A stretch of DNA of 64,000 nucleotides from Pseudomonas sp. Tri1 (GTDB taxonomy: Bacteria; Pseudomonadota; Gammaproteobacteria; Pseudomonadales; Pseudomonadaceae), in NCBI RefSeq assembly GCF_017968885.1, contig NZ_CP072913.1, forward strand, positions 5,868,501 through 5,932,500. Direction: 5' to 3'. The notes under the pieces were generated by a model. That model ran no database searches. It saw nothing but the letters and a program-made list of their open reading frames with translations, and was not told the origin of the DNA. Both the position numbers and the translations under genes were made by a program. Shown in pieces: positions 1-64,000 of this stretch. How positions within the stretch are numbered: position 1 is the first letter of the stretch; each line of letters begins with the position of its first letter.

Positions 1-1
1 C

Positions 2-1888
<1,887 letters not shown>

Positions 1889-1977
1889 TTGGATCGGGCG
1901 TCCGGCCACGGGCCTGGCGCCGAATATAACCTGCGAGGCCGCACTGTCGGCCCATAGGGTTCAAGGGGAGCAACAAG

Positions 1978-2583
1978 ATGATCAAACGTAATCTGCTGGT
2001 AATGGGCCTGGCGGTCCTGTTGAGCGCCTGCGGCTTCCAACTGCGCGGCACCGGCACCACCGAGCTGGCCATCACGGAGCTGGACCTCAGCGCGCGCGAC
2101 GCTTATGGCGACACCGTTAAAATGCTGCGCGAAACCCTGGAGAACAGCGGGGTCAAGGTTTACAGCGGCGCGCCGTACAAGCTGGTATTGATCCGTGAAC
2201 AGCAAAGCCAGCGCAGCCTGAGCTATGCCGGTGCCGGTCGTTCTGCCGAGTACGAGCTGACCAACGTGCTGAACTACGAGATCCGTGGCCAGAACAATCT
2301 GTCGCTGCTGGATGACAAGCTGCAAGTGCAGAAGGTCTACCTGCACGACGGCAACAACATCACCGGTTCCGACCAGGAGTCGAGCGAAGTGCGCAGCGAA
2401 ATGCAGCGTGACCTCGTCCAGCGCATGATGCTGCGCCTGCAACAACTGAGCCCGACCCAGTTGGAACAACTGCAGCAGACCGCCAACGCCCGCGCCAAGG
2501 CTGAAGCCGATGCACTGGAAGCGGCACGCAAGGCTGAAGCGGAAACCCCGCAACAGTCGCCGATGCAAATCCCTGCTGAATAA
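1978..2583 (+). CDS. lptE: LPS-assembly lipoprotein LptE (RlpB)
   Basis: Outer-membrane lipoprotein that plugs the LptD barrel and helps insert lipopolysaccharide at the cell surface. The 201-residue product begins with a short signal peptide ending in a clear lipobox (LLSAC, Cys about 18) followed by GFQLRGTG, the typical start of mature LptE. The C-terminal ~50 residues are rich in Ala, Glu and Gln and form a low-complexity tail common in pseudomonad LptE. A good ribosome site (AAGGGGAG) precedes the ATG. It sits between leuS and holA, as in other gammaproteobacteria, and is probably cotranscribed with them. A GC-rich hairpin follows the stop codon. Confidence 0.95.
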
Positions 2584-2588
2584 GCCTT

Positions 2589-2610
2589 GCGGGGCGCTCC
2601 GGCGCCCCGC
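2589..2610 (+). terminator. GC hairpin after lptE, weak terminator or attenuator
   Basis: A perfect 9-bp stem, GCGGGGCGC with GCGCCCCGC, encloses a 4-base loop just after the lptE stop codon. No run of T follows (tcgccttctctt), so full Rho-independent termination is doubtful. It may instead stabilise the leuS-lptE message or reduce readthrough into holA. Confidence 0.4.
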
Positions 2611-2636
2611 TCGCCTTCTCTTATGAACTGTGCTTT

Positions 2637-3674
2637 ATGAAGCTGCCCCCCGCCCAACTCGGCAAACACCTGCAAGGCGCCCTTGCGCCGGTCTACATCA
2701 TCAGCGGCGATGACCCATTGCTGTGCCAGGAAGCCGCCGACGCCATTCGTGCAGCCGCCCGCCAACAAGGCTTCGACGAACGCCAGGTATTCGCCGCCGA
2801 TGCCAGTTTCGACTGGGGCACCCTGTTGCAGGCCGGGGCGAGCATGTCGCTGTTCGCCGAAAAACGCCTGCTGGAGCTGCGCCTGCCGTCTGGCAAACCT
2901 GGCGACAAGGGCGCCGCCGCGCTGATCGAGTATTGCTCGCGGCCCGCCGAAGACACGGTGCTGCTGATCAGCCTGCCGAAACTTGACGGCAGCGCGCAGA
3001 AAACCAAATGGGGCAAAGCCCTGGTCGAAGGCCAGCAAACCCAGTTCGTGCAGATCTGGCCGGTGGACGTCAGTCAGTTGCCGAGCTGGATCCGCCAGCG
3101 CCTGTCCCAGGCCGGCCTGTCGGCCAGCCAGGATGCAGTGGAGCTGATCGCCGCCCGGGTCGAAGGCAACCTGCTGGCCGCCGCCCAGGAGATCGAAAAG
3201 CTCAAGCTGATGGCCGAGGGCGGGCAGATCACCGTGGAAACGGTACAGGCCGCCGTGGCCGACAGCGCACGCTTCGATGTCTTCGGACTGACCGATGCGA
3301 TCCTCAACGGCGAAGCCGCTCATGCCCTGCGCATGCTCGAAGGCCTGCGCGGCGAAGGCGTCGAGCCACCGGTGATCCTCTGGGCCCTGGCCCGGGAATT
3401 GCGCCTGCTGGCCAACCTGTCATTGCAATACAGCCAGGGCGTACCGCTGGACAAAGCCTTCAGCCAGGCCCGCCCGCCGGTGTGGGACAAGCGCAAACCG
3501 CTGATGAGCAAGGCCCTGCAACGCTATTCGGCACCGCGCTGGGCGCAATTGCTGCTCGAAGCCCAACGCATCGATGCGCAGATCAAGGGCCAGGCCGCAG
3601 GCTCACCGTGGATGAGCCTGAGCCGGTTGTCGCTGTTGATGGCCGGGCAGCGGCTGACCTTGCCTGCTGAATAA
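2637..3674 (+). CDS. holA: DNA polymerase III subunit delta
   Basis: Delta subunit of the replicative clamp loader; it opens the beta sliding clamp and works with DnaX and HolB. The 345-residue length fits the family. The start MKLPPAQLGKHLQGALAPVYIISGDDPLL is the usual DNA_pol3_delta N-terminus, in which the AAA+-like fold lacks a working Walker A motif. The central KLDGSAQKTKWGKAL segment and the C-terminal collar helices (PPVILWALARELRLL) are also typical. It lies 53 bp after lptE on the same strand, matching the conserved leuS-lptE-holA order. No anomalies were seen. Confidence 0.96.
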   Translation: MKLPPAQLGKHLQGALAPVYIISGDDPLLCQEAADAIRAAARQQGFDERQVFAADASFDWGTLLQAGASMSLFAEKRLLELRLPSGKPGDKGAAALIEYCSRPAEDTVLLISLPKLDGSAQKTKWGKALVEGQQTQFVQIWPVDVSQLPSWIRQRLSQAGLSASQDAVELIAARVEGNLLAAAQEIEKLKLMAEGGQITVETVQAAVADSARFDVFGLTDAILNGEAAHALRMLEGLRGEGVEPPVILWALARELRLLANLSLQYSQGVPLDKAFSQARPPVWDKRKPLMSKALQRYSAPRWAQLLLEAQRIDAQIKGQAAGSPWMSLSRLSLLMAGQRLTLPAE

Positions 3675-3709
3675 GCACTCGTAAAAGCACAGCAAGGTCC
3701 TTGTGGCGA

Positions 3710-3828
3710 GGGGATTTATCCCCACGGGGCTGAGCCCTAAATCAATCGCCTTGGTGTACCAGGCGAATCGCATCCAGCTCTCCTGGGGCCGCTTCGCAGC
3801 CCAGCGGGATAAATCCCCCTCGCCACCC
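3710..3828. repeat. Inverted pair of REP-like elements (ATTTATCCCC type)
   Basis: Two inverted copies of a palindrome-like unit flank ~75 bp of spacer: GTGGCGAGGGGATTTATCCC at about 3713-3732 and GCGGGATAAATCCCCCTCGC at about 3804-3826. This is a second REP family, different from the CGAGCAAGCTCGCTCCCACA type that dominates elsewhere. A related single copy lies near 40925. It fills the holA-arfA gap and is expected to fold into a long hairpin in RNA. Confidence 0.7.
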
Positions 3829-3894
3829 TATGGACACCCCCTCAAATCTGCCCCATGATTTGCCCCGCAAAACCCACCCACGAGAGATTCCATC

Positions 3895-4059
3895 ATGAGC
3901 AAAAAGCCATCCAAGCATGGCCCCAACAAGGCCAAGTCCATCATCGCCCAGCCCCTGTTCCGCAGTCGTCAGGAACGACCCACCAAGGGCAAAGGCAGCT
4001 ACCGCCGCGAAGCCTTCCAGTCTGACAACTGGGAGGCTTCTTGCTTTGTGGCAGCTTGA
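3895..4059 (+). CDS. arfA: Alternative ribosome-rescue factor A
   Basis: Small basic protein of 54 residues. ArfA binds the empty mRNA channel of ribosomes stalled on messages without a stop codon and recruits RF2 to release the peptide; it is the backup for tmRNA. The family core is visible as PLFRSRQERPTKGKGSYRR at about residues 20-38, followed by DNWEAS, the counterpart of GNWEAS in E. coli ArfA. The ATG follows a CGAGAGA purine stretch. The last third of the gene forms a 13-bp hairpin (separate entry), the hallmark of arfA genes whose own message is cut or terminated before the stop codon. Some annotations may miss it because of its size. Confidence 0.88.
   Translation: MSKKPSKHGPNKAKSIIAQPLFRSRQERPTKGKGSYRREAFQSDNWEASCFVAA
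4009..4040 (+). promoter_or_regulatory. Hairpin inside arfA (RNase III / terminator-type autoregulatory element)
   Basis: Bases 4009-4021 (GAAGCCTTCCAGT) pair with 4028-4040 (ACTGGGAGGCTTC) around a 6-base loop, giving a 13-bp stem with one T-G wobble. A T-rich stretch (TTGCTTTG) follows, still inside the reading frame and about 15 bases before the stop codon. In E. coli an equivalent hairpin makes arfA mRNA end without a stop codon. tmRNA then tags the product for decay, and ArfA accumulates only when trans-translation fails. Conservation of both position and structure suggests the same control here. Confidence 0.75.
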
Positions 4060-4131
4060 AACACCCGGACAAGCCCTACAGCCCTTTCGCATGATAAGGT
4101 CAGCACCTGATTTGTATTTTTGGACCCGTGC

Positions 4132-5454
4132 ATGCCCTTTTGTCTTTCCCGTCGTTGGCCACTGCGCCAAATGATCGTTGCCGCAAGCGTCGCCCTGCTT
4201 GTAGCCTGCGCCGAAAAACCTACCGCCGCCGATGCCCAACCACTCCAGACCGCTCCTGCCGTGACAGCTCCAGCCATCGTGCCGCCTGTGGTGCCGACCG
4301 GTGAAGACCTGAGCATTGCGCCCACCCAGACCTTCGCCGAATGGCAGGCCGGGTTTCGCAAGGAAGCATTGGCCGCCGGAATCCGTGCCGACCTGTTCGA
4401 TCGAGCCTTCATTGGCGTCAGCCCGGACATGAGCGTGATCAAGGCCGACCGCAGCCAGCCGGAATTCGCCCGCCCCGTGTGGGAATACCTCGATGGCGCG
4501 CTGTCGCCACTGCGGGTGCGCAAAGGCCAGAGCCTGATCGACCAGCATGCCGAGACCCTGCAACGCATCGAACAGCGCTACGGCGTCGATCGCCAGGCCT
4601 TGGTGGCGGTGTGGGGCATGGAAAGCAACTTCGGTCAGTTCCAGGGCACCAAGTCGGTGATCAACTCCCTGGCGACCCTGGCTTATGAAGGACGGCGCCC
4701 GGGCTTCGCCCATGCGCAACTGATCGCCGCCCTGCAGATCTTGCAGCAGGGTGATATCGCCCCGGAAAAAATGCTCGGTTCCTGGGCTGGCGCCATGGGC
4801 CAGACCCAATTCATCCCCACCACCTACAACACCCACGCGGTGGACTTCGACGGTGACGGACGCCGCGACATCTGGGGCAGTGCCACCGACGCCCTGGCTT
4901 CGACCGCGCATTACCTGCAGAGCTCGGGCTGGCAACGCGGCCAGCCATGGGGATTTGAAGTGCGACTCAAAGAGGGCTTCAACTACCCCCTCGCCGATGG
5001 TGCGATCCGCAAGCCCGTCTCCGAATGGCTGCAATTGGGCGTCAGCCTGCCCAACGGCGGCCAGGTTCCGGCCGGCGCCGAACACCTGTCGGCGGCCCTG
5101 CTGCTACCGGCTGGCTATCGCGGCCCGGCGTTCCTGGTCCTCGACAACTTCCGCGCGATTCTCAAGTACAACAACTCTTCGTCCTACGCATTGGCGGTAA
5201 GCCTGCTGTCCGAGCGCTTCGCCGGTGCGGGGCTGATCGACGGCCAATGGCCAAAGGATGACCTGCCCCTGAGCCGCAGCGAACGCATCGAATTGCAGAC
5301 TTTGCTTGGCAAGCATAACTATGACGCCGGTACCCCCGACGGCATCATCGGCGCCAACACTCGCAAGGCCATCCGCAGCGCCCAGCAGTCGTTTGGCTGG
5401 CCGGCGGACGGGTACCCGACGCATCAGTTGCTGGAAGGGTTGCGTAACCGCTGA
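4132..5454 (+). CDS. Lytic murein transglycosylase, MltB/SltB3 type with peptidoglycan-binding domain
   Basis: Cleaves the MurNAc-GlcNAc bond of peptidoglycan, forming 1,6-anhydro ends. The 440-residue product has a signal segment with a lipobox-like LLVACAEK, so it may be an outer-membrane lipoprotein. The SLT_2 domain spans about 60-340, with the catalytic Glu in VWGMESNFGQFQG. GAMGQTQFIPTTY and VDFDGDGRRDIW are the family landmarks. A C-terminal PG_binding_1 domain (about 380-440, DGIIGANTRKAIRSAQ) ends the protein. The position after holA matches the SltB3 gene of P. aeruginosa. The start is uncertain: ATG 4132 lacks a clear ribosome site, and ATG 4120 or 4171 are possible. Confidence 0.9.
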   Translation: MPFCLSRRWPLRQMIVAASVALLVACAEKPTAADAQPLQTAPAVTAPAIVPPVVPTGEDLSIAPTQTFAEWQAGFRKEALAAGIRADLFDRAFIGVSPDMSVIKADRSQPEFARPVWEYLDGALSPLRVRKGQSLIDQHAETLQRIEQRYGVDRQALVAVWGMESNFGQFQGTKSVINSLATLAYEGRRPGFAHAQLIAALQILQQGDIAPEKMLGSWAGAMGQTQFIPTTYNTHAVDFDGDGRRDIWGSATDALASTAHYLQSSGWQRGQPWGFEVRLKEGFNYPLADGAIRKPVSEWLQLGVSLPNGGQVPAGAEHLSAALLLPAGYRGPAFLVLDNFRAILKYNNSSSYALAVSLLSERFAGAGLIDGQWPKDDLPLSRSERIELQTLLGKHNYDAGTPDGIIGANTRKAIRSAQQSFGWPADGYPTHQLLEGLRNR

Positions 5455-5475
5455 ATCGGCTTATGGCAGCTACCG

Positions 5476-5562
5476 CCATCGCGAGCAAGCTCGCTCCCAC
5501 AGTTGACCGCGTTCTTTCAGAGAAACGCGGGGCCAATGTGGGAGCGAGCTTGCTCGCGATGA
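5476..5562. repeat. REPIN: inverted pair of REP palindromes
   Basis: Two head-to-head copies of the main REP unit (CGAGCAAGCTCGCTCCCACA at ~5481-5501 and its reverse complement at ~5537-5560) separated by ~35 bp. The pair sits between the convergent transglycosylase gene and ldcA, where it may form a long stem-loop at both 3' ends. Confidence 0.85.
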
Positions 5563-5584
5563 CTGACCATCAGGCAACAAAAAT

Positions 5585-6525
5585 CTAACCCCTGACCACC
5601 ACGTCCTGCTCCAACACCAACATTTTCTCCCCCGCATCCAGCTTCACCAACGCCCCCATGGGCAACGTCAGGTTCGGATCGCAATGCCCACTGCGCCAGC
5701 CGGACAGCACCGGAATGCGCAACGGTTCGAAGGTCTGCTTGAGCAAGCGGTTCAGCGCCTCGATATCGACCCCCGCTATATCCCCCACCAACACGCCACG
5801 CAACTTGTGCAACGTGCCGGCCAGTCGCAACTGGGTCAGCAGCCGATCAATGCGATACAGCGGTTCGTTGACGTCTTCAATGAACAGGATCACCCCTTCG
5901 GCATCAATCTGATAAGGCGTGCCCATGGTCGCGGCAATCATCGACAGGTTGCCCCCCAGCAGACGCCCGTGGGCGATGCCCGGCTCGACGGTGGTCAAGG
6001 GGTAAGCGGCGGGATGGTTCAGCGTGCTGCCGGCCTTCAATTGCCCACGCAGCAGGCTGAAAAATGAGGTGACGGTTGGGGGTTCCTTGTCGCCCAGTAG
6101 GTCGGCGTTGAGCAGCGGGCCGTGGAAGGTGACGAACCCGGCGTAACGGCTGATGGCCAGGTGTAGGGCGGTGATGTCGCTGTAGCCGATGAATGGCTTG
6201 GGGTTGCGTCTTAGGAGTTCGAAGTCGATGCAGTCCAGCAGGCGGGGCGTGCCGTAGCCGCCGCGTAGGCAGATGATCGCTGCTACTTCAGGGTCGGCGA
6301 AGGCGGTGTGCAGGTCGTTGAGACGGACTTCGTCGCTGCCGGCCAGGTAGTTGTCCTTTTCGTAGACGCCCGGGAATATTCGCAGCTCATGACCCCTTGC
6401 GCGCATCCATTGGATGGCTTTTTCCGTGTCCAGGGGGCGGGACCGGCGGGGGCGATCACTCCGATCAAGCCTTCTTGAGGGAGGGCTGGGACGGGGTGAT
6501 GGGGGGTTAGCGGTTGAGCGGTCAT
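5585..6525 (-). CDS. ldcA: LD-carboxypeptidase LdcA (family S66), apparent frameshift near the N-terminus
   Basis: Cytoplasmic murein tetrapeptide LD-carboxypeptidase, which removes the terminal D-Ala during peptidoglycan recycling. The likely start is ATG 6525 (MTAQPLTPHHPVPALPQE), leading into the family motif GVIAPAGPA. After that motif the frame must change by one base at the G5 run 6433-6437 (plus strand) to continue as LDTEKAIQWMRARGHELR to the stop. With the shift restored, the nucleophile Ser is about residue 116 (GYSDITALH), the acidic residue is in FIEDVNEPLYRIDRL and the His is in RSGHCDPNLTLPMG. Without it, the frame runs upstream to 6592 through a Pro/Arg-rich nonsense N-terminus. 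This is either a true disruption or a homopolymer sequencing error. Confidence 0.8.
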
Positions 6526-6555
6526 CCAGGGGGGCTCCCGGTTTTTTTAGGCTTG

Positions 6556-6848
6556 CATATGTGTGTATATCCGTTGCTGCGGTAACGGCCACTTATGGTT
6601 CCGCTCTTACAGCGGGTCACTTTTGGAAGAGCCCGGAAGCCGGCCCAGTCAAAAGTAACCAAAAACGCTTTGCCCCACCACTCGGCACCTCGCCTAGGCT
6701 CGGTGTGCCCTCACTCCGGCATTGCTCCGTGGGCCCGCCGCGAAGGGCCATCCATGGCCCAGCGCGGCTATCCCGGCATCCATGCCGGGATGCCCACTGC
6801 GCAATGCCTGCGTTCGGCCAGCGTGGTTTAACGGGGCGTCCAGATCAA
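6556..6848. repeat. Left arm of a ~290-bp inverted repeat
   Basis: This arm runs from about TGTGTATATCCG to TTAACGGGGCG. It reappears in reverse complement at about 7180-7472 with roughly 85-90% identity by eye. Shared landmarks are GGTTCCGCTCTTACAGCGGG, GAAGCCGGCCCAGTCAAAAG, CACTCGGCACCTCGCCTAGG and CATGGCCCAGCGCGGC. No open frame in it looks like a protein. It resembles a non-autonomous repeat (MITE-like), but no target-site duplication could be fixed. Confidence 0.7.
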
Positions 6849-6919
6849 GATCAAGATCAAGATCAAGATCAAGATCAAGATCAAGATCCAAAGCAAAGCA
6901 AAGCAAAGCAAAGCAAAGC
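6843..6919. repeat. Adjacent microsatellites: hexamer GATCAA x7 and pentamer AAAGC x6
   Basis: Seven perfect copies of GATCAA (6843-6884) plus GATC are followed at 6890-6919 by six perfect copies of AAAGC. They lie directly inside the left arm of the large inverted repeat; the right arm has only a single GATC at the equivalent place. The repeats are non-coding and likely to vary in number by slippage. Confidence 0.95.
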
Positions 6920-6957
6920 AAGAGCGGGGGCATGTCCAGCATCTATGTGGCTGAGAC

Positions 6958-7122
6958 ACCGCTATCGCGAGCAAGCTCGCTCCCACATTGGATCTTCAGC
7001 GAATACAGAATGCATATGCACCTGCCCCCCCCTGTGGGAGCGAGCTTGCTCGCGATGAGGCCAGCAAGCCCAATATCAATGTGACTGACCCACAGCCATC
7101 GCGAGCAAGCTCGCTCCCACAA
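6958..7122. repeat. Cluster of three REP elements between the inverted-repeat arms
   Basis: Copies at about 6958-6988, 7032-7058 (opposite orientation) and 7095-7122 share the CGAGCAAGCTCGCTCCCACA core. They form one REPIN pair plus an extra unit within the 330-bp spacer of the large inverted repeat. Nothing else was recognised in this spacer. Confidence 0.85.
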
Positions 7123-7179
7123 TTGGATCAAAGTACGGTCACAAGAAGCAGGCCGGCTATCAGGCCGCCTCGCGGTGGA

Positions 7180-7472
7180 CGTTGATCTCGGGCGCCCCGT
7201 TAACCACGATGGCTGAACGCAGGCATTGGTTCGTGGGCAACCCGGCATGGATGCCGGGTTAGCCGCGCTGGGCCATGGATGGCCCTTCGCGGCGGCCCAC
7301 GGAGCAATGCCTTCGTTCAGGCATGCCGAGCCTAGGCGAGGCACCGAGTGGTGGGGCAGAAGCGTTTTGGTTACTTTTGACTGGGCCGGCTTCCGGGCTT
7401 CTCAAAAGTGACCCGCTGTAAGAGCGGAACCATCAGTAGCCGTTACCGAAGAAACGGATATACACACCACCC
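7180..7472. repeat. Right arm of the ~290-bp inverted repeat
   Basis: Reverse-complement partner of 6556-6848. It ends about 20 bp downstream of the lipA stop codon on the minus-strand reading and may contribute a strong 3' structure to the lipA message. The whole 6526-7494 gap contains only these arms, the microsatellites and the REP copies. Confidence 0.7.
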
Positions 7473-7494
7473 CAAAAACAAACGCTAAAAAAAA

Positions 7495-8517
7495 TCAGGA
7501 CCCGAGCAACTCAGCCTTGACCAACTTAGCCTGCTCATCCGCATGATACGAAGACCGCACCAACGGCCCCGAAGCAACGTTCTTGAACCCCATCTTGTAC
7601 CCTTCCTCAGCAAACCAGGCAAAGGTATCCGGATGCACAAAACGCTGCACCGGCAGGTGACTACGCGAAGGCTGCAGGTACTGCCCCAGGGTCAGCATAT
7701 CGATGTCATGCTCACGCATGCGCTTCATGACTTCGATGACTTCCTCGTCAGTCTCACCCAGGCCCAGCATCAACCCGGACTTGGTCGGAATGTGCGGCAT
7801 CATCTGCTTGAAGCGCTGCAGCAAAGTCAGCGACCACTGATAATCCGACCCCGGACGCGCAGCCTTGTACAGGCGCGGCACGGTTTCCAGGTTGTGGTTG
7901 AACACATCAGGCGGCTCGGCGGCGGTGATTTGCAGGGCGATGTCCATACGGCCACGGTAATCGGGCACCAGGGTTTCCAGCTGGACGTTCGGCGACAGCT
8001 TGCGGATTTCGCGGATGCAATCGGCAAAGTGCTGGGCACCGCCGTCACGCAGGTCGTCACGGTCCACCGAGGTGATGACCACGTATTTGAGCTTCAGGTC
8101 AGCGATGGCGATGGCCAGGCTTTCTGGCTCATTCACGTCCAAGGGTTTCGGACGACCGTGGCCGACGTCGCAGAACGGGCAGCGACGGGTGCAGATGTCG
8201 CCCATGATCATGAACGTGGCGGTGCCGCCGGAGAAGCACTCGCCCAGGTTCGGGCAGGAGGCTTCTTCGCAGACGCTGTGCAGCTTGTGTTTGCGCAGCA
8301 GGGCCTTGATCCGGTCGACTTCCGGGGACACCGGGATGCGCACGCGAATCCAGTCGGGCTTCTTCGGCAACTCGGTGGTCGGGATGATCTTGACCGGGAT
8401 GCGTGCAACCTTTTCGGCGCCGCGCAGCTTGACGCCGGCCTCTACCTTGGCACGCGGGGCCGGACGCTCGGTAACATCCAGCGTCGGGATCATGGTTTGC
8501 ACTGCATCAGTAGTCAT
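7495..8517 (-). CDS. lipA: Lipoyl synthase
   Basis: Radical-SAM enzyme that inserts two sulfur atoms into octanoyl groups on the lipoyl domains of 2-oxoacid dehydrogenases and GcvH. The product is 340 residues when started at ATG 8517 ([15 protein letters not shown]). The auxiliary-cluster cysteines are in [12 protein letters not shown], and the radical-SAM CxxxCxxC is in [13 protein letters not shown]. The C-terminal SxxRSSYHA motif ([12 protein letters not shown]) is present. The frame is open further upstream, but that extension overlaps lipB and has no homology features. The ATG lies one base beyond the lipB stop, so lipB and lipA are translationally linked. Confidence 0.97.
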
Positions 8518-8518
8518 A

Positions 8519-9166
8519 TCAGTCGATTCCGCCCGTAAGGGTCGTCTGCTCAGCATAGTCGAGGTGTTTGACGAGCTGCGCGCGCAGCCGGGCACTTACC
8601 TCGGCAAATTCAATCGATCCTGTGTGATCGCGCAGCTGGGTCATCGCCAGCCCCGCGTAGCCACAGGGATTAATCCGTCGAAACGGCGCCAGATCCATGT
8701 CCACGTTCAACGCCAGGCCGTGAAACGAACAGCCGTGGCGGATCCGCAGGCCCAGCGAGGCGATTTTCGCCCCGTCGACGTAGACACCCGGCGCATCGGG
8801 CTTGGCCGCCGCAGTCACGCCGTAGCTGGCCAGCAGCTCGATCAGGCATGTCTCCATGCGCGTGACCAGCTCGCGTACGCCAAACCCCAGCTTACGCACG
8901 TCCAGCAACAGATAGGCGACCAGTTGGCCAGGGCCATGGTAGGTCACCTGCCCGCCGCGGTCGACCTTCACCACCGGAATATCCCCCGGCAGCAACAGGT
9001 GCTCGGCCTTGCCGGCCTGGCCCTGGGTGAACACCGGCGGGTGTTCCACCAGCCAGACTTCATCGTCGGCGGTATTACCGCGTTCGTTGGTGAAGCGTTG
9101 CATGGCATGCCAGACCGGCTCGTAAGCCATCGTGCCCAGCTCGCGAAAGCCCAGCGTGCCCGGCAT
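8519..9166 (-). CDS. lipB: Octanoyltransferase LipB
   Basis: Moves octanoate from acyl-carrier protein to lipoyl domains, the step before LipA. The 215-residue product shows the family motifs [13 protein letters not shown] (with the substrate-binding Lys region further on), [29 protein letters not shown] and the [13 protein letters not shown] segment with the catalytic Cys. ATG 9166 overlaps the stop codon of the upstream DUF493 gene by one base (TGATG). A GTG at 9169 is a weaker alternative start. Confidence 0.96.
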
Positions 9167-9441
9167 CACAACACCATGTGCACGAAACCGGTCGCGCGCA
9201 ACTCGCTGTTGATGTCGTACAGCTGTTCCTGGCCAGTGGCAATGATGTGCAACTGGATGGTCGTGTACTTGCCGTTGGTACTCTGGCGCTCGGCCAGGGT
9301 CTTGTGATCAACGGTGGCATGTTTTTCGAGGATCGCGATGATCCGGTCCTTGAAACCCACACCGGTGTCGCCAATCACCTTGATCGGATAGTCCGCGCAA
9401 GGGAATTCGATTTTTGGCGCATTTACTTCAGAGTCTGTCAT
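9166..9441 (-). CDS. DUF493 (YbeD-type) protein, lipoate operon
   Basis: A 91-residue protein of the DUF493/YbeD family, with an ACT-like ferredoxin fold. [17 protein letters not shown] and the C-terminal FVHMVL are characteristic. In many proteobacteria it lies immediately upstream of lipB, as here, and is thought to be a small regulatory or accessory protein linked to lipoate synthesis; its exact role is not established. It forms one tight unit with lipB and lipA. Confidence 0.92.
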
Positions 9442-9473
9442 GGGGTAACGGCCTCGTAAGCCGTGGTAACGAA

Positions 9474-9506
9474 CATGGCCCCGCGCCGGATCGGAACGGG
9501 GCCATG
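9474..9506 (-). terminator. Hairpin downstream of dacC
   Basis: A 10-bp stem, CATGGCCCCG with CGGGGCCATG, and a 13-base loop lie between the dacC stop and the DUF493 start. On the minus strand no T tract follows, so it may only attenuate transcription from dacC into the lipoate operon. Confidence 0.4.
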
Positions 9507-9522
9507 GAGGTCAACACTAGAA

Positions 9523-10680
9523 TCAGTTGAACAAGCCGTAGAAGAATAGACGGATGCTATCCCACATGCGGCGGAAGATACCACCTTCCTCGACCGCGTC
9601 CAGAGCGATCAGGTCAGCGCTGTGCACCACTTTGTCGTCCAGTTTGACTTCGACTTTACCGATCACATCACCCTTGGCGATGGGGGCGGTCAGTTGCGGG
9701 TTCATGGTCATGCTGGCAGCGAGCTTCTTGAGCTGGCCTTTAGGCAGGGTCATGGTCAGGTCCTGGGCCAAGCCGGCCTTCACCTGATTGGTGGTGCCTT
9801 TCCAGACTTGGGCCTGGGCCAGTTCGGTGCCCTTCTGGTAGAAGGTCTGGGTTTCGAAGAAACGGAAGCCGTAGGTCAACAGCTTCTGGGTCTCGGCGGC
9901 ACGGGCCACTTCGCTGCTGGTGCCGAAGACGACGGCGATCAGGCGCATGCCGTCACGGACAGCCGAAGACACCATGCAGTAGCCGGCTTCGTCGGTGTGA
10001 CCGGTCTTGAGGCCATCGACGGTCTTGTCGCGCCACAGCAGCAGGTTGCGGTTAGGCTGCTTGATGCCATTCCAGAAGAATTCTTTCTGGGAATAGATGG
10101 CGTAGTGCGCCGGGTCTTCATGAATGATTGCCCGCGCCAGGATCGCCATGTCGTGCGCCGAGGAGTAGTGCTCGGGGTTCGGCAGGCCGGTGGGGTTCAT
10201 GAAGTGGGTATTGGTCATGCCCAGGTCGGCGACAGTCTTGTTCATCATGTCGGCGAACGCATCTTCGCTGCCGGCGATGTGCTCCGACAGGGCGACGCTG
10301 GCGTCGTTGCCAGACTGGATGATGATGCCGTGCAGCAAGTCGCTGACGGTCACTTGCGAGCCGACCTTGATGAACATCCGCGAACCGCCGGTGCGCCAGG
10401 CGTTTTCGCTGACGGTCACCGGATCGTTTTCACCGATCTGGCCGCGACGGATTTCCAGGGTCGCGATGTAGGCGGTCATCAGCTTGGTCAGGCTGGCCGG
10501 TGGCAAGCGCTGGTCACCGTTGTTCTCCACCAGCACCTCGCCGCTGCTGGCATCCATGAGCACAAAGGCTTTAGCGGCCAATTGAGGGGGAGCCGGCATC
10601 ATCTCGACCGCGAACGCGGCCGGTGAGAGCAGCAGCGGGACTAGCAGGCAAAGGCGTTTGGCAAAGGTGGTGATGTTCAT
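9523..10680 (-). CDS. dacC: D-alanyl-D-alanine carboxypeptidase (PBP5/6 family)
   Basis: Low-molecular-weight penicillin-binding protein that trims the terminal D-Ala of peptidoglycan pentapeptides. From ATG 10680 (MNITTFAKRLCLLVPLLLSPAAFA) the 385-residue product has a Sec signal peptide. The serine-protease-like motifs are SLTKLMT (SxxK, about residue 60), SGNDA (SxN) and KTGHT (KTG). The PBP5_C domain and a C-terminal amphipathic helix (MWDSIRLFFYGLFN) that anchors it to the inner membrane complete it. The frame extends 13 codons upstream without a signal-like sequence, so 10680 is preferred. Confidence 0.96.
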   Translation of the reverse strand: MNITTFAKRLCLLVPLLLSPAAFAVEMMPAPPQLAAKAFVLMDASSGEVLVENNGDQRLPPASLTKLMTAYIATLEIRRGQIGENDPVTVSENAWRTGGSRMFIKVGSQVTVSDLLHGIIIQSGNDASVALSEHIAGSEDAFADMMNKTVADLGMTNTHFMNPTGLPNPEHYSSAHDMAILARAIIHEDPAHYAIYSQKEFFWNGIKQPNRNLLLWRDKTVDGLKTGHTDEAGYCMVSSAVRDGMRLIAVVFGTSSEVARAAETQKLLTYGFRFFETQTFYQKGTELAQAQVWKGTTNQVKAGLAQDLTMTLPKGQLKKLAASMTMNPQLTAPIAKGDVIGKVEVKLDDKVVHSADLIALDAVEEGGIFRRMWDSIRLFFYGLFN

Positions 10681-10847
10681 CCGTCTCTCGAAATCGCTAA
10701 TGGGACTGCCCGAAGGCAAAACTAAACAGGCAGCTTTCTAACGAGCTGCCGCGTATTTAAGTTGCTCACTCACAACCCTTGCCGGGCTTTTGTTATTCAT
10801 GGAGCCAACAACCTGACCCGCTCCTACCGCAAGCGGGCCTCAATCAA

Positions 10848-11873
10848 CTACTCGGCGGTGACCAGGCTCGGCGAACCGAGATTGGCCAGGCGCACACTGT
10901 TCTGCACCTGCTGGACCTCACCCGGAGATCCGATCGGCCCCAGGCGCACCCGATGCAGTGTCTGCTGGTTGCGCACGATCGAGCTGATGAACACCGGGGC
11001 GCTCACCATCGAGCTGAGCTTGGACCTCAACAGTTCTGCAGCGTCCGGGTTGGCGAATGCGCCCACCTGCAGATACTGGCCAGACGCTGTTGCAGAAGCG
11101 TTTTTTTTTGCGTCGAGCTGAACGGGCACTACGGCCGCCGCGTGCTGCTGCGGCGGTGGCGTCCACTGCTCGACCGTACCGGTGGAGGCCGTCACGGTCG
11201 GCGCGGCATTTTGCGCCACTTTCGGCTCGTTGAGCATCAAAGGCGCCGGACGGCCGCGCTGGGCCCACCACTCCTGCGGGTCGATGCCTTCGACCTTGAC
11301 CCGCGCGGTGCCGATTTCAGCGTAACCGAGTTTTTTCGCCGCCGCATACGACAGGTCGATGATGCGGTCGGAGTAGAACGGCCCACGGTCATTGACCCGC
11401 AGGATCACGCTCTTGTTGTTGTCCAGGTTGGTCACCCGCACGTAGCTGGGCAGCGGCAAGGTCTTGTGGGCCGCGCTCATGCCATACAGGTCATAGACCT
11501 CGCCATTGGCGGTGTTCTGGCCGTGGAACTTGGTGCCGTACCAGGACGCCGTGCCCGACGCGACATAGCGCTTGGAGTCGCTCAGCGGGAAATAGGTCTT
11601 GCCCAGCACCGTGTACGGGTTGGCCTTGTAGGGACCGGTGTGCAGGGTCGGCGTCGCGTCGGGAATGCGCGAGACGTCCACGTCCCACCACGGCGCGCCA
11701 TCCTTGTGGGCCCGGTTGATGTCCAGGCCTGGCGTGGCGCGTACGGCGGTGGAGCCTTTCTGGGTCGGCGCGCGGCTGGTCGAACAACTGACGACCAGCA
11801 GCGACAACGCAGCCAACGCCACGAGCTTGAGGGGCTTGGCTTTCAGGGGTTGATAGGTAGGCAATGCCTGCAT
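10848..11873 (-). CDS. rlpA: Septal-ring lipoprotein lytic transglycosylase RlpA
   Basis: Outer-membrane lipoprotein which, in P. aeruginosa, degrades peptide-free (denuded) glycan strands at the septum. The 341-residue product has the lipobox LLVVSCSTS, a double-psi beta-barrel domain (about 100-200: GTASWYGTKFHGQNTANGEVYD ... VILRVNDRGPFYSDRIIDLSYAAA) with the catalytic Asp/His region, and a C-terminal SPOR domain (about 270-341: GQYLQVGAFANPDAAELLRSKL) that targets the septum. Its start overlaps the sltB1 stop by one base (TAATG). Confidence 0.96.
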   Translation of the reverse strand: MQALPTYQPLKAKPLKLVALAALSLLVVSCSTSRAPTQKGSTAVRATPGLDINRAHKDGAPWWDVDVSRIPDATPTLHTGPYKANPYTVLGKTYFPLSDSKRYVASGTASWYGTKFHGQNTANGEVYDLYGMSAAHKTLPLPSYVRVTNLDNNKSVILRVNDRGPFYSDRIIDLSYAAAKKLGYAEIGTARVKVEGIDPQEWWAQRGRPAPLMLNEPKVAQNAAPTVTASTGTVEQWTPPPQQHAAAVVPVQLDAKKNASATASGQYLQVGAFANPDAAELLRSKLSSMVSAPVFISSIVRNQQTLHRVRLGPIGSPGEVQQVQNSVRLANLGSPSLVTAE

Positions 11874-12883
11874 TATTTGACGCCCCGTGCTTTGACCAGC
11901 TCTTCAGACAGTTGATATACAGCCATGGCGTACATCACGCTGCGGTTATAACGCGTAATCGCGTAGAAATTCTTCAGGCCCATCCAATATTCGGGGCCCT
12001 GCTCGCCTTCGAGGCGGATCGCGGTGACCAGCATGTCATCACGCAGCGCATCATGACTCGACCAGCCCAGCGCCCGCAACTCCCCGACGGTTTTCGTCGG
12101 CTCCAGGCCCTCGGTCAAGCCCTCGTCCACCCGGTCGCCACGTACGTCGGCGCGGCTGACCACCGGCTCACCGGCAGCCCAGCCGTGGCGTTTGAAATAG
12201 CTGGCAACACTGCCGATGGCGTCGGTCGGGTTGGTCCAGATATTAATGTGGCCGTCGCCGTCAAAATCCACCGCATAGGCGCGAAAACTGCTGGGCATGA
12301 ACTGCGGCAAGCCCATGGCTCCAGCGTAGGAGCCCTTGAGCGTCAACGGGTCGACCTGCTCTTCCCGGGCCAACAGGAGGAACTCACGCAGCTCCTTGCG
12401 GAAGAACTCGGCGCGCGGCGGGAAATCGAAGCCCAGGGTCGACAGCGCGTCGATCACCCGGAAATTCCCGGTGTTGCGGCCAAAGAAGGTCTCCACGCCA
12501 ATGATGGACACGATGACCTGGGCCGGTACGCCGTACTCCTGCTCGGCACGGGCCAGCGCGGCCTCGTGCTGGCGCCAGAAGTCCACGCCCCGGGCGATGC
12601 GCGCCTCGGTGATGAACATCGGCCGGTACTCGCTCCACTGCTTGACCCGCTCGGCAGGCCGGGAGATCGCGTCGAGGATCGACTGCTTGCGTTCGGCCTC
12701 GCGGAACACCCCCATCAGCTGTTCACCGGCAAACCCGTAGTCGCGGGTCATTTCGCCGACGAATTCGGCCACTTGGGGCGAGCCTTCGTAGTCGCCGGCC
12801 AAGGCGTGCGGTGCACCGCCCAGGAAGCCGACCAGGCCAATCCACGGCACATGCCGCGTCGACCAACCACGCATTGCTTGCAT
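11873..12883 (-). CDS. sltB1: Soluble lytic murein transglycosylase B (SltB1/MltB family)
   Basis: Peptidoglycan lytic transglycosylase of family 3. The 336-residue product from ATG 12883 (MQAMRGW) has a Sec signal peptide ending near HALAG without a lipobox, which fits the soluble SltB1 rather than lipid-anchored MltB. The catalytic Glu lies in IGVETFFGRNTG; YAGAMGLPQFMPSSF and VDFDGDGHINIW are family landmarks. The AAGGTGAAGAG ribosome site precedes 12883. It lies between rodA and rlpA in a conserved cell-wall operon. Confidence 0.95.
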   Translation of the reverse strand: MQAMRGWSTRHVPWIGLVGFLGGAPHALAGDYEGSPQVAEFVGEMTRDYGFAGEQLMGVFREAERKQSILDAISRPAERVKQWSEYRPMFITEARIARGVDFWRQHEAALARAEQEYGVPAQVIVSIIGVETFFGRNTGNFRVIDALSTLGFDFPPRAEFFRKELREFLLLAREEQVDPLTLKGSYAGAMGLPQFMPSSFRAYAVDFDGDGHINIWTNPTDAIGSVASYFKRHGWAAGEPVVSRADVRGDRVDEGLTEGLEPTKTVGELRALGWSSHDALRDDMLVTAIRLEGEQGPEYWMGLKNFYAITRYNRSVMYAMAVYQLSEELVKARGVK

Positions 12884-12900
12884 TAAACTCTTCACCTTAT

Positions 12901-14046
12901 TCAAACCTGCGCGATCCACTTGCGATGGGTATGGATCGACATCAAAACCCCAAACGCTGACAGTAGTGTCACCAGCGAAGTTCCTCCGTAGCTAATGAAT
13001 GGCAACGGCACCCCCACAACCGGCAACAGGCCACTGACCATACCGATGTTGACGAAAACATAAACAAAAAACGTCATGGTCAGGCTGCCCGCGAGCAACT
13101 TGCCGAACAATGTCTGGGCCTGGGCGGTGATCACCAACCCGCGACCGATCAGCAGCAGATAGATCAACAGCAAGACGCAGATACCCACCAGGCCGAACTC
13201 CTCGCCCATCACGGCGATGATGAAGTCGGTGTGGCTTTCCGGCAAAAAGTCCAGGTGCGATTGAGTGCCCATCAGCCAGCCCTTGCCGAACACCCCGCCG
13301 GAGCCGATGGCGGCCTTGGACTGGATGATGTTCCAGCCGGTGCCCAGCGGGTCGCTCTCCGGGTCGAGGAAGGTCAGGATTCGTTGCTTCTGGTAGTCGT
13401 GCATCACGAAGTACCACATGGCCACCGACACCGGTACGGCGATGGCGATGACGCTGAGGATCCAGCGCCAGCGCAACCCGCCCATGAACAGCACGAAAGC
13501 GCCACCGGCCAGGATCAGCAGCGAAGTGCCGAGGTCCGGCTGGCGCACGATCAGGATGAACGGGATACCGATCAGCAACAGGCTGATGCACACATGCTTG
13601 AGCTGGGGCGGCAAGGTGCGTTTGGACAGGTACCAGGCGATGGTCGCCGGCATGATGATCTTGAGGAATTCCGAAGGCTGGAAGCGGATCACCCCGGGGA
13701 TGTTGATCCAGCGCGTGGCGCCCATGGCGTTGTGGCCCATCACGTCCACCACCACCAGCAAGCTCACGCCCACCACATAGGCCAGCGGCACCCAGCGCGC
13801 CATGAAGCGCGGCTCGAGCTGGGCGATGACGATCATCGACACCAGGCCGATGCCGAACGAAGTGGCTTGCTTGGCCAGCAAGTCCCAGCTCTTGCCGCTG
13901 GCCGAATACAGCACGAACAGGCTACCGGCGGCCAGAGTCAGCAGCAGGATCAGCAGCGGGCCGTCGATGTGCATGCGCTGCAACAGCGTGGCACGCCGGC
14001 GCATCACGTCTTCGCTGGAGAGGATCCGGTCGAAATTATTCTTCAC
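12901..14046 (-). CDS. rodA: Rod-shape SEDS glycosyltransferase RodA
   Basis: SEDS-family peptidoglycan polymerase of the elongasome, partner of PBP2. The 381-residue product has about ten membrane segments, with the conserved FLPESHTDFIIAVMGEEFG and PLPFISYGGTSL segments. The likely start is GTG 14046 (VKNNFDRILSSEDVMRRR), which has a GGAGG site nine bases upstream and overlaps the mrdA stop by 11 bases. Longer open sequence upstream overlaps mrdA and is spurious. Confidence 0.95.
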   Translation of the reverse strand: MKNNFDRILSSEDVMRRRATLLQRMHIDGPLLILLLTLAAGSLFVLYSASGKSWDLLAKQATSFGIGLVSMIVIAQLEPRFMARWVPLAYVVGVSLLVVVDVMGHNAMGATRWINIPGVIRFQPSEFLKIIMPATIAWYLSKRTLPPQLKHVCISLLLIGIPFILIVRQPDLGTSLLILAGGAFVLFMGGLRWRWILSVIAIAVPVSVAMWYFVMHDYQKQRILTFLDPESDPLGTGWNIIQSKAAIGSGGVFGKGWLMGTQSHLDFLPESHTDFIIAVMGEEFGLVGICVLLLIYLLLIGRGLVITAQAQTLFGKLLAGSLTMTFFVYVFVNIGMVSGLLPVVGVPLPFISYGGTSLVTLLSAFGVLMSIHTHRKWIAQV

Positions 14047-15931
14047 GGGCCGTAGCCTCCGCAGTGGTGGGGCTTGCGTATTCAGGCTTGAGCTGGCCGT
14101 GCTCATCCAGCAGCCAGGCATCCATGATCTGGCGCACCACCGGCGCGGCGACGCCCGAGCCGGACTCACCGTTCTCGACCATCACCGACACGACGATTTT
14201 CGGGTTGTCGGCGGGCGCGAAACCGACGAACAAGGCGTGGTCGCGGTGGCGTTCCTGGACCTTGGAGCGGTCGTACTTCTCGCCCTGTTTGATGGCGACG
14301 ACCTGGGCCGTACCGCTCTTGCCGGCAATGCGGTATTGCGCACCGATGGCCGCCTTGCGCGCGGTGCCTCGGGCACCGTGCATCACCTGCTGCATGCCGT
14401 TGTTGACCTTCTGCCAGTCCGACGGATTGTGCAGGATGATGTCCGGCATCGGGTTCGGGTCTACTGGTTTCTGGCCTTCGATGGTCTTGGCCAGGTGCGG
14501 GCGATACCACTTGCCCTTGCTCGCCACCAGGGCCGTGGCCTGGGCCAGTTGCAGCGGTGTGGCCTGCATGTAGCCCTGGCCGATCCCCAGGATCAGGGTT
14601 TCACCGGGGAACCACGCCTGGCGACGGGTCGCACGCTTCCACTCCCGGGACGGCATCAGGCCGGGGGACTCTTCGAACATGTCCAACGAGACTTTCTGGC
14701 CGATGCCGAACTTGCCCAAGTAGGACGACAGCCGATCGATCCCCAGCTTATGGGCCAGGTCATAGAAGTAGGTGTCGTTGGACCGCATGATCGCCGTTTC
14801 CAGGTCCACATAACCGTCGCCGGTGCGGTTCCAGTTGCGGTACTTGTGGTCATAGTTGGGCAGCATGTAGTAACCCGGGTCATAGACCCGGCTCGAAGCG
14901 TTGACCACGCCGGAGTCCAGCCCGGCAATCGCCACGGCCGGCTTGATGGTCGAGCCCGGCGGATACAGGCCGCGCAGTACACGGTTGAACAACGGCCGGT
15001 CGATGGAATCGCGCAACTCGGAGTAAGCCTTGAAGCTGATCCCGGTGACGAACAGGTTCGGGTCGAAACTCGGCTGGCTGACCATCGCCAGGACCTCGCC
15101 GGTGTTCGGATCCAGCGCCACCACCGCACCACGACGACCGCCCAGCGCCGCTTCGGCGGCTTCCTGCAACTTGATGTCCAGGCTCAGGACGATGTCCTTG
15201 CCGGGGATCGGGTCGGTGCGCTTGAGCACGCGCAACACGCGGCCACGGGCGTTGGTCTCGACTTCTTCGTACCCCACCTGGCCATGCAGCTCGGGCTCGT
15301 AGAAGCGCTCGATGCCAGTCTTGCCGATATGGTGCGTACCGCTGTAATTGACCGGATCGAGGGTCTTGAGCTCTTTCTCGTTGATCCGCCCCATGTAGCC
15401 GACCGAGTGGGCAAAGTGCGCCCCCTGGGGATAGTGCCGCACCAACTGCGCCACCACCTCGACGCCGGGCAGGCGGAACTGGTTCACGGCGATCAGGGCG
15501 ATCTGCTCTTCGGTCAGCTCGAACAGGATCGGCACCGGCTCGAACGGCCGTCGGCCCTGGCGCATGCGCTTCTCGAAGATCGCCCGATCCTCGGGCGTCA
15601 GCTGCAGCACTTCGACGATCACGTCGAGCACATGCTGCCAATCCCCGGAGCGCTCGCGGGTCATGCTCAGGCTGAAGCTGGGGCGGTTATCCGCCACCAC
15701 CACGCCATTACGGTCGAAAATCAGCCCGCGGGTCGGCGGAATCGGTTGCACATGCACCCGGTTGTTTTCCGACAGGGTCGAGTGGTACTCGTACTGGATC
15801 ACCTGGAGGAAATACAGCCGCGCGATCAGCACGCCGATCAGCGTCACCACCGTGATGGCGCCGAACACGACGCGGCCTCGCACCAGGCGGGCGTCTTTTT
15901 CGTGGTCCTTGATGCGGATCGGCTGGGGCAT
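14036..15931 (-). CDS. mrdA: Penicillin-binding protein 2 (elongasome transpeptidase)
   Basis: Class B PBP that cross-links side-wall peptidoglycan with RodA. The 631-residue product starts at ATG 15931 (MPQPIRIKDHEKDARLVRGR) and has one N-terminal membrane anchor (VVFGAITVVTLIGVLIARLYFL). The pedestal domain includes IPPTRGLIFDRNG. The transpeptidase motifs are STIK (GSTIKPAVAIAG), SND (MRSNDTYFYD) and KSGTAQ. It overlaps rodA and lies 10 bp after rlmH. Confidence 0.96.
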   Translation of the reverse strand: MPQPIRIKDHEKDARLVRGRVVFGAITVVTLIGVLIARLYFLQVIQYEYHSTLSENNRVHVQPIPPTRGLIFDRNGVVVADNRPSFSLSMTRERSGDWQHVLDVIVEVLQLTPEDRAIFEKRMRQGRRPFEPVPILFELTEEQIALIAVNQFRLPGVEVVAQLVRHYPQGAHFAHSVGYMGRINEKELKTLDPVNYSGTHHIGKTGIERFYEPELHGQVGYEEVETNARGRVLRVLKRTDPIPGKDIVLSLDIKLQEAAEAALGGRRGAVVALDPNTGEVLAMVSQPSFDPNLFVTGISFKAYSELRDSIDRPLFNRVLRGLYPPGSTIKPAVAIAGLDSGVVNASSRVYDPGYYMLPNYDHKYRNWNRTGDGYVDLETAIMRSNDTYFYDLAHKLGIDRLSSYLGKFGIGQKVSLDMFEESPGLMPSREWKRATRRQAWFPGETLILGIGQGYMQATPLQLAQATALVASKGKWYRPHLAKTIEGQKPVDPNPMPDIILHNPSDWQKVNNGMQQVMHGARGTARKAAIGAQYRIAGKSGTAQVVAIKQGEKYDRSKVQERHRDHALFVGFAPADNPKIVVSVMVENGESGSGVAAPVVRQIMDAWLLDEHGQLKPEYASPTTAEATAREE

Positions 15932-15941
15932 GAGGGCAGGA

Positions 15942-16409
15942 TTACTTGTGATAAGGGTGCCCGGACAGGACTGTCCAGGCACGATACAACTGTTCGCCGA
16001 TCAGGATCCGCACCAGCGGGTGCGGCAACGTCAACGGCGACAACGACCAACGCTGATCGGCCCGGGCACAGACTTCCGGCGCCAGCCCTTCCGGGCCGCC
16101 GACCATGAAATTGACCGTGCGCGAATCCAGCCGCCAGCGATCGAGTTCCACCGCCAGTTGCTCGGTGCTCCAGGGCTTGCCGTGGACTTCGAGGGTGACG
16201 ATGCGCTCGTTCGGCCCGACCTTGGCCAGCATGGCTTCGCCTTCCTGGCGAATAAAGCGCGCCACATCGGCGTTCTTGCCACGGGTATTGAGCGGAATTT
16301 CCACCAGTTCCAGGGCCAGCTCGGATGGAAGACGCTTGGCATATTCATGCCAGCCTTCTTCCACCCACTTGGGCATGCGAGAACCGACAGCGATCAGGCG
16401 CAGTCGCAC
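15942..16409 (-). CDS. rlmH: 23S rRNA (pseudouridine1915-N3)-methyltransferase RlmH
   Basis: SPOUT-class methyltransferase acting on pseudouridine 1915 in helix 69 of 23S rRNA in 70S ribosomes. The length of 155 residues is exact for the family. It begins [16 protein letters not shown]. The SAM-binding trefoil-knot motif [13 protein letters not shown] and the C-terminal [17 protein letters not shown] are both intact. It is the third gene of the rsfS-rlmH-mrdA-rodA unit. Confidence 0.97.
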
Positions 16410-16418
16410 AGCGGTCCC

Positions 16419-16913
16419 TTATTGCTGGTCTTTGTTGAGCTTGGTGAAATGCTCATGGGTGTTTTCCGGGCTGTGGTGCGCGGCGCTGGCCGAACGGCTC
16501 TGCTCGGCACCAGCCCACAGACGCTCCAGGTCATAGAACTGGCGCGCCGAGGCGGTCATCATGTGCACGATGACGTCGTCCATATCCAGCAGCACCCAGT
16601 CGCTGTCGCCCTTGCCTTCTTCACCCAGCGGCTTGACGCCCTGGGCCTTGACCGCTTCGCGGACCTTATCCAGCATCGCGCCGATCTGGCGGTTGGAGGT
16701 ACCGGTGGCGATGATCATGTAGTCCGTGATGCTCTGCTTTTCACGAACGTCGATCACCTGGATATCCTGGGCCTTGACGTCTTCCAGGGCCGCCACGGCT
16801 ACCTTGACCAGCTCTTCGCCGGCCAGTGCCACGCCGGTATGGGCCTCTACAGGCAGCGGTGCGCTTTTGAACGTGCCTTTGCGCTTTACTTTGTTTACGT
16901 CTTTGTCAGTCAT
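16419..16913 (-). CDS. rsfS: Ribosome silencing factor RsfS
   Basis: Binds ribosomal protein uL14 (L14) and blocks subunit joining when nutrients are low. The conserved RsfS/Iojap domain occupies about residues 35-140: VKVAVAALEDVKAQDIQVIDV, QSITDYMIIATGTSNRQI, GDSDWVLLDMDDVIVHMMT and YDLERLW. The 164-residue product has a basic N-terminal extension (MTDKDVNKVKRKGTFKSA) and a low-complexity tail. It lies downstream of nadD, the usual arrangement. Confidence 0.95.
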   Translation of the reverse strand: MTDKDVNKVKRKGTFKSAPLPVEAHTGVALAGEELVKVAVAALEDVKAQDIQVIDVREKQSITDYMIIATGTSNRQIGAMLDKVREAVKAQGVKPLGEEGKGDSDWVLLDMDDVIVHMMTASARQFYDLERLWAGAEQSRSASAAHHSPENTHEHFTKLNKDQQ

Positions 16914-16984
16914 ATAAAACTCGTTTTGCTCGTATGTTCGGGCGCTTCGCTACACGCATTCACGTGCCTTGAAGCGCGCCTTTT

Positions 16985-17641
16985 TCAGTTCGACGCACGG
17001 TACAGCCCGTGCGCATCGATGTAGGCCAGGACCGCGTCGGGCACCAGGAAACGTACCGACTTACCGCTGGCCAGCAGTTGACGGATCTGGGTGGCGGATA
17101 CCGCGAGCGGCGTCTGCCAGACGAATGCAATCTGTCCGCTCGGCCCTTTCAGGGCCAGCGGGTCGCTCACCGAGCGGGCCGCCAGCAGGTTGCGCAAGGC
17201 ATCCGGCGGCTCGCTGTCGGCATCCGGGCGTTGCAGCACCAGGATGTGGCAATGCTGGAGCAACTCTTCCCAGCGATGCCAAGTGGGCAGGCCGCAAAAT
17301 GCGTCCCAGCCCAGAAGCAGAAAAACCTGGGCATCGGCGGCCAGTTCGGCGCGCATCAGCTCCAGGGTATCAATGGTGTAGGACGGCTTGTCCCGCTGCA
17401 ATTCGCGGGCGTCCACCACCAACGGTGCCACACCGGCCACCGCGCACTCGACCATCGCCAGACGGTCCTGCGCCGACACCTGTGGCGTATCCCGGTGAGG
17501 CGGCCTGGCGCTGGGCGTCAGGCGTAGCTCATCGAGGGCCAGGGCATCGGCGACTTCCAGCGCACCGCGCAAATGGCCGATGTGCACCGGGTCGAACGTT
17601 CCACCCAGGATACCGATGCGCCGGGGCGGGGTTGTCGTCAC
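16985..17641 (-). CDS. nadD: Nicotinate-nucleotide adenylyltransferase
   Basis: Makes nicotinate adenine dinucleotide from NaMN and ATP in NAD synthesis. The nucleotidyltransferase fold starts with [18 protein letters not shown], containing the (H/T)xGH motif. The ISxTxIR counterpart is [21 protein letters not shown] near the C-terminus. The start is uncertain: GTG 17641 gives 218 residues and begins seven residues before RIGILGG, as usual for the family. The frame also reads to a GTG at 17704, inside the end of proA. Confidence 0.93.
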
Positions 17642-17669
17642 TGCGGCTGACGGGTCGAGATCGCCCAAG

Positions 17670-18941
17670 TCAGGCCGGCTCCTGTCCGCGCAACTGGCCG
17701 TCACCGACCACGATGTACTTCTCGCAGGTCAAGCCTTCCAGACCGACCGGGCCGCGGGCGTGCAGCTTATCAGTAGAAATGCCGATCTCGGCACCCAATC
17801 CGTATTCAAAGCCGTCGGCGAAGCAGGTCGGGGTGTTGATCATCACCGACGCCGAGTCCACTTCGGCCACGAAGCGCCGGGTTTCCCCGAGGTTTTCACT
17901 GACGATGGAGTCGGTGTGGTGCGAGCCGTGGCGATTGATATGGTCGATGGCCTGGTCGAGCCCGTCGACCACGCGGATCGACAGGATCGGCGCCAGGTAT
18001 TCGGTGTCCCAGTCTTCTTCAGTGGCGGCTACCGCCTCGATGATCGCCCGGGTGCGCTCGCAACCGCGCAGCTCGACGCCTTTTTCGCGGAACTGGGCCG
18101 CCATCGACGGCAGGAAGGCCTGGGCAACGGCCTGGTCCACCAGCAGGGTTTCCATCGCGCCACAGATGCCATAACGGTAGGTCTTGGCGTTGAAGGCGAT
18201 GCGCTGGGCTTTCGGCAACTCGGCGTGAGCGCTGACGTAGACGTGGCAGATGCCGTCCAGGTGCTTGATCACCGGTACGCGGGCATCGCGGCTGACCCGC
18301 TCGATCAGGCCCTTGCCACCACGCGGCACGATGACGTCGACGAACTCGGGCATGCTGATCAGCGCACCAACCGCGGCGCGGTCGGTGGTTTCCACCACTT
18401 GCACCACGGCGGCCGGCAGATCGGCTTCGGCCAGGCCGCGCTGGATGCAGGCGGCAATGGCGCGGTTGGAATGGATCGCCTCGGAACCGCCACGCAGGAT
18501 GGTCGCGTTACCCGACTTCAGGCACAGGCTCGCGGCGTCGATGGTCACGTTCGGCCGCGACTCGTAGATGATCCCGACCACGCCCAGGGGCACGCGCATC
18601 TTGCCGACCTGAATGCCCGACGGCCGATAGCTCATGTCACGAATCGCCCCAACCGGGTCCGGCAACGCCGCGACCTGGCGCAGGCCGACGATCATGCCGT
18701 CGATGCGGGCCGGGGTCAGCGCCAGGCGCTCGAGCATGGCCGGTTCGAGACCATTGGCCCGACCAGCGGCCAGGTCCAGCTCGTTGGCGGCGGACAACTC
18801 GGCGCGCGCAGCGTCCAGCGCATTGGCGGCGGCCTGCAGGGCGCGGTTTTTCTGCGCGGTGCTGGCACGGCCGATGATGCGCGACGCTTCACGAGCGGCG
18901 CGACCCAGGCGGGTCATGTAGTCAAGAACGGACTCAGTCAT
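17670..18941 (-). CDS. proA: Gamma-glutamyl phosphate reductase
   Basis: Reduces gamma-glutamyl phosphate to glutamate semialdehyde with NADPH, the second step of proline synthesis. The 423-residue product has the aldehyde-dehydrogenase-like fold. Motifs include [36 protein letters not shown] and VPRGGKGLI, with the catalytic Cys in LDGICHVYV. It is first in the minus-strand run proA-nadD-rsfS-rlmH-mrdA-rodA-sltB1-rlpA. The 187-bp gap to the divergent mpg gene should hold both promoters. Confidence 0.97.
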
Positions 18942-19127
18942 GGTCTGTGTGGTCTTGGCAAAGAGGAAAGCGGCAGATTATAGCTGTCGTAACCCGCGAC
19001 TAACAGCATGGACTCGCAGTGGTGACCGGCGGAGGCGCAAAACTTGCGCAATTTGCCGGTGTTCAGCGGTGATTAAGCTTTCCATTGCTATCATCGCGCT
19101 TCCTTTGGCCTCACTTCGTTTATCGCC

Positions 19128-19808
19128 ATGACCGATTTGCCTCAATCGCCAAACGCCTTGCCCCATGCTTTTTTTGATCGCGATGCCCAGGTGCTGGCCC
19201 GTGACCTGCTGGGCAAAGTCATCCGTCACAAGGTCGGCGAGCTGTGGCTCAGCGCGCGGATCATCGAGACCGAAGCCTATTACTTCGCCGAAAAGGGCAG
19301 CCACGCGTCGCTGGGCTACACGGAAAAACGTAAGGCTTTGTTTCTGGATGGCGGCCACATCTATATGTATTACGCCCGGGGTGGCGATTCGCTGAATTTC
19401 AGCGCCCAGGGGCCCGGCAATGCGGTGCTGATCAAATCGGCGTACCCGTGGGTCGACGCCGTTTGCGGCCCGGCGAGCCTGGCGCAGATGCTGCTGAACA
19501 ACCCCGACGCCCAGGGCCGGCCACGCACACCGCAGAAACTCTGCGCCGGCCAGACCTTGCTGTGCAAGGCATTGGGGCTGAAAGTGCCGGACTGGGACGC
19601 CAAACGCTTCGACCCCGAGCGCTTGTTGGTGGAAGACGTCGGCGTGCCGACGGTCAATGCGATCCAGACCACCCGCCTGGGCATTCCCCAGGGACGGGAC
19701 GAACACCTGCCCTACCGCTTCGTCGACGCCGCCTACGCGCCGTGGTGCACCAGGAACCCGTTGCGGCGCGGGCAGGTCGAAGGGCGGGATTATTTTTTGC
19801 TTTCATGA
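19128..19808 (+). CDS. DNA-3-methyladenine glycosylase (AAG/MPG family)
   Basis: Base-excision repair enzyme removing alkylated purines. The 226-residue product matches the eukaryote-type AAG fold: ARDLLGKVIRH, ARIIETEAYYFAEKGSHAS (with the catalytic Glu in ETEAY), GHIYMYYARGGDSLNFS and a C-terminal PYRFVDAAYAPWCTRNPLR. It is divergent from proA, in the same place as the orthologue in P. aeruginosa. It is unrelated to the E. coli Tag and AlkA folds. Confidence 0.93.
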   Translation: MTDLPQSPNALPHAFFDRDAQVLARDLLGKVIRHKVGELWLSARIIETEAYYFAEKGSHASLGYTEKRKALFLDGGHIYMYYARGGDSLNFSAQGPGNAVLIKSAYPWVDAVCGPASLAQMLLNNPDAQGRPRTPQKLCAGQTLLCKALGLKVPDWDAKRFDPERLLVEDVGVPTVNAIQTTRLGIPQGRDEHLPYRFVDAAYAPWCTRNPLRRGQVEGRDYFLLS

Positions 19809-19821
19809 TCGACACATTTCA

Positions 19822-20048
19822 CTGTGGGAGCGAGCCTGCTCGCGATGGCGTCAGCTCAGCAGAATGGATATCGACTGACACACCGTTATCGCGAGCAAGC
19901 TCGCTCCCACAGTTGATTTTCAGTGGCCACAGGTTTTGTGCTCACAACAAGCCCCCCAGTGGGAGCGAGCCTGCTCGCGATGGCGTCAGGTCAGCAGAAT
20001 GGGGGTTGACTGATACACCGCAATCGCGAGCAAGCTCGCTGCCACAGG
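19822..20048. repeat. Two tandem REPINs (four REP units)
   Basis: REP copies at ~19822-19850, 19881-19912, 19958-19985 and 20018-20048 alternate in orientation. The two spacers are similar to each other (TGGCGTCAGCTCAGCAGAAT and TGGCGTCAGGTCAGCAGAAT), so a whole REPIN unit of about 136 bp has been duplicated. It fills the gap between mpg and the DedA-PAP2 gene. Confidence 0.85.
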
Positions 20049-20090
20049 AGTTTCGGTGCATGCCGCTTACTGTTCAATGGAGTTGTATTT

Positions 20091-21407
20091 ATGGGCCCAT
20101 GGCTCGATAGCATCACCGGCTGGCTGACACTCAACCCGCAATGGCTGGCGGTGGCGGTGTTCATCGTCGCCTGTGTGGAGTGCCTGGCCATCGCCGGGTT
20201 GATCGTGCCAGGGACCGTGCTGTTGTTTGCGATAGCGGTACTGGCCGGCAGCGGCGCGTTGTCCTTGGGCGAGACGTTGCTGCTGGGCCTGCTCGGTGGC
20301 TTGCTGGGGGATCTGGTGTCGTACTTCCTGGGCCGGCACTTCCACCAGAACATCCGGCGCCTGCCGGGGTTGCGGCATCATCCGGAATGGATGGCTGCGG
20401 CGGAAAACTATTTCCAGCGCTACGGCATCGCCAGCCTGCTGGTGGGCCGTTTTATCGGCCCCCTCAGGCCGATGTTGCCGATGGTGGCCGGGATGTGCGA
20501 CATGCCGTTCCCGCGTTTTGCCGCCGTCAGCGTGCTGGCCGCGACCGGCTGGACCGTAGCGTATCTGTTGCCGGGCTGGGCCACCGGGGCGGCGTTCCGC
20601 CTGCCACTGCCCGAAGGTTTCTGGCCACAGGCCGGCGTGGTCATCGGCAGCATCGCAGTGATGATCGGGCTGAGCGTCAACAGCAGCTTGCGCCGCCATC
20701 GCCATGCCTCGGCGCTGATCGCCGGCCTGGGCCTGGTGATCCTGATCGGCCTGTTCATCGGCTTTCGCTACCTGACGGCCTTCGACCAGGGCCTGGTGGC
20801 GCTGGTCCAGGAGCATCGCAGCGTGACGCTGGACGAAATCGCCGTGACCTTCACGCTGATCGGTGAATTTCGCAACATGCTGATTTTCAGCGCACTGCTC
20901 ACCGGTTTGCTGCTCCTGACACGCCAATGGCGGCAGGCAATCTTCGCCGGCGGCACGATGCTGCTCACGTCCCTGGCCAATACCGGCAGCAAACATTTCT
21001 TCGCCCGCGTACGCCCGGAAATCCTCACCGACCCACTGACCAGCTACAGCATGCCCAGCGGCCATGCCTCCGGCGCATTCGCGCTGTTCCTGAGCCTCGC
21101 CATCCTGGCCGGGCGCGGACAACCACCGCGCATGCGCCTGACCTGGCTGCTACTCGCCTGCCTGCCGGCGCTGGCCATTGCCCTGTCGCGGGTGTACCTG
21201 GGGGCTCACTGGCCGAGCGACGTCGTCGCCGGCGCCATGCTCGCCGCCTGTGTCTGCGCCGCGGTCCTGTGGTTGAGCCAGCGCCAGACGCCACTGCCGG
21301 CCATGCCGCCGAAAATCTGGTGGCTGATATTGCCGGCGCTGGTGGCGGTGTTCAGCTTCTTCGCGCTGCGGCATCTGCCCCATGCGATGTTGCGGTATGC
21401 CTATTGA
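20091..21407 (+). CDS. DedA-PAP2 fusion membrane phosphatase
   Basis: A 438-residue integral membrane protein. The N-terminal half (~1-200) is a DedA/SNARE-associated domain, the family linked to undecaprenyl-phosphate or phospholipid flipping; it contains IAGLIVPGTVLLF, GGLLGDLVSYFLGRHF and GRFIGPLRPMLPMVAG. The C-terminal half (~215-438) is a PAP2 lipid phosphatase with all three signature motifs: KHFFARVRP, YSMPSGHASG and SRVYLGAHWPSD. The likely substrates are polyprenyl pyrophosphates or lipid phosphates on the periplasmic face, dephosphorylated and returned by one polypeptide. The activity is inferred from the domains only. Confidence 0.93.
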   Translation: MGPWLDSITGWLTLNPQWLAVAVFIVACVECLAIAGLIVPGTVLLFAIAVLAGSGALSLGETLLLGLLGGLLGDLVSYFLGRHFHQNIRRLPGLRHHPEWMAAAENYFQRYGIASLLVGRFIGPLRPMLPMVAGMCDMPFPRFAAVSVLAATGWTVAYLLPGWATGAAFRLPLPEGFWPQAGVVIGSIAVMIGLSVNSSLRRHRHASALIAGLGLVILIGLFIGFRYLTAFDQGLVALVQEHRSVTLDEIAVTFTLIGEFRNMLIFSALLTGLLLLTRQWRQAIFAGGTMLLTSLANTGSKHFFARVRPEILTDPLTSYSMPSGHASGAFALFLSLAILAGRGQPPRMRLTWLLLACLPALAIALSRVYLGAHWPSDVVAGAMLAACVCAAVLWLSQRQTPLPAMPPKIWWLILPALVAVFSFFALRHLPHAMLRYAY

Positions 21408-21419
21408 AACCAGGGGCAG

Positions 21420-21580
21420 CAATCGCGAGCAGGCTCGCTTCCACAAGAGATCCGTGGCGAACACCGAGTCTGTGGGCACTGGAGAACCCCTGTGGGAGCG
21501 AGCTTGCTCGCGATGACGGCGACACATCCAACATCACTGCAACTGACCCACCGCTATCGCGAGCAAGCTCGCTCCCACAG
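21420..21580. repeat. Three REP units
   Basis: Copies at ~21420-21446 (diverged, CTTCCACAAG), ~21490-21517 and ~21551-21580, the last two in inverted orientation as a REPIN. They lie between two convergent genes. Confidence 0.85.
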
Positions 21581-21612
21581 GGGATCAGCGCTGTTTGGTG
21601 AGATGAGTGGTG

Positions 21613-22203
21613 TCAGGCGAAGAGCTCACCTTGCAACTCATCCAACAAAGCCTGGATCGCATCCAGCCGTTGCTGGGGATCATCGAGCTGCAGCAGGTCG
21701 ATCTTGTCCAGTTCATTGAACGGCAGCAGATAGGCCAGTTGATTGGCCAGGGACTGCTGTCCGGTGGCTTCGGTGCCCATGTTCAGGGCCTCGACCATCG
21801 GGTGTTCGGCCAAGGCCTTGAGCAGCGCCACCAGGTCGGCGTCTTCCTCTTGCAGCGGTTGCTCCGGCTCTTCTTCCAGCCACTCGACCTCGGCGACCGT
21901 CAACTGATCGGGCTGGACGCTGCTGCCATGCACGATAAAGCGCCGCCCGCCCTGCACCCGAATGCCCAGCAGGCCGTTGTCCTGCTGGGAAAAATCAGTG
22001 ATGCGCGCCTCACACCCGACCCGCGCATAGCCATCAGGGGCGATGCCGACTTCCTCGCCATCGAGGATGCACACCACGCCGAAGCCTTCGCCCTTTTTCA
22101 TGCAGCGCCCGATCATGTCGAGGTAACGCGCCTCGAAAATCTGCAAATCAAGGATACAACCGGGGAACAGTACGGTGTTCAACGGGAAAAGCGGCAAGCT
22201 CAT
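21613..22203 (-). CDS. Lon-N (LON substrate-binding) domain protein
   Basis: A 196-residue stand-alone copy of the Lon protease N-terminal substrate-recognition domain: MSLPLFPLNTVLFPGCILDLQIFEARYLDMIGRCMK with GEGFGVVCI. It lacks the AAA and protease domains. Such proteins are common in proteobacteria and presumably act in substrate recognition; the function is not established. It lies 10 bp downstream of the lrgB-like gene on the same strand and may be part of that transcript. Confidence 0.9.
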   Translation of the reverse strand: MSLPLFPLNTVLFPGCILDLQIFEARYLDMIGRCMKKGEGFGVVCILDGEEVGIAPDGYARVGCEARITDFSQQDNGLLGIRVQGGRRFIVHGSSVQPDQLTVAEVEWLEEEPEQPLQEEDADLVALLKALAEHPMVEALNMGTEATGQQSLANQLAYLLPFNELDKIDLLQLDDPQQRLDAIQALLDELQGELFA

Positions 22204-22213
22204 AACCAGTTCC

Positions 22214-22930
22214 TTAGACCGTCATCGACACCACCAACGGCAGCAATACCGCCGTGGCCACGCCCATCAGACTCATCGCCAGCGCCGCAAAGGCGCCGGA
22301 CTCCTCGCTTTCCTGCAACGCCACGGACGTGCCCACCGCATGGGCCGTCAACCCCAGGGCCATGCCCCGGGCCTCCGGGCTATGGACACCCAACCGGGTC
22401 AGGATGCTCGGGCCCAGAATCGCCCCGAGCACGCCAGTGATCAAGACGAACACCGCGGCCATCGCCGCGACACCGCCGATCTGCTCGGCCACCAACATGG
22501 CGATTGGCGACGTCACCGACTTGGGCGCCATGGTCATCAGGATCATGTGCTCGGCGCCGAATGCCCAGCCCAACACCACCGCAGAACCGGTGGCGAACAC
22601 CCCACCAATCACCAGCGTAGTAAAAATTGGCCAGAACAATTGCCGGATCCGTCGCAGGTTCAAATACAACGGCACCGCCAGGGCGACCGTGGCCGGGCCC
22701 AGCAGAATGCTGAGGATCTCGGTGCTCTTGCGGTATTCGGCGTAGCTGATGCCACAACCGACCAGTACAGCGATCAGCAGCACCATCGACATCAACACCG
22801 GTTGCAGGAACACCCAGCGGGTCTTTTCGAACGCCGCCAGCACCAGTTGATAGGCACCCAGCGTAATGCCGATGCCGAACAATGGATGGTGGATCACCGA
22901 GCCCCAGGCGCCCTGCCAGTCGAACATCAT
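22214..22930 (-). CDS. LrgB/CidB-family membrane protein
   Basis: A 238-residue polytopic membrane protein of the LrgB family, with the typical core LLGPATVALAVPLYLNLRRI and the C-terminal EARGMALGLTAHAVGTSVAL. In Gram-positive bacteria LrgAB modulates murein hydrolase release; recent work on plant and bacterial homologues supports glycolate or pyruvate transport. Its start overlaps the lrgA-like stop by 4 bases (ATGA), so both parts of the two-component membrane system are translated together. Confidence 0.92.
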   Translation of the reverse strand: MMFDWQGAWGSVIHHPLFGIGITLGAYQLVLAAFEKTRWVFLQPVLMSMVLLIAVLVGCGISYAEYRKSTEILSILLGPATVALAVPLYLNLRRIRQLFWPIFTTLVIGGVFATGSAVVLGWAFGAEHMILMTMAPKSVTSPIAMLVAEQIGGVAAMAAVFVLITGVLGAILGPSILTRLGVHSPEARGMALGLTAHAVGTSVALQESEESGAFAALAMSLMGVATAVLLPLVVSMTV

Positions 22931-23313
22931 TGAACATCCTCCGCAGCCGGTGCGTGGCGCCGGGCCAGACGCTGCATCAGCACGCCGGTAAAGGCCATGG
23001 ACAGCACCAGCGACAACACCAGCGCGCCGACGATGGCCCAGAAATCGGCGGCAATGGCTCGGGCGTAGACCATCACCCCCACCGCTGGCGGCACCAGCAG
23101 CAACGGCAGGTAACGCAACAGGCTGCTGGCGGCCAGGTTCAGGGGTTCGCCGACTTCGCCGCGAACGATCAGATAACCCAGTAACAGCAGCAGGCCAATG
23201 ATTGGCCCCGGCAACACCGGCAAGAACAAATGATTGATGGCGGTGCCCAGCAATTGGAACAGCACCAGCCAGGTCAGGCCCCGTAGCAACATCCGCTCTC
23301 TCCCCTGCAACAC
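22927..23313 (-). CDS. LrgA/CidA-family membrane protein
   Basis: A 128-residue protein with four predicted membrane segments. The family core LPGPIIGLLLLLGYLIVRGEV, with PxPGPIxG, is visible near residue 35. This is the holin-like partner of the following LrgB-type gene. The first ~10 residues (MLQGRERMLLRG) could allow a second start at Met 8. Confidence 0.92.
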   Translation of the reverse strand: MLQGRERMLLRGLTWLVLFQLLGTAINHLFLPVLPGPIIGLLLLLGYLIVRGEVGEPLNLAASSLLRYLPLLLVPPAVGVMVYARAIAADFWAIVGALVLSLVLSMAFTGVLMQRLARRHAPAAEDVQ

Positions 23314-23482
23314 TTACTCAAAGAATGCGCCGGCATTATAAGCACGCCCGCGCTATGGTTCGGCATTCGTAAAAAGCATGGTCAGTGACCTTACCCGCGC
23401 CTCATGTTGATCTACAGTGGTTCTCCGGGGACACAGATCCCCGTGACAAAAGACAAAACAGATGAACCCAAGGAGAGTCTCA

Positions 23483-23938
23483 ATGCCCTACGTTCCCGTT
23501 GCAGCGCTCAAAGATTATGTCGGCAAGGAACTTGGACGTTCCGAATGGCTGACCATCGATCAGGACCGCATCAACCTGTTCGCCGAAGCCACTGGCGACT
23601 TCCAGTTCATCCACGTCGATCCGGTCAAGGCCGCGCAGACCCCGTTCGGCAGCACCATTGCCCATGGTTTCCTGTCGTTGTCGCTGATGCCCAAGCTGAT
23701 GGAAGACATCCTTATCCTGCCCGAGGGCGTGAAGATGGTCGTCAACTACGGGCTGGACAGCGTGCGTTTCATCCAGCCGGTCAAGGTTGATTCCAAGGTC
23801 CGGCTCAAGGTCGACCTGTTGGACGCCACCGAGAAAAAGCCCGGCCAATGGCTGCTCAAGGCCACCGCCACACTGGAAATCGAAGGTTCGGACAAACCGG
23901 CCTACATCGCCGAGCCACTGTCGCTCTGCTTCGTGTAA
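23483..23938 (+). CDS. MaoC-family (R)-specific enoyl-CoA hydratase-like protein
   Basis: A single hot-dog domain of 151 residues. Hydratase motif 2 is present: FAEATGDFQFIHVDPVKAAQTPFGSTIAHGF, with the catalytic Asp and His in DxxxIHxD. The likely substrate is an enoyl-CoA; proteins of this NodN/MaoC group are also called acyl dehydratases, and the physiological substrate is unknown. The start at ATG 23483 (MPYVPVAALKDYVG) has AAGGAG seven bases upstream, which is better than the ATG at 23462. Confidence 0.92.
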   Translation: MPYVPVAALKDYVGKELGRSEWLTIDQDRINLFAEATGDFQFIHVDPVKAAQTPFGSTIAHGFLSLSLMPKLMEDILILPEGVKMVVNYGLDSVRFIQPVKVDSKVRLKVDLLDATEKKPGQWLLKATATLEIEGSDKPAYIAEPLSLCFV

Positions 23939-24040
23939 ACCTATGCGGTCGCGAAACCGCTCGTGCAGTTTCGCATCGCTTATCTATATCTCATGCGCAT
24001 AGCTGCGGCATACTCGTGGCCTGATGACCTGGATCCCGTT

Positions 24041-25759
24041 ATGCGCTTACTTGTTCCCCTGACTCTGACCCTGTTGCTCACTGCCTGCGGCGACGGCGAT
24101 TCGCTGTTGCCTCCCGACGCGCGCCTGCCCGACGGCGGACGCTATCGCGGCGACCTGGTGGACGGCCTGCTGCAAGGCCAGGGGCGCATCGACTACCCCA
24201 ACGGCAGCTGGTACGCCGGGCAGTTCGACAAAGGCCAGTGGCACGGCACCGGTGAATGGCATGGCAGCAATGGCGAGGTCTATCGCGGCCAGTTCCAGAA
24301 TGGCCTGTTCCACGGCCAGGGCAGCCTGACCACGCCGAGCAGCAGCTACACCGGCAGCTTCAAGCTAGGCCGACGGGACGGTGAAGGGACCCTGAAAGAA
24401 AACGGCATGACCTACCGCGGCGAATTCAAGGCCGACCGCTATTCCGGCCTCGGGCGCCTGGAGCTCGACGATGGCAGCCAGTATCAAGGCCCGTTCACCA
24501 ACGGCAAGCCCAACGGCGAGGGCCAGCGCTTCGATGCCACCGGCAACCAGTTCACCGGGAAATTCGTCGATGGACAGCTGCAGGGCAAAGGCACCTTCAA
24601 CAGCGCCGACGGCGATGTCTATGTCGGCGGCTTCAAGAACAACCAGCTCAACGGGCGCGGGCGCTACGAAAATGCCGACGGCGATGTCTGGATCGGCCAG
24701 TTCAAGGACGGCGCGCTGACCGGCAAGGGCGAACTGATCGGTGCCGATGGCAGCCATTACCTCGGTCAATTCAGCGACTGGCGCTTTAGCGGCCAAGGCC
24801 GCCTGAACCTGCCCGACGGCAGTTTTTACATCGGCCAGTTCGAAGGCGACAGTTACCACGGGCGCGGCACCTTGGCGTTGAGCGACGGTACGGTCCAAAG
24901 CGGCACCTGGGCCAACGGCCAGCGGGTGCGCGACGCCGATGGCAGGCTGCTACCGGATGTGCTCGAACTCGGCCTGCTGGCCCAGGGCCGTCTGCTGGAG
25001 GATGCCTTGGCCAATATCCCGGCCTCGACGCCGGCGGTGGAGCTGTACAGCCTGACCCTGGGCGGCGACGGCAAACAAAGCGTGTTCCTGCGTGAATCCG
25101 ACTATGTCGCCAACATGCTCAACAGCCGTTTCGGCGCGCTCGGGCAGATCCGCCTGGTCAATCACCGCGATCATCTGAGCGACCGGCCCATGGCCAGCCG
25201 CGAAAGCCTGCGCCGCGCCGCCGCCACCCTGGCCGAGCGCAGCGGCCCGGAAGACCTGATCTTCATCTACCTGACCAGCCACGGCACCAGCGAGCATGAA
25301 CTGGTGCTCGACCAGCCGCGCATGGAACTGGCCGACCTGCCCGCCGATGAACTGGCGGTGGTGCTGGCGCCACTGAAGAACCGCGACAAGATCGTAGTGA
25401 TCTCGGCGTGCTACTCCGGTGGTTTCATCCCGGCCCTCAAGGATGAGCGCACGCTGATCATGACCGCGTCCCGGGCCGACCGGGTGTCCTTCGGCTGCTC
25501 CGAGGAGGCCAACTTCACCTATTTCGGCGATGCCCTGTTCGCCCAGGCGCTGAACCAGACCGACGACTTGGAGCAGGCCTTCAAACGGGCCAAGGCCACC
25601 GTCGCCGAACGCGAGCAGGCGGACAATTTCGAAGCCTCCGAACCGCAGATCTGGGCACCCAGGACCGTCCTTTCCCACTGGCAACTGCTGCGCAAGCAGC
25701 AGGCACGAAAAGCATTGCAAAGTGCTGCATTGAACGACGAGGCCATAAAGAGCAACTAA
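24041..25759 (+). CDS. Lipoprotein with MORN repeats and a C13 (legumain/caspase-like) peptidase domain
   Basis: A 572-residue predicted outer-membrane lipoprotein with signal MRLLVPLTLTLLLTAC and lipobox LLTAC. About twelve MORN repeats cover residues ~25-295, each of the form YxGxFxxGxxxGxGxxxxxDG (for example YVGGFKNNQLNGRGRYENAD). The C-terminal part (~320-520) is a peptidase of clan CD, family C13. The His is in YLTSHGTSEHEL (~410) and the Cys in VISACYSGGFIP (~455), after a hydrophobic strand. The upstream frame is open to 23963 without a signal peptide, so 24041 is preferred. Substrate and role are unknown. MORN repeats bind lipid or protein in eukaryotes, suggesting attachment to an envelope partner. 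Confidence 0.92.
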   Translation: MRLLVPLTLTLLLTACGDGDSLLPPDARLPDGGRYRGDLVDGLLQGQGRIDYPNGSWYAGQFDKGQWHGTGEWHGSNGEVYRGQFQNGLFHGQGSLTTPSSSYTGSFKLGRRDGEGTLKENGMTYRGEFKADRYSGLGRLELDDGSQYQGPFTNGKPNGEGQRFDATGNQFTGKFVDGQLQGKGTFNSADGDVYVGGFKNNQLNGRGRYENADGDVWIGQFKDGALTGKGELIGADGSHYLGQFSDWRFSGQGRLNLPDGSFYIGQFEGDSYHGRGTLALSDGTVQSGTWANGQRVRDADGRLLPDVLELGLLAQGRLLEDALANIPASTPAVELYSLTLGGDGKQSVFLRESDYVANMLNSRFGALGQIRLVNHRDHLSDRPMASRESLRRAAATLAERSGPEDLIFIYLTSHGTSEHELVLDQPRMELADLPADELAVVLAPLKNRDKIVVISACYSGGFIPALKDERTLIMTASRADRVSFGCSEEANFTYFGDALFAQALNQTDDLEQAFKRAKATVAEREQADNFEASEPQIWAPRTVLSHWQLLRKQQARKALQSAALNDEAIKSN

Positions 25760-25786
25760 GCTGAATCGTATCAAGGGGGAAACACC

Positions 25787-26428
25787 ATGTACTTGACGCC
25801 TCAGCATGTTTTGCTCGCCGGAGCCACCGGGTTGACCGGTGAACACCTGCTGGATCGGCTGCTCAACGAGCCGACCATCACCCGCGTATTGGCGCCTTCA
25901 CGCCGGCCACTGGCCGAGCATCCACACCTGGAAAACCCGGTTGGGGAACCGGCCCAGGTGCTGCCACAACTCAGCGGCCAGGTGGACATCGCCTTTTGCT
26001 GCCTGGGCACGACCATCAAGAAAGCCGGCTCTGAACAAGCCTTTCGCGCGGTGGACCTGGACCTGGTCGTGGCATTTGCCAAACGCGCCCGGGAACTGGG
26101 CGCGCGGCATTTGATCGTGATCAGCGCCTTGGGGGCTGACGCGAAGTCATCGATTTTCTACAACCGGGTCAAAGGCGAAATGGAAACCGCGCTCAAGGCC
26201 CAGGGCTGGCCACAACTGACTATCTGCCGCCCTTCCCTGCTGCTGGGCGAACGCGCCGAACCGCGCCTGGCCGAGCAACTGGCCGGGCCGCTGTCGAAGC
26301 TGATCCCCGGCAAGTACCACGGCATCGAAGCCTGCCAACTGGCCCGCGCCATGTGGCGTTTGGCGCTGGAAGAGCAGGATGGGGTGCGGGTGGTGGAGTC
26401 GGATGAGTTGCGCAAGCTCGGCAAATGA
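25787..26428 (+). CDS. NAD(P)-binding oxidoreductase, atypical SDR
   Basis: A 213-residue Rossmann protein of the NAD(P)H-binding/HTATIP2-like group. The nucleotide motif is [15 protein letters not shown] (GxxGxxG) at the N-terminus, with [15 protein letters not shown] and [23 protein letters not shown] containing the YxxxK pair. No pathway can be assigned. It lies 27 bp after the MORN-C13 gene and may be cotranscribed. Confidence 0.88.
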
Positions 26429-26450
26429 TTCTGTAGCGCCTGATCGGGCG

Positions 26451-26613
26451 CCATCGCGAGCAAGCTCGCTCCCACAGGGATTGCATTTCTTCTGAAGAAA
26501 CTCGATCACCTGTGGGAGCGAGCTTGCTCGCGATGGCGGTAGATCAGCTTGCTTCCATGTTGAAGGCACCACACCGGCTGTTGTGGCGAGGAAGCTTGCT
26601 CCCTCGCCACAGG
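26451..26613. repeat. REPIN plus a second-type REP
   Basis: Inverted CGAGCAAGCTCGCTCCCACA units at ~26451-26478 and ~26508-26539 form a REPIN. A shorter palindrome, TGTGGCGAGGAAGCTTGCTC...CTCGCCACAG, at ~26580-26613 is a distinct REP variant. Both lie between convergent genes. Confidence 0.8.
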
Positions 26614-26627
26614 GTTCTATGGTGTTG

Positions 26628-26912
26628 CTACATCCCACCCGTCGCCTGAAACCCCACACCTATCGCCGTAAACAACGACAACGGTAACAACAAGGTATCC
26701 AGCAGCGCGCTACCCGGCAGGTCAATACCTGGGTAGCTCGGCGCCTCGGCACCGAAGCGGTCCTTGGCGCAGCAGCCGCCATTGAGGGCGTAGAGGTCCA
26801 GGCGCGTTCCCGCGTACACCACCGGCGCGCCGGGCTTGGCGGCGTCGAGGGTGCGGGCGGTGGCGCAGCCGGTCAGTTGCAGCGCCAGCAGTAGCATCAG
26901 GAGCTTATTCAT
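26628..26912 (-). CDS. YceK/YidQ-family lipoprotein
   Basis: A 94-residue predicted lipoprotein with signal [19 protein letters not shown] and lipobox LTGC. The [17 protein letters not shown] and [19 protein letters not shown] segments match the YceK/YidQ (DUF1375) family, whose function is not known. Its start lies inside the 3' end of ubiX (8-base overlap), so it is probably the last gene of the mpl-ubiX unit. Confidence 0.88.
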
Positions 26913-27552
26913 CGCTGCTCAAATGGTGCTCGCCCCAACGCGGCAGCATGTCCTGGGGGATATTCAGCAGATTGAGAATCCGCGCCACCACAAAATCGAT
27001 CAGGTCGTCGATGGTCTGTGGCTGATGATAAAAGCCCGGCGAGGCCGGCAGGATGGTCACGCCCATGTTCGACAACTTGAGCATGTGTTCCAGGTGAATG
27101 CTCGAATACGGCGCTTCCCGCGGCACCAGGATCAACTGGCGGCGCTCCTTGAGCGTGACGTCCGCAGCCCGTTCGATCAGGTTGTTGCAAGCGCCGGTGG
27201 CAATCGCCGACAGCGTCCCCGTGGAACACGGCACCACCACCATCGCCGCCGGGGCACCGGAGCCCGAGGCCACCGGCGACATCCAGTCTTCCTTGCCGTA
27301 CACACGAATCTGCCCCGCCGCCGCACCGGTGTATTCGGTGAGGAAGGCCTGCATCATCTGGGTCTTGGCCGGCAGGGTCACGTCGGTCTCGGTGGCCATC
27401 ACCAGTTGCGCGGCCTTGGAGATCAGGAAATGCACCTCGCGGTCTTCGCGCACCAGGCAATCGAGCAGACGCAAGCCGTACTGGGCGCCGGAAGCACCGG
27501 TCATCGCCAGCGTGATGCGTTCGGGGCCATTGCCCTGCAAGTGAACGTTCAT
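26905..27552 (-). CDS. ubiX: Flavin prenyltransferase UbiX
   Basis: Attaches a dimethylallyl group to FMN to make the prenylated-FMN cofactor of UbiD decarboxylase (ubiquinone synthesis). The 215-residue product from ATG 27552 ([33 protein letters not shown]) has the Rossmann-like flavoprotein fold. [31 protein letters not shown] and [16 protein letters not shown] are family landmarks. The ATG overlaps the mpl stop codon (ATGA). Longer open sequence upstream is shadow. Confidence 0.95.
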
Positions 27553-28898
27553 TTCAGTGCCTCGGCCAGCTTGCCGTGCAAGCCGCCGAAGCCGCCGTTG
27601 CTCATGATCACCACGTGGGTGCCGGGCTGGGCCTGGCTTTTCACGCGCTCGATGATGCCTTCCAGGGAATCGCTGACAATCGATGGCACTGTGCACAACG
27701 CAGCCGTAGCCCCCAAGTCCCAGCCGAGGTTGGCCGGCGCGTACCAGATCACCTGATCGGCATCGACCACGCTTTCCGGCAGACCGTCGCGGTGAGCACC
27801 GAGTTTCATGGAGTTGGAGCGCGGTTCGATGATCGCGATCAGCGGCGCGTCACCGATGCGCTTGCGCAGCCCGTCGAGGGTGGTGGCGATGGCGGTCGGG
27901 TGGTGAGCGAAGTCGTCGTAGATGGTGATGCCGCGCACCTCGGCGACTTTTTCCATGCGCCGTTTCACGCTCTTGAACGCGCTCAACGCGGCAATGCCCA
28001 TGGACGGCACCACGCCAACATGGCGGGCCGCCGCCAGGGTCGCCAGGGCATTGGCGACGTTGTGCTGGCCGGTCATGTCCCACTCGACCACGCCCTGGGA
28101 CACGCCTTCAAACATCACTTCGAACTGCGAGCCGTCGTCCTTGAGCAACTTGACCTGCCACTGCCCGCCCGCGCCGGTGGTTTGCACCGGGGTCCAGCAG
28201 CCCATTTCAATGACGCGCTGCAAGGCCGGTTCGGTGGTCGGGTGAATCACCAGGCCTTCGCTCGGAATAGTGCGCACTAAATGGTGGAACTGTCGCTCGA
28301 TGGCCGGCAGATCGGGGAAGATGTCCGCATGATCGAACTCAAGGTTGTTGAGGATCGCCGTGCGCGGACGGTAGTGGACGAATTTCGAGCGTTTGTCGAA
28401 AAACGCGCTGTCGTATTCGTCGGCCTCGATCACGAAGAACGGCGTGCCGCCCAGGCGCGCCGACACCGAGAAATTCTGCGGCACGCCGCCGATCAAAAAG
28501 CCCGGGCTCATGCCCGCGTGCTCCAGCACCCAGGCGAGCATGCTGCTGGTGGTGGTCTTGCCGTGGGTGCCGGCCACGGCCAGGACCCAACGGCCCTGCA
28601 ACACGTGATCGGCCAGCCACTGCGGGCCCGACACGTACGGCAGGCCTTTGTTGAGCACGTACTCCACCGCTGGGTTGCCACGGGACATGGCGTTGCCGAT
28701 GACCACCAGGTCCGGCGCCGGGTCCAGCTGCGCCGGGTCGTAGCCTTGGGTCAGCTCAATGCCCTGGGCCTCCAGCTGCGTGCTCATCGGCGGGTAGACG
28801 TTGGCGTCGGAACCGGTCACGTGATGACCCAACTCCTTGGCCAAAACGGCCATCGAACCCATGAAAGTGCCGCAGATACCGAGAATATGAATGTGCAT
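27549..28898 (-). CDS. mpl: UDP-N-acetylmuramate:L-alanyl-gamma-D-glutamyl-meso-diaminopimelate ligase
   Basis: Mur-ligase-family recycling enzyme that joins recovered murein tripeptide to UDP-MurNAc. The 449-residue product from ATG 28898 ([17 protein letters not shown]) has the N-terminal MurNAc-binding fold, the ATP loop [28 protein letters not shown] and the C-terminal [11 protein letters not shown] and [10 protein letters not shown]. Inside this window it shares the murein-recycling theme with ldcA. Confidence 0.96.
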
Positions 28899-28993
28899 AG
28901 TCGACCTCGTAAAACATGGCCGCAGGTTAGCGTAGGGAGGGGGAAATCGCACCTTGTGTTTAGAACTGCAACCATCAGAACACCGCAAATCCT

Positions 28994-29143
28994 CTGTGGG
29001 AGCGAGCTTGCTCGCGATAGCGGTGGGTCAGTTTGCGGCGATGTTGGATGTGCCACCGTCATCGCGAGCAGGCTCGCTCCCACATTCAACCGCATTCCTT
29101 CTGCAAGAACTCGGTCAACTGTGGGAGCGGGCTTGCTCGCGAA
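28994..29143. repeat. Three REP units
   Basis: Copies at ~28994-29025, ~29054-29085 (opposite orientation) and ~29119-29143 (diverged, GAGCGGGCTTGCTCGCG). They fill the gap between eatR and mpl, downstream of eatR. Confidence 0.85.
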
Positions 29144-29158
29144 TGCCCGCGACGCGGT

Positions 29159-31063
29159 TCAGCGGGCAATGGCGTGCTTGCGCAGCTTCCGGTAAAGGGT
29201 ATTGCGGCTGATGCCCAGTTGTTCGGCGGTGTGGGTCATGTGCCAGCGCTGGCGCTCCAGCACATCGAGCAGCGCCACACGCTCGGCATCTTCCAGTGGC
29301 CGTTCTGCCACCGCCTCAACCACTGCAACCGGACGCTGGCGAATCATCGCCGGCAAGTCCTCCAAGCCAATCCGCCCGCCGTCGCACAACGCAGCAAGGG
29401 TCCGCAGTATATTACGCAACTGCCGCACGTTGCCCGGCCAATCGAAGCCCAGCAACGCCTGGCGCGCCGATTCGTCGAGGGTCACCGTCTCGGTGCCCGC
29501 CTCTTCGGCCAGCAAGAAATCCAATAACTGCGACTTGTCACTGCGCTCGCGCAACGCCGGCAGCGGGATTTCCAGGCCATTGAGGCGGTAGTACAGATCC
29601 TCGCGGAAACTGCCGTCCTGCACCCGCTCCAACAATTGCCGGTGGGTGGCGCTGATGATGCGCACGTTGACCGCTTCGGGCTCGCCGCCGATGGGCACCA
29701 CCTGGCGATCTTCCAGCACCCGCAGCAAACGGGTCTGCAAGGCCAGGGGCATGTCGCCGATTTCATCGAGGAACAACGTGCCGCCGTCGGCTTGTTGCAG
29801 CTTGCCGCGCATGCCTTCCTTGCGTGCGCCGGTGAAGCTGCCGCCGCGATAGCCGAACAGCTCGCTCTCGATCAGGCTTTCCGGGATGGCCGCGCAGTTG
29901 AGCGCGACGAATTGCTTGCCGGCACGCTGGCTGGCGTGGTGCACGGCCTTGGCGAAGGCTTCTTTGCCGGAGCCGGTTTCGCCGTGGATCAGCAGCGGCA
30001 CATCGCGCTCGAACACCCGCAGCGCCTTGCGAAAATGCTCCTGCAACGCCGCATCCCCCAGGCAGATGCCCGGCAGCCGCGCAGGCTCGATGGCCTTGAG
30101 CAGCGGAGCGACCGGCACCGGCACGCTACGTGGCTGGCCACGCAGTACAGCGAACAAATGCCGACCGTCACGGGTGCGCAACGGCCAGCTCGCACTGGCA
30201 TTTACGCTGGCGCGGCCAAGCAACTCGTCCAGCGAACAATCGAAAAAGTCTTCCACCCGTTGGCCCAGCAAGCTGCCGCGAATATGCCCCAAGAGGTTGA
30301 GCGCGCTCTGGTTGAGCGCACTGATCCGCCCTTCGCCGTCGAACGCCAGCAACCCTTCACTGAACAGCCCCACGGACTCGGCTTGCAGGTGAAAACGCAG
30401 CAGCCATTGGTTGTCGAAGCAACGCAGGAAATAGCAGCTCTCGATCATCTTCGCCGAGAGATTGACCAGGGCCATGGTGTGGAACTGGCTCTGGCGCGAC
30501 ACGTCCGGGCGGGCCGAAGACACGTCGAGCACCGCCAGCAGCTCGCCCTGGGGGTCGAAGACCGGGCTGGCCGAGCAGGTCAGGCCGGTGTGGCGGCCAC
30601 GGAAATGTTCTTCCTGGTGGATGGTCAGGGCCTGGCGTTCCACCAGGCAGGTGCCGATGCCGTTGGTGCCTTCGCAGGCTTCGCTCCAGTCGGCGCCGAG
30701 CCAGAGCCCGGCCCGTTCGAAAATCTTGCGCTCGCTGGGGGCGGTGACGCAGTTGAGGATCACGCCCCGGGCGTCGGTCAGCAGCACCGCGTGGCCGGCA
30801 CCGGAGAGTTGCTGATGGAGGCTGGTCATTTCGCTGCCGGCGATGTGCAGCACCTGTTGCAGGCGTTCGCGGCTTTCCAGCACCCGGCCATGCTCAAGCA
30901 CCGTCGGCGCGAGGTTCTGGGCCGGGTCGAGGTGATAGTCCTCGAGGCAGCGCAGCCAGGAACGGGCAATCGACGGATCGCTGCCGGGGCCCTGCAGGTG
31001 GGCCTTGCCCTGGGTGACCGTCAGGACTTGTTGGGCATGGCGACTCAAGTGGTTGCTGTGCAT
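29159..31063 (-). CDS. eatR: Sigma-54-dependent activator of ethanolamine catabolism (EatR-type, AcoR family)
   Basis: A 634-residue enhancer-binding protein. The N-terminal GAF-type sensor (~50-210) contains WSEACEGTNGIGTCLVERQ and HFRGRHTGLTCSASPVFDP, typical of AcoR regulators. A PAS-like linker follows. The AAA+ domain (~320-550) has GETGSGKEAFAKAVH (Walker A), the sigma-54 contact loop ESELFGYRGGSFTGA and GGTLFLDEIGDMPL (Walker B). The C-terminal Fis-type HTH (~600-634) is HTAEQLGISRNTLYRKLRKH. It is divergent from exaC, as for the P. aeruginosa gene that activates ethanolamine use. The inducer is inferred to be ethanolamine or its aldehyde. Confidence 0.9.
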   Translation of the reverse strand: MHSNHLSRHAQQVLTVTQGKAHLQGPGSDPSIARSWLRCLEDYHLDPAQNLAPTVLEHGRVLESRERLQQVLHIAGSEMTSLHQQLSGAGHAVLLTDARGVILNCVTAPSERKIFERAGLWLGADWSEACEGTNGIGTCLVERQALTIHQEEHFRGRHTGLTCSASPVFDPQGELLAVLDVSSARPDVSRQSQFHTMALVNLSAKMIESCYFLRCFDNQWLLRFHLQAESVGLFSEGLLAFDGEGRISALNQSALNLLGHIRGSLLGQRVEDFFDCSLDELLGRASVNASASWPLRTRDGRHLFAVLRGQPRSVPVPVAPLLKAIEPARLPGICLGDAALQEHFRKALRVFERDVPLLIHGETGSGKEAFAKAVHHASQRAGKQFVALNCAAIPESLIESELFGYRGGSFTGARKEGMRGKLQQADGGTLFLDEIGDMPLALQTRLLRVLEDRQVVPIGGEPEAVNVRIISATHRQLLERVQDGSFREDLYYRLNGLEIPLPALRERSDKSQLLDFLLAEEAGTETVTLDESARQALLGFDWPGNVRQLRNILRTLAALCDGGRIGLEDLPAMIRQRPVAVVEAVAERPLEDAERVALLDVLERQRWHMTHTAEQLGISRNTLYRKLRKHAIAR

Positions 31064-31139
31064 TTCTTATTGTTCTCCCCGAGGGTAGCGGCCCTCAGCA
31101 TCCTCCAGCCCAACAGCCTTTGCAATGCTGGCGCGACCT

Positions 31140-31156
31140 GACAGTCACAGACTGTC
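31140..31156. promoter_or_regulatory. 17-bp dyad, candidate EatR upstream activating site
   Basis: GACAGTC-ACA-GACTGTC is a perfect inverted repeat in the eatR-exaC gap, 111 bp upstream of the -24 element of the exaC sigma-54 promoter. This spacing is normal for enhancer sites of sigma-54 activators. A half-site-like AACTGTCACA follows at ~31171-31180. No binding data are available. Confidence 0.6.
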
Positions 31157-31266
31157 TCGCCTATGGCACAAACTGTCACACCGGCTGTATCGCAATCGTC
31201 ACGCAGCGCATCCGTTTGTCCGACGAACTCCTCCTAAAGTCTTGATTTACGGGCCCTGCAAGGCAA

Positions 31267-31282
31267 TGGCCCAACCTTTGCT
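31267..31282 (+). promoter_or_regulatory. Sigma-54 (-24/-12) promoter of exaC
   Basis: TGGCCCAACCTTTGCT matches the RpoN consensus TGGCACRN4TTGCW at 15 of 16 positions, with GG and GC in the required spacing. It lies 71 bp before the exaC ATG and downstream of the dyad at 31140, in keeping with control by the divergent activator. Confidence 0.8.
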
Positions 31283-31352
31283 CTAGGCTTAATTACCGGC
31301 GCTCAATTTTGCGCGGCTCCCTTATAAGCACAAAAGCCAAGGAGAACTCATC

Positions 31353-32873
31353 ATGCGTTACGCTCACCCCGGTACTGAAGGCGCTATCGTTTCGTTCAAG
31401 AGCAAATACGGTAACTACATCGGCGGCGAGTTCGTCGCGCCTGTCAAAGGTCAGTACTTCACCAATACTTCCCCGGTCAATGGCCAGCCCATTGCCGAAT
31501 TCCCGCGTTCCACGGCCGAAGACATCGAAAAAGCCCTGGACGCCGCCCACGCCGCCGCGGATGCCTGGGGCGCCACGTCGGCCCAGGCCCGCTCGCTGAT
31601 CCTGCTGAAAATCGCCGACCGCATCGAAGCCAACCTCGAAGTGCTGGCGATCACCGAGTCCTGGGACAACGGCAAGGCCGTGCGCGAAACCCTCAACGCC
31701 GACATCCCCCTGGCCGCCGACCACTTCCGCTACTTCGCCGGTTGCCTGCGGGCACAGGAAGGCAGCGCCGCCGAGATCGACGGCAACACTGTGGCCTATC
31801 ACATCCATGAACCGCTGGGCGTGGTCGGGCAAATCATCCCGTGGAACTTCCCGCTGCTGATGGCCGCCTGGAAACTCGCCCCGGCCCTGGCCGCCGGTAA
31901 CTGCGTGGTGCTCAAGCCAGCCGAGCAAACCCCACTGGGCATCTGCGTGCTCATGGAGTTGATCGGCGACCTGTTGCCGCCCGGCGTGCTGAACGTGGTG
32001 CAAGGCTTCGGTAAAGAAGCCGGTGAAGCCCTGGCGACCAGCAAGCGCATCGCCAAGATCGCCTTTACCGGTTCTACCCCAGTCGGCTCGCACATCATGA
32101 AATGCGCCGCCGAGAACATCATCCCGTCCACCGTGGAACTGGGCGGCAAGTCGCCGAACATCTTCTTCGAAGACATCATGCAGGCCGAGCCGAGCTTCAT
32201 CGAAAAAGCAGCCGAAGGCCTGGTGCTGGCGTTCTTCAACCAGGGCGAAGTCTGCACCTGCCCATCCCGCGCCCTGGTGCAAGAATCGATCTACGACGAG
32301 TTCATGAAAGTGGTGATGAACAAAGTCCTGCAGATCAAACGCGGCGACCCGCTGGACACCGACACCATGGTCGGCGCCCAGGCGTCCGAACAGCAATTCG
32401 ACAAGATTCTTTCGTACCTGGAAATCGCCAAGGGCGAAGGCGCCGAGCTGCTGACCGGTGGCAAGGTGGAAAAACTCGCAGGCGACCTGGCCAGCGGTTA
32501 CTACATCCAGCCGACCCTGCTCAAGGGCACCAATAAAATGCGTGTGTTCCAGGAAGAAATCTTCGGCCCAGTGGTGAGCATCACCACCTTCAAGGACGAA
32601 GCCGAAGCCCTGGCGATTGCCAACGACACCGAGTTCGGCCTCGGCGCCGGCCTGTGGACCCGCGATATCAACCGCGCCTACCGCATGGGCCGGGCGATCA
32701 AGGCCGGGCGCGTGTGGACCAACTGCTACCACCTGTACCCGGCGCACGCCGCGTTCGGTGGCTACAAGAAGTCCGGCGTGGGTCGTGAGACGCACAAGAT
32801 GATGCTCGACCACTATCAGCAGACCAAGAACCTGCTGGTGAGCTACGACATCAATCCGTTGGGGTTCTTCTAA
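31353..32873 (+). CDS. exaC: Acetaldehyde/aldehyde dehydrogenase ExaC type
   Basis: NAD-dependent aldehyde dehydrogenase of 506 residues. Here it would oxidise acetaldehyde released from ethanolamine to acetate. Motifs are [23 protein letters not shown], the Glu in [12 protein letters not shown], the catalytic Cys in [14 protein letters not shown] and [10 protein letters not shown]. The start [25 protein letters not shown] follows an AAGGAGA site and is typical of the ExaC/AldA group. It is the first gene of the ethanolamine set and has its own sigma-54 promoter and terminator. Confidence 0.94.
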
Positions 32874-32878
32874 ACCCT

Positions 32879-32911
32879 GGGGCCAGGCACAGGTATCTTG
32901 CCTGGCCCTTT
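32879..32911 (+). terminator. Rho-independent terminator of exaC
   Basis: GGGCCAGGCA (32880-32889) pairs with TGCCTGGCCC (32899-32908) around a 9-base loop, followed by TTT, six bases after the exaC stop codon. This separates exaC from the permease gene, which has its own promoter. Confidence 0.75.
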
Positions 32912-32915
32912 AGAT

Positions 32916-33013
32916 AGCTATCGCGAGCAAGCTCGCTCCCACAGGGATCTGTGGATAACTCTTTTCCAGGGTTGGCATAGATCCACTGTGGGAGCGAGCT
33001 TGCTCGCGATGGC
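32916..33013. repeat. REPIN
   Basis: Inverted REP units at ~32916-32943 and ~32985-33013, between the exaC terminator and the permease promoter. Confidence 0.85.
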
Positions 33014-33051
33014 GCCCTCACTGACAACATCAAAACACTGTCCCACCGCTC

Positions 33052-33067
33052 TGGCATGAGCCTTGCG
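33052..33067 (+). promoter_or_regulatory. Sigma-54 (-24/-12) promoter of the ethanolamine permease gene
   Basis: TGGCATGAGCCTTGCG carries the invariant GG and GC of RpoN promoters with correct spacing (TGGCA-N6-TTGC), 65 bp before the permease ATG. Together with the exaC promoter it suggests that EatR controls at least two transcription units. Confidence 0.75.
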
Positions 33068-33131
33068 TGCCCGCTCCACAACAAACCCGAAAGTCCAACA
33101 GATCAAACAATAAAAAAGACAGAGAGGACTT

Positions 33132-34502
33132 ATGACTTCTACCACCCAACTCAAACCCACACTCGGCACCCTGCATTTATGGGGCATCGCCGTCGGCCTG
33201 GTGATTTCCGGCGAGTACTTCGGCTGGAGTTACGGCTGGGGCACCGCAGGGACCCTGGGGTTTCTCGTCACCGCGCTCATGGTGGCGTTGATGTACACCT
33301 GCTTCATCTTCAGTTTCACCGAACTGACCACCGCGATTCCTCACGCTGGCGGGCCGTTTGCCTACAGCCGACGGGCCTTTGGTGAGAAAGGCGGGCTGAT
33401 CGCCGGGATCGCCACGCTGATCGAATTCGTCTTTGCGCCCCCGGCCATCGCCATGGCCATCGGCGCCTACCTCAATGTGCAATTCCCGGAACTGGACCCC
33501 AAGCTCGCGGCGGTTGGCGCGTACATCGTGTTCATGACCCTGAACATCCTCGGCGTCAGCATCGCCGCAGCCTTCGAGCTGGTGGTCACCGTGCTGGCGG
33601 TCGCCGAATTGCTGGTGTTCATGGGCGTGGTCGCGCCGGGCTTCAGCTTCAGCAACTTCGTGCTCAACGGCTGGGCCGGCTCCAATGAATTCAGCCTCGC
33701 CTCGATCCCGGGTATTTTCGCGGCGATCCCCTTCGCGATCTGGTTCTTCCTCGCCATCGAAGGCGCGGCCATGGCCGCCGAAGAAGCCAAGGACCCGAAA
33801 CGCACGATCCCCCGCGCTTATGTCAGCGGTATCCTGACCCTGGTGTTCCTGGCCATTGGCGTGATGGTCATGGCCGGCGGCGTCGGTGACTGGCGCACCC
33901 TGTCGAACATCAACGACCCGCTGCCCCAGGCGATGAAGGCCGTGGTCGGCAACAACTCAACGTGGATGCACATGCTGGTGTGGATCGGCCTGTTCGGCCT
34001 GGTGGCGAGTTTCCACGGGATCATCCTCGGCTACTCGCGGCAGTTCTTCGCCCTGGCCCGGGCCGGTTACCTGCCCCGTGGCCTGGCGAAACTCTCGCGC
34101 TTCCAGACCCCGCACCGGGCGATCCTGGCTGGTGGCGTAATCGGCATCGCGGCGATCTACAGCGATGGTCTGGTCAACCTGCAAGGCATGACCCTGACCG
34201 CTGCGATGATCACCATGTCGGTGTTCGGCGCCATCGTGATGTACATCATCAGCATGCTCAGCCTGTTCAGATTGCGTAAGACCGAACCAAACCTGGAGCG
34301 CACCTTCCGTGCCCCGGGCTACCCGATCGTACCGGGCATCGCCTTGTTCCTGGCGGTGGTGTGCCTGGTGGCGATGGCGTGGTTCAACACCGTGATCGGC
34401 CTGGTGTTCCTCGGTTTCATGATTGTCGGCTACCTGTATTTCCAACTGACCGCCAAGCAACGCTCCGATGCACCGGCGGACGCTATGCTCACAGGTATCT
34501 GA
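33132..34502 (+). CDS. eat: Ethanolamine permease
   Basis: APC-superfamily transporter of 456 residues with about twelve membrane segments; it imports ethanolamine across the inner membrane. Features include GEYFGWSYGWGTAGTLGFLV near the first helix, ELTTAIPHAGGPFAYSRRAFG and FFLAIEGAAMAAEEAKDPKRTIPRAY. The position between exaC and eutB is that of the P. aeruginosa permease. The start ATG 33132 has GAGAGGA upstream. Confidence 0.93.
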   Translation: MTSTTQLKPTLGTLHLWGIAVGLVISGEYFGWSYGWGTAGTLGFLVTALMVALMYTCFIFSFTELTTAIPHAGGPFAYSRRAFGEKGGLIAGIATLIEFVFAPPAIAMAIGAYLNVQFPELDPKLAAVGAYIVFMTLNILGVSIAAAFELVVTVLAVAELLVFMGVVAPGFSFSNFVLNGWAGSNEFSLASIPGIFAAIPFAIWFFLAIEGAAMAAEEAKDPKRTIPRAYVSGILTLVFLAIGVMVMAGGVGDWRTLSNINDPLPQAMKAVVGNNSTWMHMLVWIGLFGLVASFHGIILGYSRQFFALARAGYLPRGLAKLSRFQTPHRAILAGGVIGIAAIYSDGLVNLQGMTLTAAMITMSVFGAIVMYIISMLSLFRLRKTEPNLERTFRAPGYPIVPGIALFLAVVCLVAMAWFNTVIGLVFLGFMIVGYLYFQLTAKQRSDAPADAMLTGI

Positions 34503-34564
34503 AAGTTGCACCGGCGCCGGGCTGAGGGCTCGGTGCCTGCCATTTAAAAGTGCACACCGCCCCC

Positions 34565-34658
34565 CTGTGGGAGCGAGCTTGCTCGCGATAACGGTCTTAC
34601 GTCCGGCACATGTGTTGAATGACACACCGCTATCGCGAGCAAGCTCGCTCCCACAAGG
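34565..34658. repeat. REPIN
   Basis: Inverted REP units at ~34565-34593 and ~34628-34658 in the 205-bp permease-eutB gap. No sigma-54 promoter was found in this gap, so eutBC may depend on readthrough from the permease promoter. Confidence 0.85.
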
Positions 34659-34706
34659 TTACGGGTTGTAGTTGAGTTATTTAGAGAACCAGGAGGACAC
34701 CGCCCC

Positions 34707-36101
34707 ATGGCCGCATTCGCCCATTCCGTCGGCGCCCAGACCTATCGCTTCGACAGTCTCAAAGAGCTGATGGCCAAGGCCAGCCCGGCGCGTTCCGGGG
34801 ATTTCCTGGCCGAAGTCGCGGCGCTCAACGATGGTGAGCGGGTAGCTGCGCAAATGGCCTTGGCTGACCTGCCCCTCAGCCATTTCCTGCAAGAAATGCT
34901 GATTCCTTACGAGGTCGACGAAGTCACCCGGCTGATCGTCGACACTCACGATAAACAGGCCTTCGCCGTCGTCAGCCACCTCACCGTCGGCGGCTTTCGC
35001 GATTGGCTGCTCAGCGACGCAGCTGATGAACAAAGCCTGCGGGCGCTGGCTCCGGGGCTGACGCCGGAAATGGTCGCCGCCGTGTCGAAGATCATGCGCG
35101 TGCAGGATCTGGTGCTGGTGGCGCAGAAAATCCGCGTAGTCACCAAATTCCGCGGCACCCTCGGCCTGCGCGGGCGCCTGTCCACGCGCCTGCAACCCAA
35201 CCACCCCACCGACGAACCGGCCGGCATCGCCGCGAGCATTCTCGACGGCCTGCTCTACGGTAACGGCGACGCCATGATCGGCATCAACCCGGCCACCGAC
35301 AGCACCGCGTCGATCTGCGCCATGTTGGAAATGCTCGACGCCATCATCCAGCGCTACGACATCCCCACCCAGGGCTGTGTGCTGACCCACGTCACCACCT
35401 CCATTGAAGCGGCCAACCGTGGCGTGCCCCTGGACCTGGTGTTCCAGTCCATCGCCGGCACCGAAGCGGCCAACGCCAGTTTCGGCATCAACCTCAACGT
35501 GTTGAAGGAAGGCTACGACGCCGGGCTGAGCCTGAATCGCGGCACCCTCGGCAACAACCTGATGTATTTCGAAACCGGCCAGGGCAGTGCACTGTCGGCC
35601 AACGCCCACCACGGCGTCGATCAACAGACCTGCGAAACCCGGGCCTACGCCGTGGCACGGCATTTCAAGCCATTCTTGGTGAATACGGTTGTAGGCTTCA
35701 TCGGCCCGGAATACCTGTACAACGGCAAACAGATCATCCGCGCGGGCCTCGAAGACCACTTCTGCGGCAAGCTGTTGGGCGTGCCGATGGGCTGCGACAT
35801 CTGCTACACCAACCACGCCGAAGCCGACCAGGACGACATGGACACCCTGCTGACCCTGCTGGGTGTGGCCGGGATCAACTTCATCATGGGCATCCCCGGC
35901 TCCGACGACATCATGCTCAACTACCAGACCACCTCGTTCCACGACGCCCTCTACGCCCGCCAGACCCTGGGCCTGAAACCGGCACCGGAATTCGAAACCT
36001 GGCTGGCGAACATGGGCATCTTCACCCAGGCCGATGGTCGGGTGCGGTTTGGCGACAACCTGCCTCCGGCGTTTCGTCACGCCTTAGCACATTTGGGATA
36101 A
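34707..36101 (+). CDS. eutB: Ethanolamine ammonia-lyase large subunit
   Basis: Catalytic subunit of the adenosylcobalamin-dependent lyase that splits ethanolamine into acetaldehyde and ammonia. The 464-residue TIM-barrel protein is full length. Landmarks are [64 protein letters not shown] and [31 protein letters not shown]. An AGGAGG site precedes the ATG by ten bases. It is 11 bp from eutC. No EutA reactivating factor and no microcompartment genes are present, as in P. aeruginosa. Confidence 0.97.
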
Positions 36102-36112
36102 GTGAGCTGCCG

Positions 36113-36937
36113 ATGGATAACAAACCTGTCGATCCACAAAACCCTTGGCTGGAACTGCGCCGCCTGACCCCGGCGCGCATCGCCTTGGGCCGCACCGGCA
36201 CCAGCCTGCCGACCCAGGCGCAATTGGACTTCCAATACGCCCACGCCCAGGCCCGCGATGCGGTGCACCTGGCGTTCGATCACCAAGGGATTCGTGCGCA
36301 ACTGGCTGAACGCGGCCGCGAAAGCCTGCTGCTCCACAGCGCCGCCAGCGACCGTCACAGCTATCTACAGCGCCCGGACCTGGGCCGACGGCTCGACGAG
36401 AGCTCCGCACAAATCCTGGACGACTACGCAACGGCCCATCCCGGCGGCGTGGACCTGGCCATCGTCGTCGCTGATGGCCTGTCAGCGCTGGCGGTGCATC
36501 GACATACATTGCCGTTTCTCGCGCGGCTGGAAGAACAGACCGCCGCTGACGGCTGGTCAGTGTCGCCCGTGATCCTGGTGGAACAAGGCCGGGTGGCGGT
36601 GGCCGATGAAGTGGCGCAGCGGCTCGGTGCAAAAATGTCGGTGATCCTGATTGGCGAACGCCCCGGCCTCAGCTCCCCCGACAGCCTGGGGCTGTATTTC
36701 ACCTACAACCCCAAGGTCGGCCTGACCGATGCCTATCGCAACTGCATCTCCAACGTCCGCCTCGAAGGCCTGAGCTACGGCATGGCCGCTCACCGCCTGG
36801 TCTACTTGATGCGCGAGGCCTGTCGCCGCCAGCTCTCGGGGGTCAATCTGAAGGACGAAGCCCAGCTACAAACTCTAGACTCGGAAAATACCGCCGATAT
36901 GAAAGGTAACTTCCTACTGACGCCGCCCCAAAGCTGA
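36113..36937 (+). CDS. eutC: Ethanolamine ammonia-lyase small subunit
   Basis: Small subunit (274 residues) that binds the cobalamin cofactor with EutB. The start [26 protein letters not shown] is the family signature. [58 protein letters not shown] and [18 protein letters not shown] cover the rest of the domain. It is the last catabolic gene of the set. Confidence 0.97.
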
Positions 36938-37044
36938 TCCGTTTATCCGATTGCGTTTTTGATCCGCTTTCAGGCAGCATCAAAAGCACGGCAGCGCGAA
37001 GTTGTTGTCTGAATATCTGTCGACCCTTGCAGACGAGACCTACC

Positions 37045-37506
37045 ATGCGGATTATCCAAGCGACCCTGGAACACCTGGACCTGCTGACCCCATTGTTCGT
37101 CAAGTACCGGGAATTCTACGGCTCACTGCCCTACCCGGACTCGTCCCGAGCCTTCCTCGAAAAACGCCTGCGCCGCAAGGAATCGGTGATCTACCTGGCC
37201 TTGCCGGATGACGACGACAACAAACTGCTGGGCTTCTGCCAGCTCTACCCAAGCTTCTCGTCGCTGTCGCTCAAGCGCGTGTGGATCCTCAACGACATCT
37301 ACGTCGCCGAAGACGCCCGCCGCCAACTGGTGGCCGACAACCTGATCCGCACCGCAAAAAAAATGGCCAAGGAAACCAACGCCGTACGCATGCGCGTCTC
37401 CACCAGCAGCAACAACGAAGTCGCGCAGAAAACCTACGAGTCGATTGGCTTCAAGGAAGACACCGAGTTCAAGAACTACGTGTTGCCGATCAGCGAAGGG
37501 ATCTGA
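37045..37506 (+). CDS. GNAT-family N-acetyltransferase
   Basis: A 153-residue acetyltransferase. RIIQATLEHLDLLTPLFVKYREFYG opens the GNAT fold; LNDIYVAEDARRQLVADNLI is motif A (the acetyl-CoA site, with Q in place of the usual second G region) and AQKTYESIGFKEDTEFKNYVL is motif B. The acceptor is unknown. The start at ATG 37045 leaves out six upstream codons that look non-coding. It follows eutC after 107 bp, matching the order in P. aeruginosa, but a role in ethanolamine use has not been shown. Confidence 0.88.
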   Translation: MRIIQATLEHLDLLTPLFVKYREFYGSLPYPDSSRAFLEKRLRRKESVIYLALPDDDDNKLLGFCQLYPSFSSLSLKRVWILNDIYVAEDARRQLVADNLIRTAKKMAKETNAVRMRVSTSSNNEVAQKTYESIGFKEDTEFKNYVLPISEGI

Positions 37507-37549
37507 CCGGATTACCGCGGACTGCCAAAAGCGGAACGCGGAGCGTCCC

Positions 37550-37682
37550 TGGCGGCGTTCCCACGCGGGAGCGTGGGGACGATCAATAACCCCCTCCCTG
37601 CGGCCGGGTAAAACCTTGTGGCGCACCGATCGTTCCCACGCTCCGCGTGGGAATGCAGCCCGGGACGCTCCGCGTCCCCCGA
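37550..37682. repeat. Inverted repeat of the GTTCCCACGC...GCGTGGGAA type
   Basis: GCGTTCCCACGCGGGAGCGT at ~37555-37575 and GATCGTTCCCACGCTCCGCG at ~37628-37648, followed by GGGACGCTCCGCGTCCC at ~37662-37680, form nested palindromes. The unit is distinct from the two REP families above and occupies the 330-bp gap before the DedA gene. A TATAAT hexamer at 37727-37732 may be the -10 box of that gene. Confidence 0.65.
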
Positions 37683-37835
37683 CATCCCTAGCTACAAACT
37701 CAACACGCGCTTCACAATCCTCACCGTATAATGCCGCTCTTCCCGGCTTGTAAGAAAAAGCTACACACTCTGTAGCCATACTCAAAGCCAGCCCCATCAG
37801 CCTGCCGAGTCGGGCCGCCACCACAGGTGTTTCGC

Positions 37836-38483
37836 ATGGATTTCAACCCCCTCGACCTCATTCTTCATCTCGACGTCTACCTCGATATGCTGGTGACCAA
37901 CTACGGCACCTGGGTCTACGCCATCCTGTTCCTGGTGATCTTCTGCGAAACCGGCCTGGTGGTGACGCCCTTCCTGCCAGGCGATTCCCTGCTGTTCATC
38001 GCTGGCGCCGTAGCCGCCGGTGGCGCCATGGACCCACTGCTGCTGGCCGGCCTGCTGATGCTGGCGGCAATCCTCGGCGACAGCACCAACTACCTGATCG
38101 GCCGCACCGCTGGCGAAAAACTGTTCAGCAACCCCAACTCGAAAATCTTCCGCCGCGACTACCTGCAGCAAACCCACGACTTCTACGACAAACACGGCGG
38201 CAAAACCGTGACCCTGGCGCGCTTCCTGCCGATCATCCGCACCTTCGCCCCCTTCGTCGCCGGCGTGGGCAAAATGAACTACCTGCGCTTCCTCGGCTTC
38301 AGCGTCCTGGGCACCGTCCTCTGGGTCGGCGGCCTGGTCACCCTCGGCTACTTCTTCGGCAACGTCCCTTTCATCAAGCAGAACCTGTCGCTGCTGGTGG
38401 TAGGCATCATCCTGCTGTCGCTGTTGCCGATGATCATCAGCCTGGTGCGCAGCAAAATGAGCCAGCGCGCCTCGAAAGCCTGA
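37836..38483 (+). CDS. DedA-family membrane protein
   Basis: A 215-residue integral membrane protein of the DedA/VTT family: [41 protein letters not shown] and [29 protein letters not shown], with the essential acidic and Arg residues. Homologues recycle undecaprenyl phosphate or scramble lipids and need the proton-motive force. ATG 37836 has AGGTG upstream; ATG 37827 is an alternative. The next gene starts 6 bp after the stop. Confidence 0.94.
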
Positions 38484-38489
38484 TCGCCC

Positions 38490-39302
38490 ATGTGGTCCCT
38501 GAGCAACTGGCGCCGCCAACGCACCCTCGCCAAACACCCCGTCACCGAGGAAACCTGGCAGCGCGTGCGTCATCAATTGAGCTTCCTCGACGGCATCAGC
38601 GCCGCCGAGGACCACTGGCTACGAGAAGCCTGCGTGCTGTTCCTGCATGAAAAACACCTCACCGCCCTGCCCGGCGTCGAACTGCACCAGGAACAACGCC
38701 TGCTGCTCGCCGCCCAGGCGCAACTGCCGCTGATGCACCTCGGCGAGCTGAACTGGTACCAGGGCTTCCACGAAATCGTCCTCTACCCCGACGACTTCCT
38801 CAGCCCCCAGCGCTACCGCGACGCCAGCGGCATCGAGCACGAATGGGACGGCGAACACAGCGGCGAAGCCTGGCCCCAGGGCCCGATCATCCTGGCCTGG
38901 GACGGCGTGCTCGCCAGCGGCGGCTGGGACGGCTACAACCTGGTGATCCACGAACTGGCGCACAAACTCGACATGCTCAACGGCGACGCCAACGGCCTGC
39001 CGCCACTGCACGCCGACATGCGCGTCAGCGACTGGGCCGACGCCATGCAACAGGCCTTCGACGACCTCAACCGGCAACTGGACCACAACCCCGACGCAGA
39101 AACCGTCATCGACCCCTACGCCGCGGAAAACCCGGCGGAATTCTTCGCCGTCACCAGCGAATACTTCTTCAGCGCCCCGGACCTGCTGCACCAGGCCTAT
39201 CCCAAGGTCTATGCACAACTCCAGGCGTTCTACCGCCAGGATCCTTTGGCCCGGCTGCGGCAACTTCAGGCCGAAGATCCGGTCTATCAGGGGTCATACT
39301 AA
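38490..39302 (+). CDS. Zinc metallopeptidase of the M90 (MtfA) family
   Basis: A 270-residue protein with the zinc site VIHELAHKLDML (HExxH) and the downstream Glu in AENPAEFFAVTSEYFF. In E. coli the homologue MtfA binds the repressor Mlc and so influences glucose-PTS expression; the role in Pseudomonas is not known. The protein starts MWSLSNWRRQRTLAKHPV, which could be a weak membrane-associated end. It is probably cotranscribed with the DedA gene. Confidence 0.92.
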   Translation: MWSLSNWRRQRTLAKHPVTEETWQRVRHQLSFLDGISAAEDHWLREACVLFLHEKHLTALPGVELHQEQRLLLAAQAQLPLMHLGELNWYQGFHEIVLYPDDFLSPQRYRDASGIEHEWDGEHSGEAWPQGPIILAWDGVLASGGWDGYNLVIHELAHKLDMLNGDANGLPPLHADMRVSDWADAMQQAFDDLNRQLDHNPDAETVIDPYAAENPAEFFAVTSEYFFSAPDLLHQAYPKVYAQLQAFYRQDPLARLRQLQAEDPVYQGSY

Positions 39303-39324
39303 GGTCTCTAAGACCCTGCTAACG

Positions 39325-39353
39325 TGGCAACAGCGGCTGAATATGCCTATAAT
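39325..39353 (+). promoter_or_regulatory. Candidate sigma-70 promoter of ppa
   Basis: A perfect -10 hexamer TATAAT lies at 39348-39353. At 17-bp spacing the -35 position (39325-39330) is TGGCAA, a weak match. The ppa ATG is 60 bp downstream. Confidence 0.5.
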
Positions 39354-39413
39354 CGCCGCCACTTTTTGGTCAATCCGACCAGTCATTTGGTCAACTAACG
39401 GGGGCACCGCCCA

Positions 39414-39941
39414 ATGAGCTACAGCAAGATTCCGGCTGGCAAAGACCTGCCGAACGACATCTACGTCGCGATCGAAATCCCGGCCAACCACGCCCCGATC
39501 AAATACGAAATCGACAAAGACAGCGACTGCCTGTTCGTTGACCGTTTCATGGCCACCCCCATGTTCTACCCGGCCAACTACGGTTTCATCCCCAACACCC
39601 TGGCCGACGACGGTGACCCCCTCGACGTGCTGGTCGTGACCCCATACCCAGTGGCCCCAGGCTCGGTCATCCGCGCCCGTCCGGTCGGCATCCTGAACAT
39701 GACCGACGACGGCGGCGGCGATGCCAAAGTCATCGCCGTACCACACGACAAACTGTCGCAACTGTACGTCGACGTGAAGGAATACACCGACCTGCCAGCG
39801 CTGCTGATCCAGCAGATCGAACACTTCTTCGAGAACTACAAAGACCTCGAAAAAGGCAAGTGGGTCAAGATCGAAGGCTGGGCCGGTGCAGACGCCGCCC
39901 GCGAAGCGATCACCAAATCGGTTGCCGCCTACAAAGGCTGA
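39414..39941 (+). CDS. ppa: Inorganic pyrophosphatase
   Basis: Family I soluble pyrophosphatase that hydrolyses the PPi made by biosynthetic reactions. Its 175 residues are standard length. The metal-binding signature [10 protein letters not shown] is present, and [12 protein letters not shown] precedes it. The start [24 protein letters not shown] is conserved in gammaproteobacteria. A strong terminator follows. Confidence 0.98.
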
Positions 39942-39959
39942 AACTGAATTGAAGAAGAA

Positions 39960-39984
39960 CCCCGGTTTGCACCGGGGTTTTTTT
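39960..39984 (+). terminator. Rho-independent terminator of ppa
   Basis: CCCCGGT (39960-39966) pairs with ACCGGGG (39971-39977) around TTGC, followed by seven T. This is the best intrinsic terminator in the window and the end of the conserved block. Confidence 0.92.
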
Positions 39985-39999
39985 ATGCCTTAATAGTGC

Positions 40000-40019
40000 T
40001 TAATACGAAGTTGTATTAA
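40000..40019. promoter_or_regulatory. Palindrome upstream of the S24 repressor gene, candidate operator
   Basis: TTAATAC-GAAGTT-GTATTAA is a perfect 7+7 inverted repeat with a 6-base spacer, about 120 bp before the repressor start. Genes of this class usually repress themselves, so an autoregulatory operator is plausible. Confidence 0.5.
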
Positions 40020-40136
40020 TACTGTTTAACTGCGTTTAGCCCGCCGCTTTCAAATCCTGCAAACGGAAAGATCGTCTTATATATTTGAACGACATGTTTA
40101 TTGCCGAAAACAGCTTCGTCTCTAAACTTTCCGTTT

Positions 40137-40868
40137 ATGAAAATACTTTCCAGTGGCGACCGCTTCAGAGCCCTTCTAAAAGAAGCGAATATCCGATCCG
40201 CCGACTTCGCGAAGTTATACGGCGTGAAATCCCAGCACATAAACAACTGGTTCAACCGTGGCATCCCGCCCGGGCGCATCCACTCCATCGCCAGCCTGCT
40301 GACGGTCAGCCCGGAGTGGCTCGCCCACGGCGAAGGCCCCCAAACCCCATTGGGCCTCGGCCCCGGCACCACCTATGAAGCCGCCGAAAACGATGGCGTC
40401 TACAGCGTGCTGGAACCCACGGACATCGAACTGCCTTTCTACAAGGAAGCCCCCATCGCCCCCGGCGAAACCAAAACCCACATCATCGAAATCCCCGACC
40501 AATCCATCCGCCTGCCCCGCAGCCACCTAGAATCCCTGGAAATCGACCCCGGCGACGCCATCTGCATCACCATGGTCGGCGACAGCATGGCCGAACGCAT
40601 CGAAGACGGCTCCACCCTCGCCATCGACCGCGGCCTGACCCAAATCGTCGACGGCCATATCTATGCGCTTGAGCACGACGGCATGCTGCGTATCAAATAC
40701 CTGCATCGCGTTCCCGGTAATCGGCTGCGGCTGCGTAGCCATAACTGTGCTGCGTATCCTGACGAGGTCTTCAGTGCGGAACAGATTGATGCGCAGAACA
40801 TACGGGTGATTGGCTGGGTGTTCTGGTGGTCAACCCTCAACAAACGGAGACCGCCGGTGTTCGACTAA
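40137..40868 (+). CDS. HTH/S24-family (LexA/phage-repressor-like) transcriptional regulator
   Basis: A 243-residue protein with an N-terminal XRE-like HTH (~8-65: FAKLYGVKSQHINNWFNRGIPPGRIHSIASLLTVSPEWLAHG) and a C-terminal S24 peptidase fold (~110-235). The catalytic Ser is in MVGDSMAERIEDGS and the Lys probably in HDGMLRIKYLHRV. No Ala-Gly or Cys-Gly pair, the usual self-cleavage site, is visible in the linker. ATG 40137 has no Shine-Dalgarno sequence. The bases directly before it (CTTTCCGTTT) are complementary to AAACGGAAAG at 40061-40070. Related proteins (PrtR type) control pyocin and prophage genes; no phage genes are adjacent here. Confidence 0.85.
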   Translation: MKILSSGDRFRALLKEANIRSADFAKLYGVKSQHINNWFNRGIPPGRIHSIASLLTVSPEWLAHGEGPQTPLGLGPGTTYEAAENDGVYSVLEPTDIELPFYKEAPIAPGETKTHIIEIPDQSIRLPRSHLESLEIDPGDAICITMVGDSMAERIEDGSTLAIDRGLTQIVDGHIYALEHDGMLRIKYLHRVPGNRLRLRSHNCAAYPDEVFSAEQIDAQNIRVIGWVFWWSTLNKRRPPVFD

Positions 40869-40914
40869 CCCACCCAAGACCAGAAACCGTGGCAGGAACT
40901 GCAGTAGGAGCTGT

Positions 40915-40975
40915 GGCAGGTGCTTTTGTGGCGAGTGGATTTATCCCCGCTGGGCTGCGCAGCAGCCCCCTGCTT
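40915..40975. repeat. REP-like element (ATTTATCCCC type)
   Basis: TTTTGTGGCGAGTGGATTTA and the following GCTGGGCTGCGCAGCAGCCC palindrome resemble the pair near 3710-3828, here as a single degenerate unit. Confidence 0.55.
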
Positions 40976-41049
40976 TTCCCCTGAATCACCCCTAACCCAA
41001 TGATTCCACACCACTTACCACTGGGATTCCAAGCAAAACCCGCGTATCC

Positions 41050-41216
41050 TCCGCCCCACATTTGCGAGCCCACGCCTCGCACCGACAAGGCAGATCACTT
41101 TCTGACCAAGTCCCACAGCCGGCCGCAAGAGCCGGATGTACGTTTTGAAGGCTGGTGAGGTTTGTCAAAAACGAACTGAGTTAGTCAACGAGAAGCCGGC
41201 CATAAGCCGGCTTTTT
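41050..41216 (+). ncRNA. Possible small RNA or leader with intrinsic terminator
   Basis: This gap has no open frame with a ribosome site. It contains a hairpin CCGGC-CGCAAGA-GCCGG (~41118-41134) and ends in AGCCGGC (41194-41200), CATAA, GCCGGCT (41206-41212) and TTTT, a convincing Rho-independent terminator in the plus direction. A terminator more than 300 bp after the previous gene implies a transcript ending here, either a long 3' UTR of the S24 gene or a separate small RNA. No known family was recognised. The AT-rich 41217-41400 that follows contains nothing assignable. Confidence 0.35.
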
Positions 41217-41400
41217 AATGTCTGGTGGAAAACTGTTTCCATCTACTGAGAATTGAATAATTGTGTCAATGGTGCTGGCACTTTTGCTTCTACGGGGTGA
41301 CGGAGCAAAAAAGTAAGTTGCTTCACTTTCTATTGAAGGAAGTTTCCTAGAAAATCAAACTCGCTTGCGCCTGACAAATGCGCTGACTAGTCTTCGGTTG

Positions 41401-41626
41401 TCACTGCCAATTCAGTGATCGGGTTTAGCAGCCCGCCGTTTGATTAGGCGCAAAGCGCCGCCATTGCATGGCGCTTTTTTATGGCCCCAGCTTTATGGTG
41501 GCCGTGCGCAGGGCACCCTCGGGTGCGCCGGGTTCCTAATCACCGGTCTGCTAACCTGCAAACGGCCGCCACCCTAATCGTTTAGCAGCGACGATGACGG
41601 CACCTCAATTGATTAGGAGATGCATC
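41401..41626 (+). promoter_or_regulatory. Structured leader of the DUF3077-like gene, copy A
   Basis: Shared with 50867-51084 (reverse strand). In order: hairpin TCACTG/CAGTGA (41401-41418); CGGG-TTTAGCAG-CCCG (41420-41435), an 8-base loop on a 4-bp stem; an intrinsic-terminator-like hairpin AAGCGCC/GGCGCTT plus T run (41453-41480) found only in this copy; GGCACCC-TC-GGGTGC (41512-41526); GGT-CTGCTA-ACC (41545-41556), whose loop is complementary to TAGCAG; and TCG-TTTAGCAG-CGA (41578-41591), repeating the first loop. AGGAG and ATG 41627 follow. Conservation across two distant copies points to a functional RNA or a set of protein-binding sites. Confidence 0.65.
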
Positions 41627-42013
41627 ATGAAAAAACTCGTCCCAGCCCCACCGTCGTCCCAATCTGGGCAGCGTAGAAATCGTCAATATGACCTCGTCAA
41701 CCAACAAATTCTTCAGCATTTCAATTCTCGCGACGTAGATAACCGCGTTCTCAAGCAGCTGAAGAAAACCACACCTATTCCAGTCGGTCGTGACTCACCA
41801 TTCTGCGTACGAGCGGGTGTCAGCGCGGAAGAAGCGCTGGTTCACGTATCTCTGTTACTTGACTGTGCGCTACAGGTTAGCGATGAAATCACCGAACATG
41901 GCAGCGGCCTTGAACGAGGGTTGATTTGGTCAATGGTTCACTCTGTGGAGATGGCTAGAGCCGTGGTGGATGCATTGTTGAATGCCAGCAGACCGACCGA
42001 AGCAACAGGGTAG
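41627..42013 (+). CDS. Small Pseudomonas-type hypothetical protein (DUF3077-like)
   Basis: A 128-residue soluble protein that begins MKKLVPAPPSSQSGQRRNRQ and has a C-terminal half (~65-120) reading FCVRAGVSAEEALVHVSLLLDCALQVSDEI. That half resembles the small DUF3077 family found in many copies in pseudomonads. ATG 41627 has TTAGGAG eight bases upstream; an in-frame ATG at 41594 lies inside the structured leader and is less likely. Function unknown. The protein at 50507-50866 has the same plan (FRIAPDVDSECLLANLSENLASANAMISDLA), so the two are distant paralogues flanking the defence island. Confidence 0.75.
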   Translation: MKKLVPAPPSSQSGQRRNRQYDLVNQQILQHFNSRDVDNRVLKQLKKTTPIPVGRDSPFCVRAGVSAEEALVHVSLLLDCALQVSDEITEHGSGLERGLIWSMVHSVEMARAVVDALLNASRPTEATG

Positions 42014-42145
42014 CAATGGAAAACGTTGGAGGCGCAGATAGATGAAACGGACGAATTAAATACGATCCGCCCGTTTTCGAGCTAAAAGAGACGCGAGCAA
42101 GCATTTTCGCCTTCAACGAGCAGAGTACCGCAAGGGGAGGTAAAA

Positions 42146-42295
42146 ATGATGCAACCGAACGTCCCATCAAACTGGCATACCGCGGCAGGGGCCGCGGCCA
42201 AACACATACAGGCGTCTGGCCATCTTCCCGGGCTCGGCAGCTTTCGGACGATCCCCCTTACAAGCCTCTTTGGTTATTTCGCGTCACAAGGTTAG
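42146..42295 (+). CDS. Small hypothetical protein, 49 residues
   Basis: An open frame starting MMQPNVPSNWHTAAG with a very strong ribosome site (AAGGGGAGG, five bases before ATG) and ending TSLFGYFASQG. It lies in the 374-bp gap between the DUF3077-like gene and the restriction-modification gene. No family was recognised; the product is not obviously a membrane peptide or toxin. The ribosome site and the normal amino-acid make-up are the only evidence. The rest of the gap (42014-42145 and 42296-42386) shows nothing assignable. Confidence 0.5.
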   Translation: MMQPNVPSNWHTAAGAAAKHIQASGHLPGLGSFRTIPLTSLFGYFASQG

Positions 42296-42386
42296 ACTCC
42301 GTCATCATTTCAAGCCCCCTGGCGACCGTCGCGTAACGTTGCGGGTGCGGCACCTGAACGTTCGACTTAAGTGAGCAGTAGAAAAC

Positions 42387-45035
42387 ATGGCCACCACCGT
42401 CACCCCCCTGATGCTTACCTGTCCTATCAGAGGATTGCTAAAGCCAAAAAAGAAAGCCTCGACCGACCTAAGCGCGTTGGAGGAGCGGCATCGCATAGAC
42501 GCGATCCGATATTGCCTCTCGCTTGGCTACGATCCAAAGCGAATCAAAATCGAAGCAGTGATTGCCAAATTTGGCAATGGAGGCAAGAACAGCTTTCGTT
42601 GCGATTTTGCAATCCTTGATGTAGAAGCATCCTGCCTTGACATGACGGCCCCAGACTCGCTCGAAGAGATGCTAAAACATGCAATAGTTTTGGTCGAAGT
42701 CAAACGAGATGATCATAAAGCGGACTACGTCCGTAAAACGCAAGTTGAACCCCTACTCAATTTTGCTCCCCGAAAGGACTCCATTGCTCTCTATTGGGAT
42801 GGAATCAACCCTCGAGTGTTCTGGAAAGAGGACACTGGAACGTCTCTCGCAATAAAAAGCGGCCCCCTAGCACTGTTACCAAAGCCTGGAAAAACGATTA
42901 AGGCAAAGGCATTGGTACATGCTGACCTCATTCCCCCTGACTCGTTACTAGAAGTTTTTTCTCGAATTGAGGACGTTCTCCATGGGGCATCCGTCTCATT
43001 AGAGGAGCGCTACGAGCTGATGCTACAGCTTATCCTCGCCAAAATTTATGATGAACATGAGCGTGAATCAGATCCAACATCCGAGTGCGTCTTCCAAGAT
43101 TATGAATCTATTGGCACAAATGCGATCGATGCAGCTAACTCGCTTAACTCCGTGCTTGAGTCTGCAGTGAGCTTTTACAGCGCTCATTTGCCCAAGGCGA
43201 TAGAAGATCGCTTTCAGGTAAACAATGAGGTGCTCGCCTACTGCGGCCAAATAATGGCACCCCACTTAATAACTGCTGCAAACAAAGAAGTCATCCAAAC
43301 CTTCTACATGAAATTTGCTAAAGATCTTTATCGATGGGACTTGGCACAATATTTCACCCCCCCGACCGTTACAGACTTTATTGTTGAGGCTTTAAACCCA
43401 GTTTCAGGAGAACTGGTAAAAGACCCTGCCTGCGGTAGCGCTGACTTTTTAGTTGCAACCTTTCACCGTAGCCGCGATAAAAAAATCAAAAATCCAGCCG
43501 ACATGTTGCACGGGGCTGATGATGACAAAAAAGCAGTGCAGATTTCCGTACTGAACATGCTATTAAATGGCGACGGCAAAACAAACATTCAGAAGCAAGA
43601 CTCTCTCCTTGCTGTTGCTGCTGACCGAGCAGAAGCCAGAAAGGACAAAAAATTCAAGCCTGTTCAATATCACAATGTTGTTTGCAACCCTCCGTTCGGC
43701 GTAAAAATCGTCGAAAAACGGCGTGAGGTACTTAAAGAGTTCAGCTTAGGTCACGTATGGAGCAAGGACGCTGCGGGCGAATGGCGTCAATCCGAAGAGG
43801 TTTTAGCACAGCAAGAAAAAGGACTGTTGTTTGCTGAAGTTTGTGTGCATCAAGCTAGAGCAGGAGGACGCATAGCCATAATCGTCCCAAATGGCTACCT
43901 AGGCAATCGCTCAGACCGATACGTTGCATTTAGAGAGTGGCTTCTACGTCAATGCCGCATTGTCTCAGTCTGCGGCTTTCCCCGCTTCACCTTTAAAACT
44001 AGCGGGGCTGACGTTAGTGCTAGCGTGCTCTACTTAGAAAAGCGCGCCAAGCCACTTTCATCCTCCGACGACGATCAGGACTACATGTTCAACGCCGAAC
44101 TAATTGAAAATGTCGGCTGGAGCGTTGGTGATAACAAGGCTCTTCCAACTTATCTACGCGACGAATTAGATGGTAGTTACATTGTCGGTTCCGACGGCAA
44201 AAAAGTCATAAAGTCAGACTTTGAATCCGCTTTGGCTGATATGCGCTCAAGCCCAGCCGTCGCACAATTTCCATGGATGGTTAAAAGCCTCGGTATAGCT
44301 CCACATGGTTCGGGAGCGCATGGATGGGCCGTTTCGATTGAGAACGTTCTGACTGATCCAACGCGAACACTTGATCCTAAAAGACACTCAAGGAAATATG
44401 CGGCTCTGGTTGCACAGATCCAATCAAAAAAACATTTACCATTAACATCAATTTTTGAAGTTATTTCTCAAGGCACGAGGGCTAAAGGCACATCCTTTCA
44501 GAAGAAAGATGAGGAGCTTTACGCGTATATAGACATTGATAGCATGGGAGCTGGAGAGTATCGAGCCACACCTATCCGAGGCTGGCAACTTCCAGCTAGA
44601 GGCCGGCACCTGGCGGGCTCACTAGACGTCTTTATAGGATCCATTTGGAGTAGCGTGACCAAGTGGTGTCTTATCGAGCAAAAACCTGCCGCAAACCTCG
44701 TTGTCACCAATGGTTGCCATCGTTTGAGATTGAAAGAAGGCATGCGAAAGTATTTAGTGGATGTCTGTGTTTTCCTTTGCTCAGAAACTTATGCCACCCA
44801 AATGCGGGCGCTTGCAAGGGGCTCGGATGGTTTGGCAGAAATTCATGAAGCAGATTTGTCTGCTGTGCTGGTTCCTATTTTGTCAGATGCTGAGCGCAAA
44901 ACATTCGAACCATTGGTACAGTCGTTGATGGACGGTACCGGCACGCTGCGTGGCACTGTGCAAGAAATGTTGATTAGTGCCAAGTTAAACCTGCCACAAC
45001 CCGCACCACGCCCTCACCATTCTGCTCTTGTCTAA
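42387..45035 (+). CDS. Single-chain restriction-modification enzyme (HsdR_N-type nuclease + N6-adenine methylase + specificity region)
   Basis: An 882-residue defence protein. The N-terminal ~150 residues resemble the HsdR N-terminal nuclease, a PD-(D/E)xK fold, with the Asp in SFRCDFAILD (~73) and VLVEVKRDD (ExK, ~104). The middle is an N6 DNA methylase: QYFTPPTVTDFIVEAL, motif I DPACGSADF (~346) and motif IV NPPFG (~434). The C-terminal ~250 residues look like a target-recognition region. All three activities in one chain suggest a type IIG or fused type I enzyme; no separate HsdS or HsdR is present. The third Gly of motif I is Ala. GC and codon use (ATA, AGA, TTA) differ from the core genes, indicating transfer. 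Start ATG 42387 lacks a good ribosome site. Confidence 0.85.
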   Translation: MATTVTPLMLTCPIRGLLKPKKKASTDLSALEERHRIDAIRYCLSLGYDPKRIKIEAVIAKFGNGGKNSFRCDFAILDVEASCLDMTAPDSLEEMLKHAIVLVEVKRDDHKADYVRKTQVEPLLNFAPRKDSIALYWDGINPRVFWKEDTGTSLAIKSGPLALLPKPGKTIKAKALVHADLIPPDSLLEVFSRIEDVLHGASVSLEERYELMLQLILAKIYDEHERESDPTSECVFQDYESIGTNAIDAANSLNSVLESAVSFYSAHLPKAIEDRFQVNNEVLAYCGQIMAPHLITAANKEVIQTFYMKFAKDLYRWDLAQYFTPPTVTDFIVEALNPVSGELVKDPACGSADFLVATFHRSRDKKIKNPADMLHGADDDKKAVQISVLNMLLNGDGKTNIQKQDSLLAVAADRAEARKDKKFKPVQYHNVVCNPPFGVKIVEKRREVLKEFSLGHVWSKDAAGEWRQSEEVLAQQEKGLLFAEVCVHQARAGGRIAIIVPNGYLGNRSDRYVAFREWLLRQCRIVSVCGFPRFTFKTSGADVSASVLYLEKRAKPLSSSDDDQDYMFNAELIENVGWSVGDNKALPTYLRDELDGSYIVGSDGKKVIKSDFESALADMRSSPAVAQFPWMVKSLGIAPHGSGAHGWAVSIENVLTDPTRTLDPKRHSRKYAALVAQIQSKKHLPLTSIFEVISQGTRAKGTSFQKKDEELYAYIDIDSMGAGEYRATPIRGWQLPARGRHLAGSLDVFIGSIWSSVTKWCLIEQKPAANLVVTNGCHRLRLKEGMRKYLVDVCVFLCSETYATQMRALARGSDGLAEIHEADLSAVLVPILSDAERKTFEPLVQSLMDGTGTLRGTVQEMLISAKLNLPQPAPRPHHSALV

Positions 45036-45157
45036 GTAGAGAGTAACAGCCGCAAGAAACACTTGGCCTCCGAACTTCTAAGGCGGGAAATGCCCCTTAG
45101 GAGTTCGGAGATAAAGGCAAATCATCTTCCATGCGTCTCTGCAGTATCAGCTATTAG

Positions 45158-45277
45158 TTGGAGTCTGACGTTCCTAAGGTATTGAACGCCAAATTTCTCA
45201 GCCGCCAAAGGAGGACCTCCATGCCCGCCCCAACCTACGATGCCTGTCTATGCACGTCGGGATGGTATTTCCAATGA
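45158..45277 (+). pseudogene. Possible remnant of a DarT-type toxin gene upstream of darG
   Basis: An open frame without an initiation codon before 45221 reads LNAKFLSRQ... and ends [13 protein letters not shown]. Its TGA overlaps the darG ATG (ATGA). DarT toxins normally lie directly upstream of DarG and end in an aromatic WYF/WYY-type tail after an AEFLV-like segment, so this looks like the last part of a darT gene with most of the body lost. AAAGGAGG at 45207-45214 could now drive translation of an 18-residue peptide from ATG 45221. This is a hypothesis from very little sequence. Confidence 0.35.
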
Positions 45278-46362
45278 TCCTTTTTACCCAAGGCAACCTC
45301 CTGGAAGCCGAAACGGAAGCCCTAGTCAACGCTGTGAATACCGTCGGCGTGATGGGTAAAGGTATCGCACTGATGTTCAAGGAGCGCTTCACGGAGAATT
45401 ACCGCCTGTACTTGGCTGCCTGCAAGGCTGGCGAAGTGGAGACGGGCAACGTTCACGTGACCGCGGTCAGCGAGCTGGAGGGGCCACGCTGGATTGTGAA
45501 CTTCCCGACTAAACGTCACTGGCGCTCACCTTCGCAGATGGCATGGATAACCGAAGGTTTGCACGACCTACGTCGCTTTCTGATCGAAAACGATGTGAAG
45601 TCCGTGGCGGTTCCACCGCTAGGGGCTGGCAACGGTGGTTTGAAATGGCCAGAGGTTCGCGAACAGATTGTTGAGATCCTGAGTGATCTTGATGTCGATG
45701 TGCTGGTGTTCGAGCCTTCCAACCAGTATCTGAACGTTGCTAAGCGTAACGGTGTGGAGAAGCTCACGCCTGCTCGTGCACTGATTGCCGAACTGGTTCG
45801 TCGCTACTGGGTTCTGGGGATGGAATGCAGCCTGCTTGAGATTCAGAAGCTGGCTTGGTTCCTTGAGCGCGCCATCGAAAAGCGGCCAAACACCGAAAAC
45901 CCGCTGAATCTCCAGTTCGTTGCTCATAAGTACGGGCCGTATGCCAACCGGCTGGAGCATCTGCTCAACAATCTGGACGGCAGCTATCTGCATTGCGATA
46001 AGCGCATCAGTGATGCTGGTATCAGCGATGTGATCTGGTTTGACGAAGGACGCAAAGCTTTCTTGCAGACCTATCTTCAAACAGAGGCCAAGGCGTACGC
46101 CCAGGCCTTGGAGCGCACCGCCGAGTTGATCGATGGGTTTGAGTCGCCTTTCGGCATGGAGTTGTTAGCGACGGTTGATTGGTTGCTGAGCCAGGAAGGG
46201 ATTTCCCCGACTGTGCCGGCCGTGCGCGAGGCGTTGAAGCATTGGGATGGCGGAGCGGGTGCTGCGGCTCGTAAAAGCAAGCTGTTCGATGATCAGGCGC
46301 TTGATATCGCGCTGAAGCGGTTAACGTCCAGTAGTTTCAAGCCGGAGATAGCAACCGGGTAA
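45274..46362 (+). CDS. darG: DarG-type macrodomain antitoxin (DNA ADP-ribosyl glycohydrolase), orphan
   Basis: A 362-residue protein. The N-terminal ~155 residues are a macrodomain ([39 protein letters not shown] ... [15 protein letters not shown]), of the class that removes ADP-ribose from thymidine in DNA. The C-terminal domain (~160-362: [48 protein letters not shown]) is the DarT-binding part of DarG antitoxins. The length fits DarG. ATG 45274 overlaps a short upstream frame. No intact darT ADP-ribosyltransferase gene is within 2.5 kb, so the antitoxin seems to have lost its toxin or to serve against foreign DarT. Confidence 0.85.
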
Positions 46363-46407
46363 TTGTGCAGTAGGTTGTTGCAAAATCTGAGCGCTCATCG
46401 GGGCTAT

Positions 46408-47979
46408 TCATTCCATGGTCGCAATCAGAGGGCTGCCCAACTCATCCCATATATTCGCCATAACAACAGCATCGTCACCACAGCCCATAACAATCACCCC
46501 CACTCCGTTTGCACGCCGATAATCATCAGACTCCATTCCGGCGACGCCACCGCCCTTAGGCACCAGCAAGACCACACAGTCCGGCCGACGCCCCTTCCAT
46601 CGCAAGCTGTCGCGATATATATGCGCGGACTCCATCCCCTCCAGAACCCCTTGCCTACTGACCCTATACTTTGCGTCAGCTATAAAAAACCGGCTCGCTT
46701 CGGGTGACTCCAGAGTAATTGCGATGTCGGGAAACCGCTGTCCAGAAATGCTGGAAAAACCCTTGTAAGGCTTTTCACCAAAGGAGGAGCACTGCACCTG
46801 CAACCAAACGTTTACTTCAAAGCCAGTGCCTTTTCCTGTCCACCGAATGCAATCGTCACGCTGCGAGGGATATTCCCCTACCCACTCCAACTGCGGATAC
46901 CGCAGCCGCATCTGCTCAACGATTTTCACGTAGCACCAGCGCTCATAGATTTCCCAGGTAGGGCTTATCCATAAACTCTCGCCGTTGGAGTCACCCATCA
47001 ATCCTGATCGTAATGTGTACCAGGCAAATCGGTAGGCTCTCGCATATACCGGATGGGCTGAAACAGCGTTCAGTCCCGCTGCGGACAGCCTGCTATTTTT
47101 GAGGCTCCGGAACGGCTCCATACGTTGGATACGGCGCAACGCCCCATGCAATGATTCTAAATATTCTATCCGGCGAACCAGTCGGGGAGCTAAAGCAGAT
47201 CGGGTGCTGGACTCGCGATCCTTTTTGTTTAGCTGCGCTTGAAACTCGAGGCTGACTTGTCGGCAGCGACGCATGACTTCGATCAGGGTACACGCCAAGG
47301 TTTGATTTGCCGGATTATCAAGGTCGTTAAAAACCGTAGAAATGTCGAACTTGACCTGATCAGGCGCGCACGATGGCGCGGCGCTTGAATGCAAAAACGA
47401 AAGAGCGGCTGGATCTCTTAATGCCTTGCGGACCGCTTGCTGGTCAAGCCGCTTAACGTGGTTGGCATTAGCCTGGGTTCGTTCGCGACGTAAGCGGGTC
47501 AGCGGCTTTTCCGTCACACGGGTAAAGGCAGTGATGAGCTGCGCCCCATACTGTCGCAATCTCGAATACTGAAGGTGCAGGTTGCTTGAGCTGCCGTCGA
47601 TGCCAATTTTCGTTTGAGCGTGCTCAGTACCAAACAAAAGGTTAGGGTCGAACGAGAGAATTTCGTCAATCATTTGGGAGAACGACTCGCGCCCTAACTT
47701 CGTGGCGTGAGGCGAAACATCCAAGCGATAGCTGGCGATCAATTTATCCTGACTAGTCAGCTCGGCCACAACCTCGCCCGCGTAAAATCCAGGGCTCCAT
47801 GCCCACACAGCTACGCCTTGATGGAGCGTCTCATCGAGCGCTACATCGTCGATATAAAATTGGTGCTCGGGTATCGCTGCAAAAAAGTAGTCGCCGAGTT
47901 CGCTAAAGCCCGGCGATAGATCATCAGGCGTCACTTCGAAATGACCGCCCTGCATGTCGATACAACGGATAATCGCCAT
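46408..47979 (-). CDS. DUF2357 PD-(D/E)XK nuclease, McrC-like partner
   Basis: A 523-residue protein. The N-terminal part (~1-170) is a DUF2357-type beta-rich region. The C-terminal part (~330-510) is a restriction-endonuclease-like fold with SLWISPTWEIYERWCYVKIVEQM and the catalytic line FPDIAITLES ... FFIADAKYR (D...DxK). Proteins of this type are encoded next to McrB-like AAA+ ATPases and are thought to cut modified or phage DNA when the motor is engaged. Its ATG lies 2 bp after the stop of the ATPase gene, so the two are one operon. It is convergent with darG. Confidence 0.85.
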   Translation of the reverse strand: MAIIRCIDMQGGHFEVTPDDLSPGFSELGDYFFAAIPEHQFYIDDVALDETLHQGVAVWAWSPGFYAGEVVAELTSQDKLIASYRLDVSPHATKLGRESFSQMIDEILSFDPNLLFGTEHAQTKIGIDGSSSNLHLQYSRLRQYGAQLITAFTRVTEKPLTRLRRERTQANANHVKRLDQQAVRKALRDPAALSFLHSSAAPSCAPDQVKFDISTVFNDLDNPANQTLACTLIEVMRRCRQVSLEFQAQLNKKDRESSTRSALAPRLVRRIEYLESLHGALRRIQRMEPFRSLKNSRLSAAGLNAVSAHPVYARAYRFAWYTLRSGLMGDSNGESLWISPTWEIYERWCYVKIVEQMRLRYPQLEWVGEYPSQRDDCIRWTGKGTGFEVNVWLQVQCSSFGEKPYKGFSSISGQRFPDIAITLESPEASRFFIADAKYRVSRQGVLEGMESAHIYRDSLRWKGRRPDCVVLLVPKGGGVAGMESDDYRRANGVGVIVMGCGDDAVVMANIWDELGSPLIATME

Positions 47980-47981
47980 GG

Positions 47982-50405
47982 TTAACGCCAGAACCGGGCG
48001 GATCCGAGATACTGCAGGTCATCAAGCAGCTCATGAACCTTTTGAGTAGATGCTTTCAGGTCGGCATTTTCCAATACCTTCTTCACCGAACCAAAGGCAG
48101 TCTTAATGCGTGGACTATCTTCTCCTCGGAGCTTAGGAAGTACTTTGGCGTAAATCGCTTGGTCCAATGCGCCGTTAAATTCGATCACCCCTCCCCGCTC
48201 AGCCTCTTGGACGTAACCAATCACGTCACGGATCGTGCGCCAACCAAAGTGCAGACGCACGGGACGCAGGGCCTGAACGAGATCCTTGAGCGTTTGCCGT
48301 ACAACGGTGATTTGCTGCTCAGACAGTTCACAGTTTCTCCAACCTGGGAAAGCCTCAACATCGATGTCCCAAAACTCGATAACGGCAGCACGATCAAGCA
48401 CCTTGTCGCTCAAGCCATGGGTCGTTTCGTCCATATTGACGGTGCCGATAATGACGAGGTTGCTGGGATAGGGAACGTTCGGCGGCACTCCGTTTACTTC
48501 ACCACCCTGGGCGTGCAGTTCTATGTTGTCCCCGGTTTCCATAGCCGAGAGCAATGGCGAGAAATATTGCTCAGGATGGGACAGGTTCATTTCGTCCAAC
48601 ACCACTGTGTAGGGTCGATCGGGGTCTGCGCTGGCCTGAAGCAGAAAGTCGAGGAACCCCGTACGTACATAGGTATCGCTGTCCAGTGGATTAACGTAAC
48701 CCAATAGACACGATGGGTCGTGCCAACCTGGTTGCACCGGAACAATGAGCAAACCACTTTTTGGGTCATCTTCATTGCTGCGCATACCAAGGGCGTAACC
48801 CCGCGCCAACAGTGTTTTGCCCGCACCACTCAGGCCTGTCAGCACGGCAAAGTGTCGACGAGGATGTCCCCACAACCCCGCGTCGAGTTGACCAATAAGC
48901 TCGTCCTTAAAGCGGATATTTTCGTCAAAACTGGCGATGATTTGCTTGAGTGGCGGGCGTTCCACCGAACCGCCGAGAACCAGACTCGCAGCAGAGCCAT
49001 CTGCAATCGTAGACAACGGAGCGGCGATCACCAGCACATCTGGGACCCAGTGAATACGCGCAGCCCAGCTCTCTCCTCGGTCGGACAGACGAAGCATTTT
49101 ATCGGTTGATAACTCGACCAATTGCAGTGCCCGAGTCCAGTTGATCAAGCTGTTGGGCACAAAGGTGCTTGTCCAATTTGCGTTGACCTTCTGCAACTCG
49201 GCAACAGCCGCTTTGGTTGGCATCGGCGCTGTCTTCAGTGCATATAAAAGATTGTCGAGCCCCAGTATTCGGGTCAGAAGCCAGTCGGAGACTTCATCAG
49301 GGTCGCCGGACTCCAGAAAACCTTCCCCCCGTGGAGTCAAAACAAGGTTGTCGCCATCTGCTCGCAAGACCCCCCACTCAGCGATCAGAGCATTCATCTG
49401 AGTAGAAATCGTGGCAGGCGCCAATGCTTGATTCAGTGAGCGCATATGCTCGCGAAAGTCTTCTCGAGTACAGCCCTCTCTCGCAAACTCGATCATTGCT
49501 CGAATGGTTGAAACGTACCCACCTATCGCAAGCATGCCGCGGCGTCGACGATCAGCTGGAAGGGGATTGAGCTTTTCCTCGCCCGTCGTCAGATCTGCGG
49601 TCTCGGTAGCTTCCAGCTCCTGATTCTGTACATGTAACACGTAGAGTAGCCATGGGAGCGTCATGCGCTCCACCCAGCCTTGCGAGAAAATAGGCCCTGG
49701 CTCGCCCAATACCGCATCAAGGCGCTGTTTGACCAGACGATGTAGTGCCAATCGATTTTCGGCACCGCGACTAATGCCCATTGAGACCGCCAACTCGCGC
49801 AGCTTCCGGTGATGCGTAATGGTTGTGAAGTACTCAGGACACAGGGCAGCGAATAGACGATAGCGCTTCAACCGTGGATTACGCTTGACGAGTGGCTCTA
49901 CCAGCTCAGCCACTTGGGACCAAGTGTCATTGATCAACTGCTCCTGCTGGACAGGATCGAGGTCGGGAGACTGCGATTTCAACCGCCACAGACATTCGGC
50001 GACCAGAGGCTCTTTGACCACAGCAGAGATATCGATTCGGCCCATGCCAGTCGCCGACACTGCCTCGCTGTCCCACAGCTCTTTCTGGAAAGCTTCACTA
50101 ATGAAACCCTGATGATCAGTGTTGCGAACTCTGAGAAGGAAATTGGAGAGCTTATTGAGCCACGCGTCATGACCCGGGGAAAGGCGGTATTGCTGCAGGG
50201 CACTTTCACAGGCGGCCTTGAGTTGGTCGTCGTCTTTTAGATCTATGGCCATGGCCGAGCGTTCCTTGCTAGATGGGTCGATTTGTTCTGCGAACTTAAT
50301 GATGTCATTACGACATCCGAAATCATACTCCCAAGGGGAAGTGAAGAATCGCCCCTTGCTCATCCGGAGAATTAATGCCACGAACGCGCGATGGGACCTG
50401 CTCAT
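47982..50405 (-). CDS. McrB-like AAA+ ATPase of a type IV-like restriction system
   Basis: An 807-residue motor protein. The N-terminal ~500 residues have no recognised DNA-binding domain; the region ~310-400 (GRR-rich, then AEWGVLRADGDNLVLTPRGEGFL) looks like a winged helix. The C-terminal AAA+ domain carries Walker A LTGLSGAGKTLLARGY (~522), Walker B YTVVLDEMNLS (~600) and GTVNMDETTHGLSDKVLDRA, the McrB/dynein-like sensor region. The partner nuclease follows immediately. ATG 50405 has no clear ribosome site; Met 15 (50363) or ATG 50252 (MAIDLKDDDQ) are alternative starts. It is isolated from the upstream gene by a strong terminator. Confidence 0.85.
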   Translation of the reverse strand: MSRSHRAFVALILRMSKGRFFTSPWEYDFGCRNDIIKFAEQIDPSSKERSAMAIDLKDDDQLKAACESALQQYRLSPGHDAWLNKLSNFLLRVRNTDHQGFISEAFQKELWDSEAVSATGMGRIDISAVVKEPLVAECLWRLKSQSPDLDPVQQEQLINDTWSQVAELVEPLVKRNPRLKRYRLFAALCPEYFTTITHHRKLRELAVSMGISRGAENRLALHRLVKQRLDAVLGEPGPIFSQGWVERMTLPWLLYVLHVQNQELEATETADLTTGEEKLNPLPADRRRRGMLAIGGYVSTIRAMIEFAREGCTREDFREHMRSLNQALAPATISTQMNALIAEWGVLRADGDNLVLTPRGEGFLESGDPDEVSDWLLTRILGLDNLLYALKTAPMPTKAAVAELQKVNANWTSTFVPNSLINWTRALQLVELSTDKMLRLSDRGESWAARIHWVPDVLVIAAPLSTIADGSAASLVLGGSVERPPLKQIIASFDENIRFKDELIGQLDAGLWGHPRRHFAVLTGLSGAGKTLLARGYALGMRSNEDDPKSGLLIVPVQPGWHDPSCLLGYVNPLDSDTYVRTGFLDFLLQASADPDRPYTVVLDEMNLSHPEQYFSPLLSAMETGDNIELHAQGGEVNGVPPNVPYPSNLVIIGTVNMDETTHGLSDKVLDRAAVIEFWDIDVEAFPGWRNCELSEQQITVVRQTLKDLVQALRPVRLHFGWRTIRDVIGYVQEAERGGVIEFNGALDQAIYAKVLPKLRGEDSPRIKTAFGSVKKVLENADLKASTQKVHELLDDLQYLGSARFWR

Positions 50406-50448
50406 CTCTATTGAGCTTATATTCCGGATAACTCGGTGCTCTGATCAT

Positions 50449-50479
50449 AAAAAAGGTCCTGCTATGCAGGACCTTTTTT
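50449..50479. terminator. Bidirectional Rho-independent terminator
   Basis: AAAAAAGGTCCTGC and GCAGGACCTTTTTT form a perfect 14-bp stem with a 3-base TAT loop and T runs in both directions. It ends the minus-strand hypothetical gene at 50507 before the McrB-like gene and would stop plus-strand transcripts leaving the island. Confidence 0.93.
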
Positions 50480-50506
50480 CATACCTGGGGTAAGCGCGGC
50501 CCCTTG

Positions 50507-50866
50507 CTACCTCACCTCAACAATATCCAAAGCCCGATTCGCCATCAGCTCACTCACCTCAATCACCTGCAAAATCCCCAACGCAAAATGCCGTCGAGAT
50601 CCCTCAAGACCAAACGCCAAATCACTGATCATGGCATTGGCCGAAGCTAGGTTTTCACTGAGATTGGCCAGCAGACATTCCGAATCAACATCCGGCGCAA
50701 TACGGAAGATGGTGTTGGTCTTGTCAGACGTTTCCTTCTCAGGCGTAGGGTTCAGATAGAAATCCAAAGCCCGATTGGCAGCATCATCAAGTTTCTTGTT
50801 ACGAGCAGACTGAACACGAGACACGGTTTCATCTGTAGCTGGAGGGTTCGGTGTAATTTTGACCAT
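50507..50866 (-). CDS. Small Pseudomonas-type hypothetical protein (DUF6124-like)
   Basis: A 119-residue protein, MVKITPNPPATDETVSRVQSARNKKLDDAANRALDFYLNP..., recalling a small family (DUF6124) that occurs in several copies in fluorescent pseudomonads. It may be DUF3077-related through FRIAPDVDSECLLANLSENLASANAMISDLA. It ends with a helical stretch VIEVSELMANRALDIVEV. ATG 50866 has AAGG upstream; Met at 50893 is less likely. The structured leader upstream matches that of the gene at 41627. Function unknown. Confidence 0.8.
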   Translation of the reverse strand: MVKITPNPPATDETVSRVQSARNKKLDDAANRALDFYLNPTPEKETSDKTNTIFRIAPDVDSECLLANLSENLASANAMISDLAFGLEGSRRHFALGILQVIEVSELMANRALDIVEVR

Positions 50867-51084
50867 AGCCTTAACTCTCTTTGGTGAGGCCACGACCCTC
50901 TCGCTGCTAAACGAGTGGGTGGCAGCTGTACGCGGGTTAGCAGACCGACGAGTTAAGAAATCGGCGCGCCCGAGGGCGCCCCACGCACAGCCACCATCAA
51001 GTGCAGGATGGGAATACCTGACTGATGAAGCTTGATGCGACTCAACTCGACGGGCTGCTAAACCCGATCACTGATGGGCAGTGA
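50867..51084 (-). promoter_or_regulatory. Structured leader of the DUF6124-like gene, copy B
   Basis: Reverse-strand counterpart of 41401-41626. It contains TCACTG/CAGTGA (51068-51084), CGGG-TTTAGCAG-CCCG (51051-51066), GGCGCCC-TC-GGGCGC (~50966-50981), GGT-CTGCTA-ACC (50935-50946) and CTCG-TTTAGCAG-CGAG (50900-50915). Compared with copy A, one A-T pair in the GC hairpin is replaced by G-C on both sides, a compensatory change. The stem of the last hairpin is one pair longer. The terminator-like hairpin of copy A is absent. Confidence 0.65.
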
Positions 51085-51227
51085 CAGGATCAAAGCTACC
51101 GACGCGGCCAAAGACGCACAAGCCGGCGGATTCTGGCGTAGTTGTAGGCAATGGCGCAAGGCGATGTCGGTCGGGGCTGGTCTCGTGGAGTCACGATAAA
51201 CAGCTGGCCGGAATGCTGCGGATACAC

Positions 51228-51257
51228 CGCTATCGCGAGCAGGCTCGCTCCCACAGA
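51228..51257. repeat. Single REP unit
   Basis: One CGAGCAGGCTCGCTCCCACA unit in the 592-bp gap between the hypothetical gene leader and the levansucrase gene. The rest of 51085-51457 has only short frames without ribosome sites; none is supported. Confidence 0.8.
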
Positions 51258-51457
51258 GGAGCTTGTGTACATACGTCGCGGGGAAATGCATTCGCAACCG
51301 GCTGCATCCTTGCAGCCAGTCGCGAAGAGGGTTACGACTCGTTGTTCAATGGGGCTTGCGAGCAACGTCGCAATGAATCAGGCGGGATATCTCGATCATA
51401 TCCACGACGGTTTTGTCATCGACCGCAAACCCGCTGCCTGAAACCCCTGCGTCGCTA

Positions 51458-52732
51458 TTACTTGAGTGTGACGTCGAGCATCGGCGGGATGTAGCCGTAG
51501 TCGTACTCGGCCACCACGAACGTCTGCTGCCCTTTGATTTTCATGCCCACCGTGGGTGCTTCAGTGCCGCCAACACGAATCTGCGTGCCGGTTTCGTCGG
51601 TCGGTACGCTGTCGATGAAAGAGGTCACCAGGCCGTTTGGCATTACATAGTGCGAGTAGGTCTGGAATGGCTGGGAGGACGGGTTGCCCAGCACCAGGCC
51701 GGATCCGTTCAGCGGCACGTAAGGGCCGAAGAGCGAGTCCGCGACGAAACCGTACACGCCGTCCGGCCCGGTCACGCCGTCGGCGTAGGTGAAGGTATGG
51801 CTGATCGTGAACAGGTAGTACTTGCCATCCTGGAACACGAAGTGCGGGCGCTCGGTCTGGTCGTTTACCCCCACGGCCGTCAGCAGTGGCGGCAACATTT
51901 CCCAGTCGTCACCGTCCGCGTCGCGGGCCACGGCGATGCCGACACAGGCGGTCTGGTAGCGCGAGTTGCCGACATCTTCATAACCCGGCGGCACGTCGCC
52001 GATTTCTGCCTCTCCCACTTTGTGCGAGCCGCGCTCACCGGCCACGTTGCCCTCGAACAGCATGTAGAGCTTGCCGTCTTTCGGGTCGCGGAATGGCCAT
52101 GGGTCGCGGAAACCCCAGAACGCGTTTTGTGCTTCGGTCTGGTACATGTTGCCGTCGGCCTCGAACAGCGGCTTGACCTTCTCGAAGCCGACCATGCTGA
52201 CACCGTGTTCAGTGGTCACCACTCGACCGCGTACCTTGACGATGGTCGCGCCCGGGGTGACGGCGGTGTAATACAGGTCCACTTCACCTCGGTCGTTCAA
52301 CAGGATTGGCGTACCGGCCCATTCGCGAGCGGTCGGCGAAACGCCTTCGGCCATCACACGGCCACCGAATTCCCAGTTCTTGCCGGTACGAGAGAACCAG
52401 TAGTACATCTTTGCCCGACCGTGACGATCGTTCCAATCGCGGAGGATGTCGTAGTTACCGTCCTCGTCGAGGTACTGCGGGTCGTTTGGATGACGATCGG
52501 CCGTCAGGGTGAAGATCACCGACCAGCCATCGACAGACGTCACGTTACCGTCCAGGTCGCGCAGGGGCATGGTGTCCCAGATAAACACGTCGTTGTTCAG
52601 TACCGGGAAATCCGCGCTCACCAGCGGCTGAGTGGTGGTGGGATCGTCTGCCCGGACTTTCAACGCATCAGCGCGGGTCCAGAGGCTGGGTTGATGGGGG
52701 GTTACACCGAATTTTTCAGGGTTGGTTTTCAT
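51458..52732 (-). CDS. lsc: Levansucrase (GH68)
   Basis: Extracellular fructosyltransferase that builds beta-2,6-fructan (levan) from sucrose. The 424-residue product lacks a signal peptide, as in other pseudomonad levansucrases, which are exported without Sec cleavage. The catalytic triad is visible: the nucleophile Asp in [10 protein letters not shown], the transition-state Asp in WGFRDPWPF (RDP) and the acid-base Glu in [11 protein letters not shown]. The start [26 protein letters not shown] is conserved in P. syringae Lsc proteins. The upstream region carries a perfect LexA-type palindrome, unlike the core genes, and the gene lies on the edge of the accessory region. Confidence 0.95.
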
Positions 52733-52783
52733 GAGTTATTGCCTCGTCCATGAATGGATTCAAATAAATGATGCTTTAGAAAT

Positions 52784-52801
52784 ACTGTATGTACATACAG
52801 T
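52784..52801. promoter_or_regulatory. LexA-type 18-bp palindrome upstream of levansucrase
   Basis: ACTGTATGTACATACAGT is a perfect palindrome containing the SOS-box pattern CTGT-N8-ACAG, 52 bp before the levansucrase ATG and thus in the likely promoter. In P. syringae, levansucrase genes are driven by a prophage-derived promoter element. A LexA or phage-repressor operator here would fit a captured phage promoter. Confidence 0.65.
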
Positions 52802-53333
52802 GAAGCCACCTTATAGAGGCTCATGCATGCGGGTCAAGCAAAAAAATGCATTTGTGCATAATCTGGTTTTTTCTTTTAGCTGATACGTTTCAGCCTTGAA
52901 CGTTTGCAGAAGTTCATTCCTGGTTAGATCGACGACGTTGCCTGCACGGTCGGTGCACTGAACGTTACTCGGTGCAAAACGCGCGTATCGGGGCAACGGG
53001 CGGAAGCAGTGCATAGAGGGATCGGTCAACTGAGCCTGCGCGTTCGGCGCAAAGGCCAATGCAAGGTGGGGAGCCACATGGGGGTTTAGATTTGTCGCCG
53101 TCAGCGGCATGAAGGGAAGCGGGACGTGGTGGGCTGCTTGCGAGGGGGTGAGTCAGCGGTTTTGATGTTGACTGGTATAGCGCTATCGCGAGCAAGCTCG
53201 CTCCCACAGTGGGGGGGCGAAGTGTCTGTTATGGCGGTGGTCACGAACGCTCAGTCACTCAATACCCGGGGTCAGCGCGGCTCTGGATTTCACATCCACT
53301 GCTGCTCTTTCGGCGGACGGGGTCAGGCTCGGT
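52802..53333. other. Gap without supported genes; one REP unit
   Basis: About 530 bp between the LexA-type box and the nitrilase-like gene. A minus-strand frame at 52811-53110 (99 codons) has no ribosome site or recognisable domain. A single REP unit lies at ~53181-53210. The base composition suggests decayed sequence. Confidence 0.6.
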
Positions 53334-54338
53334 CTAGGCAATCGCGCAAACAAAACTCCTGGCGCGACCGGCTTCAACACCTAACAAGCCTATTTCGGTT
53401 TCATCAATGGCTTGGAGTTGAACCAGGTTCATGCCTTCGCGCCGGTAAACTGAACTGCCCTCTGAATCAGCATGAACCACATACCCCCCAGGCTTTACGC
53501 CTACACGAGTTTCATCGAGAGCAATACTGGCCGAGACCAGGATATGGAAATCCAGGACGTTGTTCTTATGCAAAACCGTCGCGCCAATGAAATGTTCTGA
53601 ACATATTTCCAAAGCCAGTTGCAGCCCATAGACAGCTGGGGTTTCCCGATAACTGCCCGGCATGAATATCTTGTCGTCCCAGAACTGCGGGCCATTGAGC
53701 TCTTCCAGCCCATCGTTTCCTATATTGGGGTAACGTTTATGCTGGTAGAAAACGTTTCCACCCCAAATGATGAAGCCGGTATTTCTAACGATTCCGCCGC
53801 TGGCTTCTGAACCTTCTTCTTCGATTTTTGCGATACGCTCCTTCGTAGCCTTTGCATAATCGCCATAAACCCCTTTGTTTATGCGGTCCCACCTCGGGAT
53901 TTCATTCACGACCGCATCCATTTCCACACCATATTTTGCCTTGTTGATATTTCTGGCCTGTCCCCACGATTTCAACTGCTGGGTTCCCCTTTTCCGCATC
54001 CTGGAGTCTGGGCGCTGCATTGACTTGAACCAAAGCGTCGTGCCTGGGACGAATATCAGCCATGGATTTCTGTTTGAAATATCTGCCAATGTTGCCCGGA
54101 TGATTTCTTTTTCTTCCTCCGAAATAAACGAGGTAGGCATTTCCTTGGAGAAAAGATACTCGGGGGCGACGACAAGGCAATAATTCAGTTTATGTTGATC
54201 GACATGTTTGGCGAAGGCCGTTCTCGCCATGTACAGCAAAGCCCCGATTCTAAGCTGTATGCAGAGAAGACTGTTCTCGACGGGGACTCTTAATCTGCGG
54301 GTATCGAAGTCCCAGACCACCACCAGTACGTTCGGCAT
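53334..54338 (-). CDS. Carbon-nitrogen hydrolase (nitrilase) superfamily protein, divergent
   Basis: A 334-residue protein not assignable to a named enzyme. The nitrilase triad can be traced: Glu in LVVAPEYLFS (residue 60), Lys in GNVFYQHKRYPN (~203) and Cys in LALEICSEHF (~243), in the usual order. FVPGTTLWFKS and NTGFIIWGGN match the strands flanking them. A good ribosome site (GGAGGAAAGG) directly precedes ATG 54338. Lower GC than its neighbours and its isolation between the levansucrase and amino-acid genes suggest acquisition by transfer. The substrate could be an amide, nitrile or acyl chain. Confidence 0.75.
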   Translation of the reverse strand: MPNVLVVVWDFDTRRLRVPVENSLLCIQLRIGALLYMARTAFAKHVDQHKLNYCLVVAPEYLFSKEMPTSFISEEEKEIIRATLADISNRNPWLIFVPGTTLWFKSMQRPDSRMRKRGTQQLKSWGQARNINKAKYGVEMDAVVNEIPRWDRINKGVYGDYAKATKERIAKIEEEGSEASGGIVRNTGFIIWGGNVFYQHKRYPNIGNDGLEELNGPQFWDDKIFMPGSYRETPAVYGLQLALEICSEHFIGATVLHKNNVLDFHILVSASIALDETRVGVKPGGYVVHADSEGSSVYRREGMNLVQLQAIDETEIGLLGVEAGRARSFVCAIA

Positions 54339-54515
54339 CCTTTCCTCCCGCCTGGCTGCTGAGCGGTGCCGCAAGCCGGATTGGCCGCATTCATGTGAGG
54401 AGGCACTTGGCGCATATTCCAGGAAAATTCAGCTTAGATGAGCCAGGACGATTTGGCCGACAGCCCCTGAAAAATATTTGTGAAACGCAAGAATCGAGGC
54501 TCTTTTGGATGCCGC

Positions 54516-54548
54516 AAAAAAATCGGGCAGGTGACCAACCTGCCCGAT
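54516..54548 (-). terminator. Rho-independent terminator of the hom-aldehyde dehydrogenase operon
   Basis: TCGGGCAGGT (54523-54532) and ACCTGCCCGA (54538-54547) form a 10-bp stem preceded on the plus strand by seven A, i.e. a T tract after the hairpin on the minus strand. It lies 18 bp after the aldehyde dehydrogenase stop codon. Confidence 0.9.
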
Positions 54549-54565
54549 GCCAACGACCTGACCTA

Positions 54566-55978
54566 TCAACCCAACGTATTCAGGCACACCACCTTCGGTT
54601 GGGTCATTTCCTCATAGGCAAACCGCACCCCTTCCCTGCCCAAACTCCCGTACTTGGAGCCGCCAAACGGCATCGCATCAAAGCGAAAATCCGACGAGTC
54701 ATTGATCATCACGCCCCCCGCCTCGATTCGCCGCGCAGCGCTCATCGCGGTGCTGAGGTCGTTGGTGAAAATCCCGGCGTGAAGCGCGTATTCCGGTTCG
54801 TTAGCCAACGCGATGGCTTCATCAAACGTCTCGAAGGGCTGCAACACCACCACCGGCGCGAAGGCTTCATTGCGCCAGAGTCGGCTGGAATGATCGACGT
54901 TCTCCAGCACCGTGGCGGCGTAGCAGTTGCCTTGTCGACGATGACCACAGAGCAAAGTGGCGCCTTGTTGCAGGGCTTCGTTCACCACCTGTTCAGCGTT
55001 CTGCGCGGCCTGTTGGGTGATCATCGGCCCGATGTCGGTATTGGCAAGCAGTGGGTTGCCCACCACCAGAGCCTGGGCCTGGTTGACGAAGCGTTCGCGA
55101 AAGGCGGCGTAGATCGGTGCGTGGATGAGCAGGCGTTGGGTGCCGATGCAGTTTTGCCCGGCGGCCCAGAAGGCGCCGGAGACGCAGCTGTCGACGGCAG
55201 CGTCGAGGTTGCAGTCGCCCATGACGATGACGGGGGCGTTGCCGCCGAGGTCCATGGCGAGTTTTTTCAGGCCGGCGCTGCGGGCGATTTGTTCGCCGGT
55301 GACGAAGCCGCCGGTGAAGGAGATCATCCGCACGTCGCGGGCGCTGACCAGGGCTTTGCCCAGTTCGGCGCCGCCGGTGGCGACGGTGACCACGGTTTGT
55401 GGCAGGCCGGCGGCGACCAGGTACGAGACCAGTTTGAGGGCCGACAACGGCGCCAGTTCGGACGGTTTGAGGATCACCGCGTTGCCGCCGGCGATGGCCG
55501 GGCCGAGTTTGTGCGCCACCAGGTTCAGCGGGTCGTTGTAGGGGGTGATGGCGACGATCAGGCCAAGGGGTTCGCGGGTGAACCAGCCTTGGCGCGATTC
55601 GGCGCCTTCGTAGGCGTCGAACGGGACGATTTCGCCGGCGTTGCGCTTGGCTTCCTCGGCGGAGAGCTTGAGGGTGTTGACGCAGCGTTTGACTTCTTTT
55701 TCCGCCTGTTTGAGGGTCTTGCCGGCTTCGTCGACGATCAGCCGGGCGAAGGCTTTGGCGTCGCGTTCGATGTTCAATGCAGCGTGTTCGAGAATGCTGG
55801 CGCGGCGATGACGTGGCAGCGCGGCGCAGGCTTGTACGCCGCTGCGTCCGGTCTCCAGCAATTGTGGGACTTCTGAGGCGCACACGTCGGCGACGGTGCC
55901 GACGATGCTGCCATCAAATGGGTTGAGGACTTCGATATGCGGTTCGACGACCGCCAGGGCCAGGCGCGATACGTTCAC
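54566..55978 (-). CDS. Aldehyde dehydrogenase, probable aspartate-semialdehyde-oxidising role
   Basis: A 470-residue NAD(P)-dependent aldehyde dehydrogenase of the PhnY/lactaldehyde dehydrogenase-like branch. Motifs are [42 protein letters not shown] (Glu replaced by Asp-Leu-Gly-Gly context), the catalytic Cys in [11 protein letters not shown] and [10 protein letters not shown]. The start is GTG 55978, overlapping the homoserine dehydrogenase stop (GTGA). Open sequence further upstream is Arg-rich and spurious. The tight link to an ACT-less homoserine dehydrogenase suggests oxidation of aspartate 4-semialdehyde to aspartate. The substrate is inferred. Confidence 0.88.
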
Positions 55979-57033
55979 AGGTTGTGCTCCTGTTTGCGGG
56001 TTGCCGATTGGTGAATGTGGATGATGTCCGACAGCAGGGCGAAGGCGGTTTCGGTGCGGCCTGCGCCCGGACCGGAGACGGTGACGGCGCCGAGCAGTTC
56101 GCTGGTGAAGGACACGGCGTTGGTGGCGCCGCTGATGCTGGCCAGTGGGTGGTCGTTGTTCAGCAGGCGCGGTTCGACGCTGGCGCTGATGGAGCCGTCG
56201 GCATTGCGGGTGGCGGCGCCGATGAGCTTCCAGCGCGCGCCGTTTTGCCGGGCTTTTTCGATGTCGTCGAGGCTGAGAGCGGAGATGCCGCTGCAGGTGA
56301 CGTCGTTGACCGTGAGTTTGGCGTCGAGCAGTTCGTTGGCGAGGATCACCACTTTCAGGCGCACGTCGTGGCCTTCGACATCTGCCGTTGGGTCGGCTTC
56401 GGCGTAGCCCAGGGCTTGGGCCTGGCTGACGGCTTCGGCGAACCCGAGGCCGCCTTCCATGCAAGTGAGGACGAAGTTGGAGGTGCCGTTGAGGATGCCT
56501 TCGAAACCTGTGATCGAACTGCCGGCCAGGGATTGTTTGGCCAGGCGAATGACCGGGGTGCCGCTCATCACTGAGCCTTCGTATTCGAAGGCGACGTTGT
56601 TGCGCCGGGCCAGGGCCTTGAGCTCGGCGCCGTGCAGGGCGATGGGGCCTTTGTTGGTGGTGACCACGTGTTTGCCGCGCTCCAGCGCCCAGCGGCAGAA
56701 CGAGGTGGCGGGCTCGCCGTCCACCGGGTTGGTGAAAGTGGCTTCGGCGATGATGTCGGCGCCGCAGTCTTTGATCACCGCTTCGTTGAGGGCGTCGACG
56801 GTGCCGCCGGGCAGTTGTGACATGGCGCCTTTGGCGGCTGGTAGTTTGGCCAGTGAGGCGGCGTCGAGGCCGTGGCGGTCCATCACCGAACCGAGGAACA
56901 GATCGGTCACGCCGACGATTTTCAGGGTGAAGCCGAGTTCGGTTTTCCAGCTTTCGTTACGCTCGGCGATGAGCTGAGCCAATGCCCGGTTTACACCGCC
57001 AAAGCCGACCAGTGCCAGTTTGTATTCAGTCAT
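55975..57033 (-). CDS. Homoserine dehydrogenase lacking the ACT domain (catabolic paralogue)
   Basis: Interconverts homoserine and aspartate 4-semialdehyde. The 352-residue product from ATG 57033 has the NAD-binding start [20 protein letters not shown], the substrate-domain signature [20 protein letters not shown] and [18 protein letters not shown]. It stops at [18 protein letters not shown], without the ~80-residue C-terminal ACT domain that mediates threonine inhibition in the ~434-residue biosynthetic enzyme. This, and the coupling to an aldehyde dehydrogenase, points to use in the oxidative direction. Confidence 0.93.
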
Positions 57034-57168
57034 TTTTGTTATGTCCTTGATCCGGGTGATGAGGTTGTTGGGATCTAGGTTAGGGAGGTGGCGTGGGCAG
57101 TGAAATATGCCAATTTGCTCTATTTTCTGGGCGTTTTGACCAGGAGGTGGGCGAAGCGGCAGGCATGA

Positions 57169-57193
57169 AAAAAGCCAACAGGGTTGGCTTTTT
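57169..57193. terminator. Bidirectional Rho-independent terminator after the lrp gene
   Basis: AAAAAGCCAAC and GTTGGCTTTTT form an 11-bp stem with an AGG loop. On the minus strand it ends the thrC-like/lrp transcript before the homoserine dehydrogenase operon, which must have its own promoter between 57034 and 57168. Confidence 0.9.
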
Positions 57194-57311
57194 AGTTCAG
57201 GTTGGCGCGGTCCATTTCTGGTGAGGGGATATGTCTGTGGTGCAGGGGGTATCTGTGGCTGGCTGGGGGCTTCTTTTGAACGCATGCTTACCCCTGGCCG
57301 GGCACAGAACC

Positions 57312-57404
57312 CTGTGGGAGCGAGCTTGCTCGCGATGGGGCCTGGTCAGGCAACATTGGTGCTGGCTGGGCTACCGCTATCGCGAGCAAGCTCGCTCCCA
57401 CAGG
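57312..57404. repeat. REPIN
   Basis: Inverted REP units at ~57312-57340 and ~57373-57404 in the 399-bp gap between the homoserine dehydrogenase promoter region and lrp. The rest of the gap holds the terminator above; nothing else was seen. Confidence 0.85.
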
Positions 57405-57431
57405 GGGGCACTGTTTAGGCAGCCAGCGGGG

Positions 57432-57869
57432 CTAGACCACCGACGACAACACAAACGACGTCACGGTGTTCTCCACCCCCGGCAGCGCGGAGATCTCTTT
57501 CCACACCTTGTGCACCCGCTCCGGATTCGCCGCACCCACCCGCAGCATCAAATCAAACTCGCCACTCATCACATCGCACTGCTGCACTTCCGGCATGGCT
57601 CGCAGGGCTTGCAGCACTTCCGCGCCGCGCATGCGGTCGTAGCGGTAGACGAAGATCACGGCGTTGATGTTCGAGGAAGCCTGCCCGCCCTCGCCGGTGC
57701 GCACAGTATACCCCTGGATCGCGCCGTCGCGTTCGAGGCGTTCGATACGTTGGCGCACGGCGTTGCGCGAGAGGTTGACCTTCGCCGCCAGCTCGGCATG
57801 GGCGGCCCGGGCGTTGAGCCGGAGTTCGGCGATGATGCGTTCGTCGAGCGGGTCGAGAATTCGCTTCAT
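57432..57869 (-). CDS. Lrp/AsnC-family transcriptional regulator
   Basis: A 145-residue regulator with an N-terminal HTH (LDERIIAELRLNARAAHAELAAKVNLSRNAVRQRIERLERDGAIQGY) and a C-terminal RAM/ACT-like ligand domain (INAVIFVYRYD ... VMSGEFDLMLRVGAAN). The ligand is probably an amino acid handled by the cluster. It lies 12 bp after the threonine-synthase-like gene and is cotranscribed with it. Confidence 0.93.
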   Translation of the reverse strand: MKRILDPLDERIIAELRLNARAAHAELAAKVNLSRNAVRQRIERLERDGAIQGYTVRTGEGGQASSNINAVIFVYRYDRMRGAEVLQALRAMPEVQQCDVMSGEFDLMLRVGAANPERVHKVWKEISALPGVENTVTSFVLSSVV

Positions 57870-57881
57870 GGGGGCCTCCTG

Positions 57882-59261
57882 TTAGAGAGCAGCGAGCAGT
57901 TGTTGGAGGGCACCGAGATCGTCGGGCTGGATGCGCTGGATCCGCGCCGGGCCATGCTCGGACATGGGACGCGGTTGCGGCGCAATGTCGATCCCCAACT
58001 CGCCGAGCAGCACCGCCGATTTGGCCGGTGAAATCTCGCCCAAGGTCACCATCGGCGCCACCAGGCTGCGGCGGTACAAGCGCGCCGCGAGCACGCCCGT
58101 GGCGGTGTGCGGATCGATGACGTAGCCGGTGTCGCGATACAGCGAGGTGATTTCCTCCAGCGTCTGTTCATCCGTAACCGCATAGGAGTCGATGATCATC
58201 CGCGCCTGTAGCCAGAACTCGTTGGCGATGGTCATCTCGCCAGTGGTTTCGAAGGTTGTCATCAGCGCGCTCACCGCCTGGTCGTCGTGGCCGTAGAGCT
58301 CCCAGAGAAACCGCTCCAGGTTGGAAAAGATCGACAGGTCCATGGCCGGCGACAAAGTCTTGTTCGCGCGCAAGCGGGAGTAATGGTTCTTCAGGAACAG
58401 CTGATGCAGCGCGTCATTCCGGTTGGTCGCGACGATCATCTGCGTGATCGGCAGGCCCATTTTCTGCGCGATGTAGCCGGCGTAGACCTCGGCAAAACTC
58501 GCCGCTGGCACGCTGAAACCAATCGGGCGCTGACCGCCGCCCAGTTGCAGCACGGCGTGGAAGTAAAACACCAACTGCGCCATGACGCTGACCCAGTTGC
58601 TGGAGTTGAAACTGATCGCCTCGCGGCCGGTGCACGGCCACTGCCGGAACAAGCGGGTGACGAGGGTCTGGCACTCGTCGAAGCTGCCATTGACGGCGAA
58701 CTGATGAACCCGCGGATGGGCCGCCGCTTGCAGGTGCTGGCGTTGTTCTTGCGGCACACCAGCCTCCGGGTAAATCACCACCACGTCGGTTTCATCGCAG
58801 TGCTTGAAGGCTTCGATGGCGGCCAACCCGGTGTCGCCGTTGGTGGCGCCGATCACCACGGCGCGGCGCTGGCGTTTGCGCAGGAAGTATTGCACCAGCC
58901 GTGCCTGCAACTGCGCGGCAAAATCTTTCGAGGAACGGGTCGGGCCATGGAACAACTCCAGGACCCATTCGTTGCGATCCACCTGATGCAAAGGTGCCAG
59001 GGAGCGATGGCTGAACTGGCTGCCAGCCTCCTTGAGCACGCGCTTGAAGTCAGCCTCGGGAATCGCCTCACCCACGAACGGACGCATCACTCGATAGGCC
59101 AGTTCGTCATAGGCCAGGGTCGACCAGTTGGCGATGTCCTGGGGTTCGAACTGCGGCAGCTCAAGCGGGACGAACAGCCCGCCGTCTTCAGCGATGCCCG
59201 ACAACACGACCTTTTCGAAATCGACCTGTACCGCCGCATTCCGGGTACTCACATAGCGCAT
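57882..59261 (-). CDS. Threonine synthase paralogue
   Basis: A PLP-dependent lyase of 459 residues. MRYVSTRNAAVQVDFEKVVLSGIAEDGGLFVP matches the ThrC N-terminal domain, and the PLP lysine is K112 in FHGPTRSSKDFA (usually FHGPTLAFKD). GATNGDTGLAAIEAF is the phosphate loop (usually GATSGDTG) and FNSSNWVSVMAQ is also present. The deviations from the consensus, and the context beside a second homoserine dehydrogenase, indicate that this is not the housekeeping thrC. It may act on phosphohomoserine or a related gamma-substituted amino acid. Confidence 0.88.
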   Translation of the reverse strand: MRYVSTRNAAVQVDFEKVVLSGIAEDGGLFVPLELPQFEPQDIANWSTLAYDELAYRVMRPFVGEAIPEADFKRVLKEAGSQFSHRSLAPLHQVDRNEWVLELFHGPTRSSKDFAAQLQARLVQYFLRKRQRRAVVIGATNGDTGLAAIEAFKHCDETDVVVIYPEAGVPQEQRQHLQAAAHPRVHQFAVNGSFDECQTLVTRLFRQWPCTGREAISFNSSNWVSVMAQLVFYFHAVLQLGGGQRPIGFSVPAASFAEVYAGYIAQKMGLPITQMIVATNRNDALHQLFLKNHYSRLRANKTLSPAMDLSIFSNLERFLWELYGHDDQAVSALMTTFETTGEMTIANEFWLQARMIIDSYAVTDEQTLEEITSLYRDTGYVIDPHTATGVLAARLYRRSLVAPMVTLGEISPAKSAVLLGELGIDIAPQPRPMSEHGPARIQRIQPDDLGALQQLLAAL

Positions 59262-59277
59262 GGTTGGCTCCGGCCAA

Positions 59278-60168
59278 TTATTTATAACGATGTGCCTGCT
59301 CGACCAGCCAGGTGGAAAACATCACCGCGTCGGGGTGCTGGTCGGCCCCGGAACTGCGTACCAGGTAGAACGATTCGCTGGCCTCGATGCGCTGGGTGAA
59401 GGGCTCGACCAGCCGCCCGTCTTCAAGCAGCTCGGCCACCATCGACGAGCGAGCCAGGGCAATGCCCTGCCCCAGTTCGGCCATGCGCAAGGTGCAAACC
59501 AGCGTGTCGAACTGCATGCCCGTCGAAGAATCAACGCCGTCCGCGCCGACCATGTTCAGCCAATAACCCCAACCTTCTTCGTAACCCAACACGTGCAGCA
59601 GCGGATGTTTGGCCACGTCCGCCGGCACCTGCAGTGGCGAACGCGCCATCAGCGCTGGCGAGCACACCGGAAACAAGGTGTCCCAGGTCAGGCGTTGCGA
59701 CACCAGGCCTGGCCATTGACCGTGGCCCCAGCGGATTTCCATGTCGTCTTCACCATCCAGTTCCTTGACCCAGATGTTGCTGATGTAGCGGATATCGACC
59801 TGGGGATGGGCCTGGCGAAAACTCACCAACTTGGGCGCCAGCCAGTGCACGAAAAACGCCAGGCTGCCGCGCACCTTGATCGGTCGGCGTTTGTGCTGGC
59901 CGAAAATCTCGTTGGTGCCGACTGCCAGCCGGGTGATCGCATCCTGCACCACCGGCAGGTAGGCCTGGCCTTCTTCGGTCAAGCCCAGGCCACGGGGCAA
60001 GCGCTTGAACAGCGCCACCCCCAGATGGCTTTCCAGTTGGCGGATCTGCTGGCTGACCGCGCCTTGGGTCAAGCACAACTCTTCGGCCGCGTGGGTGAAG
60101 TTCAGGCAACGGGCAGACACCTCGAATGCCCGCAGCCAGTTCAATGGGGGTAACGGCTTTTGCTTCAT
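59278..60168 (-). CDS. LysR-family regulator (GcvA-like)
   Basis: A 296-residue LTTR. The N-terminal winged HTH is LPPLNWLRAFEVSARCLNFTHAAEELCLTQGAVSQQIRQLESHLGVALFKRLPRGLGLTEEG, and the effector domain contains VRGSLAFFVHWLAPKLVSF and EIRWGHGQWPG. GcvA-like members often govern amino-acid genes. It is encoded on the same strand as its neighbours, 16 bp before the threonine-synthase-like gene, so it probably belongs to the operon it controls. Confidence 0.93.
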   Translation of the reverse strand: MKQKPLPPLNWLRAFEVSARCLNFTHAAEELCLTQGAVSQQIRQLESHLGVALFKRLPRGLGLTEEGQAYLPVVQDAITRLAVGTNEIFGQHKRRPIKVRGSLAFFVHWLAPKLVSFRQAHPQVDIRYISNIWVKELDGEDDMEIRWGHGQWPGLVSQRLTWDTLFPVCSPALMARSPLQVPADVAKHPLLHVLGYEEGWGYWLNMVGADGVDSSTGMQFDTLVCTLRMAELGQGIALARSSMVAELLEDGRLVEPFTQRIEASESFYLVRSSGADQHPDAVMFSTWLVEQAHRYK

Positions 60169-60225
60169 GATCGGACCTCGCTGACACCCCTTCCACCGAG
60201 CGCACCGGCCACGCCTCAGCGCTGG

Positions 60226-61656
60226 CTAGAACGCATCGGACGGCTGTGCCAAGGGGGCAACCGACAAGCGTTGCTCGCGGCTTTTGCGGGTAATGAAATA
60301 CACGAAATAGCACCAGGCGATGAAGGGCAAGCCGAAGTACAGGGCCACCCGCTGTTCCGGGTCGAACGCGATCCCGACACACGCCAGGCTGCAGCATACC
60401 AGCGCCCCCAGCGGCACCCACGGATAACCACGGACGCGGAACTTGAGATGGCGCACATCGCCGCCATTGGCGACATAGTGGCGGCGGAAGGCAATCTGGC
60501 TGGCGGCAATGCTCATCCACACCACCACCACGGCCAGGCCGGAGATCGACACCAGCGCCAGGTAAATGGTATCGGCGGCAAACACGCTGCTGAGCAACGA
60601 AGCGGCGCCGCCGGCCATGCTCACGATGATCGCGTTGAGCGGCGTGCCCATGCGGGTCAGGGCCGAGAACTGCTTGGGCAGGTGCCCTTGGTCACTGAGG
60701 GTCCAGAGCATCCGCGAAGCGGCGTACAAACCGGAGTTGGCCGCCGAGAGCAAGGCGCTGATGATCACGAAGTTCATGATGTCGGCTGAGTACGGAATGC
60801 CGATGTAGGTGAAGACGGTGACGAAGGGGCTTTCAACCAGACCGGCCTGATCGCGGGGCAACAAGGTCGCCAGGACAAAAATGGTCCCGACAAAGAAGAT
60901 CGCCAGGCGCAGCACGGTGGTGCGAATGGCGCGCGGCACATTGCGTTGCGGATCCTTGGTTTCACCGGCGGCGATGCCGATCAGTTCCGTGCCGGAGAAG
61001 GCAAAGGAGACCGCCAGCAGCGTCATCGCAATCGGCATGAAACCGGTGGGAAACAGCCCTTCGCGAGTGAAGTTGCTCAACCCGATGCTGTGAGCCTGGT
61101 CGATGTTCAACAGGCCGAGAATCGCGCCACCGCCAATCAGCAGGAACACCACCACGGTGACCACTTTGACCAGCGACAACCAGAACTCGGTCTCGGCGAA
61201 CAACCGCACCGAGATCACGTTGGTGAGGAACACCAAACCGGCGAACAACGCACTCCAGATCCACACGGGCGTGTCCGGAAACCAACGCGTCATCAAGATA
61301 CCGGCGGCGGTGAATTCAGAACCGATTGCCACGGTCCAGGTCAACCAGTACAGCCAGGCCACCGTGTAACCGGTGCCCGGGCCGAGAAAGCGCGTGGCGT
61401 AGGTGCTGAACGAACCGGTTTCCGGCATCTGCACCGCCAGTTCACCCAAGCACATCATCACCATGTAGACCATGAGCGCGCCGATGATGTAGGCGATCAC
61501 CGCGCCCATGGGCCCGGCCTGGTTAACCGTGTACCCGGACGTGAGAAACAGCCCGGTACCAATGACGCCGCCTAATGCCAGCATGACAATATGGCGCGTC
61601 TGCATTTCCTGTTTAAAACCGGCACGCGTGTCGAGGTGTTGTTCTTTTATGGACAT
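60226..61656 (-). CDS. APC amino-acid permease, MmuP (S-methylmethionine permease)-like
   Basis: A 476-residue transporter with about twelve membrane segments. It closely follows the plan of E. coli Mmu[107 protein letters not shown] and a [25 protein letters not shown] end. ATG 61656 (MSIKEQHLD) is preferred; Met 61668 is possible. No mmuM methyltransferase is present, so the substrate may differ from S-methylmethionine, for example canavanine or homoserine derivatives. Confidence 0.9.
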
Positions 61657-61807
61657 GGTTGTTCTCATGAAAGTTGTTAGGGTGCGCGTTAACGTCCGCG
61701 ACAAGTTACTGGGCAGAGTAAAAGTGCGTCACCACTAAGTTTTATTATTATTCCTATTCATGAACGCCCCACTAACAGCCTTGTTGTGGAGTAGCAACAT
61801 TCAAACT

Positions 61808-63061
61808 TCAGTTAGTTGTCTCGATATAAACTTCATTGCGTTGCGGATTAAGTGTTTTTTTGACGAAGGCGAATGCCTGTTTCAGATCGTCCAGTAGATC
61901 GTCGGTGTCTTCGATACCCACGGAGACCCGCACCAGCCCTTCGGAGATGCCCAGGGCCAGGCGTTCCTCGAGGGTGTTTTCAACATGGCTGGTGGTGCGG
62001 GCCGGGCCGTAGATGGTTTCCACCGCGCCGAGATTGCCGGCGCAATGGGCGAATCGCAGGCGCGGCAGGAGCACCTTGACCGTGTCCATGCCACCGACCA
62101 GGACAAAACTGACGATGGCGCCGAAGCCGGACATCTGCGCGCAGGCCACGGCGTGGTTCGGATGGCTGGGCAGGCCGGGATAATTCACCGACTCCACCAA
62201 CGGCTCGGTGCAGAGGAACTCCGCCAGGGCCCGGGCACTGGATTGCTGCTGACGCATGCGCAGCACCAGGGTTTTCATGCCACGGATGATCATGTAGGCC
62301 GAGAACGGGTCGAGCGACGCGCCGTTGATTTCCCGATAGTGCCGAACCTTGGCCATCAAGGCGGCGCTGCCGCAGACCAGGCCACCGAGCACATCGCCAT
62401 GGCCGCTGAGGAACTTGGTCGCACTGTGGATCACCACGTCCACGCCCAAGGCCAGCGGGTTCTGGTTGAGCGGCGTGGCGAAGGTATTGTCCGCCACCAC
62501 CACGGCGCCGACGCGCTTGGCCGCTGCCACCAAGCGTGGGATGTCGAGGATTTTCAGGGTCGGGTTGGTCGGCGTTTCCAGGTACACCAACTGGCAACCC
62601 TTGGCGATTTCCCGCTCGATTTCTTCGTGATCGAACGTCTCGCACAAGGTCACGTCCACGCCCATGCGCGGCAGGAATTCTTCGAAAATCTTGTTGGTGC
62701 CGCCGTAACTGTCCTTGGTCGACACCACACGATCGCCATGGGCCAGGAAGGTATAAAGCACGCTGCTGATCGCCGCCATGCCGCTGCTGAACGCCACGGC
62801 GGACTCGGCCATTTCCAACTCGCAGATCTTGGCTTCGAGGGTCTCGACGGTGGGGTTGCTCATGCGGCTGTAGATAAAGCCTGGCGCCTTGCCCAGCGCA
62901 ACGTCGTACCAGACGTCGATGTCGTCGTAACCGTAAGCGGCACTGACCACGATCGGGGTTTGCGTGGCGTTGTAGGGATGCCTGACTTGCTCCCCGCCCC
63001 ACACCGCCCGGGTTGCCGCACCCGCATTTTCAAGCCCTGCGCTGTCAGGTTTATTGTTCAT
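61808..63061 (-). CDS. Cystathionine gamma-synthase/gamma-lyase family PLP enzyme
   Basis: A 417-residue PLP enzyme of the Cys/Met metabolism family. The PLP lysine is in VIHSATKFLSGHGDVLGG, the Asp in VVADNTFATPL and the Tyr-Arg pair in FIYSRMSNPTVETLE. The family includes cystathionine gamma-synthase, methionine gamma-lyase and canavanine gamma-lyase, which cannot be separated by eye. It is first in the cluster, and homoserine dehydrogenase and aldehyde dehydrogenase lie downstream, so a gamma-elimination or substitution that releases homoserine is the best fit. ATG 63061 (MNNKPDSAG) is preferred over 63076. Confidence 0.9.
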   Translation of the reverse strand: MNNKPDSAGLENAGAATRAVWGGEQVRHPYNATQTPIVVSAAYGYDDIDVWYDVALGKAPGFIYSRMSNPTVETLEAKICELEMAESAVAFSSGMAAISSVLYTFLAHGDRVVSTKDSYGGTNKIFEEFLPRMGVDVTLCETFDHEEIEREIAKGCQLVYLETPTNPTLKILDIPRLVAAAKRVGAVVVADNTFATPLNQNPLALGVDVVIHSATKFLSGHGDVLGGLVCGSAALMAKVRHYREINGASLDPFSAYMIIRGMKTLVLRMRQQQSSARALAEFLCTEPLVESVNYPGLPSHPNHAVACAQMSGFGAIVSFVLVGGMDTVKVLLPRLRFAHCAGNLGAVETIYGPARTTSHVENTLEERLALGISEGLVRVSVGIEDTDDLLDDLKQAFAFVKKTLNPQRNEVYIETTN

Positions 63062-63226
63062 TGGGACTACTCGCACTCAAGGGGTGAACGTTGAGCCATT
63101 CACCGGATCTGGGGGCCAATATAGGGAAAAGCCGCCGGCCCGAGAAACGATGTTATCGGTGCCAAAGGGCTGCTTTTTTTAATGGCTGAATACGAAGTAG
63201 CGACACGGTTGCGTCAGGCAGAGAAC

Positions 63227-63257
63227 CTGTGGGAGCGAGCTTGCTCGCGATAGCGGT
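63227..63257. repeat. Single REP unit
   Basis: CTGTGGGAGCGAGCTTGCTC...GATAGCGG between the PLP-enzyme gene and the GNAT gene. Confidence 0.8.
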
Positions 63258-63297
63258 ATATCAGCCACCCTTAACGCTGACTGACACACCACTCAAA

Positions 63298-63756
63298 CTA
63301 TAAACACCGCGCCATAAGCCACTGCTCTTTCCCCCAAGCCTCAAACCGCTCCAGCACTTCCCAACCAAGCCTGGCGTAATAATCACGCTGGCTGTGGGTG
63401 TGCAAGAACAGGGTGATGATTCCAACCTCCCGCGCATGGCTGCAGATGCCTTCGATCAACTGCGCCGCAAGCCCTCTGCGTCGGGCACTGGGGGCGACGA
63501 GCACGCAAGCCAGCCACGGCCCCAGCTCTGGCCGGTCCGGCAGGTCGTGACTGGCCAGTGAAGCACCACCGAGCAATTGGCCCTGCTCCATGGCGATCAG
63601 GCACTTCCAGCGCCCATCACGCTGCCCCGCGGCGAACTCCTGCTGCCAGCTGGCGAGCGATTGCTGGGCAAATTCATAACTGAATTCGCGATGGAGCCAC
63701 TCGGCCATCTGGTCGCATTTATCCATGTGGTTAGCGAGCCAATCCATTTGTGGCAT
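63298..63756 (-). CDS. GNAT-family N-acetyltransferase
   Basis: A 152-residue acetyltransferase. The acetyl-CoA motif is LACVLVAPSARRRGLAAQLIEGICSHA (motif A, RRRGLA) and the end SQRDYYARLGWEVLERFEAWGKEQWLM is motif B. The ATG at 63756 (MPQMDWLANHMDKCDQMAEWLH) has AAGGAG eight bases upstream; a GTG at 63765 is an alternative. The substrate is unknown, and no link to the neighbouring cluster is evident. Confidence 0.88.
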   Translation of the reverse strand: MPQMDWLANHMDKCDQMAEWLHREFSYEFAQQSLASWQQEFAAGQRDGRWKCLIAMEQGQLLGGASLASHDLPDRPELGPWLACVLVAPSARRRGLAAQLIEGICSHAREVGIITLFLHTHSQRDYYARLGWEVLERFEAWGKEQWLMARCL

Positions 63757-63821
63757 TTGAAACACTCCTTATTTGTCCTGGGGAGGGTTGGGGGGCAGCA
63801 GGCTGCTGGCCTGTTCTGGTG

Positions 63822-64000
63822 TGCCGCTATCGCGAGCAGGATTTTCGTAGTTTGATCCTGAATGGACACACCACCAACCACTTCCGTGGCATCGGCCAAT
63901 GTCGATCAGTTGAGACACAAAACCTGTGGGAGCGAGCTTGCTCGCGATAGCGGAATGTCAGCCAATACCAATGGAGACTGACACACAGCTATCGCGAGCA
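63822..64000. repeat. Truncated REP and REPIN at the window end
   Basis: A broken REP (CGCTATCGCGAGCAGG, ending abruptly in ATTTTCG) at ~63822-63838, a full unit at ~63924-63954 and the start of an inverted unit from 63984 that runs off the window. No gene was seen in 63757-64000. Confidence 0.8.

Follow-up and report, generated by a model that had tools for sequence, protein, structure and literature searches.

A C4-type antisense-RNA module upstream of a DUF6124-like gene in Pseudomonas sp. Tri1, one of 25 copies with different pairing words

The leader of a small DUF6124-like gene in Pseudomonas sp. Tri1 is, with a probability that we put at about 90%, a C4 antisense-RNA module like that behind the immunity of phages P1/P7, here preceding a single small gene and lacking an antirepressor gene. 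In the window (the whole 64,000-nucleotide stretch of DNA that was analysed), the C4 antisense RNA (RF01695) was found at 41491–41576 with 79.5 bits (E 1.6e-15, cut-off 45), and the c4-a1b1 target element (RF03163) lies 5′ of it at 41387–41439 with 58.4 bits, also above its cut-off (46.7). The preliminary description knew of no named element with this layout, which was mistaken because Rfam identifies both. The Rfam search that it had itself proposed places the leader in a described family, an outcome it had listed as speaking against its proposal, and the novelty first claimed, that of a new kind of switch, does not hold. The isrK model (RF01394) scored 46.8 bits at 41400–41480, below its cut-off of 50, and the leader is not classed as isrK. 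Sequence alone could hardly identify the leader as a C4 module more firmly. Its features, and those of a second copy in the window, are as follows.

41365–41393, plus strand: promoter-like region (TTGCGC, 17 nt, TAGTCT), found by eye
41387–41439, plus strand: c4-a1b1 target element (RF03163, 58.4 bits), with the a1 word TTTAGCAG at 41424–41431
41441–41448, plus strand: b1 word TGATTAGG, complement of the C4 loop (sequence; permutation 4/20,000)
41452–41480, plus strand: terminator-like hairpin, candidate end of a short IsrK-like RNA (sequence)
41491–41576, plus strand: C4 antisense RNA (RF01695, 79.5 bits), with b′ CCTAATCA at 41535–41542 and a′ CTGCTAA at 41548–41554
41581–41588, plus strand: a2 word TTTAGCAG (sequence; pairing tests)
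41610–41619, plus strand: b2 word TGATTAGG (41610–41617) over AGGAG (41615–41619) (sequence; pairing tests)
41627–42013, plus strand: target gene, 128 amino acids, DUF6124/DUF3077-like (PF19619, 24.4 bits)
50508–50866, minus strand: target gene of the second copy, 119 amino acids, DUF6124 (PF19619, 96 bits)
50915–51001, minus strand: second C4 copy (L002; RF01695, 82.4 bits), with the a word of the focal copy and a different b word

The module carries two pairing words. TTTAGCAG is found as a1 and as a2, and CTGCTAA in the a′ loop is complementary to both; the two identical 8-base loops and the complementary middle loop of the preliminary description are present where it had placed them. The second word, which the preliminary description had overlooked, is CCTAATCA in the b′ loop of the C4, and it fits TGATTAGG at b1 and at b2. 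The b2 word overlaps the Shine-Dalgarno sequence AGGAG 5′ of the ATG at 41627, and the a′ and b′ loops are complementary to a target whose b2 word overlaps the ribosome-binding site. The terminator-like hairpin that had been proposed inside the leader is likewise present, with a T-run, at ∼41452–41480 between b1 and the C4. Stem P1 of the C4 starts with GGT. The window contains TTTAGCAG four times (0.94 expected by chance), and the other two occurrences, at 50904–50911 and 51055–51062 on the minus strand, lie on either side of the second C4 copy.

The fold of the 226-nt leader gave a z of −2.31 and was bettered by just 1 of 200 shuffles. When the 25 C4 paralogs of this genome were aligned to the structure taken from Rfam, 96.3% of the cells were paired, and changes on both sides were seen in 14 of the 27 stem pairs, compared with 7.1 in shuffles (0 of 500 shuffles equal); this alignment comprises paralogs of one genome. 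Promoter-like spacing is seen by eye just 5′ of the a1 hairpin in many (uncounted) of the 25 copies; a stricter σ70 consensus scan of 41200–42100 found no promoter. A conserved GCCAGAATCCGCCGGCTTGT 5′ of the promoter-like region occurs in L002, L006, L011, L014, L019, and others and is absent from the focal copy.

The genome holds 25 C4 copies above the cut-off and 26 DUF6124 matches, which we counted as 25 genes because one gene is split. Neither element was found in any of 14 control genomes. By coordinate comparison, 20 of the 25 C4s are followed by a DUF6124 gene on the same strand (the focal one scoring under the cut-off), and 20 of the 25 DUF6124 genes have a C4. The C4 of L008 has a DUF3077 frame further downstream, those of L010 and L015 are followed by small frames without a Pfam match, that of L004 by a similar small frame, and that of L021 by a 56-amino acid frame only. 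The first reading frame after the C4 is short or frame-shifted in four copies (L005, L008, L019, and L021). At the five DUF6124 loci without an Rfam C4, a C4 model built from this genome found none either. Two of these loci retain an a1b1 match, one above and one below the cut-off, and none of the genome's C4s fits them convincingly. The two loci that keep the match, L026 (5.747 Mb) and L027 (1.531 Mb), encode proteins without the TPNPP-type start that most C4-linked copies have. Profiles for Bro-N, TerL_ATPase, and Terminase_6N had no match in the whole genome, although each of them was positive in three to six of the control genomes; judged by Bro-N and these two terminase families, the module set is probably not a set of prophages.

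The word pairs of the 25 copies are all different, with 16 a words and 24 b words. In a strict test that required seven or more Watson-Crick pairs in the a helix and also seven or more pairs, G-U included, in the b helix, all 25 cognate pairs passed compared with 19 of 600 non-cognate pairs. This specificity rests on both words together, because 222 of the 600 non-cognate pairs pass on b alone (threshold 7, G-U allowed); 41 pass on a alone. The mean C4–target pairing energy was −25.0 kcal/mol for cognate and −15.8 kcal/mol for non-cognate pairs, and the observed energy was reached in 0 of 20,000 permutations, for each word alone and for their sum. Ranked by duplex energy, the cognate target came first for 11 of the 25 C4s and among the best three for 23. 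On the a1b1 side, 0 of 20,000 permutations were as strong as the observed a1 pairing, and b1, the weakest word, was reached by 4 of 20,000. Of 74 C4 loci sampled elsewhere, 67 passed the cognate word test and seven failed. These 74 comprise 48 loci from other genomes and 26 from viral or phage collections; the latter include L123, the record of a bacterial tailocin region. Identical viral copies (21, and three further identical ones) were each entered once, and both C4 matches of the viral contig L122 (one of them weak, 30 bits) were left out.

The preliminary description had also suggested that the repeated words are DNA sites for a regulatory protein, as two direct copies and one inverted copy might indicate. 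This is an explanation to which we give next to no weight, because the C4 stems covary as RNA and the three words differ together between paralogs while staying complementary. The sites vary among paralogs and match within each copy, so that 16 a words would need many regulators. The parts of the module, their order, the C4 fold, and the paralog-specific complementarity are direct observations.

Transcription, processing, repression, and relief would follow the precedents of P1/P7 and IsrK. A single transcript would start near 41395. Part of the transcripts would stop at the internal terminator (41452–41480), yielding a short a1/b1 RNA, and the rest would read through. From the read-through RNA the C4 would be excised, as RNase P does in P1/P7, and its a′ and b′ loops would pair with a2 and b2 over the ribosome-binding site and repress the DUF6124-like gene both in cis and on other transcripts. 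In P1, b′ is described as occluding the ribosome-binding site and a′ as adding specificity (passages of PMC5320573), and by analogy with P1, P7, and IsrK the C4 would silence the DUF6124-like gene. The short a1/b1 RNA bears the same two words and would titrate the C4, so that the ratio of short to long transcripts would set expression. A five-T run 5′ of the C4 is present in just 8 of the 25 copies, and the short-RNA arm may therefore not be general.

Of the two exclusive kissing states proposed earlier, the part that stands is that the middle element can pair with either flank, an idea that has a published neighbour in IsrK. The part that does not is the restriction to cis: most likely, the middle element is an antisense RNA released by processing, able to act in trans as well and directed mainly at the ribosome-binding site of the DUF6124-like gene. 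A purely cis-acting switch, in which the middle hairpin kisses either outer loop and thereby controls terminator read-through without any free antisense RNA, would suit the placement of all elements on the same strand and in order, and the long IsrK mRNA is described as held translationally inactive by internal structures (passages of PMC4825925). We nevertheless consider such a switch unlikely. The three stems of the C4 form a complete, closed domain that shows covariation as a whole, and the C4 matches an RNA that is described as processed and acting on target mRNAs (passages of PMC5320573). Moreover, the longer b word meets the ribosome-binding site and not the terminator, and most copies (all but the 8 of 25 above) have no five-T run in the leader.

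A C4 set of this size might also be a host repertoire of antisense RNAs that silences incoming phages by C4-type immunity, given that C4 underlies P1/P7 heteroimmunity (PMC12197685) and that Pseudomonas phages and P4-like satellites carry C4. This is highly improbable in our estimation, as each C4 has a private linked target and the genome's C4s fit both words of phage or viral targets in 12 of 650 cases (1.8%), compared with 19 of 600 (3.2%) for non-cognate targets of their own genome. Word matching thus showed no excess of phage matches, in a sample of 26 phage or viral loci that is small and mostly from other hosts. A duplex-energy test against the phage targets told little, since in long GC-rich windows even unrelated stems can pair, and it was superseded by the strict contiguous words.

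The closest copies within the genome differ in a coordinated way. L006 and L011, which are tandem copies, agree at 235 of the 252 columns of their leaders; a two-base difference occurs at a1, a′, and a2 together, and the b words are identical. L011 and L014 share the a word and differ in b jointly in the C4 loop and at the ribosome-binding site. The code of L011 may stem from exchange between copies rather than from new mutation, because its 5′ part resembles L014; three separate sites match either way. The proteins of L006, L011, and L014 are under purifying selection (dN/dS values among the three of 0.10, 0.16, and 0.14). The four closest paralog pairs range from 0.08 to 0.16, and all pairs with a defined value from 0.045 to 0.465.

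In a second species (G010), a sense C4 was found upstream of 19 of the 20 DUF6124 genes taken. These are 20 of 29 matches, mostly the best-scoring, with two chosen for proximity and one (L158) whose C4 was known beforehand. L157 showed no reading frame at the usual spacing. The word test was passed by 18 of 19 cognate and 10 of 342 non-cognate pairs, with 19 distinct word pairs; the failure, L153, has a b helix of 6. Seven G010 leaders were compared with those of Tri1: four have a best match of 93–96% (L162/L006, L163/L014, L160/L016, and L161/L011) and three of 69–79%. The four matched leaders keep the a word, and they keep the b word except for one end base in L160/L016. By sequence, L161 at 5.70 Mb in G010 is the counterpart of L011 at 1.15 Mb in Tri1, which suggests that C4 modules move or get copied.

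C4 was present in 138 of 149 sampled genomes of the genus and DUF6124 in 118 of the same 149; 33 of the genomes have at least 27 C4 copies, 27 being the number of candidates scored. In a sample of the phylum, C4 was found in 35 of 249 genomes, and outside the genus in 31 of 244, 26 of which have 1–3 copies and five 5–14 (at most 16 candidates scored). DUF6124 exceeded the cut-off in 3 of the 249 genomes, all of this genus, and had one weak match outside. In several Pseudomonas genomes, C4 is followed by a family of 52–54-amino acid proteins (MHALNPSK...-like; L032, L033, L034, L046, L047, and L050, and also L124), and L033 shares an identical C4 with the satellite phiAH14b. Elsewhere in the genus, C4 precedes a similar Bro-N-like gene (L043, L045, L048, L049, L051, and L052, mostly assigned by eye); cut to 130 amino acids, that of L045 scores 45.6 bits for Bro-N, and the frame of L051 is shorter.

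The same module order occurs in named phage records and viral contigs. The first gene carries an antirepressor or phage-regulator Pfam domain in 16 of the 22 distinct viral C4 loci (domains were scanned at these 16 and at L098 and L120): Bro-N in L106, L119, L108, L103, L081, L114, and L121, P22_AR_N in L093, L110, L115, and L080, Rha in L104, L090, and L089, KilA-N in L118, and AntA in L122. In the viral contigs L098 and L120, C4 is followed by DUF3077 (23.6 and 42.5 bits, cut-off 21) and then by a Bro-N antirepressor, so that DUF3077 occupies the place of Icd in P1 or of Orf45 in Gifsy-1. From these gene orders we infer that the chromosomal modules are phage C4 operons reduced to the switch and the first gene.

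Such an origin could also have left decaying prophage remnants without present function. The layout is that of a phage operon, complete with DUF3077 and antirepressor in L098 and L120; C4 is missing at 5 of the 25 DUF6124 genes (an a1b1 match persists at two), and 4 of the 25 first frames are broken or short. Decay is very unlikely all the same. Complementarity is intact in 25 of 25 copies, dN/dS lies at 0.08–0.16 in the four closest paralog pairs, the words are kept in the four cross-species matches, and 25 modules coexist with no Bro-N or terminase (two families) match in the genome.

The focal gene scores 24.4 bits for DUF6124 (PF19619), below the cut-off of 27. Among the best 120 of 224 relatives of its protein, the named ones are from Pseudomonas and nearly all are called DUF6124, DUF3077, or hypothetical; the earlier label “DUF3077-like” was near enough. 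The predicted structure (mean pLDDT 65.9, pTM 0.45) has two C-terminal helices, and its fold gave no match in the PDB at E ≤ 0.001. A type I toxin–antitoxin system was also considered; the protein has no match in PADLOC. The next gene on the strand encodes an N-6 DNA methylase, in place of the antirepressor of a P1-type immI operon. None of the seven neighbouring genes and the levansucrase gene of the right flank is a phage structural gene.

Between the two C4 modules (42387–50405) lies a defence-like island with the DNA methylase, DarG, a DUF2357/PDDEXK_7 protein, and a PDC-M26A-like protein. The DarG-like antitoxin (45250–46362, plus strand) has a macro domain and scores 405 bits in PADLOC; no DarT toxin was seen among the scanned neighbouring genes. 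A repressor-like gene (40101–40868) adjoins the focal module. In EU982300 (L123), a C4–DUF6124 module stands beside prtR in the tailocin region of Pseudomonas fluorescens. Two TwoAYGGAY RNA motifs above the cut-off lie in opposite orientations in the window (7207–7326, plus strand; 6731–6795, minus strand).

In six relatives (L129–L134), conservation on the left side extends to ∼41220 (alignments end at 41219–41233), after which the sequences differ; beyond this point, integrase-like frames are seen by eye in two and a toxin–antitoxin-like pair in one. The position ∼41220, directly 3′ of a terminator-like hairpin, appears as an insertion hot spot. The focal module begins ∼170 bases into the variable stretch, and the second C4 copy adjoins the right-hand flank (levansucrase gene; alignment from 51293). 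At this flank, C4 is absent from the 1.3 kb compared in one relative, and another has a C4 in the opposite orientation. C4 modules are therefore gained and lost.

That one genome can hold many C4 RNAs is already known, since 21 have been described in Acinetobacter baumannii (a passage of PMC5320573). What looks new is the set of 25 chromosomal C4 switches, each with a private pairing code, and the DUF6124/DUF3077 partner. In the literature searched (mostly outside subscription journals), we found neither the link of C4 to DUF6124/DUF3077, nor a private, changing code, nor one-to-one targets; DUF3077/DUF6124 appear there in a passage on a P. putida pseudogene. It is conceivable, though on balance doubtful, that Pseudomonas turned a phage immunity device into dozens of insulated switches per genome, each silencing one DUF6124/DUF3077 paralog. 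Codes would diverge after duplication by matched changes at three sites, ending cross-silencing, and the proteins, by analogy with P1 Icd at the same operon position, would modulate growth when released under stress or upon loss of the locus. If C4 works here as in P1, one bacterium offers 25 natural, nearly orthogonal pairs of antisense RNA and ribosome-binding site on one scaffold. This would be a natural data set for tracing the divergence of RNA pairing specificity between duplicates. It would also supply ready-made parts for synthetic regulation and open a direct route to a widespread, apparently silenced family of small proteins in Pseudomonas.

Among known systems, the focal module is close to the immI operon of P1/P7. 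Both have the C4 fold, the a′ and b′ loops, and a b2 word covering the ribosome-binding site where the first downstream small gene begins (passages of PMC5320573 and PMC8198154), and, by Rfam, an a1b1 target upstream. The GGT at the start of stem P1 is also like the known C4 cleavage site (as given in part of PMC5320573). The P1 operon is reported to run c4-icd-ant1/2 (excerpts of PMC8198154 and PMC12197685), and Icd to inhibit division via FtsZ (excerpt of PMC11897509). Whereas the first gene is icd and an antirepressor lies downstream in P1/P7, the first gene here is DUF6124-like and is followed by a DNA methylase gene, in a genome without a Bro-N match. A further difference from P1/P7 is the number of C4 copies, 25 in this genome, all with words of their own.

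IsrK of the Salmonella prophage Gifsy-1 is a short RNA that ends at an internal terminator and activates, in trans, an otherwise translationally inactive read-through mRNA; two isoforms and a switch are described (passages of PMC4825925). In Burkholderia cenocepacia, isrK and C4 are expressed and mapped as one transcription unit (passage of PMC4603805). The focal leader would be similar in its short leader RNA with a terminator and its read-through into a small open reading frame. It differs in its isrK score below the cut-off (46.8 compared with 50), and no AntQ/AnrP partner was seen adjacent to it.

The satellites phiAH14b and vB_Pae_U10 (“P4-like” from their gene lists) have a C4 by the model built from this genome, with an integrase, AlpA or excisionase, and a primase nearby; unlike the focal module, they are mobile and carry other downstream genes. 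A parallel in copy number is offered by the Group 1 sRNAs of A. baumannii (PMC5320573, in the passages concerned), with many C4-like RNAs and variable a′ loops in one genome, expression with processing-like read patterns, and silencing of incoming phages as one of two proposed roles. Whereas those passages name no linked target gene, each C4 of Tri1 has its own cognate target, with a DUF6124 gene in 20 of 25 cases.
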